From an uncultured Flavobacteriales bacterium (lineage in GTDB: Bacteria > Bacteroidota > Bacteroidia > Flavobacteriales_D > Parvicellaceae), in assembly GCA_905480225.1 (NCBI GenBank), contig CAJQPO010000102.1:1-34202 (forward strand): a stretch of 34,202 bases of DNA, written 5' to 3'. Under the pieces are notes generated by a model. That model was given only the letters and a program-made list of their open reading frames with translations. It was not told the origin of the DNA and did no database searches. Both the position numbers and the translations under genes were made by a program. Below are positions 1 through 34,202 of this stretch, one piece after another (the stretch's first letter is position 1; each line of letters starts with the position of its first letter).

Positions 1-40
1 CCGAAAAAATTAGACCTATGGATACCCCAATTTTATACAA

Positions 41-2959
41 TCAAAATAAAGTTGGTTGTGAATCATCTTCTGAATCGGGATTTGTAACCTCACCTTTGGG
101 ACTAACTTTCGATGTATTTTTAGTGTCTACCTCAAACTCAACCACTACCGATTTCTCCGTATTAGTAGAACCAACTACATTCTCCCTGCTTTCCACTTGC
201 TTCTCAACATTGTCACCAGCTGATTTCGTTTCAGGCAATTCAACACCGATTTCTTTTTCAATTAAACCCGTATCCCCCTGCCCATTAGCAAAATCCTCTG
301 AGCCAACTTCGGAATCTTCTATAGGCCATTCCTCATCACCTTCAGACGTTATCAATTCTATGTCTTTAATCTTTAATTTTGAAAGTTGATTTCCCTGAGC
401 CTTTATTCCCTTTACATCAATCAACTTAGACAAGTCTTCTTCTTTATCTGGCAAATGCTTTGTTGCCTTCAAGTGCTTGTTGTAAATAAGCTTCAATTTA
501 GGCTTGTATTGTGACGATACAACTTTCATTTCGTTTCCATCCTCTTCTGGAACAAAAAACACTTTCTTAGGAGAAACATCTAATAAGAATCGTTTCACGT
601 AAAACATTTCTTTCTTTCCAACCCAATACACACAAGATAGCGCATGTGTGGGGTGCCATTTTTCAATTAACAACAAATCATCATCAAATTTCATCGACAA
701 TTCAAATCCAGTAAGTCGATAATACCCACCCTTGTATACAGTCAGAATTTTGTCTTCTCCCCGAAACTCACCTAGTAAAAGGCCTCGCTGCTCATCATTA
801 AGCCTCTGAACAACAGGGTCCCACCATACTTTTCTTGCAGCAAGTGTTGAACCACCTACTTCTCGTTGAATAACTTTAGAGACCAACTCTTTTGTAACCC
901 GATTACCTCGAGATGCCCTTCCTTTTATTGCTAATTCGCTAAAGTCAATATCTATTTTTAACTTTTTTAAATGTGGACGTGACCGAAGTTGAACCGTAAC
1001 CACTTCTTTTCTTCCATTCGGATTTGCAGTAAAGTAATGTATTCTAGATCCTTTAGCTCCTGTCGTTAAATCATATTCTTTATCTCTAGTAATCGAATTG
1101 ACAAAAAACCGCTTCATATAAGAAATCTTGGTCTTTCCGTCTTGGTAAATCATGTGATAAATGGTCCGCTTGTCTCCCTTTTTCCAAACACCGATATGTA
1201 GAATTCCTTTACCTACAAATTTCTTATCTGTGATTTTCGTAACCAAAACCTTACCTGTTTTAAAGAAAACAATTATGTCATCTATTTCAGAACAATCTTG
1301 AACAAACTCATCCTTTCGCAATGACCAACCAAGAAACCCCTCTTCACGATTAACATACAACTTCTTGTTGGAAACAATCGCTGCCGTCTTGTGCACATTA
1401 TCAAAGACCTTAATGAGTGTTTTTCTATCTCTACCCTTTCCGAATTTTTGTTTCAATTCTTTGAAGTACAAAATTGCAAAATCAACAAGATTATCGAGGT
1501 TATGCTGCACTTCTTTCAACCCTTCTTCTAATTTTAAAATGTTTTCATCCGCCTTGAATGCATCAAATTTTGAAATCCTCTTAATTCTGATTTCTGTCAG
1601 TTTTGTAATATCTTCTTCCGTTAAATCACGATGCAACTTGACAGCACCTTTTGTTTTATTACTCTTTGACGGAGTACTAATATAGACATGCATGCCCTTA
1701 TCAATTGCTTCTATTACCGCCTCCCACGTCTCACATTCTTCAATGTCTCTGTAGATTCTATTTTCAATAAAAATTCGTTCAAGTGAAGCAAAGTGCCAAT
1801 GCTCCAAAAGCTCTTTTTGTTTGATTTCTAATTCTAACTGAAGCAGGTCTTGGGTTCTTTGTGTATTGGACCGCAAAATATCGGTTACGCCCATAAAAAC
1901 GGGCTGCTCATTCACAATAACACAAGCATTTGGAGAAATCGAAACTTCACAATCTGTAAATGCAAAAAGTGCATCAATCATTTTGTCTGGAGAAACACCT
2001 GAAGGAAGCTGAATAACGATTTCAGCAGTTGCAGCAGTATTGTCTTCAATCTTTTTAATCTTAATCTTCCCTTTATCATTTGCCTTGATTATGGAAGCAA
2101 TCAAACTATCCGTTGTCGACCCGTAAGGTATTTCTGTAATTACCAAAGTCTTAGAATCAATCTTAGATAATTTAGCCCTTACTCTTACCTTACCACCTCT
2201 CAGCCCATCATTGTAATTTAAGAAATCAGCCATCCCTCCATTTGGAAAGTCTGGAAGGATTTTCGGCTTCTTACCCCGCAGAACATCAATTGAACCATCT
2301 ATCAACTCATTAAAGTTGTGAGGCAGCATTTTACATGCTAAACCAACTGCAATCCCTTCTGCCCCTTGCGCTAAAAGCAAAGGGAACTTAACAGGCAAAT
2401 GAACAGGCTCTTTATTTCGACCATCATAAGACGCCAGCCAATCTGTAGTTTTAGGATTAAATGAAGTATGTAGTGCAAATTTTGTAAGTCTTGCCTCTAT
2501 GTATCTTGGGGCAGCAGCACGATCACCTGTAAGGGTATTGCCCCAATTACCTTGCGTATCAATAATGATGTCTTTTTGGCCAATTTGAACCATTGCATCA
2601 CCAATAGACTGGTCACCATGAGGATGATACTTCATGGTATTTCCGATGACATTTGCGACTTTGTTGTAACGTCCATCATCCAATTCCTTCATGGAATGTA
2701 AAATTCTCCTTTGAACGGGCTTTAGCCCATCATTTAATGCTGGAACAGCTCGCTCTAGAATTACGTATGACGCATAATCCAAGAACCAATCTTCATACAT
2801 TCCAGAAAGCAGGGTTATGTTTCCACCATCCTCACCATCTTCCTTGCTCGCATTGGTTTCTTCATCTGCACCTGTTGCATCACCATTTCTAGCATTGCTG
2901 TTCTCATCAGGGTTTTTCTCTGAATGATTGTTTTTTTCCTCGTCGTTTTCCTCTCCCAT
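41..2959 (-). CDS. parC: DNA topoisomerase IV subunit A (ParC-type)
   Basis: This is the DNA breakage-reunion subunit of a type IIA topoisomerase, acting with the upstream ParE to decatenate chromosomes. After an acidic, Asn/Glu-rich N-terminal extension of about 47 residues comes the classic start of the winged-helix core (LDYASYVILERAVPALNDG, 60-78). The active-site tyrosine is Tyr153 in AAAPRYIEARLTK. The coiled-coil and tower region follows to about residue 500. The C-terminal half is a degraded beta-pinwheel in which I do not see a canonical GyrA box (QRRGGKG), which favours ParC over GyrA. The last 110 residues or so are acidic and Ser/Glu-rich. At 972 aa it is longer than most ParC proteins, largely because of both acidic ends. 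It starts 35 bp after parE and is surely in the same operon. The family assignment is firm; ParC rather than GyrA is inferred from pinwheel decay and partner. Confidence 0.95.
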   Translation of the reverse strand: MGEENDEEKNNHSEKNPDENSNARNGDATGADEETNASKEDGEDGGNITLLSGMYEDWFLDYASYVILERAVPALNDGLKPVQRRILHSMKELDDGRYNKVANVIGNTMKYHPHGDQSIGDAMVQIGQKDIIIDTQGNWGNTLTGDRAAAPRYIEARLTKFALHTSFNPKTTDWLASYDGRNKEPVHLPVKFPLLLAQGAEGIAVGLACKMLPHNFNELIDGSIDVLRGKKPKILPDFPNGGMADFLNYNDGLRGGKVRVRAKLSKIDSKTLVITEIPYGSTTDSLIASIIKANDKGKIKIKKIEDNTAATAEIVIQLPSGVSPDKMIDALFAFTDCEVSISPNACVIVNEQPVFMGVTDILRSNTQRTQDLLQLELEIKQKELLEHWHFASLERIFIENRIYRDIEECETWEAVIEAIDKGMHVYISTPSKSNKTKGAVKLHRDLTEEDITKLTEIRIKRISKFDAFKADENILKLEEGLKEVQHNLDNLVDFAILYFKELKQKFGKGRDRKTLIKVFDNVHKTAAIVSNKKLYVNREEGFLGWSLRKDEFVQDCSEIDDIIVFFKTGKVLVTKITDKKFVGKGILHIGVWKKGDKRTIYHMIYQDGKTKISYMKRFFVNSITRDKEYDLTTGAKGSRIHYFTANPNGRKEVVTVQLRSRPHLKKLKIDIDFSELAIKGRASRGNRVTKELVSKVIQREVGGSTLAARKVWWDPVVQRLNDEQRGLLLGEFRGEDKILTVYKGGYYRLTGFELSMKFDDDLLLIEKWHPTHALSCVYWVGKKEMFYVKRFLLDVSPKKVFFVPEEDGNEMKVVSSQYKPKLKLIYNKHLKATKHLPDKEEDLSKLIDVKGIKAQGNQLSKLKIKDIELITSEGDEEWPIEDSEVGSEDFANGQGDTGLIEKEIGVELPETKSAGDNVEKQVESRENVVGSTNTEKSVVVEFEVDTKNTSKVSPKGEVTNPDSEDDSQPTLF

Positions 2960-2994
2960 TACTACATTTATTCCTTTCCTATTGACTCAATGAT

Positions 2995-4845
2995 TTACGA
3001 ATCTTCGTCGACTAAATCAGTTTCAACTCTTAAATTGTTGATGATAAACTCTTGTCTATTTGGCGTATTCTTTCCCATATAAAATTCAAGAATTTTATCT
3101 ATACTCGAGTCTTGACCAATGACTACCGGCTCTAATCTCATGTCCTCACCAATAAAATTTTTAAACTCATCAGGCGATATTTCTCCAAGCCCTTTAAACC
3201 GGGTTATTTCAGGCGACTTACCTAATTCTAGGATGGCTTTCTGTCGCTCCTCATCCGTGTAACAATACCTGGTTTCTTTTTTATTTCGCACCCGAAACAA
3301 AGGGGTTTGCAATATAAACACGTGCCCTTTTCTAACTAAATCTGGGAAAAATTGTAAAAAGAACGTCATTAATAACATCCTGATATGCATGCCGTCAACA
3401 TCTGCATCAGTCGCTATTACAACCCTATTGTATCTCAGGCCCTCCATTTCTTCCTCAATATTAAGCGCTGCTTGAACCAAGTTAAACTCCTCGTTTTCAT
3501 AGACTACTTTTTTAGTTAATCCATAAGAATTCAAGGGTTTACCTCTTAAACTAAAAACAGCTTGCGTTCTTACATCTCTTGATTTGGTAATGGAGCCACT
3601 TGCCGAATCTCCTTCTGTAATAAAAACCGTAGTCTCTTCTCTGCGATCACTTTTTAAATCATTGAAGTGAATTTTACAATCTCTTAGTTTCTTGTTGTGT
3701 AAGTTGGCTTTTTTGGCACGCTCTCTCGCTAATTTCCGAATGCCTGACAGTTCCTTTCTTTCTTTCTCTGACTGCTTAATTTTCTTTTCTAAAACATCTG
3801 CAATTTCTGGATTCTTATGCAAAAAGTTATCGAGCTTTTGTTTTAAAAAATCCATAACAAAACCACGTATAGATTTTCCGCCAGGCTCAATATCTAAAGA
3901 TCCCAATTTCGTTTTTGTTTGAGATTCAAATATGGGCTCCATTACCTTAATACTAACGGCAGCAACAATACTTTGCCGAATGTCTATTGGCTCGTATTTG
4001 CCATAAAAATCCTTAATGACTTTAGCGAGTGCCTCTCTAAACGCCGACTGATGAGTCCCGCCTTGCGTGGTATGTTGGCCATTAACAAAGGAAGAATAAT
4101 CCTCTCCATAGGACCTGACATGTGTAAAGGCAACTTCAATGTCTGCCCCCTCTAAATGCACAACTGGATATAAAGGATCGCCATCCATATTGTCTTCCAG
4201 TAAATCTTTTAATCCATTTTTAGATGAAAATTGCTTGTTATTTAAGTTGATTGTTAGCCCCCTATTCAGATAGCAATAATTCATGAAGAGTTTTTCCAAG
4301 TACGGTTGTTTAAACTGGAAATTTTTAAACACTGTTGAGTCAGGCATAAACTTCACGTAAGTGCCATTGGGCTCTGTTGTTGCTGATATTTCATTATCTA
4401 AGATTAGTGTTCCTTGCTCAAATTCGGCTCGTTTCACTTCTCCTTCTCTATATGCTTCAACGATAAAATAATTGGATAATGCATTTACCGCTTTACTTCC
4501 TACGCCATTCAATCCGACAGATTTTTTAAAAGCCTTCGAATCATATTTGCCACCGGTATTCATTTTCGAAACCACGTCTACCACTTTACCTAATGGAATA
4601 CCACGACCAAAATCTCTAACCGTAACCGCACCATCTTTCAGTTTGATAATGATTTTCTTTCCGTGTCCCATTACAAATTCGTCAATACAATTATCAACTA
4701 CCTCTTTGACAAGAACATAAATACCATCATCAACTGCAGAACCGTCCCCTAATTTTCCAATATACATACCAGGACGCAACCTGATGTGCTCTTTCCAATC
4801 AAGAGATCGTATATTCTCCTCTGTATACTTCACTTCTTTTGCCAT
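2995..4845 (-). CDS. parE: DNA topoisomerase IV subunit B (ParE-type ATPase)
   Basis: This is the ATPase subunit of topoisomerase IV, partner of the adjacent parC. I chose the ATG at 4843-4845 (product begins [15 protein letters not shown], 616 aa) over a TTG six codons upstream, because family proteins start just before this point and a near-match to the Bacteroidota -7 box (reverse TCAATTTG, 4861-4868, one mismatch) overlaps the TTG. The GHKL ATP-binding fold is clear: EVVDNCIDE with Asn52 as Mg ligand, DFGRGIP (78-84) and GLNGVGSK (111-118). A QTKTKLG loop follows near 309-315. The TOPRIM domain has EGDSASGS (411-418) and DADVDG (480-485), the acidic metal-binding residues. SLRGKPLN (432-439) is the usual conserved stretch. 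The length is normal for ParE and shorter than proteobacterial GyrB, which carries an insert. It is the first gene of a two-gene operon and diverges from the SGNH hydrolase gene. Confidence 0.95.
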
Positions 4846-5004
4846 TGAATTAAATTTATACAAATTGACATACGACCTTAGGCATTGCTAGCTATTGTTA
4901 TCAACAAGAAAGTGTAGAATGTGAACTGTGAATCGAATGACGCAACAAGTAAAGTCATCCTTAGACGAAAAAAATTTTAATTCAATTCGTATTGCGTTCC
5001 AATG

Positions 5005-5012
5005 TACATTTG
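5005..5012 (+). promoter_or_regulatory. Bacteroidota -7 promoter box for the SGNH hydrolase gene
   Basis: TACATTTG is a perfect match to the TAnnTTTG -7 element of Bacteroidota primary-sigma promoters. It ends 21 nt before the ATG at 5034, so transcription would begin just upstream of that ATG. A convincing -33 TTTG at the usual distance is not visible. The position argues that translation starts at 5034 and not at the TTG at 4992. Confidence 0.5.
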
Positions 5013-5033
5013 CCTAATAATTCTAAGTGTGCA

Positions 5034-5750
5034 ATGAACATTTCAAAATCTAAAAGAAATATTTTTATCGTAGTCCTAACCATAGGGATTCTCATGATCA
5101 TTTCTGTTCCAATCATGCAACAATACAAAAGCAAAAAAGTAATGAACCTGTATTTTTCTTCTGAAAGATGGAACCAGTTAAAGCAACGCCATAGTGACCA
5201 TCCTATTCTTCCAAATTGCGTATTGTTATTTGGTGACAGTATGACTGAAAATTTTGAAAAATACATTTCTAATCCACAATTGTTAAATTTTGGAATAAGC
5301 GGTGATTTTTCATCAGGACTAATCACGAGAGTCAATTCAGTTGTGAAACAACAACCCCAACAAATATTTATTATGATTGGAATAAATGACATCATTGAAA
5401 AAGTGCCAGTTTCTGCTATAAAAAACAACTACATGTCTGTACTTCATCAGTTAAAAGAAGACTGCCCTAATTCCGAAATATATGTGCAAAGCACTCTTCC
5501 TACCCGAGAGATAAACAGTCTATTTAGCTCAAGTAAAAACACTAATAATAAGGTACTGGAATTGAATACTCTTATGCAAATGAACTGTAAGGAACTAAAT
5601 ATTTCTTTTATTGATTTGTACCCGCTATTTTTAGACCAAGAGAAACTTCTTAAGAAAGAACTTTCTTTAGATGGCATTCATTTAACAAAACAGGGGTATG
5701 ATTTATGGAAAAATGAACTACAGAAACATCTTAAATTCTTATTGAATTAG
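5034..5750 (+). CDS. Membrane-anchored SGNH/GDSL-family hydrolase
   Basis: This is a serine esterase or lipase of the SGNH fold, probably acting in the periplasm on an ester-linked envelope or carbohydrate substrate that the sequence does not identify. From the ATG at 5034 (238 aa) there is a basic start, one hydrophobic segment at about residues 9-26 (signal anchor or signal peptide), then the catalytic domain. Block I is LFGDSMTEN with Ser69, block II is NFGISGD with Gly90, block III is GIND with Asn118, and block V is DGIHLTKQGY with Asp213 and His216, so the full catalytic set is present. The domain resembles platelet-activating-factor acetylhydrolase-like and sialate O-acetylesterase-like SGNH enzymes. 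Its stop codon overlaps that of the convergent ychF by 4 bp. It shares a divergent intergenic region with parE but has its own promoter box. Family certain, substrate unknown. Confidence 0.88.
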   Translation: MNISKSKRNIFIVVLTIGILMIISVPIMQQYKSKKVMNLYFSSERWNQLKQRHSDHPILPNCVLLFGDSMTENFEKYISNPQLLNFGISGDFSSGLITRVNSVVKQQPQQIFIMIGINDIIEKVPVSAIKNNYMSVLHQLKEDCPNSEIYVQSTLPTREINSLFSSSKNTNNKVLELNTLMQMNCKELNISFIDLYPLFLDQEKLLKKELSLDGIHLTKQGYDLWKNELQKHLKFLLN

Positions 5751-6844
5751 ACATTGAATCGGAAGTGCATAATGTCTCCATCTTCAACAACGTATTCCTT
5801 TCCTTGAACCCCCAGTTTACCCGCTTCTTTTACAGCTTGCTCAGACCCAAATTCGATAAAATCATTGTATTTCATGACTTCAGCACGAATAAATCCTTTC
5901 TCAAAATCTGTATGAATAACTCCAGCTGCCTGAGGAGCAGTAGCACCCTTCTTTATTGTCCAAGCTCGAACCTCTTTAACTCCTGCAGTAAAATACGTTT
6001 GCAGATTTAGTAAGGAATAGGCGGATCGAATTAATTTGCTAACACCAGGTTCTGCTAGCCCAAGATCATCTAAAAACATTTGACGCTCTTCGTAAGTTTC
6101 TAGTTCCGAAATATCAGCTTCAATACCAGCGCCTAAAATCAAGACCTCAGAAGCTTCTCCAGACACCGACTTCGCTAATTCATCTACATGGGCATTGCCA
6201 TTTTTAACAGCATCTTCATCCACATTACATAGATACAAAACGGGCTTTGAAGTTAGTAAATGTAAGTCCTCTACTAATGCCCACTGTTCCGAATCAATTG
6301 AAGCACTTCTAGCGGACTGGCCACTTTCCAAATGCGATTGAATTACCTGATAAATGTCGTAAATCTTACCGGCTTCTTTATCTCCAGACTTGGCTTTTCT
6401 TTGCAATCCACTAATCCTTTTCTCTATGGTTTCCAGGTCTTTAAGCTGTAGCTCCATGTCAATTACTTCCTTGTCTCTTACCGGATCTACCGAACCATCA
6501 ACGTGAACAACATTTCCATCATCAAAACACCTTACTACATGAATCAAGGCGTCGACCTCACGAATATTAGCCAAGAATTGATTCCCTAAACCCTCTCCTT
6601 TGTGCGCACCTTTGACTAAACCGGCAATGTCCACGATTTCGATGGTTGTAGGCATTACTTTTTCTGGATTGACTAACCCTTCCAATTTTTCTAAACGATC
6701 ATCCGGAACCGTAATGGTTCCAATATTCGGTTCTATCGTACAGAAAGGAAAATTTGCAGACTGCGCCTTTGCATTAGAAAGACAGTTGAACAAGGTTGAC
6801 TTACCAACATTGGGTAAACCTACAATTCCACATTTTAAAGCCAT
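5747..6844 (-). CDS. ychF: Redox-regulated ribosome-associated ATPase YchF (Obg-like)
   Basis: YchF is a cytosolic P-loop protein of the Obg/TRAFAC class that hydrolyses ATP in preference to GTP, binds ribosomes and is linked to oxidative-stress responses. The 365-aa product is full length. The P-loop is GLPNVGKS (residues 9-16), the G3 region is DIAGLVKGAHKGEGLG, and the G4 position reads CNVDE in place of NKxD, the substitution that gives this family its ATP specificity. A helical arm domain occupies the middle, and a TGS domain forms the C-terminus (from about TYFTAG to the end, with GFIRAEV and YNDFIEFGS typical of the family). The ATG sits about 17 nt downstream of a perfect TAnnTTTG box on the minus strand, so the leader would be very short. 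It is monocistronic as far as can be seen. Confidence 0.97.
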   Translation of the reverse strand: MALKCGIVGLPNVGKSTLFNCLSNAKAQSANFPFCTIEPNIGTITVPDDRLEKLEGLVNPEKVMPTTIEIVDIAGLVKGAHKGEGLGNQFLANIREVDALIHVVRCFDDGNVVHVDGSVDPVRDKEVIDMELQLKDLETIEKRISGLQRKAKSGDKEAGKIYDIYQVIQSHLESGQSARSASIDSEQWALVEDLHLLTSKPVLYLCNVDEDAVKNGNAHVDELAKSVSGEASEVLILGAGIEADISELETYEERQMFLDDLGLAEPGVSKLIRSAYSLLNLQTYFTAGVKEVRAWTIKKGATAPQAAGVIHTDFEKGFIRAEVMKYNDFIEFGSEQAVKEAGKLGVQGKEYVVEDGDIMHFRFNV

Positions 6845-6861
6845 AATTGAATTTTAAGGGG

Positions 6862-6869
6862 CAAATATA
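6862..6869 (-). promoter_or_regulatory. Bacteroidota -7 promoter box for ychF
   Basis: Read on the minus strand this is TATATTTG, a perfect TAnnTTTG match, 17 nt upstream of the ychF ATG. A CAAA (minus-strand TTTG) lies at 6896-6899 but the 26-nt gap is longer than the usual -33/-7 spacing, so only the -7 element is claimed. Confidence 0.5.
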
Positions 6870-6925
6870 GAAAGTTAGACCATTAACTAGGTTAACAAAT
6901 ACAAATCATAAAAATCAATTGATCG

Positions 6926-9361
6926 TTAATCCTCAAACAAGGTTACATGACCTGTTTCGGAATCTCCGTTATTGTAAACAACGATATAAAAGTAAGTGCC
7001 TGCAGGTAAAAACTGACCGTTATTGCCATTTCGACCGTCCCAATCATTCATATAATTATCAGATTGATATACGATTTGTCCCCAACGATTAAGAACAGAC
7101 AACTGTGTATTAGGCCATCTATGAAGACCATCTAATATAAACAAGTCATTCTGTCCATTGCTATTAGCACCTATTGAAATCACATTAGGAACAATAACGG
7201 TACATGGATCTGTAGTAATTTCTGAGGCTGCATTTGCGGTATTACAAAACCCTGTCAATTCAACACTAAAAGTACCTGCAACCGAAACTTCAATTTCTGA
7301 GTCCATAGATCCTGTTGACCATAGATAGCTTACTGTCGGATCTCCTAAATCCGTAACATCGAGAACTCTAGAATCGCCTTCACAGAAAAAATAATCTTCC
7401 AAGGATGCCGTAACATCCGGAATGTACAGCACCTCTAAATCAGTTCCCAACCCACACTGATTGTCGGTAAAAGTAAAAGTATACAAACCAGGCACATCTA
7501 CATCTAAAGTTGGATTGATAAAAGTTGTATTTGGAAAGTAAGATACTGTTCCAGGCCCTGTATAGCTCCAAAGGCCACCTTCTGGAGCGTACGTACCTGA
7601 TACCTGAAAAGTATTATTACAAGCCGTATCACCAGGAAGCAACTCTGGACCATTTAAAACATTAACTATAATGGTCGTATCATAGACACAACCAAAATTA
7701 TCCATAACCTGAAAAGTGTATGAATTATCTCCAGCGACTGTAGGTTGAATGACAATTGCTGTATCCCCTGTTCCAGCTACAATAGTTGGATCAGAAACCC
7801 ATTGCTCTCCAAATATCAAAGGTGTATAATATTCACTGTAGGGATTCAGGGAAGGATCAAAAAATAAGCCCCATTCAAACAAGTACCCATTATCTGCGCC
7901 TATATTATCTGTAATCGTAATTATCCAATCTCCATCAACCGGACATCCGGCTACTGCAAAATCATTAAAATCACCCAAAGGCGAGTAATCCCCTGGCGTA
8001 AGGATATTGTTTGGAGGTGAAATCGTTGCAGGGATATATGTACCTGCAATATTCTCCGTTGTCATATCGGAATACGTAGGAGATACCATGGTCCAGCAAT
8101 AATCCATACCTACTCCTGGAGTTAATGTACCATCATCAAGCGCATCACCCAAAAATGTATTTCCAGGGCCGGCTCCCGAATAGCAATCCATTAAAATCAC
8201 GGTGGTCCCATTGGGACAAGTTAGAGTAATGTCTAAGTCACCAATATACGAATGCTCAATATTAATACAAATCGAGGTTAAATCTGTCGCAGCGCCAATA
8301 GTTGTAGTTCCAAATCCAGTCATTGTTAAAGTATCCGTATGAGAAACACCTGAACCATCTGGCAGAAACGTTAATCCTGCAAAAGAACCCCCGAGTTGAA
8401 AGCTTGCTGTTGTTCCATCTACACCTGCCGTGTCAGTTGCAGTAACACCACCAACTAAATTAGCTGTTGCACCAAGACATATGGTGTCTGGTATTGCAAC
8501 ACAAGATGCAAAACTTGGAACCGTTGAAACTCGAGCTTTAGAAATGATTTGTTCCGCTACCAAAATCGGGTCAGTAATCTTCATCTGAACAAGGAATCCA
8601 GCTCTTGAAGGAGGCGTAAACCAAGCAGTATCTCCAGTTGCACTAGAACCATCTGAGAAGTCCCATTCGACTGTATATCCCGAAATTTGATCATAACCTG
8701 TGCCTGTCAAGCTAACATCATACGGAAAAATAGGTGCGGCGACGAACATAATAGAATCACCTAGACATACATCTGTATACCCAGTATCTGCCGGCACCAT
8801 GTCATTTCCACCAAGCAAATCACCGTTGATATAGGATTCCATGTGAGGCTCAAATGGTTGTGGTAAGTTTCCACAGCTAATACCAGCGTCCCAACCGCTA
8901 GCATTTATAGCACCATCGGAAATAAACCGAAGGGTCAAGCACCCACTTGGGTTTGACCAACTTGCAACAGCAATAAACCCAGTAGGATGCGTTCCTGAAT
9001 TGAATTTCCCTATAAGGGGCGCAGCAACAGAATTTCCGTCATAAACGTAAAGCGTATCAGAAGGATCAACACTCCAGGTCATTCCACTTCCAATTGCGAA
9101 AGATGCGGTTACTTTACTTCCTAAACTTAAGTCCGGACAAATCGTAATAACTTCATTTTCATTATCACTATAATTTCCACCAGAACCTCCTGAATCGAAA
9201 AAATTAGTAGGAGTACCTGGATCCAAAGCATATAAATTGCAATCCATAGGACTTGCTGCATCGAAGTCTGCATCCGTAATCAAAATTGGGGGGCTCTGAG
9301 CAACCAAAAAAGTTGAACTTAAAATTAAGCCAGCTAGTAATAAGAATTTGTTTCGCATCAT
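6926..9361 (-). CDS. Secreted multidomain protein with CUB-like, PKD-like and P-domain-like regions and type B T9SS (gliding-motility C-terminal) signal
   Basis: This is a large exported surface or extracellular protein. Residues 1-22 form a signal peptide (hydrophobic core ending FLVAQ). Residues of about 25-165 look CUB-like (LYVYDGNS, a FISDGA strand and two Cys pairs). A PKD-like region follows (VEWDFSDGSSATGDTAWFTPP). Residues of about 290-510 resemble a proprotein-convertase P domain, with SYIGDLDITLTCPNGT and GDWIITITDNIGADNG. Ig-like regions then lead to a C-terminal domain (about 719-811, with NGQNDLFILDG, LNRWGQIVY, WDGRNGNNGQFLPAGTYFY) that is the CHU_C / type B T9SS sorting domain. 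No catalytic domain is visible, so an adhesin or structural role is likelier than an enzyme. The ATG overlaps the stop of the small upstream gene (ATGA at 9358-9361), giving translational coupling. Confidence 0.85.
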   Translation of the reverse strand: MMRNKFLLLAGLILSSTFLVAQSPPILITDADFDAASPMDCNLYALDPGTPTNFFDSGGSGGNYSDNENEVITICPDLSLGSKVTASFAIGSGMTWSVDPSDTLYVYDGNSVAAPLIGKFNSGTHPTGFIAVASWSNPSGCLTLRFISDGAINASGWDAGISCGNLPQPFEPHMESYINGDLLGGNDMVPADTGYTDVCLGDSIMFVAAPIFPYDVSLTGTGYDQISGYTVEWDFSDGSSATGDTAWFTPPSRAGFLVQMKITDPILVAEQIISKARVSTVPSFASCVAIPDTICLGATANLVGGVTATDTAGVDGTTASFQLGGSFAGLTFLPDGSGVSHTDTLTMTGFGTTTIGAATDLTSICINIEHSYIGDLDITLTCPNGTTVILMDCYSGAGPGNTFLGDALDDGTLTPGVGMDYCWTMVSPTYSDMTTENIAGTYIPATISPPNNILTPGDYSPLGDFNDFAVAGCPVDGDWIITITDNIGADNGYLFEWGLFFDPSLNPYSEYYTPLIFGEQWVSDPTIVAGTGDTAIVIQPTVAGDNSYTFQVMDNFGCVYDTTIIVNVLNGPELLPGDTACNNTFQVSGTYAPEGGLWSYTGPGTVSYFPNTTFINPTLDVDVPGLYTFTFTDNQCGLGTDLEVLYIPDVTASLEDYFFCEGDSRVLDVTDLGDPTVSYLWSTGSMDSEIEVSVAGTFSVELTGFCNTANAASEITTDPCTVIVPNVISIGANSNGQNDLFILDGLHRWPNTQLSVLNRWGQIVYQSDNYMNDWDGRNGNNGQFLPAGTYFYIVVYNNGDSETGHVTLFED

Positions 9362-9735
9362 TTCTTTTTCGAATCCCCCATCTTTATGTGTTCAATACTC
9401 CTAATGACCAACATCTTCTCACAACCTTTCAATTTGTAATACAAGTACTGATTAGAAACAGGCTCAATATTTAAACTGAAGAAATTAATATCATCACTGC
9501 AACCCAAATCCAATTCGCCAATCTTTTCAGCTGTTTTCTCTTTAGATCCATAGTTAGATAAGTAAAGGCCATGATCGAGACAATTTAGATAGAATTGATA
9601 TTGTTCTTTGTCTTCCGTCATCATCTCAATTAGATCAGCTTCAGAAAACTTGACTAATAATCTTTGATCAAACTGCTGCGCATAAAAAGGCAAAACAATA
9701 AACGACAACAACTGAATTATTATAATTTGTTTCAT
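9358..9735 (-). CDS. Small secreted protein of unknown function, coupled to the T9SS protein
   Basis: I do not recognise this 125-aa protein. It begins with a clear signal peptide (MKQIIIIQLLSF... ending FYAQ, about residues 1-19), so the mature product of about 106 residues is periplasmic or exported. The mature part is mixed alpha/beta with three cysteines (in LNCLDHG, LGCSDD, LKGCEKM) and a Lys-rich tail. Its stop overlaps the start of the large T9SS-sorted gene by 4 bp, so the two are made together and the small protein could be a chaperone, partner or processing factor; this is inference only. Upstream at 9764-9771 the minus strand has TAATATTG, one mismatch from the TAnnTTTG box. Confidence 0.75.
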   Translation of the reverse strand: MKQIIIIQLLSFIVLPFYAQQFDQRLLVKFSEADLIEMMTEDKEQYQFYLNCLDHGLYLSNYGSKEKTAEKIGELDLGCSDDINFFSLNIEPVSNQYLYYKLKGCEKMLVIRSIEHIKMGDSKKK

Positions 9736-9869
9736 TGTAAGAATCTTGGCGTTAATACGACCACAATATTACTGATTTTTAAAAGAACCGTATTTGAATA
9801 AATAATTTTCTAATTATACAATTTTCCGAAAGTTTTTAACAACACAATGCCACTCACAGTCTGAAAAGC

Positions 9870-9877
9870 TATTTTTG
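9870..9877 (+). promoter_or_regulatory. Bacteroidota -7 promoter box for the transketolase operon
   Basis: TATTTTTG matches TAnnTTTG exactly and ends 18 nt before the ATG at 9896. It overlaps an in-frame TTG at 9875, which therefore cannot be the start. The -33 region is only a T-run near 9835 and not a clean TTTG. Confidence 0.5.
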
Positions 9878-9895
9878 GTTAAAATAAACTTCGAG

Positions 9896-10741
9896 ATGAG
9901 CGACAACAAACAGTTAATTAATCTTTGCACGCAGATTAGACGTGATATCGTAAGAATGGTTGCAGCAGTAAGCTCCGGCCATCCTGGGGGTTCTTTAGGT
10001 TGTGTTGAATACTTTGTTGCGCTCTACCAAAGTGTAATGCATACTAAACAACCATTTGACATGAATGGAAAGGATGAAGACTTGTTCTTTCTTTCAAATG
10101 GACACATATCACCGGTTTTTTACAGCACACTGGCTCGATCTGGTTATTTTCCAGTAAAAGAATTAAATACCTTTCGAAAAATAAATTCTCGGCTGCAAGG
10201 TCACCCGACAACTCATGAAGGCCTGCCTGGAATCAGAATAGCAAGTGGTTCTCTTGGACAGGGGTTATCTGTTGCCATCGGTGCAGCCCAGGCTAAAAAA
10301 TTAAATAACGACAGTTCCATCATCTACTCTTTACATGGCGATGGAGAACTTCAAGAAGGCCAGATTTGGGAAGCAGCAATGTACGCAGCAGGTAATAATA
10401 TTGACAACATAATTTCGACTGTCGACTATAATGGCAAGCAAATTGATGGTAGTCTAGAAGATGTGCTTTCTCTAGGTAATTTAAAAATGAAATGGGAAGC
10501 CTTTGGTTGGAAAGCACTAGAAATTGAAAACGGGAACGATTTAAATCAAGTAATTGATGGGCTGAATTTGGCAAAATCTTTAACCGGAAAAGGACAACCA
10601 ATTGTGATTCTAATGAAAACAGAAATGGGGAATGGTGTAGACTACATGATGGGAACACATAAATGGCATGGATCAGCACCCAATGCAGAACAATTAGAAT
10701 CAGCATTAAATCAATTAAATGAAACTTTAGGAGACTATTAA
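9896..10741 (+). CDS. Transketolase, N-terminal (TPP pyrophosphate-binding) subunit
   Basis: This is half of a split transketolase, which moves two-carbon ketol units between sugar phosphates in the non-oxidative pentose phosphate pathway. The ATG at 9896 gives 281 aa (MSDNKQLINL...). It carries the N-terminal transketolase signature GHPGGSLG, the SNGHISP segment, and the thiamine-diphosphate motif that opens with GDG in HGDGELQEGQIWEA and closes about 30 residues later with Asn in VDYNGKQIDG. The C-terminal MGTHKWHGSAP is also typical. The partner C-terminal subunit is not adjacent: a 464-aa vWA gene lies between (next ATG is 24 bp downstream), followed by the second subunit at 12157. It is very probably one operon. 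Split transketolases are common in Bacteroidota and Firmicutes; a 1-deoxyxylulose-5-phosphate synthase is excluded by length and lack of its insert. Confidence 0.93.
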   Translation: MSDNKQLINLCTQIRRDIVRMVAAVSSGHPGGSLGCVEYFVALYQSVMHTKQPFDMNGKDEDLFFLSNGHISPVFYSTLARSGYFPVKELNTFRKINSRLQGHPTTHEGLPGIRIASGSLGQGLSVAIGAAQAKKLNNDSSIIYSLHGDGELQEGQIWEAAMYAAGNNIDNIISTVDYNGKQIDGSLEDVLSLGNLKMKWEAFGWKALEIENGNDLNQVIDGLNLAKSLTGKGQPIVILMKTEMGNGVDYMMGTHKWHGSAPNAEQLESALNQLNETLGDY

Positions 10742-10753
10742 CATTATATCTTC

Positions 10754-10758
10754 AGGAG
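10754..10758 (+). promoter_or_regulatory. Shine-Dalgarno site before the vWA gene
   Basis: AGGAG sits 7 nt before the ATG at 10766, a textbook spacing. Most genes in this window have no such site, as is usual in Bacteroidota, so this intergenic gene may be translated at a different level from its transketolase neighbours. Confidence 0.5.
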
Positions 10759-10765
10759 TTAAGGA

Positions 10766-12160
10766 ATGTTAAAACAAATAATAATAGGGTTAATTTCTTT
10801 TTTGACGTTAAGCTGTTTGGCACAAAACGAACCAAACAACGACGCCGAAACCACGAGGGTTTTATTCATTTTCGATGGGTCTAACAGTATGAATGCCCAA
10901 TGGCAAAGTAGCAGTAAAATAAGTATTGCCAAGAAGCTAATGAAAGAAACATTAGACAGTCTGAAAGGCGTAAAAAATGTTGAGCTAGCGCTCCGAATGT
11001 ATGGACATCAATTCAAAATATATCCAGGACAACAAAATTGTGATGACACAAAACTAGAAGTTCCTTTTAGCCCTGGTGATGCGAATATAGATCGAATTAA
11101 AACGAGAATTAGGAGCTTATCCCCTCAAGGTACAACTCCAATTGCTCGAAGTTTAGAACGAGCAGCTAATGACTTTCCAGAATGTGATAACTGCAGAAAT
11201 GTAATTGTATTAATAACGGATGGGATTGAAGCATGTGATGAGGATCCATGTGCAGTTGCGCGTGCATTAAGGGAAAAAGGAATCATTCTGAAACCGTTCG
11301 TAATAGGAATCGGTATCGACCCATTAAAACTACTGTCTCTTAAATGTATTGGGAAATACTATGATGCTAGTAGTGAAGCTACCTTTAAAAGCGCACTAAG
11401 AGTAGTAGTAAGTGAAGCACTCAATAACACGACGGTTCAAGTAAATCTAAATAGAACGGATGGCACACCAAAAGAAACGGATGTACCTATGATTTTTTAT
11501 AATCAGAAAAACAATATTCCTGTGTACAACTTCATGCACACTATGGATCAATGGCAAAGGCCAGACACCCTCAGTATTGACCCACTAAACACGTACAGAT
11601 TAGAAGTCTACACGATTCCCCACATCATAAAAAAAGACATTCGAATCAATGCAGGTGTGCACAACATCATTGAGCTCGACGCAGGCCAAGGAGAGCTATT
11701 TGTAAGTATTAATAACAGCAGTGGAAAGTATCCGGGAATAAAAGTTTTAATAAAAGATACATCTGATCATTCCGTTATCCATGTGCAAGACATTAATAGT
11801 CTTGGAAAACTTCTAGTGGGTGAATACGATCTGGAGTTACTCACTTTACCTAGGATAAAATTTAATGGAACTAAAATTAGACAAAGCAAAAGAACAAGTA
11901 TTGAAATTCCGCAACCTGGAAATGTTAACATTAAATTTCCTTCAATAGGCTACGGTTGTATCTACGAAATTGAGGGTGATCAGCAAAACTGGGTATGCCC
12001 ATTAAATACCACAGACCCCATTTGCCAAATGGTTCTTCAACCCGGGAAATACAAATTAGTGTACCGATCAAACAAGTCCCGACGAGCAGCGTACACAGTA
12101 GTTAAAGATTTTAGAGTTTCTTCGGGACTTATTACAGATTTAAATTTATTACATCCATGA
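10766..12160 (+). CDS. Exported von Willebrand factor A-domain protein inserted between transketolase halves
   Basis: This 464-aa protein has a signal peptide (about residues 1-20, ending SCLAQ) and is probably periplasmic or surface-exposed. A vWA domain spans about residues 30-220. Its MIDAS metal site looks intact: Asp37-x-Ser39-x-Ser41 in FDGSNSM, Thr123/Thr124 in QGTTPI, and Asp152 in TDGIE. Cysteines cluster near the domain (ECDNC, ACDEDPC), suggesting disulfides. The C-terminal 240 residues are beta-rich with repeated LYxLEVYT/YDLELLT-like strands, resembling carboxypeptidase-regulatory or PEGA-like modules, though I cannot name them firmly. It has its own Shine-Dalgarno site and its stop overlaps the ATG of the transketolase C-terminal subunit (ATGA at 12157-12160). 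MIDAS proteins bind ligands or act with AAA+ ATPases; no such partner is here. No enzymatic link to transketolase is evident. Confidence 0.85.
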   Translation: MLKQIIIGLISFLTLSCLAQNEPNNDAETTRVLFIFDGSNSMNAQWQSSSKISIAKKLMKETLDSLKGVKNVELALRMYGHQFKIYPGQQNCDDTKLEVPFSPGDANIDRIKTRIRSLSPQGTTPIARSLERAANDFPECDNCRNVIVLITDGIEACDEDPCAVARALREKGIILKPFVIGIGIDPLKLLSLKCIGKYYDASSEATFKSALRVVVSEALNNTTVQVNLNRTDGTPKETDVPMIFYNQKNNIPVYNFMHTMDQWQRPDTLSIDPLNTYRLEVYTIPHIIKKDIRINAGVHNIIELDAGQGELFVSINNSSGKYPGIKVLIKDTSDHSVIHVQDINSLGKLLVGEYDLELLTLPRIKFNGTKIRQSKRTSIEIPQPGNVNIKFPSIGYGCIYEIEGDQQNWVCPLNTTDPICQMVLQPGKYKLVYRSNKSRRAAYTVVKDFRVSSGLITDLNLLHP

Positions 12161-13125
12161 AAAATTTTGAAGTTTTAGGGAAGCAAGATACAAGGTCCGG
12201 TTTTGGAGCTGGATTATTGGAGTTAGGACAAAAAAACAATCAGGTAGTGGCACTTTGTGCGGATCTTACGGGTTCACTTAAAATGAATGCTTTTGAAGAT
12301 GCTTACCCTGATCGATTTTTTCAAATCGGAATAGCTGAAGCGAATATGATGGGAATTGCTGCTGGACTAACTATTGGAGGGAAAATACCCTTCACAGGAA
12401 CATTTGCCAACTTTTCTACAGGGAGAGTTTACGATCAAATCAGACAGTCCATTGCCTATTCCAATAAAAATGTGAAAATCTGTGCGTCGCACGCGGGATT
12501 AACACTTGGGGAAGATGGAGCAACGCATCAAATTTTAGAAGATATTGGTTTGATGAAAATGTTGCCGGGAATGACCGTTATCAATCCCTGTGACTACAAT
12601 CAAACTAAAGCCGCAACACTAGCAATTGCTGACCATGTTGGGCCTGTTTATTTGAGGTTTGGAAGACCAAAAGTAGCTACTTTTATTCCTGAAAATCAAG
12701 CATTCATCATTGGTAAAGCGCTACTTCTTAATGAAGGAACTGACGTTTCTATTTTTGCAACGGGCCACATGGTCTGGAAAGCAATTGAGGCTGGACAAGT
12801 TTTAGCATCAAAGGGAATCTCTGCAGAAATAATAAATATCCACACCATTAAACCTTTAGATGAAGAAGCGGTCTTAGCTTCAGTGGCAAAAACAAAATGC
12901 GTGGTTACGGCTGAAGAGCACCAGTTAGCCGGTGGTCTAGGTGAATCCATTGCGCAGTTATTAGCACGAAAAACACCCGCACCGATTGAATTTGTTGCGG
13001 TTAACGACAGCTTTGGTGAAAGTGGTACACCTGACCAGCTTATGACAAAGTATGGTCTTGATGCAATTAACATCATCGAAGCAGTGGAAAAAGTAATCGC
13101 TCGAGTTGATAAGCAATTCGTCTAA
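12157..13125 (+). CDS. Transketolase, C-terminal (pyrimidine-binding) subunit
   Basis: This is the second half of the split transketolase encoded from 9896; together they would form the active alpha2beta2-type enzyme in the cytosol. The 322-aa product has the pyrimidine-binding domain at the N-terminus: FFQIGIAEANMMGIAAGL contains the glutamate that activates the thiamine ring, and GLTLGEDGATHQ and PVYLRFGRP are family hallmarks. The C-terminal transketolase domain follows (VSIFATGHMVWKA, EEHQLAGGLGESIA, FGESGTPDQLMTKYGL). The start codon overlaps the vWA stop by 4 bp, so its translation is probably coupled to that gene and not to the first transketolase half. A gap of 50 bp separates it from the sigma-factor gene. 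Confidence 0.93.
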   Translation: MKNFEVLGKQDTRSGFGAGLLELGQKNNQVVALCADLTGSLKMNAFEDAYPDRFFQIGIAEANMMGIAAGLTIGGKIPFTGTFANFSTGRVYDQIRQSIAYSNKNVKICASHAGLTLGEDGATHQILEDIGLMKMLPGMTVINPCDYNQTKAATLAIADHVGPVYLRFGRPKVATFIPENQAFIIGKALLLNEGTDVSIFATGHMVWKAIEAGQVLASKGISAEIINIHTIKPLDEEAVLASVAKTKCVVTAEEHQLAGGLGESIAQLLARKTPAPIEFVAVNDSFGESGTPDQLMTKYGLDAINIIEAVEKVIARVDKQFV

Positions 13126-13175
13126 AAGTAGTTCAGCGCTTACTTTCTCCTCAAAACTTAAAGTTAGGCGAACTT

Positions 13176-13706
13176 ATGACAGATGAAGAATTAGTACACC
13201 TTTTCAAAACAGGAGCCAATTCTAACTATGCCTTTAATTTAATCGTTGAAAAACATCAGGAAAAGTTGTACTGGATGATTAATAGAATTATCCAAAACCA
13301 CGACGACACTGACGATGTTTTACAAAATGTTTTCATAAAAGCGTGGAAAGCTCTCCCAAAGTTTAGGGAAGATGCTAGCCTGTACACCTGGTTGTATCGA
13401 ATTGCTGCCAACGAGTCCTTCACCTTTGTAAAAAAAAACAGAAAACACATTTATACCAGTATTGATGATTCGACTGTTTATTCAAAATCTCATTTCGACG
13501 AGCCCAATGAAATTGAAATTATTAAAAAATTAAATGCTGCAATCGCAACATTGCCAGAAAAGCAAAGATTGGTATTTCATTTAAAGTATTTTGAGGAAAA
13601 AAAATACGAACAAATATCTCAAATCCTTGGTACTTCTGTTGGTGGGTTGAAAGCGTCCTATCATCACGCTGTAAAGAAAATTGAATCTTTCCTAAGCACT
13701 GATTAA
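13176..13706 (+). CDS. ECF-family RNA polymerase sigma factor
   Basis: This 176-aa protein directs RNA polymerase to a specific set of promoters. Region 2 is visible at about residues 10-80: HDDTDDVLQNVFIKAWKALP contacts core polymerase, and SLYTWLYRIAANESF would contact the -10-type element. Region 4 is at about 120-172 (LPEKQRLVFHLKYFEEKKYEQISQ followed by a GTSVGGLKASYHHAVKKI helix-turn-helix). Regions 1 and 3 are absent, as expected of the ECF group. It is followed by a one-TM protein and a Spy-like exported protein 12-30 bp apart, an arrangement recurrent in Flavobacteriia. No TAnnTTTG box is seen in the 50 bp upstream, so it may be transcribed from its own ECF-type promoter or by read-through from transketolase. 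Confidence 0.93.
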   Translation: MTDEELVHLFKTGANSNYAFNLIVEKHQEKLYWMINRIIQNHDDTDDVLQNVFIKAWKALPKFREDASLYTWLYRIAANESFTFVKKNRKHIYTSIDDSTVYSKSHFDEPNEIEIIKKLNAAIATLPEKQRLVFHLKYFEEKKYEQISQILGTSVGGLKASYHHAVKKIESFLSTD

Positions 13707-13736
13707 ACCTTTTATTAATTCATAAGTCTTACTATC

Positions 13737-14303
13737 ATGAAAACTTCGGAAGAACAAAAAGAGGAAGACAAACTCAAAAAATTAGCCCCTACTCTTTTCA
13801 GTATACCCAAACCAACTGGACCTTCCGCCCCAAATGGGTATTTCGATCAATTGGCAAATCAGGTTCAAGAAAGAATCATTAAACCAAAAAGAAGACACTT
13901 TTCTGATTTGTTTTTTGCCTTTAAGAAAAAGCACATAGCCATCGGTTTTGCATCAATAGTTATTGGAACATTTGTACTAATCACATCACAAAATAGGCAG
14001 CCCTTAATGGCATCAGATATTTTCACAGACACGGCCTTTGTTGAAATGGAAGACATGTCAACATCGGCCATTATTGATGAGCTCATTAGCTTCTCGATAG
14101 AAGAAGAAGCAATAAATTTATTGGATCATGGAGATGAAAAATTAGTATTGGCTGCTTTAGACAACGATCAGCTATTTAATGATTTTTTCAACTCAGAAGC
14201 CATTAACGAAGAAGTACTATCTAACGGCAACAAGAATGAATTAGAAATAATCGAAAGCTACTTTCAAAGCCAAGATTTTGATTTGAGCTTTATTACAAAC
14301 TAA
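13737..14303 (+). CDS. Single-pass membrane protein, probable anti-sigma factor
   Basis: This 188-aa protein is best read as the regulator of the sigma factor 30 bp upstream. A charged cytoplasmic N-terminus of about 65 residues (with PNGYFDQLANQVQERI, a short motif found in similarly placed Bacteroidota proteins) is followed by one transmembrane helix at about 71-86 (HIAIGFASIVIGTFVLIT) and a very acidic outer domain of about 100 residues. The anti-sigma zinc motif (HxxxCxxC) is absent, so if it binds the sigma factor it does so in a non-canonical way. The function rests on position and topology, not on recognised domain homology. Confidence 0.7.
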   Translation: MKTSEEQKEEDKLKKLAPTLFSIPKPTGPSAPNGYFDQLANQVQERIIKPKRRHFSDLFFAFKKKHIAIGFASIVIGTFVLITSQNRQPLMASDIFTDTAFVEMEDMSTSAIIDELISFSIEEEAINLLDHGDEKLVLAALDNDQLFNDFFNSEAINEEVLSNGNKNELEIIESYFQSQDFDLSFITN

Positions 14304-14315
14304 AAAAATAAACTT

Positions 14316-14774
14316 ATGAAAATTATAAAGAATTTTATGCTCGCATTATTCTGTTTAAGTAGTAGCATTTGCTTTTCACAGGAAAAAATACAACACAATG
14401 AACACAAGGAAGCCCAAAGGGTGGCCTTTTATACTAAAAAACTAGATCTAAGTTCAGCTGAAGCCGAAAAATTTTGGCCAGTTTACCGTGCAATGAAGAA
14501 AGAAATGTCTGTTTTGAGAAAAGAACGAAAGCCAAAACGTCAAGGTAAAATTGCTGAGATGAGTGACCCAGAAATCGAGACACTTTTGGATGAAATGCTA
14601 TTGTACAAGCAGAAAGAACTCGACCTTAAAAAGAAATACCACACACAGTACAAAGATGTACTACCAATAGGCAAAGTAGCTAAGCTATATCATGCAGAGG
14701 AGCAATTCAAAAAGCAATTGCATGCAAGACAACACCGAGAAGAAATACGCAAGAGCAATAGCCCTCAAAAATAA
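14316..14774 (+). CDS. Exported Spy/CpxP-like sensor protein of the ECF sigma system
   Basis: This 152-aa protein has a signal peptide (about residues 1-21, ending CFSQ) and a wholly helical, basic mature part. The segment AFYTKKLDLSSAEAEKFWPVYR and the long charged helices to the C-terminus match the Spy/CpxP-like proteins often annotated in flavobacteria as sensors of ECF-type sigma factors. It would act in the periplasm, perhaps binding unfolded protein or metal and feeding into the membrane regulator 12 bp upstream. The role in signalling is an inference from the sigma / membrane protein / Spy-like order. Confidence 0.78.
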   Translation: MKIIKNFMLALFCLSSSICFSQEKIQHNEHKEAQRVAFYTKKLDLSSAEAEKFWPVYRAMKKEMSVLRKERKPKRQGKIAEMSDPEIETLLDEMLLYKQKELDLKKKYHTQYKDVLPIGKVAKLYHAEEQFKKQLHARQHREEIRKSNSPQK

Positions 14775-14795
14775 ACATTCCTTATATTAACCTCA

Positions 14796-15977
14796 ATGAA
14801 AGAGCCTAAACTTAATAAAATGGTGCTCGCCCAAACGTCTTCTTTTCCTATTGGACTTGCTATCGACCGAGCAAAAGGCAGTTATATATATGATGTAGAC
14901 GGAAACGCTTTCCTCGACTTCACCTCGGGAATTGCCGTCAGTGGATTGGGTCACGGAAACACGAAAATTACGGAAGCTATTAAACAGCAAGTTGATAAGC
15001 ACCTGCATGTAATGGTTTACGGAGAATTTCAGCAAAAAGCTCAAATTGAACTTGGGACTAAACTAACTTCATTACTACCCAAATCTCTTGACCAAGTCTA
15101 TTTTGTAAATTCTGGTACAGAAGCGAATGAAGGAGCATTAAAATTAGCGAAGAGGTATACAGGTCTAACAGAAATAATATCTTTCAAAAATAGCTATCAC
15201 GGCAGTACTCACGGATCTCTATCAGTTAGTGGTAATGAATCTAAGAAGTATGCTTTTAGACCTTTATTACCCGATGTCAAGTTCATTGATTTTAATAGTA
15301 TAGAGCAACTGCATGAAATTTCCGAAAAAACGGCATGTGTTATTATGGAAACGATTCAAGGCGACGCTGGTGTAAGAATTCCATCCATTGAATTTATGCA
15401 CGCATTGCGAACAAAATGCACAGAAACCAAAACACTTTTAATCTTAGATGAAATTCAATGTGGAATGGGACGTACGGGGTTTATGTTTGCCTTTGAACGG
15501 TTCGGAATAACACCAGATATACTTACTTTAGGTAAAGCACTTGGTGCGGGAATGCCCATGGGTGCATTCATTGCGCCATTCAAAATAATGAATGCATTGT
15601 CGAATAATCCACCATTAGGCCATATTACAACGTTTGGTGGCCATCCTGTTGTTTGTGCAGCTGCTTTAGCTGGTTTAACAGTTTTAGAAGAAGAAGAAAT
15701 AATTAAAAATGTAGAAATTAAAGGTGCATTTCTAGAAGCTCAGCTTCACCATGATAACATTGTCGAATTGAGACGAGTTGGATTACTTTTCGCAATTGAA
15801 CTTTCTTCGCCAGCAGCTGTTCAAAAGGTAGTAGAATATTGTCACAGACATGGAATGCTAAGTTTCTGGTTTTTATCTTGTCCAGAAAGTTTTAGAATCG
15901 CACCACCACTTAACATTAGCCATACAGATATCAAAAAAGGAGCGAAAATAATAATAGAAGCCCTTGACCAGCTCTAA
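14796..15977 (+). CDS. Class-III PLP-dependent aminotransferase
   Basis: This 393-aa, full-length fold-type I enzyme transfers an amino group from an omega-amino or related donor to a keto acid in the cytosol. Visible landmarks are NSGTEANEGALKLAKRY (residues 105-121, phosphate binding), DEIQCGMGRTG with Asp218 binding the pyridine nitrogen, and TLGKALGAGMPMG with Lys247 as the Schiff-base lysine. HITTFGGHPVVCAAAL is the usual following motif. It sits close to the 4-aminobutyrate, acetylornithine and ornithine aminotransferase groups, and the sequence alone does not decide the substrate. It starts 21 bp after the Spy-like gene and may be the last gene of the sigma-factor operon. Its stop overlaps that of the convergent CoA-binding protein by 4 bp. 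Confidence 0.9.
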   Translation: MKEPKLNKMVLAQTSSFPIGLAIDRAKGSYIYDVDGNAFLDFTSGIAVSGLGHGNTKITEAIKQQVDKHLHVMVYGEFQQKAQIELGTKLTSLLPKSLDQVYFVNSGTEANEGALKLAKRYTGLTEIISFKNSYHGSTHGSLSVSGNESKKYAFRPLLPDVKFIDFNSIEQLHEISEKTACVIMETIQGDAGVRIPSIEFMHALRTKCTETKTLLILDEIQCGMGRTGFMFAFERFGITPDILTLGKALGAGMPMGAFIAPFKIMNALSNNPPLGHITTFGGHPVVCAAALAGLTVLEEEEIIKNVEIKGAFLEAQLHHDNIVELRRVGLLFAIELSSPAAVQKVVEYCHRHGMLSFWFLSCPESFRIAPPLNISHTDIKKGAKIIIEALDQL

Positions 15978-16339
15978 AATGCACCTATATTGAGTAAGAC
16001 AAGAGTACAGGCATCTTCCGTTTTAATACCTTTCGCATTTAATTGATTGGCAAATTCTGGATGTTCAGCACCTGGATTAAAAATAACTCGCTTCGGATGA
16101 ACAGAATCAATGTAATTGCTATATTCTTTTTGATTTTCTGGTCGCAAATACAAAGAAATCGTATCTACTCCTGCTAGTGGAACAGGTTTGCCATGGATTA
16201 CGACACCATCTACCAATCCATCTTTTCTGCCAACAGCAAACACATCATAACCTTTTGACTTTAACAATTTGATGGCTTTATTACTAAACCTAGCCTCATT
16301 TTCTGAAGCCCCAATTACGAGTACTTTTTCCTTATTCAT
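15974..16339 (-). CDS. CoA-binding-domain protein (Rossmann fold, CoA_binding_2 type)
   Basis: This 121-aa stand-alone Rossmann domain resembles the CoA-binding domain of succinyl-CoA synthetase alpha and small YccU-type proteins. Seen motifs are VLVIGASENEARFSNKA (nucleotide loop), GYDVFAVG, TISLYLRPENQKEY and VIFNPGAEHPEF. No catalytic residues are evident, so a CoA-ligand binding or regulatory role is all that can be inferred. The ATG overlaps the stop of the MORN-repeat gene (16336-16339), so it is the last gene of the long minus-strand operon that starts at 20778. Confidence 0.85.
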   Translation of the reverse strand: MNKEKVLVIGASENEARFSNKAIKLLKSKGYDVFAVGRKDGLVDGVVIHGKPVPLAGVDTISLYLRPENQKEYSNYIDSVHPKRVIFNPGAEHPEFANQLNAKGIKTEDACTLVLLNIGAF

Positions 16340-17394
16340 TCGCTTTTATTTTTTTTTGCAGCCTTATCTTTCAAATCTTGTTCTTTTTTTGCGGCTTTAG
16401 CTTTTTTCTTTTTTTCCTTTGGATCTTCAACAGGCGCTTCACCCGTCTCGACTACTATAGGATTTCCAAATCGATCATACTCTACTTTTTTGTATTCCGC
16501 ACCATTCGCGTAAAACAACTCTAATTTTGGCTTCCCATCCTCATGAAAAGACTTCCAATGTCCATTTTTTACTCCGTCATCATAGATTTCAATTTCTCGA
16601 ACGACACCATCTTCATAAAAGAACGTCCACTCTCCCACTTTCTTGCCGCCAGCATAATAATTCTGAAAAAGTAATTGCTCACCACCTGAAGCAAAAAAAA
16701 GTGATTCGCCATCTAACTTACCATTTAAATATATTTTTTTCATTTTTACCGAACCATTTTCATAGTACAACGTGTATTTCCCATGAAAACGGCCAGCTTG
16801 AAAACCAATTTCTCTTTTAGGCGTACCATCATCAAAATTAACCAAACTCAATCCATCTTTTAGATTATCAAGATAGCTCTCTTTTTTTAGAATAATTCCA
16901 TTTTCTGAATACCATATCCAATCACCTTCTTTGCTTCCCATGTCATAGTTGTTCTCCCATGCCAAAGTGCCATCTTCATACCAATATTTCCATTTACCAT
17001 GCTCAATATTTTCAAGGTATGGCGTTAGCGCCTTGTTGTTTCCATTATCGTAGTAGACCATAGAATTACCATTTTCTTTTCCATTAATGAATGCCGCTTC
17101 TCTTTCTTTTGTTTCGTTGTCATAAAAGGAAACGCAAACGCCTGTATAAGGTCGCTGTGTTCTTTTGTTATAAATAAGACCGTTCCCAGCGTCATATTCT
17201 AAATCTGCATTACAGTCACAGGCCCTAACGCCTTTTTTAACTTGATTTTGTTTTTCATTATCCTCAGTAGACTGCACATCAGACTTATTAGCAGCGCCTC
17301 TTTGCGGCCGCTGTGCTTCAATTAAACCAGGCATAAAGAGAATACTTAAAACTATGGTATATCTATAGAGGAAGTTTGGACACCTTTTTTCCAT
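16336..17394 (-). CDS. Exported MORN-repeat (YwqK-like) protein
   Basis: This 352-aa protein begins with a signal peptide (about residues 1-27, ending LIEAQ) and so acts outside the cytoplasm. Residues of about 50-300 are built of eight or nine repeats of roughly 24 aa with the MORN-variant pattern G.W.(Y/F)(Y/F)..G, for example HGKWKYWYEDGTLAW, EGDWIWYSENG and VGEWTFFYEDGVV. Such repeats are often auto-annotated as YwqK-family antitoxins, but the exported form in Bacteroidota is better described as a beta-sheet repeat protein of unknown role. It starts with a CDCN motif and ends in a Lys/Ala-rich tail of about 30 residues. It lies 32 bp after the glycosyltransferase gene and overlaps the CoA-binding gene by 4 bp. 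Confidence 0.82.
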   Translation of the reverse strand: MEKRCPNFLYRYTIVLSILFMPGLIEAQRPQRGAANKSDVQSTEDNEKQNQVKKGVRACDCNADLEYDAGNGLIYNKRTQRPYTGVCVSFYDNETKEREAAFINGKENGNSMVYYDNGNNKALTPYLENIEHGKWKYWYEDGTLAWENNYDMGSKEGDWIWYSENGIILKKESYLDNLKDGLSLVNFDDGTPKREIGFQAGRFHGKYTLYYENGSVKMKKIYLNGKLDGESLFFASGGEQLLFQNYYAGGKKVGEWTFFYEDGVVREIEIYDDGVKNGHWKSFHEDGKPKLELFYANGAEYKKVEYDRFGNPIVVETGEAPVEDPKEKKKKAKAAKKEQDLKDKAAKKNKSE

Positions 17395-17426
17395 GTCGAT
17401 TAAGTTACAACTTTAGTTCCAAATTT

Positions 17427-18488
17427 TTAAATGCATGATTCAAAGATGTCATCGTACTTGGATATACAGTTGGTCCAACTGTATTTCTCCACATCTTTCG
17501 ACGTTCTGGAATCCCAACTGCTAAATTTTGCAATTGACAGCCGAAGCATTTGATCTAACTCAGCCTCATTGTTGAAAAGGTATTCCTCACTTATGTGTTC
17601 TTTGTATGCTAGTCGGTTTGGTAGTATCGGGAATGCACCAGCATGGATTGCTTCGACAACACTTCCACCAAAAAAATCTTGAATTGCGGTAGTTAATAAA
17701 ATGTCGGCAATTGCTAACTTCTCTTGATATTCATTGATATCTGAAACGAAGCCCCAATGTATCGTTCTCTCTTTAAATAAAGATTGAAATTGTTTAAACT
17801 CATTAGGTACATTCTGATATGATTTACCAAGAACAATTAGTTCCCAGTCTAAGTCCTGCACTGCTGCCAACGATTGAAAAAAAAGAGATGGGTTTTTATC
17901 GTATTCCCATCTATGATTCCACAAGATAACGGGCTTATTGTTTTTTATCTTTGACTTTCTAAACAACTTCATGCCCAAATGAAGAACCTTTGACTTGGAA
18001 GATATGATACCTATTGAACGCTTGAAGTTACCATCTGGGAATTGTGCTAAAAAAAAAGGTAATTCTTGAACAAAGGAACGCAAATGATAATTACTATTAA
18101 AAAAACAATAATCAGCCACAAGGGCTGATGTGAAATTAATCCAGCCATAATGATTGTCTCTTTCAAGAAAGACGTCTTGGTCCTTGCTACTCCAGGGATA
18201 AGTGATCTGATTTTCATGAAAATACAATGCGAGAGGAACAGCCTTATCCCAGTACAGTGATTTGAATGTCGCTAGATCTAAAAAATCAGAGGCAATGATT
18301 AAATCGTATTTTATTCTTTTATCGTTTAGATTTTCAGAAAATTCTACAGATGCACCATGCATTCTCCATTTCCAATGATTCCCGGAAAGCGATAAAATAT
18401 GTACTTCGTGCGAACTGAATTCCTGGATTTCTTCACACCATCTGCGATGTGATCCCGTAAAGAACGGCTCAAGAAATAAAATTTTCAT
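17427..18488 (-). CDS. DUF3524 / tRNA-queuosine alpha-mannosyltransferase-like glycosyltransferase
   Basis: This 353-aa protein has the N-terminus characteristic of the DUF3524 family, whose animal member GTDC1/QTMAN mannosylates queuosine in tRNA-Asp. Landmarks are MKILFLEPFFTGSHRRW at the extreme N-terminus, LSLSGNHWKWRMHGA (about 33-47), and a GT4-type C-terminal domain with VILWNHRWEYDKNP, LTTAIQDFFGGSVVEAIHAG and FPILPNRLAYKEH, which would bind the nucleotide sugar. There is no signal peptide or TM segment, so it is cytosolic. In bacteria the acceptor has not, to my knowledge, been generally proven, so tRNA mannosylation is inference by family. The ATG directly abuts the stop of the DUF5777 gene (TAAATG), placing it in the cytochrome operon. 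Confidence 0.85.
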   Translation of the reverse strand: MKILFLEPFFTGSHRRWCEEIQEFSSHEVHILSLSGNHWKWRMHGASVEFSENLNDKRIKYDLIIASDFLDLATFKSLYWDKAVPLALYFHENQITYPWSSKDQDVFLERDNHYGWINFTSALVADYCFFNSNYHLRSFVQELPFFLAQFPDGNFKRSIGIISSKSKVLHLGMKLFRKSKIKNNKPVILWNHRWEYDKNPSLFFQSLAAVQDLDWELIVLGKSYQNVPNEFKQFQSLFKERTIHWGFVSDINEYQEKLAIADILLTTAIQDFFGGSVVEAIHAGAFPILPNRLAYKEHISEEYLFNNEAELDQMLRLSIAKFSSWDSRTSKDVEKYSWTNCISKYDDIFESCI

Positions 18489-19376
18489 TTAACCTTTTAC
18501 TTTCTTTGGCCTGCGCAATTTAAAAACACGTGAAATAGTAAAGCCCATTCTGAATTGACCTTCCATGACATCTGATGAAGTATATGGAATAAATTGTGTT
18601 TCACCCATACCTTTGGAATTGGTGAAGTTCAACTGAAAGATATGACCACCAGTGTCAAATTCAATTCCAAGCCCCATAGGATTGTAATAAGTACCTATTC
18701 CGGTGTTTCTGTTATACGGGAATAGATAGTGATACTCGGCAATTACCCCAATCATTTTAGAAACCTTTATTCTACTCGCTATACCTGTGGAGAAAATGCC
18801 ATTTTGATCCTGAAAAGCAACGTAGTTTCTATGAACATAAGACGATGAGATTTGAATCGAAAATTTATCGTTGAATTTTCGACCTATTAATAAGGAAGTG
18901 CAGTAAGCGAAACGATGTGCCGATTCCCTGTAAGATGTTGGCGAACTCAGATTAATGCTGGCCTCTTGAAAATCATAGGTCGCCAAACCTAGCACGGTTA
19001 AAGTCAAAGGCACTCCCTTTTCTATGGTTTGAGTCAACAATTTATACTTGCCAAAACCATCGACTAACTGTCTATAAGGACCTGCACCTTTAGAACGTCC
19101 TACGCCGATTGTAAGGTTATTAGAAATACCATATTCTACTCCAATACGTACATCAGCCATATCGTCAAGACCAAACATACTAGAAGATCCACCATTATCT
19201 CCTAACAAGTCACCAAATCGATGGCTAATTCGAATGTCCATGGCTCCTTTAATTAATGTTTCAACACTGTGTCCATTAATAACCCGCGTGTCATTAAAAG
19301 TTCTATACACGTATTCCTGCAGATACGGGGAACCGTAAAAGGACATGAGCACTATAAAGAGGTAAATATTTTTCAT
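18489..19376 (-). CDS. DUF5777-family outer-membrane beta-barrel protein
   Basis: This 295-aa protein has a short hydrophobic leader (MKNIYLFIVLMSFYG, cleavage site unclear) and then alternating strands with aromatic girdles typical of a small outer-membrane barrel: IRISHRFGDL, VRIGVEYGISNNLTIGVGRSKG, FSIQISSSYVHRNYV, IGVIAEYHYLFPYN and a final FRMGFTISRVFKL strand. The TFNDTRVINGHSVET start and the HRFGD motif are what I associate with the DUF5777 family of Bacteroidota, which I recall near cytochrome c genes. Its ATG overlaps the stop of the dihaem cytochrome by 4 bp (19373-19376). A role as a pore or partner for the haem proteins is inference. Confidence 0.82.
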   Translation of the reverse strand: MKNIYLFIVLMSFYGSPYLQEYVYRTFNDTRVINGHSVETLIKGAMDIRISHRFGDLLGDNGGSSSMFGLDDMADVRIGVEYGISNNLTIGVGRSKGAGPYRQLVDGFGKYKLLTQTIEKGVPLTLTVLGLATYDFQEASINLSSPTSYRESAHRFAYCTSLLIGRKFNDKFSIQISSSYVHRNYVAFQDQNGIFSTGIASRIKVSKMIGVIAEYHYLFPYNRNTGIGTYYNPMGLGIEFDTGGHIFQLNFTNSKGMGETQFIPYTSSDVMEGQFRMGFTISRVFKLRRPKKVKG

Positions 19377-20398
19377 TTTGATGACTGTAAATTAATGAAT
19401 GCAACAAGGTCTTCCAGCTGTTGATGACTCAACCTTTCTTTTGTGTAATTGGGCATATACGGCCGATAACCATTTTTCATGTAAGTTCCTTTCCTGGATA
19501 TGTGGTAAACAGATTTGTTGCCATCAACCAATAAATGTTTTCTTAAAAACTGAAAGTCTAATTTAGCATTAGATAATTTAAAATTAGTTACTCCTCCATC
19601 CTTGTGACAATGTAAGCAGCTGTTTTTATAGATCATTGCACCAGATTGGACATCCCCATTAGACCCTAACTCTCTTTCAATGGATGAAATTGGATCCAGA
19701 AATGTAGCATGCGATTCCTGAAAATATTTTGATTCTAGTAATCGTGCAACATCCTTTGACTCGTCTGTTCCCGCTCCATTTATTACCATTTGTTTTTCCT
19801 TGTTTGTTAAATTTAAATCGCCCATTTTTAATCCAATTGAATTTAAGTAATGCATCACTGCATCTAACTCCCAATTAGTAAAACTTCTTCCCTGAGAACA
19901 AGTCGTTGCACAAAGTTGTACGGCATTTACTAGGGTATCTCTTGTAGGTGCTACTAATTGCCCGTATTTGATTAAATAGTCATCGTTATACCAGTGCTTT
20001 CTGTTAACTGCACCGTAAAGCGTGGTTCCTTGCAAAAAAGGTATCCCATTAATTTCTGCATATTTTAACCTTGCTTCAGGATTAGGCTTCATCAAATTTG
20101 GATCTTCTTGGACTACATTGTGGCAATCCGTACAGACAAAGTACCTGGATTGTCTTTTAGTTAGTTTTCCAGATGGACTTACTGTTCTACCATTTAAGAC
20201 CAACTCTTTACCCATTCTAACTTTGACTGAATCCAATTCCTTAATGAAATGTAAACCTTGAGGCGCACCAAGCTGTTCTAAAACAACGGCTACCCTATCA
20301 TCATTTTCATACCCATTAATCTGTTCTATCAGTTTGCCTGTGAATGAAAATAAACACACGCCCAAGCCACACAGTATTGCTAATTTAAAAACCTTCAT
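19373..20398 (-). CDS. Exported dihaem c-type cytochrome
   Basis: This 341-aa protein has an N-terminal hydrophobic signal or anchor (residues 5-21) and two haem-c sites: CTDCH (Cys89, Cys92, His93) and CLHCH (Cys261, Cys264, His265). Met315 in YMPNY is a likely axial ligand for the second haem. Between them, residues 163-171 read CATTCSQGR, a three-residue-spaced Cys pair without histidine, hence not a haem site. The protein looks like two cytochrome-c domains joined by a linker, probably carrying electrons in the periplasm. The gene starts 2 bp after the haem lipoprotein and overlaps the DUF5777 gene. It does not resemble a cbb3 or bc1 subunit, so the donor and acceptor are unknown. Confidence 0.87.
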   Translation of the reverse strand: MKVFKLAILCGLGVCLFSFTGKLIEQINGYENDDRVAVVLEQLGAPQGLHFIKELDSVKVRMGKELVLNGRTVSPSGKLTKRQSRYFVCTDCHNVVQEDPNLMKPNPEARLKYAEINGIPFLQGTTLYGAVNRKHWYNDDYLIKYGQLVAPTRDTLVNAVQLCATTCSQGRSFTNWELDAVMHYLNSIGLKMGDLNLTNKEKQMVINGAGTDESKDVARLLESKYFQESHATFLDPISSIERELGSNGDVQSGAMIYKNSCLHCHKDGGVTNFKLSNAKLDFQFLRKHLLVDGNKSVYHISRKGTYMKNGYRPYMPNYTKERLSHQQLEDLVAFINLQSSK

Positions 20399-20400
20399 AA

Positions 20401-20778
20401 TTAGTTATTTAGAGCACCTTGTACCGCCCAGCATTCAAATTTCTGAATTAAAGAATCTTCTAACTTATCGGCAAATCGAGGCATTGAATAACAATCTGAA
20501 TTGTGATTAATAGCACAAATGATTTGTGTAATTTGATTAGATACCTCTGCATATGACTCCCAATTGTTACCTCCAGAAGCAAATGTTGAATTATGACATC
20601 CAATACAGTTGATTTGTAGGATTGGAACAATGTCATTCCCATAAGACACAATTACACTGTCGCACAAAGTAGAATCCACCAAAATCGGTTGATCTGCCTT
20701 CGTTTTTGAACATGATAAAAAGACTGAAATCAGCAAAAAAAACAATAAACAAATACCGAAAAAAGACCTACGTAGCAT
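20401..20778 (-). CDS. Haem-c lipoprotein (Planctomycete-type cytochrome c)
   Basis: This 125-aa protein has a lipoprotein leader (FLLISVFLSC with Cys23 as the acylated residue) and one haem-binding CIGCH. The C-terminal SMPRFADKLEDSLIQKFECWAVQGA matches the MPP...L....I.....W...GA ending of Planctomycete-type small cytochromes, in which that Met is an axial ligand. Extra cysteines (TLCDS, IICAI, DCYSM, FECWA) may form disulfides. It heads a tight six-gene operon and probably sits in the envelope as an electron carrier for the next-encoded dihaem cytochrome. On the minus strand GACATTTG (20801-20808), one mismatch from TAnnTTTG, lies 22 nt upstream of the ATG. Confidence 0.85.
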   Translation of the reverse strand: MLRRSFFGICLLFFLLISVFLSCSKTKADQPILVDSTLCDSVIVSYGNDIVPILQINCIGCHNSTFASGGNNWESYAEVSNQITQIICAINHNSDCYSMPRFADKLEDSLIQKFECWAVQGALNN

Positions 20779-21103
20779 ATTAATTGAATTAAATGAGACT
20801 CAAATGTCTCGAAAGCAATTTAAACTTTTAAAATACAAAATGATAAATTTCTAGTAGTTGGCAATATAGAAATAATTCGATGGTAAATAATAGCATTACA
20901 ATAATTCGGAAATTATATGGAAATGTAAAAAAACCATGATTACAAAACTAAAAAGCAATTATTGAGTTAAAAACCAGTAAGTGAATAAAGTGAAAATGAC
21001 AACTGGCAACCTAACTTACAGTTCAAAGGTTTAGTGGCAAATGTGTTGGAATTGTATCTAATAATTTCTTAAATTGGAAAGCAATCAAGTAAAATTTTAT
21101 CTC
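20779..21103. other. Divergent intergenic region between the cytochrome operon and the M4 protease
   Basis: This 325-bp stretch holds no credible coding frame. It is very AT-rich. GAGAC/GTCTC (20795-20799 and 20806-20810) forms a short dyad just before the haem-lipoprotein gene and overlaps its candidate -7 box. A perfect minus-strand TAGTTTTG is at 20943-20950, too frequent by chance in such sequence to claim firmly. No clear plus-strand box for the protease is seen. Confidence 0.4.
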
Positions 21104-24100
21104 ATGAAACCAACCTATTGGGTATCCCTCAGCCTCTTTTTATTTGCCTTTACACCAACCTTTTTATCCCAATCCGTTTTTGTTGGAAAAGAGGCACAAA
21201 CTAAAGTAAGTGGTGCAGAAATTGTTCGCGAAAGTTCACACAGTGAAATTCCCTCCTACATAAAGTTTCGACCTGGAAAAGAGGTTGATTTTGATAACGT
21301 TGTATCCTGGATTAAGAAAAATCTAAGATTGAACTCAAAAACAGAGTTGAAGCTAACCAATGAATTAGAAGATCAATTCGGTCATGTTCATTACAAATTC
21401 CAACAAACATTAAACGGGCTTCCTGTGCAATTTGCACAATGGGTTGTGCATACTGTAAATGACCAAGTATACGCGTTAAATGGTATGCTTCATTCTAATA
21501 TCTCGAGTAGCTCCCCTTCTCTAACGGAAGAGCAAGCATTAGAATTTGCCTTGAATCATGTGAATGCTGAAATATATAAATGGGAGATTCCAGCCGAAGA
21601 AGCTCATTTGAAAACAGAACAGGTTGTGAAATGTAATTCGGATGGAACATGTGAAATACAAGGTCAAAAAGATTTAAGAAACAAAATTGCTGCGCGGAAA
21701 TTAGCGTGTGCAGGACATGCCAATAAGTTGGCCAGTTATTACCCAGAAGGAAACTTACTTTATGCGCCAAAAAAAGGAACCTATCAAGCGCAATCGTACA
21801 GGTTAGTCTGGAAATTCAACATATATGCACACATTCCTGTTTCAAGGTCGGAAATCTACGTAGACGCTTTAACTGGTGAAATTATTTTGGAGAATGAAAT
21901 CATTCATGAAGCAGATGTTAGTGGAACTGCAGAGACAGCTTACAGTGGAACACGTACTATAATAGCAGACAGTTTTAGTGGTGGTTATCGTTTGCGAGAG
22001 TCAGGTAGAGGAAATGGTATCAACACTTTTGACATGAATGAAAATACTACATACGGTTCTGCTGTAGATTTTACGGATTCGGATAACTATTGGGACAATG
22101 TAAATGCCGAACAAGATGAAGTTGCAACAGATGCGCATTGGGGTGCTGAAATGACCTATGATTATTTTCTCAATGAACACAACAGAAATAGCATTGACGG
22201 TGCCGGATTTACCTTAAACAGTTACGTGCACTACGACAATGCTTACGCAAATGCCTTTTGGGATGGTAACAGAATGACCTATGGTGACGGTGGAGGCGGA
22301 TGGACAGCACTAACAGCACTTGATATTGCTGGTCATGAAATTGGTCACGGATTATGCAACTTTTCTGCTAATTTGGTTTATCAAGATGAGTCTGGGGCGC
22401 TTAATGAATCCTTTAGTGATATTTGGGGTACCAGCATAGAAAATTTTGCACGTCCTAGTAGCTGGAATTGGTTAATTGGTGAAGATATTGGCTCTGCATT
22501 ACGTTCGATGTCTAACCCGAATGCTGCTGGTGATCCGGATACCTATTTTGGAAGTAATTGGGCACCTCTTGGAGGAGGCGATAACGGTGGTGTTCATACC
22601 AACTCTGGTGTACAAAATTATTGGTATTATTTACTCACCGATGGAGGGTCTGGCACAAACGATAATGGTGATGCATTTTCTGTTACCGGACAAGGATTCA
22701 CTAAATCTTCTCAAATTGCATTTAGAAACCTAACTGTTTACTTAACCAGTAACTCAGAATTTGCTGACGCCCGGTTTTATTCAATTATGTCAGCAACGGA
22801 TTTATTTGGAGGTTGCTCACCGGAAGTTGAAGCTACTACAAATGCTTGGTACGCAGTTGGTGTTGGTGCACCGTACAATTCAACAGTTACGGCGAATTTC
22901 AATGCACCCATTGTTAGTGCATGCTCTGTTCCTATGACTGTTGATTTTTCAAATTTGAGTAATAATGGTGTCACATTCTCCTGGGATTTTGGCGATGGAA
23001 CAAATAGCTCTACAACAAGTCCATCCCACACCTATTCTACTCTTGGCAATTACACTGTTCAATTATACGTAGACGGCGGTGCTTGCGGAGTTGACAGTAT
23101 TACATTGGTTGACTACATAACCATAGATTCTACTTTGCCTTGTATTACAATTTTACCTACTTCCGGAACAAGTGATGTTCAGACAGCGTGTGCTGGAACA
23201 ATTTACGACAGTGGTGGTGCATCATCAGCCTATGGGGCAAATGAAGATGCTCAAATTACGATTTCGCCAGTAGGTGCGACAACGGTAGATTTGGACTTCC
23301 CAAGTTTTGATATTGAACCTGGTAGTGCGTCAAACTGCGACTACGATTGGTTAGAGATTTATGATGGCAATAGCACTGCTTCACCATTAATTGATAGATA
23401 CTGTAATGATAACCCACCTGCTGGAACAATCAGTTCATCAGGAGGAAGTATAACATTAGTGTTTCATTCCGACCCTGGCCTTGAGCTCAATGGTTTCCAA
23501 GTCGATTGGAATTGCGTGCTATCAACAGCTCCCCCAGCTGCTAATTTTACATCTAATGTAACTGCTACTTGCACCGGAGAAGTGAATTACTCCGATCTAA
23601 GCACGAACGGTCCTACCTCATGGTTTTGGGATTTTGGAGATGGTAATAATTCTTCTTTACAGAATCCTTCTCACACCTATTCGATTAACGGCACGTACAC
23701 GGTTGAACTTACTGCCTCTAATGTGAATGGTAGTGATGTGATTACAAGAACTAACTACATTACTGTCAATATGCCTTCTGCACCTATTGCTTCAAGTGAT
23801 TCAATTTGTGAAGGAGAAACTACTGATCTTAATGCCTCTGGAGGTTCTAACTTAAGTTGGTACGATAATTCTGTTGGAGGTACTTTACTAGGTGTTGGTG
23901 GTGTTTATACGACACCGATCCTCACGTCATCCACCACATATTATGTGCAAGAGGATGTCATACAAACGCCTATGAGTGCCGGTCCAATTGATAATACTTT
24001 TGGAGGAGGCGGTTATTTTAACGGTAACCAACATCTAATTTTCGATGTGTATTCACCCGTTAAATTAGTCTCTGTCTGGGTTGACGCGCAAGGAACCAGT

Positions 24101-25774
24101 GACCGCACCATTGAATTAAGAGATAATACAGGTACTGTTATACAATCCGCAGTGATCAATATTCCGGACGGGGAAAGTAGAATTACACTCAATTTCGATC
24201 TTCCCGTTGGCACCAATTTCCAGTTAGGAACGTTAAATGGAAGTTCGCCTTCTCTCTTTAGAAATAACTCAGGTCCCTCTTACCCTTACGATCTGCCTGG
24301 AATCTTAAGTATTACTGGAAGCAGCGCTTCAGTGGCCGGCTACTATTATTTCTTTTATGACTGGGAAGTGCAAGAGCCTAACTGTACGAGTGCCAGAACA
24401 CCTGTTGATGTAATCGTTTCTCCATTCAGTGACGCAACGATAACACCCGAAGGACCCATTTGTGAAACAGCAGCTCCAATTAGCTTAACAGCAGCGTCAA
24501 GCGGTGGAATTTGGAGCGGACCTGGTGTAATTGCAGGCAGTTTCGATCCAACTGTTGCTGGACTTGGCACGCATACAGTAACTTACACCATTCCCGGGAG
24601 TTGTGGCTCAACAGATACTGAAGATTTCATTGTAACCTCTGCACTTGATGCTACCATTGCCAGTGTTGGACCATTATGCGATGGAAGCAATGCAATAACA
24701 CTTAGTGCTGCTACATCAGGCGGAATATGGTCAGGAAATGGTGTCAGCACTGATCAATTTGACCCTTCTTTAGCGGGGATCGGACTACATGAAATTATTT
24801 ACTCAATTACCGGAACATGTGGTAATTCAGATACAGCGTATTTAGAAGTCTTAACATCTGCCAACGCAACCATTAACCCTATTGGACCATTTTGTGAAAA
24901 TGACGCAAGTGTTACACTAACTGCTATGGAAAGTGGAGGAATTTGGAGTGGTCCAGGTGTATCGACTAACGTTTTTAATCCAGCGACAGCCGGTCCTGGC
25001 ATTCACATTATTTCTTACAGTATTTCTGGAACATGTGGTGATTTAGATACAGTCGTTATTGAAGTAAATAGTGCGCCCGACCCTACCATAACACCAGTAG
25101 GAACTTTGTGCGATGAAAGCTCATCTATTTCTTTAGTGGCTGCTAGTTCGGGAGGTAATTGGAGTGGCTCTGGAGTGAGTGCTGATCAATTTGACCCTAC
25201 CCTTGCAGGTATAGGCTTACACAACATTATTTATTCCATTCCTGGAGCATGTGCGGCATCAGATTCTATTCAAATTGAAGTCTTAGATCAAGCTGATGCC
25301 TCAATAGATGCACAAGGTCCATTTTGTGAAACAGATGGATTTGTGGTTCTTACAGCAAATGATGCTGGTGGAGTTTGGTCTGGGAACGGTGTAACCGGCA
25401 ATATTTTCGATCCTAGCACAGCTGGTATTGGTTTGCATGTAATCACATATTCCATTCCTGGTCTATGTGGAGATGCTGATAGTTTAGATTTTCTCGTAGA
25501 ATCTTGTACCGGAATTGCAGAAGATATCCTACTAGACGATTTACGACTATTTCCAAATCCAAGTAACACTCAGTTTACAATTGAATTGAACAATTGGAAA
25601 GCAGGTACAACAATAAACATTCAATTATTAAATAACCTGGGGCAATTGGTGATGGAAAAATCTACTAAAGATGCATACACACCAATTAACGTTTCAACTT
25701 TGAATTCAGGCACATATGTAGTTAGACTATCAATAGGAGATTCAACCAAGTACAAAAAAATTATGATTTTTTGA
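21104..25774 (+). CDS. Secreted M4 (thermolysin-like) metalloprotease with PKD, CUB and repeat domains and type A T9SS signal
   Basis: This 1556-aa exported zinc protease starts at the ATG 21104 (signal peptide about 1-23, ending FLSQ); an upstream in-frame TTG is rejected because it would bury the signal peptide. An FTP/PepSY-type propeptide spans about 60-280. The M4 catalytic domain is intact: HEIGH gives His411, Glu412 and His415, the third zinc ligand is Glu435 in NESFSD (24 residues after the first His, as in thermolysin), and His498 in GGVHTNSGV is the second catalytic histidine. Then come PKD (about 596-675), CUB (about 683-805), a second PKD (about 811-889), an Ig-like segment, a beta-sandwich-like region (about 950-1109), five 72-residue repeats (1110-1469) and a type A T9SS C-terminal domain (LRLFPNPSN to the end). 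It probably degrades protein outside the cell. Confidence 0.95.
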   Translation: MKPTYWVSLSLFLFAFTPTFLSQSVFVGKEAQTKVSGAEIVRESSHSEIPSYIKFRPGKEVDFDNVVSWIKKNLRLNSKTELKLTNELEDQFGHVHYKFQQTLNGLPVQFAQWVVHTVNDQVYALNGMLHSNISSSSPSLTEEQALEFALNHVNAEIYKWEIPAEEAHLKTEQVVKCNSDGTCEIQGQKDLRNKIAARKLACAGHANKLASYYPEGNLLYAPKKGTYQAQSYRLVWKFNIYAHIPVSRSEIYVDALTGEIILENEIIHEADVSGTAETAYSGTRTIIADSFSGGYRLRESGRGNGINTFDMNENTTYGSAVDFTDSDNYWDNVNAEQDEVATDAHWGAEMTYDYFLNEHNRNSIDGAGFTLNSYVHYDNAYANAFWDGNRMTYGDGGGGWTALTALDIAGHEIGHGLCNFSANLVYQDESGALNESFSDIWGTSIENFARPSSWNWLIGEDIGSALRSMSNPNAAGDPDTYFGSNWAPLGGGDNGGVHTNSGVQNYWYYLLTDGGSGTNDNGDAFSVTGQGFTKSSQIAFRNLTVYLTSNSEFADARFYSIMSATDLFGGCSPEVEATTNAWYAVGVGAPYNSTVTANFNAPIVSACSVPMTVDFSNLSNNGVTFSWDFGDGTNSSTTSPSHTYSTLGNYTVQLYVDGGACGVDSITLVDYITIDSTLPCITILPTSGTSDVQTACAGTIYDSGGASSAYGANEDAQITISPVGATTVDLDFPSFDIEPGSASNCDYDWLEIYDGNSTASPLIDRYCNDNPPAGTISSSGGSITLVFHSDPGLELNGFQVDWNCVLSTAPPAANFTSNVTATCTGEVNYSDLSTNGPTSWFWDFGDGNNSSLQNPSHTYSINGTYTVELTASNVNGSDVITRTNYITVNMPSAPIASSDSICEGETTDLNASGGSNLSWYDNSVGGTLLGVGGVYTTPILTSSTTYYVQEDVIQTPMSAGPIDNTFGGGGYFNGNQHLIFDVYSPVKLVSVWVDAQGTSDRTIELRDNTGTVIQSAVINIPDGESRITLNFDLPVGTNFQLGTLNGSSPSLFRNNSGPSYPYDLPGILSITGSSASVAGYYYFFYDWEVQEPNCTSARTPVDVIVSPFSDATITPEGPICETAAPISLTAASSGGIWSGPGVIAGSFDPTVAGLGTHTVTYTIPGSCGSTDTEDFIVTSALDATIASVGPLCDGSNAITLSAATSGGIWSGNGVSTDQFDPSLAGIGLHEIIYSITGTCGNSDTAYLEVLTSANATINPIGPFCENDASVTLTAMESGGIWSGPGVSTNVFNPATAGPGIHIISYSISGTCGDLDTVVIEVNSAPDPTITPVGTLCDESSSISLVAASSGGNWSGSGVSADQFDPTLAGIGLHNIIYSIPGACAASDSIQIEVLDQADASIDAQGPFCETDGFVVLTANDAGGVWSGNGVTGNIFDPSTAGIGLHVITYSIPGLCGDADSLDFLVESCTGIAEDILLDDLRLFPNPSNTQFTIELNNWKAGTTINIQLLNNLGQLVMEKSTKDAYTPINVSTLNSGTYVVRLSIGDSTKYKKIMIF
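24431..25510 (+). repeat. Five in-frame tandem repeats of exactly 216 bp (72 aa)
   Basis: Units begin at 24431, 24647, 24863, 25079 and 25295, each 216 bp from the last with no indel. Each encodes A-x-I-x-P-x-G-P-x-C-E at the start, then GG(I/N/V)WSG.GV, F(D/N)P..AG.G.H and YSI.G.C(G/A) near the end, so each unit has a Cys pair (one per end). The protein copies are clearly homologous but the DNA has diverged at many third positions, so this is an old expansion under selection. They look like Ig-like stalk modules between the catalytic domain and the T9SS anchor. Confidence 0.9.
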
Positions 25775-25807
25775 TTACTGTTTAATTGTTGTTAGAATCA
25801 GTAATCA
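25772..25807. terminator. Candidate bidirectional hairpin between convergent genes
   Basis: TGATTACTG (25772-25780) and CAGTAATCA (25799-25807) are perfect 9-bp inverted arms with an 18-nt loop. The structure takes in the stop codons of both the M4 protease and the convergent small membrane protein. There is no clean T-tract on either side, so termination is only suggested by position. Confidence 0.3.
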
Positions 25808-26105
25808 CATCGGTACTTACTGAAAACAAAGGTGAAGTATGCTCCTGTTTATGGTTGAAGTAATCGGAAACCATAAACACACCTCCAATTAGGACAAAAG
25901 ACACTGCCAAAAAAACAAATAATCGAATCTCTTGCAAAGAACGAATTCGTCCGTCATCGTATATGCTCGTAGGTGCATCCCGTTTTTTTTGATCATCTGT
26001 TGCAAATGTTAATTCATCTTTAATTGATCTTTTTTGACTAGGGTCTTTTATGCTATTAATTGCAGTTGAAGAGAACATATACTTGTATTTTAATAGGTTA
26101 TACAT
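25782..26105 (-). CDS. Small single-pass membrane protein of unknown function
   Basis: I do not recognise this protein. From the ATG at 26103-26105 it is 107 aa; a second in-frame ATG at 26076-26078 would give 98 aa, and an upstream TTG reading is unlikely. A charged cytoplasmic-type N-terminus of about 60 residues (with RDAPTSIYDDGRIRSLQEIR) is followed by one TM helix (LFVFLAVSFVLIGGVFMV) and a short Ser/Asp/Asn-rich tail. It diverges from the thioredoxin-fold gene and is convergent with the M4 protease. Size and topology would suit an accessory or regulatory membrane protein, but nothing more can be said. Confidence 0.55.
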   Translation of the reverse strand: MYNLLKYKYMFSSTAINSIKDPSQKRSIKDELTFATDDQKKRDAPTSIYDDGRIRSLQEIRLFVFLAVSFVLIGGVFMVSDYFNHKQEHTSPLFSVSTDVITDSNNN

Positions 26106-26187
26106 CTTGGAAACAAAGGTCTGTATTAACTTACGTTTAACAGTTACCGTTTGGAAAGCCAAAATGCGACCTAGGAAAGTCAGGACA

Positions 26188-26212
26188 AACGACTTATACG
26201 TGATAAGTCGTT
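26188..26212. promoter_or_regulatory. Perfect 10-bp inverted repeat in a divergent promoter region, candidate operator
   Basis: AACGACTTAT (26188-26197) and ATAAGTCGTT (26203-26212) are exact reverse complements separated by ACGTG. It lies 36 bp upstream of the proposed GTG start of the thioredoxin-fold gene and upstream of the divergent small membrane gene. TATGTTTC at 26212-26219, one mismatch from TAnnTTTG, begins at its edge, so a bound regulator would cover the promoter. The lack of a following T-run and its place between divergent starts speak against a terminator. Confidence 0.45.
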
Positions 26213-26247
26213 ATGTTTCTCCGCCTATTATTGTTACCTTTTCAACC

Positions 26248-27417
26248 GTGAAATTTATTTCCACCATATTACTGCTACTCACTTTCGGGTATAATTTATC
26301 GCAAAAACAAGAGATAAAGTTTTTCACTGGCTCTTTGGATGAAGCTTTAATAGTAGCTAAACAATCCCATAAGCTAGTCTATGTTGATTGTCAAACGGCA
26401 TGGTGTGGCCCATGTAAATCCATGGCAAGAAATGTGTTCACTAACAGCGAAGTAGCTCGTTTTTACAACGATCAGTTCATAGCTATTAGTATTGACATGG
26501 ACAAAGAAGGAACAGGGTTGAAACAAGAATTCAAAATAACTACCTACCCCACTCATTTATATCTAAATGCTTCCAAGGATTTAGTTCATAGATCTATTGG
26601 ATACCAACCTAGTGCTGAATTTATCCGGAATGGAGAAAACGCTTTAAATCCATTAAAACGAAACGGTAGTTTAGAATTAAAATATCGTCAAGGTAATCGA
26701 AACCCTAATTTTCTAGTTGAATATCTCAGTTATTTATCTTCCAATAAACTATCTACTGTCGAAGCCCTTGATACCTACCTGGCTCAAATACCTGAAGACT
26801 CTATAAAAACGAGAAAGGTTGAAAACCTTATTCTTCAATGTACTCAAAGTACGAGATCATTAGCCTACAAGAAATTTCTACTCCTTAAAGCAGCAACAAA
26901 TAACAAAGATCAAAAACAGCTGTCAGCCATTCAATTGAAACACAAGCAAATCATTATGGAATCGATGAAAGCTGCCAATCAATCGAATAACGATGTTTGG
27001 GCTCAAGAAATAATAAATGAATGTAAGAAAATCAATGATTACGAGCTTCTCTATAGACGAATCCAAATTCCCTATTTTAAAAAGAAAAGAGACGGTCACA
27101 ACATGATACAATCGGTGAATGAATTTAGTCTTGTGCTTCTTGGTGATTCGGTCGCTAGTAGACTAGCAAATAACGCAGAACGGAGACGGATGCTTAAGCA
27201 TGTGAAAAAAAATTACAAAAGAATTCAACTGTCACCAAAACAAAAAATGAGGCACAAAGAAATTAATAGTATCGCAGAAGATTTTTATACTTGGAATGCC
27301 TTTTTAAATGACCCAAGAAATGGTATTTTATTAACGTCTTCTGAAGTTGAAATGACGCAAGAGTGGTTGAAAATCGCATACCGAATTGATAAAAACAAAA
27401 AATTCCTGGTACACTGA
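26248..27417 (+). CDS. Exported thioredoxin-fold protein with C-terminal helical domain
   Basis: I place the start at the GTG 26248 (389 aa) because it opens directly into a signal peptide (VKFISTILLLLTFGYNLSQ); the open frame continues upstream for 66 codons, and an ATG at 26164 is the alternative. The thioredoxin domain has the redox pair CGPC (Cys53, Cys56) within VDCQTAWCGPCKSMA and the cis-proline loop TTYPTHLYLN, which matches Thioredoxin_7/DUF255-like periplasmic proteins. The C-terminal 250 residues are helical, Lys-rich and not recognised; they have the look of TPR-like packing. It probably acts as a disulfide oxidoreductase in the periplasm. It diverges from a small membrane protein across a 10-bp dyad. 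Confidence 0.78.
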   Translation: MKFISTILLLLTFGYNLSQKQEIKFFTGSLDEALIVAKQSHKLVYVDCQTAWCGPCKSMARNVFTNSEVARFYNDQFIAISIDMDKEGTGLKQEFKITTYPTHLYLNASKDLVHRSIGYQPSAEFIRNGENALNPLKRNGSLELKYRQGNRNPNFLVEYLSYLSSNKLSTVEALDTYLAQIPEDSIKTRKVENLILQCTQSTRSLAYKKFLLLKAATNNKDQKQLSAIQLKHKQIIMESMKAANQSNNDVWAQEIINECKKINDYELLYRRIQIPYFKKKRDGHNMIQSVNEFSLVLLGDSVASRLANNAERRRMLKHVKKNYKRIQLSPKQKMRHKEINSIAEDFYTWNAFLNDPRNGILLTSSEVEMTQEWLKIAYRIDKNKKFLVH

Positions 27418-27498
27418 CTTAATGAATTCATCTTTTTGCCTTCAAAATCTAGGACAAGTTCAAAATATGTATTACATAACAAGTAATTATCTCATTCA

Positions 27499-28464
27499 AT
27501 GAAGTCTCTATTAAAAAGGTTTGTTCCCAATTTCTTAAAAAAAAGACTCTTTGAATTGCAAAAAAAGAGGAAGAAGAAATTACTAATTAAAAATACCATT
27601 CCGACTACCATCTCGGACATTGAGACTGGGCTAAAGCAATTAGGCATTGAACAAGGAGACTGTATCTTGCTTCATTCTTCTTTAAAAAGTGTCGGTTATT
27701 TAACTCGTGGGCCTAACGATTTACTCGACGCATTTATTAACACGCTGTTACCGTCAGGAACCCTCATTATACCAACATATCCACTAATCGGAACCATGCT
27801 TAAAACATGTATTGACCCGAATTATATATTCGATCTTAATTCATCCACTAGTACGGTTGGTGCAGTACCTTCATCATTTCTCAAATACAAAGGAATTCAT
27901 AGAAGCCTCCACCCTACGCATTCCATGTCAGCTATTGGAAAAAATGCTGCAATGATTACTAAAGAACATCATATTGGTAATAAAACCTACGGTGCCAATT
28001 CTCCATGGAGTAAATTAATTGAAAATAATGGTAAGATAATTGGCGTTGGTATTTCATTAGCCTGGCACACAATCTATCACTATGTCGAAGATATTATGGG
28101 TGACCAGTTCCCTATAAAAGTTAATGTTTCGGAGAACTATAATGTAAAATGTAAAACAAAAAATGGTCAATTGATTGATGTTGTTGTCAACCCTCTCGAT
28201 CCCGAAATTGCTAAAACCAGGATAGAAAAGAATCCATTTATTCTAAAATATTTCACTGAAATTTGTGAGTACACGGCCATCATTCAATATGGAAAAATTG
28301 GTGCTGCTGAAACTTGGGTTGTGCATGCTGGCAAATTTTGTAACTTATTGATGAAGTTGGCATCAATAGGGATTACTATCTACAACAATGAGGAGGAATT
28401 AACTGCAAAAAATCTTTACCCATTAAAATTGATAGTAAACAAGTTAGAACAAAAAAGTGACTAG
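27499..28464 (+). CDS. AAC(3)-like CoA-dependent N-acyltransferase (probably glycan-directed)
   Basis: This 321-aa protein belongs to the antibiotic N-acetyltransferase AAC(3) fold. Visible family motifs are LLHSSLKSVG (57-66), LIIPTYP, the HPTHSMSAIG segment (138-147) and the YGANSPWSKLIENNGKIIGVG stretch (164-184, split here by Asn/Pro). A very basic N-terminal helix of about 30 residues (KRFVPNFLKKRLFELQKKRK) precedes the domain and could touch membranes or glycan carriers. Homologues in surface-polysaccharide loci acylate amino sugars, and the downstream ketoacyl synthase and dehydrogenase support such a role over drug resistance. It is separated from them by a 330-bp gap with its own promoter, so co-transcription is uncertain. 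Confidence 0.82.
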   Translation: MKSLLKRFVPNFLKKRLFELQKKRKKKLLIKNTIPTTISDIETGLKQLGIEQGDCILLHSSLKSVGYLTRGPNDLLDAFINTLLPSGTLIIPTYPLIGTMLKTCIDPNYIFDLNSSTSTVGAVPSSFLKYKGIHRSLHPTHSMSAIGKNAAMITKEHHIGNKTYGANSPWSKLIENNGKIIGVGISLAWHTIYHYVEDIMGDQFPIKVNVSENYNVKCKTKNGQLIDVVVNPLDPEIAKTRIEKNPFILKYFTEICEYTAIIQYGKIGAAETWVVHAGKFCNLLMKLASIGITIYNNEEELTAKNLYPLKLIVNKLEQKSD

Positions 28465-28675
28465 CGATTAATATCCAATGGCTTTAAACTATTTTTTAGC
28501 AAACATTAAAGACTAAATTAAGAGTAATTTTCTAGTAATACTTGCCTCAATCTTTACCCTTGCCGTTTATGACCAAACTCCAGAAGCTGAAGCGTATATT
28601 TCTAAACCATAGCATGACCTGAATAAAGAGCTGTTATCCGATTAGATTAACAGTAAAACGAATTGCCAACATAAC

Positions 28676-28701
28676 CTAAAACCAATTAAAACTGGTTTTA
28701 G
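28676..28701. terminator. Perfect 9-bp hairpin, candidate terminator or regulatory stem
   Basis: CTAAAACCA (28676-28684) pairs exactly with TGGTTTTAG (28693-28701) around the 8-nt loop ATTAAAAC. It lies downstream of the AAC(3)-like gene and just upstream of the ketoacyl-synthase promoter. There is no T-tract directly after it, so the terminator reading is weak. Confidence 0.3.
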
Positions 28702-28736
28702 CCAAACCTTTGTTTAGAGTGAGCCTTAATATAATT

Positions 28737-28744
28737 TACATTTG
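28737..28744 (+). promoter_or_regulatory. Bacteroidota -7 promoter box for the ketoacyl synthase gene
   Basis: TACATTTG is a perfect TAnnTTTG match 50 nt before the ATG at 28795. A TTTG at 28709-28712 lies 24 nt upstream, slightly beyond the usual spacing, and could be the -33 element. The predicted leader is AT-rich and has no Shine-Dalgarno site. Confidence 0.55.
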
Positions 28745-28794
28745 GTCATTACTAACAAATTAATTACTTCTATTTCAAAATTTATTTTTTTTAA

Positions 28795-29787
28795 ATGCAG
28801 CAAATTGTAAGAAGGGCAAAAATCATAGGAACTGGGTCCTATGTGCCAGATCAAGTTTATACCAACGAATATCTAGAATCAACTATTGACACCAATGCTA
28901 AATGGATTTTTAATTCCCTAGGCATAAAAGAACGCCGAATCGCCGATAAAGACCAAGCTACAAGCGATCTTGCATGGAAAGCAGGACTTCGGGCAATAGA
29001 AAATGCTAACCTTCATATTCATGACATTGATTTAATTATTGTTGCCACATCTACTCCTGATCGCATAGCTCCTTCAACTGCATGTTTCGTTCAAGATAAA
29101 TTAAAAGCGTATAATGCTGTTGCTTTTGACATTGCTGCTGTCTGTAGTGGGTTTCTGTATGCTATGTCTGTTGCTTCGCAATACATTGCTAGTGATGTTT
29201 ATCAAAACATTTTAGTAATCGGAGCAGATACATTTTCAAAAATAACCGATTGGAATAGACGTGATGCTGTATTTTTTGGTGATGGCGCAGGGGCAGCCAT
29301 AGTTTCGCAAGCTGATGCAAATGAAGGCTTTCTCGCGTACCGATTGTATTCGGATGGACGAGGGAAAGAGAACTTTACAGTTCCAGCAGGTGGATCTGCA
29401 ATGCCTTGTGATTCGACCACATTAGAAAAGAGATTACATTATTTTAAAATGAATGGTAAAGAAGTTTTCAATACTGCAATCAAGGTATTACCAAAAGCCA
29501 TAAATCAAGTATTAGCTGATACCGGTCTCACCATTAACGACGTTGATTTTATGATCCCTCATCAACCCAGTATTAAAATCTTGAAAAAAACCGCTGAAAT
29601 TATTGGACTTCCTTTTGAAAAGGTGATGACTAACATGGACAAGTACGCCAACACATCAGGAGGTACAATTCCTATTTTAATGGATGAACTCAATAAAAAA
29701 AGCATTTTGAAGCCAGGTCACACAGTTCTATTTGCAGCAGTAGGCTCGGGATGGACCTATGGAGCAGCAATCATCAAATGGTCATAG
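28795..29787 (+). CDS. 3-oxoacyl-[ACP] synthase III family protein (KASIII-like)
   Basis: This 330-aa thiolase-fold enzyme condenses an acyl-CoA with an acyl-carrier-protein-bound extender or carries out a related acyl transfer. The catalytic triad is complete: Cys117 in AAVCSGFLYA, His256 in IPHQPS and Asn286 in YANTSGG. GDGAGAAIV (162-170) and SGWTYGAAIIKW at the end are standard family motifs, and the length is typical. It may be the housekeeping FabH, but there is no plsX, ACP or other fab gene next to it. Instead it is followed by a FabG-like dehydrogenase and preceded by an AAC(3)-like acyltransferase, so a dedicated acyl group for glycan or secondary-metabolite decoration is plausible. 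No gene symbol is given for that reason. Confidence 0.9.
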   Translation: MQQIVRRAKIIGTGSYVPDQVYTNEYLESTIDTNAKWIFNSLGIKERRIADKDQATSDLAWKAGLRAIENANLHIHDIDLIIVATSTPDRIAPSTACFVQDKLKAYNAVAFDIAAVCSGFLYAMSVASQYIASDVYQNILVIGADTFSKITDWNRRDAVFFGDGAGAAIVSQADANEGFLAYRLYSDGRGKENFTVPAGGSAMPCDSTTLEKRLHYFKMNGKEVFNTAIKVLPKAINQVLADTGLTINDVDFMIPHQPSIKILKKTAEIIGLPFEKVMTNMDKYANTSGGTIPILMDELNKKSILKPGHTVLFAAVGSGWTYGAAIIKWS

Positions 29788-29872
29788 CCCCTACAAAATA
29801 ACAAGCCTTATTTATTTGTTGAATAAGTTCAAATTAATGTGCAGATTTGTACTTACGATTAAAAAATATGAA

Positions 29873-30556
29873 ATGATATTAATTACTGGGGCATCACGAG
29901 GTATTGGTAAGTTTTTGTTTGATAGATTCGTTGAGTCTGGTGAAGCGGTTGCAGGCACCTTCCACTCTACAAAACCTGAAGAAGGAAATAGTGATTTATA
30001 CACTAAAGTAGACATTTGCAATTCGGCTAATATTACTAACTGGATTAATGATATTGGGGATAAGCTAGAAAATATTACATTAATAAATTGTGCCGGAAAT
30101 AATTATAATGCCTTTGCTCATAAATCAAGTCCAGAAGCGTGGTCTAGTGTAATTCAAACTAACCTAATTGGAACTTATAATTGTATTAGAGTGATTCTTC
30201 CTATTATGCGAGAACAAAATTTTGGCAGAATCATTAATCTTGCATCAATTGTGGCTCAGGTTGGTATCCCCGGAACTAGTGCTTATGCAGCTTCTAAAGC
30301 CGGTTTGTGGGGTTTGACTAAGAGTATCGCTGTTGAAAATGCTAACAAGGGCATTACAGCAAATTGTCTAAACCTTGGCTATTTCGATATTGGTATGATA
30401 CATGAAGTACCTGAGAAATTCCAAGAAGTTATAAAAGGACAAATTCCTTCTGGCGAATTTGGACAACCAGAAAACATTTATAACGCTGTTCGATTCTTAA
30501 TGGATACAGAATATATTAATGGTACAAATTTAGACATCAATGGTGCTAAGTATTAA
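29873..30556 (+). CDS. Short-chain dehydrogenase/reductase (FabG-like)
   Basis: This 227-aa NAD(P)-dependent oxidoreductase begins at the ATG 29873, where the Rossmann strand starts (MILITGASRGIG); an earlier in-frame ATG at 29759 overlaps the ketoacyl synthase and adds a sequence with no family counterpart. The cofactor motif TGASRGIG is residues 5-12, NCAG is 72-75, and the catalytic set is Asn97, Ser125, Tyr138 and Lys142 (YAASK). GYFDIGMI takes the place of the usual PG.I.T loop. The product resembles 3-oxoacyl-ACP reductases and would reduce the beta-keto product of the gene 85 bp upstream, giving a 3-hydroxyacyl group. It ends 22 bp from the convergent histidine kinase gene. Confidence 0.88.
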   Translation: MILITGASRGIGKFLFDRFVESGEAVAGTFHSTKPEEGNSDLYTKVDICNSANITNWINDIGDKLENITLINCAGNNYNAFAHKSSPEAWSSVIQTNLIGTYNCIRVILPIMREQNFGRIINLASIVAQVGIPGTSAYAASKAGLWGLTKSIAVENANKGITANCLNLGYFDIGMIHEVPEKFQEVIKGQIPSGEFGQPENIYNAVRFLMDTEYINGTNLDINGAKY

Positions 30557-30563
30557 ATAATAC

Positions 30564-30583
30564 TTTGAATTTTACAATTCAAA
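30564..30583. terminator. AT-rich hairpin between convergent genes
   Basis: TTTGAATT (30564-30571) and AATTCAAA (30576-30583) are perfect 8-bp arms around TTAC, just after the dehydrogenase stop and overlapping the last codons of the histidine kinase. It is low in GC and has no long T-tract, so it is a weak terminator candidate. Confidence 0.3.
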
Positions 30584-31526
30584 CTTTAAAAGGAAAAATC
30601 AATTCGTATTTAGCTCCCTTGCTCTCTAATTTGTTGATCTCACCATCCATTTGTTCTGCAAGTATCTTTACTAGCTGAAGACCAAGTGTATTTTCATCAT
30701 TCTCAAAACGTTCCTTTGAATATCCAATTCCATTGTCAGAAAAGATCAAATTACAATTATTGTCTTTATGGATTAAATCTACATTAACTTCTCCTTCCTG
30801 ATCTTCAAAAGCATATTTCATTGCGTTAGAAAGCAATTCATTTAAAATAAGACCAAGCGGGATTAAAGTATCTAAATGAACTCTATAAACTTGTGAATTA
30901 ACAGTCACCTTCACAGCATTATCTCTTCCATAGCTTTTAATCAAATGCTCGCTTAACTGTTTAACATATTCTCTAAGGTCAATTTTAGCCAGATCATTTG
31001 AGCCGTAAAGTTGCTCATGCATTAAGGCCATAGCATAGATTCGATCTTGGCACTCGTCAAAAACAGCCCTGGTTTGTTCAGATTCAATTTGAGTTTTTTG
31101 AAGACTGAGTAAACTAGAAACAATTTGAAGATTATTTTTAACTCGGTGAAGTATTTCCTTGAGCATGACCTCCTTCTCTTCCTTACTCAGCAAAATACTT
31201 TTCAAGTCTTTAATAGTAACTATTCCAATAATGACTACAATTAGAACGAATGCTGCACCAAGTAAAAATATTACTCCAATAAGCACCTGAATAATTTCGG
31301 TATAACCCTTTATTATTCCAATTAGTGCAGCAGTATAACCAAAGAAGAAAAAGAGCATGAAACACCTTAACAAAGACCAAATCTTCGCATACTTACTTTC
31401 GGGTATCACTTTTCGTAATTGTCCCGTTTTATGAATCCCTAAGAGTAAGAGACAACCACCAATACAAATTAAAGATATTGTAAGAATTTCATTGGCATTC
31501 AAAAACACATTACCATGCAAAGCCAT
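30579..31526 (-). CDS. Membrane histidine kinase of the HisKA_2 (HWE-related) type
   Basis: This 315-aa protein is a sensor kinase with three predicted TM segments (about 13-30, 51-71 and 77-105) and almost no periplasmic domain, so it may sense the membrane or a partner protein. The phosphoacceptor is His127 in LKEILHRVKNNLQIVSSLLSLQ (split after Val: EILHRV, then KNNLQIV), the diagnostic HRVKNNL box of the HisKA_2 group. The ATPase domain has NELLSNAMKYAF with Asn234, DNGIGYS (264-270) and a TLGLQLVKILAEQMDG G2-like box. No response regulator is adjacent, so its partner lies elsewhere. It is convergent with the dehydrogenase and transcribed alone as far as can be seen. Confidence 0.9.
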   Translation of the reverse strand: MALHGNVFLNANEILTISLICIGGCLLLLGIHKTGQLRKVIPESKYAKIWSLLRCFMLFFFFGYTAALIGIIKGYTEIIQVLIGVIFLLGAAFVLIVVIIGIVTIKDLKSILLSKEEKEVMLKEILHRVKNNLQIVSSLLSLQKTQIESEQTRAVFDECQDRIYAMALMHEQLYGSNDLAKIDLREYVKQLSEHLIKSYGRDNAVKVTVNSQVYRVHLDTLIPLGLILNELLSNAMKYAFEDQEGEVNVDLIHKDNNCNLIFSDNGIGYSKERFENDENTLGLQLVKILAEQMDGEINKLESKGAKYELIFPFKV

Positions 31527-31647
31527 ATCTAATCGTGTTATTAATTACCAAAAAAAGGTAGACAATTTAAAAACAACAGATTCAGATATAGCAATAGAGC
31601 AGAAAAACAGACTAAAATCTAAGATCAATGTGTAGCGATCAATCTAC

Positions 31648-31929
31648 CTATACATCATTGCTGAATTCATCATAAATCTGCAAGAATGATTCCGGGTGCC
31701 CCATCATAAAATCATAATGCTCTGTTGACATTAAAGCTAGCCACTGGCAAATGCGTTCTTTAGTCACACTATTCACTTTCGCCTGCTGAATTAAACTCAA
31801 AAGTAAGTCCATAAAATCCCCATGTTCACGTTGCAAGAGGAAAATGGCATAACGGATATGGAAATCTGGATGAAATTGTTCATCGAACCGCTCATCATCA
31901 AGCATTTCTTCAATGGGATTCTTCATCAT
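31648..31929 (-). CDS. Small acidic helical protein of unknown function, coupled to DUF932 gene
   Basis: I do not recognise this 93-aa protein. It has no signal peptide or TM segment, is strongly acidic (EEMLDDERFDEQFHPDF near the start) and is predicted helical throughout, with FLLQREHGDFMDLLLSLIQQ as a likely amphipathic helix. Its ATG overlaps the stop of the DUF932 gene by 4 bp (31926-31929), so the two are translationally coupled and the proteins may act together. The size and acidity are compatible with an inhibitor, antitoxin-like or adaptor protein, but that is speculation. Confidence 0.65.
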   Translation of the reverse strand: MMKNPIEEMLDDERFDEQFHPDFHIRYAIFLLQREHGDFMDLLLSLIQQAKVNSVTKERICQWLALMSTEHYDFMMGHPESFLQIYDEFSNDV

Positions 31930-32756
31930 GAATCAATTTCATTTTTAAGAAAAATCATTGCCTTTTTATTTACTTTATTGCCTTCACTAAAAGGGTTACC
32001 AAATAAACTTGTGGTTGTCCTTCCGGTAGTGAAGTGAGTAACGCCGTTAAATAACCCCCAATAATTAAAACCCAGTTCTGCAATTTCACGATCTATAGAA
32101 AATCGCAATTCTCTGCGTTTTCGGTCTATTTTATGACCATCATTACCTGAATTTTTTGCAGGCAACAAATGCTTTATTAATCGATCTATTGAGCTTTTAG
32201 ATAATACTATTTTAGTCCATTTGGTCATCAGGCTATATAATTGATCTCTTTCTTCATGGTAATTCCTAATAACCTTATCTAATATGTGTTCATCGAAACT
32301 ATTATTTGACAGGTGACGCATGTTTAATAAACGAAGTGGAGTAGTAAATTGATTTTCACACCTTAATAGAACATTAGTAAAAGAAATAAACAATGCACTA
32401 GAACCATCATGTGAGTTGCCAATTAACATATAATCTGCCGTTGCGTTACCGCAAACATTAAGGGGTCTAGCGCTATTTGGAAGACACGCTTCATTTAATT
32501 TTAAATACGCAATGACTCTTTTACCTTTTCTAAATTCCTGATAACCAACAAGACTATACCCCGTTTTAAGTACAACCCTATTGACCAATTCTGTAAAATC
32601 TTTATTGGTAAATAAACGGTATTGATTACTTCGCAATCCCAGTAACTCTCCAGAATCGTTTCTTACTATGGCACTGCGGTTAGCTATAGTTTTTTTGTTG
32701 ATCTTAATCGGTGCACGAACAGCTTCCCAATTCAAAGTTTTCTTCATCGCTTTCAT
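31926..32756 (-). CDS. DUF932-family protein (phage/plasmid-associated)
   Basis: This 276-aa protein has the pattern of the DUF932 family (phage/plasmid-like proteins, function unknown): an N-terminal RSAIVRNDSGELLGLRSNQY in which a bound-in-place residue is followed by a tyrosine loop, then a FRKGKRVIAYLKL strand, a SHDGSSALFISFTNVLLRCENQ centre, and a helical C-terminal half. DUF932 genes are common on phages, plasmids and integrated elements, where they often lie near recombination or defence genes. It is cytosolic. A second ATG three codons in is an alternative start. It overlaps the small acidic gene by 4 bp and is 131 bp downstream of the coiled-coil protein. Confidence 0.75.
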   Translation of the reverse strand: MKAMKKTLNWEAVRAPIKINKKTIANRSAIVRNDSGELLGLRSNQYRLFTNKDFTELVNRVVLKTGYSLVGYQEFRKGKRVIAYLKLNEACLPNSARPLNVCGNATADYMLIGNSHDGSSALFISFTNVLLRCENQFTTPLRLLNMRHLSNNSFDEHILDKVIRNYHEERDQLYSLMTKWTKIVLSKSSIDRLIKHLLPAKNSGNDGHKIDRKRRELRFSIDREIAELGFNYWGLFNGVTHFTTGRTTTSLFGNPFSEGNKVNKKAMIFLKNEIDS

Positions 32757-32795
32757 AGGCCTTATTTTAATTGATTCTTCAATCTATTAAGCGAC

Positions 32796-32814
32796 AACGT
32801 AATCTTTTTACGTT
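32796..32814. terminator. Short perfect hairpin upstream of the DUF932 gene
   Basis: AACGTAA (32796-32802) pairs with TTACGTT (32808-32814) around TCTTT, in the 131-bp gap between the coiled-coil gene and the DUF932 gene. It could end or attenuate the upstream transcript or be an operator; no T-tract follows on the minus strand. Confidence 0.25.
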
Positions 32815-32887
32815 CTTCTTATTCCTGAATGCTTTAAGAACTTAATCGAACTAAATAATGACCAATGAAACTACTCTAAGATAACCA

Positions 32888-34081
32888 TCAATCTATGTCA
32901 TCTAATGATTTTGGAACTACTAATTCTCTAATTTGCGCTTGAGCATTCAGCTTATTATGCTCGTTCGAGAGCTTTTCAATATCGATTTCTTTTTTCCTTC
33001 GTTCCGTCGACGGATTTAGCTTTTCTGCTTTCTCGAATTCTTTCATTGATTGTACAAAATCTTCTGGCAATTCACTTTCAGCTAATCTTAACAATTCCAA
33101 CATGTGGTTAGCCATATACTGATCAATTTGAACTCTGCGCTTCGTTGTATGTGCAAACTTCCCAATAATTCTGCACAATGCTGTGCGATCTTCGGGACTT
33201 AGCTTGTCTGCAAATTCATACTCCTCAATTTTCTTTAATGATAACAATACCGGTTCAAGTGCATCCTTTGTTATGACATAAACATCATAGCTTCCCATGT
33301 TATAATGAAATGTATCGATTACATCAACGGTATTTGAGGGTACAACTAAATAAATCTCTTTCTTAACGTTGCTTTGTTTAGCATACTTGCTTGCTTGTTC
33401 TGCTTGATTCTTGATGTAAGTTGGAAAGTTCCCCAAATCATCACTACTTGGTGACTTCGCATCAAATACAATAATTTCTCCACAAATCTCAATAGGATTG
33501 TCTGGTTTGCCTCTAAAAGGCACAGAATCAAGATAAGTAATGGTGTGTTTTGCACAAAGCCTTTTCATCTCTTGCTCAATATTTGTTTCGTGCTGCTGCC
33601 AGGTCGTCTTTTTATTTTCAAATTCCAACTCTTTTTCTTGTACACGAGTATCATTAACTCGTTGCTTTTCTTCCTTTAATTCAACATACGCATTGTTCAA
33701 ACGATCTACATTCTTGTTATATGTTTCCGTTTTTGTTAATTCACTATTTTTCATTTTCGCCAGTTCATCTTTACATTTCTGTAGTTCAGAAGCAGTATTA
33801 GCAAGCTTCTCCTTTATCGAAGTACTATCAGAGCTTAGTTTTGTATATGCTACTGTTGCAGCTTGCAACTTATCGTCTAATGCTAAAATTCTTTCAGCAT
33901 CCGTTGCCGTAATTTTTTCTAGATCTCCTAATCGCTCTTTATAGTTTTGTAATTCTTTTAAAAGAATGGCATATTCTTCTATAGCATCATAGGACAAGCC
34001 CCTTACCCCGGACCAACCAAATATTCGTTTCCACAAACTAACCGTCTTAACACTTTCAAAAAACAAACTCAACTTATTCAT
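32888..34081 (-). CDS. Coiled-coil protein with PD-(D/E)xK nuclease-like motif (RmuC-reminiscent)
   Basis: This 397-aa protein begins with a short hydrophobic/basic stretch (SLFFESVKTVSLWKRIFGW), then a coiled coil at about residues 33-175 rich in Glu, Lys, Leu and Asn. The next segment reads GKPDNPIEICGEIIVFDAKSP (191-211, split in use): Asp194, then Asp207-x-Lys209, the spacing of a PD-(D/E)xK nuclease core as in RmuC (PD....DAK followed by a Tyr-containing helix, here YIKNQAEQASKYAK). A beta-strand run (EIYLVVPSN, YDVYVITKDAL) and a helical C-terminus follow. Nuclease activity is inferred from this motif only. It is not RmuC proper, since the flanking family blocks differ. It starts 10 bp after the end of another minus-strand frame. 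Confidence 0.65.
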   Translation of the reverse strand: MNKLSLFFESVKTVSLWKRIFGWSGVRGLSYDAIEEYAILLKELQNYKERLGDLEKITATDAERILALDDKLQAATVAYTKLSSDSTSIKEKLANTASELQKCKDELAKMKNSELTKTETYNKNVDRLNNAYVELKEEKQRVNDTRVQEKELEFENKKTTWQQHETNIEQEMKRLCAKHTITYLDSVPFRGKPDNPIEICGEIIVFDAKSPSSDDLGNFPTYIKNQAEQASKYAKQSNVKKEIYLVVPSNTVDVIDTFHYNMGSYDVYVITKDALEPVLLSLKKIEEYEFADKLSPEDRTALCRIIGKFAHTTKRRVQIDQYMANHMLELLRLAESELPEDFVQSMKEFEKAEKLNPSTERRKKEIDIEKLSNEHNKLNAQAQIRELVVPKSLDDID

Positions 34082-34091
34082 CTATTACGTT

Positions 34092-34202
34092 TTATGCAAC
34101 AAACCCAATTCTACTATCGGATTCTGATTCATTAAAAAAATTCTCTTTTATACCATTTGATTGCAAGTTATACAAATCAGCTAAGGTCATGGGAGCTCCT
34201 GA
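34092..34202 (-). CDS. Partial reading frame running off the window, C-terminal 36 residues
   Basis: On the minus strand an uninterrupted frame enters at the window edge and stops with TAA at 34092-34094, ten bases before the coiled-coil gene starts. It reads ...GAPMTLADLYNLQ, then NGIKENFFNESESDSRIGFVA. If read from its internal ATG it would be a 32-residue peptide, but the close spacing to the next gene makes the end of a larger co-transcribed gene likelier. The family cannot be recognised from this piece. Confidence 0.4.
   Translation of the reverse strand, partial: SGAPMTLADLYNLQSNGIKENFFNESESDSRIGFVA

Follow-up and report, generated by a model that had tools for sequence, protein, structure and literature searches.

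A predicted coiled-coil nuclease family of Bacteroidota that probably stands in for RmuC, and its four-gene cluster in one genus

The reaction carried out by RmuC, which keeps inversions at short inverted repeats in check, is, to our knowledge, still unclear. McrBC and the CoCoNuTs combine an AAA+ protein with an McrC-type nuclease that carries a coiled coil. In V. cholerae and E. coli the SOS response induces RmuC (PMC5963079, PMC11002266), whose layout, as outlined in PMC1189080, parallels that of a 397-aa protein encoded near one end of a 34,202-nucleotide stretch of DNA (the window) from an uncultured Flavobacteriales bacterium. The window is an entire contig and cannot be extended, and its last position, 34202, interrupts the first of four genes, whose features are as follows:

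34092..34202, minus strand: C-terminal 36 aa of an AAA+ ATPase (open frame), interrupted by the contig end
32888..34081, minus strand: 397-aa protein of a putative, unnamed coiled-coil / PD-(D/E)xK family of Bacteroidota (ORF, family search, model)
33548..34015, minus strand: long helix (coiled-coil part) of the 397-aa protein, residues 23-178, predicted by AlphaFold2 (pLDDT near 90 for residues 41-120 and less elsewhere)
33212..33604, minus strand: predicted restriction-endonuclease-type domain, residues 160-290 (domain model, mean pLDDT 80.5)
33500..33502, minus strand: codon of D194, which is the acidic position of P-D-N and invariant in 25 aligned domains (D35 in domain numbering)
33455..33463, minus strand: codons of D207-A208-K209, invariant in 25 aligned domains (D48, A49 and K50 in domain numbering)
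31926..32756, minus strand: DUF932 protein, basic, 276 aa (PF06067, E 1e-15)
31648..31929, minus strand: acidic protein, 93 aa (ORF), overlapping the DUF932 gene by 4 bp

The earlier note on this DNA had described four same-strand genes with a 10-bp gap and a 4-bp overlap, and its coordinates proved exact: positions 34082-34091 separate the ATPase tail from the 397-aa gene, and positions 31926-31929 are common to the DUF932 and 93-aa genes. Its assignments were borne out as well, both for the 397-aa protein, in which it had seen a coiled coil and a candidate nuclease core and for which AlphaFold2 predicts a long helix and a restriction-endonuclease-type fold, and for the DUF932 protein, which scores 58.6 bits against PF06067 (cut-off 23). 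The small partner is indeed acidic, with a pI of 4.6 and a charge of -11; for the basic DUF932 protein the values are 9.9 and +18.

Using the nuclease-domain model, VIA returned Z scores of 10.3 for Cdn1 (the best) and 8.9 for McrC, to be read against its guidance that 7 to 8 is typical of models with no clear match, while the best Foldseek match had E 1.2e-3 (probability 0.99), with nothing at E <= 0.001; no informative fold match came from the full-length AlphaFold2 model (mean pLDDT 64.5). The 397-aa protein combines the two hallmarks of the PD-(D/E)xK superfamily, the restriction-endonuclease fold in its computed model and the invariant, active-site-like D...(D/E)xK residues, and we infer that it cleaves DNA. 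The signature of the catalytic domain across the family is P-D-N...D-A-K-S-P. No model in the Pfam and NCBIfam releases searched covers the family, an unnamed one of Bacteroidota that joins a coiled coil to a predicted PD-(D/E)xK domain. A PDDEXK_1 match of one member (L105, E 0.074) was too weak and was discounted.

The model of the 397-aa protein has the architecture of RmuC, namely a coiled coil, then a PD-(D/E)xK domain, then returning helices. PF02646, the RmuC domain that would also identify a ShdA protein of the Shield system, has no match in the 397-aa protein and is listed for no family member scanned; hhalign of the family against two RmuC types gave E 0.09 (probability 0.6%) and 0.1, compared with 4e-12 for the positive control, the two RmuC types against each other. 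The catalytic domain of the family thus appears to lack detectable sequence homology to RmuC. A sub-cut-off PF02646 match on the family member of G313 (E 4.9e-4, 19.8 bits) was not taken as homology, as the direct Pfam scan lists no RmuC, and a comparison of family and RmuC HMMs was set aside as evidence, its matches falling largely within the coiled coil. An RmuC could scarcely have come out of the fold search, because phmmer with one RmuC against the PDB found no related chain, its single match (E 0.11) being an unrelated protein. An N-terminal anchor was sought as the 19-residue stretch of highest hydropathy among the first 60 residues. The window protein reaches 0.66 and on this measure has neither an anchor nor the N-terminal transmembrane helix of RmuC; the same measure gives 2.3-3.5 in four family members of genus g4 and 2.3-4.0 in four RmuC proteins.

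The family and RmuC occupy a common slot in relatives of the window's genus. Its order is umuC-umuD-X-nitroreductase-like gene, X being the 397-aa family in six of the seven g4 genomes read and RmuC in G005 (g4), G008 (g7) and G010 (g9). In G006 (g5), RmuC adjoins umuD and extra genes precede the nitroreductase-like gene; the window's own genome has no RmuC slot beside this gene. Of the 29 proteins taken as RmuC, after one short protein of 30 had been left out, one (L041) turned out to be a wrong ORF; it was removed from the set for the hhalign comparison, and the second RmuC labels in the readings of the slot and of genus g80 stem from it. The RmuC positions in G004, G005, G006, G008 and G010 match the PF02646 coordinates. 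The G005 gene reads as a mosaic, in which the first 63 codons of the 397-aa family are followed by an RmuC body: residues 1-63 are 59% identical to the family member of G033 and 31-32% identical to g7 RmuC, the body is 79-80% identical to g7 RmuC, and the DNA aligns to G033 over nt 8-339 and to G008 over nt 361-1345. In the flanking-gene tree, G005 groups with G033 (96/96), within the family-carrying g4 genomes.

The 397-aa family and RmuC are also largely mutually exclusive in their distribution. Within the window's taxonomic family (37 genomes, its own included), 13 genomes have the 397-aa family, 14 have RmuC, none has both and 10 have neither (Fisher p 3.5e-4 for exclusion, the genomes being related by descent and not independent); for the latter 10, the function may be unnecessary, supplied in another way or missing through gaps in draft assemblies. 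The 15 genomes with a completeness of at least 90% and a contamination of no more than 5% divide into seven with the family, three with RmuC, none with both and five with neither (p 0.2). In the rest of the class (Bacteroidia), RmuC scored above cut-off in one of 10 genomes with the family, three of which (G559, G628, G639) hold partial copies at contig ends; six further genomes (G300, G382, G411, G440, G445, G575) were dropped, having a weak coiled-coil match alone. RmuC is found class-wide in 278 of 390 genomes, and with the window's genome included it occurs in 1/11 family genomes versus 277/379 others (p 2.4e-5), the samples for the family search (395 genomes) and the RmuC search (390) being taken as nearly the same draw. 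Both are present in G406. Genus g80 contains both kinds of genome, for which reason a genus-level p value was left out; there the two occupy different loci, and no in-place swap was seen.

We consider it probable that the 397-aa protein serves as a nuclease in the DNA-damage response, taking the place of RmuC, and that the window's genus recruited it into a cluster together with the ATPase, the DUF932 protein and the 93-aa protein. The 397-aa family would do the job that RmuC does in most Bacteroidia, that of an SOS-linked enzyme with aberrant DNA structures as its substrates. Members from g4 have this catalytic body behind an RmuC-type hydrophobic N-terminal anchor and are encoded beside umuDC, in the RmuC slot of sister genera. 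The anchor-less protein of the window's genus is the product of the second gene of the cluster; there the AAA+ ATPase would serve as a remodelling or loading motor, and the basic DUF932 and acidic 93-aa proteins could form a DNA-binding or regulatory pair, the four proteins presumably acting jointly.

The four-gene cluster was seen in all three genomes of the window's genus and in no other genus. The gene cut at 34202 is the end of an AAA+ ATPase gene that is complete in the two congeners, G001 and G002 (complete copy at L021:7067-8140), the 36-aa tail matching the complete G002 ATPase over residues 322-357 at 97% identity. Gene order in both congeners is identical to that of the window at 48-93% protein identity, the ATPase and nuclease genes stay closely spaced, and the 4-bp overlap is retained. 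The dN/dS values between the window and G002 (NG86) are 0.049 for the 397-aa gene, 0.138 for DUF932 and 0.062 for the 93-aa gene, and all three are under purifying selection. Because the order is the same in both congeners and dN/dS is low, the cluster seems to be more than a product of chance. The competing view, that the nuclease acts in repair on its own and that functionally unrelated ATPase, DUF932 and 93-aa genes have piled up around it by chance in one genus, strikes us as rather unlikely: it draws on the 131 bp that separate the 397-aa gene of the window from its DUF932 gene, on the scarcity of DUF932 near the family (within 6 kb at 3/26 loci, all in the window's genus) and on the ATPase relatives at 10/10 loci from nine other genomes, which stand without relatives of the 397-aa family, DUF932, the 93-aa protein or RmuC on the stretches read, but it sits poorly with an order, a spacing and a selective constraint that have persisted at such divergence. 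No match to a Bacteroidota-type promoter pattern was found within the window.

DUF932 family members are found on phages and plasmids, as the earlier note had said. The window protein matches phrog_1221 (3.9e-23) and reaches 63.5 bits against TIGR03299 (LGT_TIGR03299), under the cut-off of 110.7; a pattern scan of viral contigs gave no DUF932 match, and no PDB chain was related to DUF932 at E <= 1. A wider co-occurrence with the 397-aa family, for which the earlier note had proposed a search, did not hold up: the genes are found elsewhere apart, which is the second of the two outcomes that the note had named as refuting its reading, and the other two genomes with DUF932 relatives among 60 (G045 and G055) lack the 397-aa family. 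DUF932 pairs with the 397-aa nuclease in the window's genus only. A general DUF932-nuclease partnership was rejected, with 1/11 DUF932 regions (an Emticicia plasmid) having an annotated PD-(D/E)XK neighbour, a weak count in that many neighbours are named "hypothetical protein".

The earlier note had gone on to suggest a DNA-processing or defence unit, of which the conserved four-gene set and the nuclease fold stand and the defence and mobility part found no support. A unit against phages or plasmids, in which the AAA+ ATPase and the McrC-like nuclease would restrict incoming DNA while the DUF932 and acidic proteins sense or restrain, would accord with the predicted nuclease fold close to McrC, with an ATPase gene directly preceding the nuclease gene in 3/3 genomes of the genus (in the window by its tail) and with the defence of Pseudomonas by the RmuC-domain protein ShdA of Shield, as given in PMC10270631. 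We nevertheless regard such a unit as distinctly improbable. The ATPase matches Cdc48/BCS1-type AAA proteins; in Pfam it has PF00004 at E 1e-9 and reaches E 0.2 with AAA_5, which we take to be the McrB-type model. PADLOC matches are all weak: JetC for the 397-aa protein (2.6e-4, one match, in the coiled coil), mad8 (5.6e-5) and TRIP13 (1.4e-4) for the ATPase, Cas4 for a DUF2779 neighbour (1.2e-4), LmuB for a DUF2130 neighbour in g2 and a 4TM effector for a more distant neighbour gene (0.0027), with no match for the DUF932 or 93-aa protein. The 397-aa protein has no match among 50,697 phage or 72,556 plasmid records, nor in IMG/VR scanned with two short peptide patterns. On one side the window has flanking genes in common with G002, as G001 and G002 have with each other on the opposite side, and a Pfam scan recognised no mobile or defence families among ten other genes of the window. 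Some family members may hold a defence role, because a distant paralogue (G508, L100) sits among HNH, DUF2779, WYL-type and SMC-like genes. For the 397-aa protein itself, a role as RmuC stand-in is more likely than one in a defence system.

These comparisons move what had looked like a possible defence unit closer to DNA repair or recombination and point to a protein family for which the Pfam and NCBIfam releases searched hold no model. More tentatively, the body of the RmuC-type SOS nuclease might be an exchangeable cassette, with three bodies (two RmuC types and the unnamed family) placed behind similar membrane anchors beside umuDC in these Flavobacteriales and swapped in both directions by intragenic recombination, and with an anchor-free body built, in the window's genus, into an ATP-driven, four-protein DNA-processing machine. 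A nuclease-type body with no detectable sequence kinship to RmuC that replaces it in the same slot and behind the same anchor would amount to a natural experiment, in which the common features mark the needs of the job.

Compared with known systems, the 397-aa protein and ShdA of Shield, as described in PMC10270631, both belong to the PD-(D/E)xK class, ShdA through its RmuC domain, whereas the 397-aa protein has no RmuC profile match and showed no sign of a role in defence. The DUF932 protein, like the phage and plasmid proteins of DUF932 / TIGR03299, is above the PF06067 cut-off, but it falls under that of TIGR03299 and lies in a chromosome-like context. With McrBC and the CoCoNuTs, the cluster has in common a gene for an AAA+ protein ahead of one for a coiled-coil nuclease, and McrC is among the best fold matches of the domain; it differs in an ATPase recognised by PF00004 (1e-9) rather than AAA_5 (0.2) and in that no modified-base reader domain was recognised in the window cluster. 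RmuC (PF02646, COG1322) differs from the family in a catalytic domain that profiles cannot align to the one bearing P-D-N...D-A-K-S-P, and from the protein of the window's genus in its hydrophobic anchor and in lacking AAA+, DUF932 and 93-aa neighbours. The family and RmuC are nevertheless alike in their succession of coiled coil, PD-(D/E)xK domain and returning helices, in their slot beside umuDC in sister genera, in a distribution in which each largely excludes the other and, within g4, in a common anchor stretch.

At the end of the window, an entire contig (C102) of a draft genome with 129 contigs, four genes lie on the minus strand, encoding an AAA+ ATPase (last 36 codons), a 397-aa protein (32888-34081, minus strand), a basic DUF932 protein (PF06067; pI 9.9) and an acidic 93-aa protein (pI 4.6). 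The earlier note was right to draw attention to this same-strand cluster, and an identical order is found in G001 and G002, the only other congeners among 60 relatives searched, the G001 contig terminating within the 93-aa gene. Protein identity to the window is highest for the 397-aa protein (93%, G002) and lowest for the 93-aa protein (48%, G001, 60 residues), and dN/dS between the window and G002 is 0.05 to 0.14 for the three whole genes. The nearest named record to the window, MAG contig JABJPZ010000087.1 from the Crocinitomicaceae, which belong to Flavobacteriales, is the same stretch as G002 contig C265.

The ATPase family, detected at E <= 1e-8 in 12 of 299 genomes from the order (three of which belong to the window's genus), stands alone outside that genus: no partner was found in the stretch around any of ten loci from nine other genomes. 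Among phage records, 21 contain an ATPase relative, Pseudomonas phages accounting for 11. DUF932 relatives are present in 5/60 genomes, three from the window's genus, and lie within 6 kb of a member of the 397-aa (nuclease) family at 3/26 loci (25 genomes), all three in this genus; 8/26 loci have less than 2 kb of sequence on one side or both, and some neighbours are thus unseen. On the Emticicia plasmid pEMTOL01, typed conjugative, a DUF932 gene is followed directly by an annotated PD-(D/E)XK nuclease-like gene (L162:6010-7554).

DUF2779, according to PMC3985635 a family of RNase H-like exonucleases that includes a PD-(D/E)XK-like portion, lies within 6 kb at 6/26 nuclease-family loci (genera g1 and g2 and the second copy in genome G508).

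DUF2779 protein near the nuclease family, three genera
L023:8241-9728
L022:6396-7898
L024:11154-12641
L100:6453-8450

Because the DUF2779-linked members group in the nuclease-family tree (90/91, under the tool's firm-support mark, with the G508 second copy a long branch), DUF2779 is the more lasting neighbour relative to DUF932. The G508 second copy (L100:779-11099, contig C1) lies beside an HNH gene, the DUF2779 gene, a WYL-type regulator, an 887-aa P-loop protein (AAA_29; weak LmuB match) and a 263-aa protein (weak JetD match), and this region is possibly a defence island. In three g2 genomes, a DUF2130 protein with a weak PADLOC LmuB match, presumably of the coiled-coil nuclease type, is located 33 bp from the nuclease gene (L024:9824-11101, L025:10320-11597, L026:10055-11332).

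The 397-aa protein has no Pfam or NCBIfam match above cut-off. Its family is found in 13/60 relatives, own genome counted (3/28 genera), in 11/395 genomes of a class sample, excluding six further matches confined to the coiled coil, and in 7/395 genomes of a phylum sample, two of them outside the class. P-D-N and D-A-K-S-P are kept in 25/25 aligned domains. With the domain model (mean pLDDT 80.5), Foldseek gave no match at E <= 1e-3, its top match being McrC (6hz4_N; E 1.2e-3, probability 0.99). VIA-align gave Z 10.3 for Cdn1, 9.2 for Can2 and 8.9 for McrC, a margin that is moderate because best Z values of 7 to 8 are typical, by the tool's note, for models without a clear match; going by the row titles, we read most of the 50 rows as proteins with a restriction-endonuclease fold.

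This family and RmuC (PF02646) are joined by genome content, not by sequence profiles. In hhalign they match at E 0.09 (probability 0.6%), while two divergent RmuC types match one another at 4e-12. Among 37 genomes of the window's taxonomic family, own included, 13 carry the 397-aa family, 14 RmuC, none both and 10 neither (p 3.5e-4); the 15 better genomes alone give 7, 3, 0 and 5 (p 0.2, not significant). RmuC is above cut-off in one (G406) of the ten further carriers of the family in the class and in 278/390 genomes class-wide (p 2.4e-5 for the contrast with carriers, own genome counted). These p values overstate the evidence because the genomes are related by descent. In genus g80, G313 has the unnamed family (L178:2316-3647) and no RmuC above cut-off; three other genomes read (L175, L176, L177) carry RmuC at a different, mutually common locus.

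In all six g4 genomes with the family, its gene is flanked by umuD-umuC on one side and by a nitroreductase-like gene on the other. For the UmuD-type protein there is a PF00717 match; UmuC and nitroreductase-like are tentative names.

Slot beside umuDC, loci
L133:6218-10125
L135:6009-9913
L137:2343-11923
L160:7316-11107

The slot holds the unnamed family or one of two RmuC types, of ~413 aa (g4/g7) or 372 aa (g5/g9). RmuC occupies the equivalent place in G005 (also g4), G008 (g7) and G010 (g9); in G006 (g5) it adjoins umuD, with five other genes before the nitroreductase-like gene. Neither umuDC nor RmuC adjoins the nitroreductase-like gene in the genomes examined from g1, g2 and g3 (G000, G001, where it is at a contig end, G003, G011, G004 and G012).

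The RmuC gene of G005 is a mosaic. Its residues 1-63 are 59% identical to the start of the 397-aa-family member of G033 (alignment score 172, against a mean of 25, sd of 10 and maximum of 70 in 1000 block shuffles) and 31-32% identical to g7 RmuC starts, and its body matches g7 RmuC at 79-80% identity. Over the 1392 bases compared (150 upstream plus the gene), the segment nt 8-339, comprising the upstream part plus 63 codons, aligns to G033 at 74% (340 columns) and the segment nt 361-1345 to G008 at 77%, placing the junction at nt 339 to 361, about codons 63-71. All six flanking proteins are closer to G033 (65-90%) than to G008, to which five are 43-67% identical, below the RmuC body, and the sixth (116 aa) 84%; a midpoint-rooted tree of the six genes, with G008 a long branch, pairs G005 with G033 (96/96) inside g4. 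The simplest reading of these sequences is that a g7-type RmuC body took the place of the unnamed body while the anchor was kept. Because 12/12 measured members outside g4 lack the hydrophobic start (hydropathy 0.07-0.66, versus 2.3-3.5 in four g4 members), the anchored g4 form probably arose by the reverse step, an unnamed body replacing an RmuC body.

The predicted anatomy of the 397-aa protein suggests a coiled-coil rod carrying a nuclease head, the rod probably being tied to the membrane in g4. For the window's genus, placement of the nuclease may fall to the AAA+ ATPase, and the basic DUF932 and acidic 93-aa proteins may bind DNA and regulate it. A defence role for the four-gene module, as the earlier note suggested, is possible and is not the reading we favor. 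The point of interest lies outside the coordinates given in the earlier note, in an unnamed nuclease-type family that appears to displace RmuC and in what, judged from sequence, is a naturally occurring exchange of protein bodies in a single species. The position of RmuC beside umuDC fits its SOS induction in other bacteria, as described in PMC5963079 and PMC11002266.
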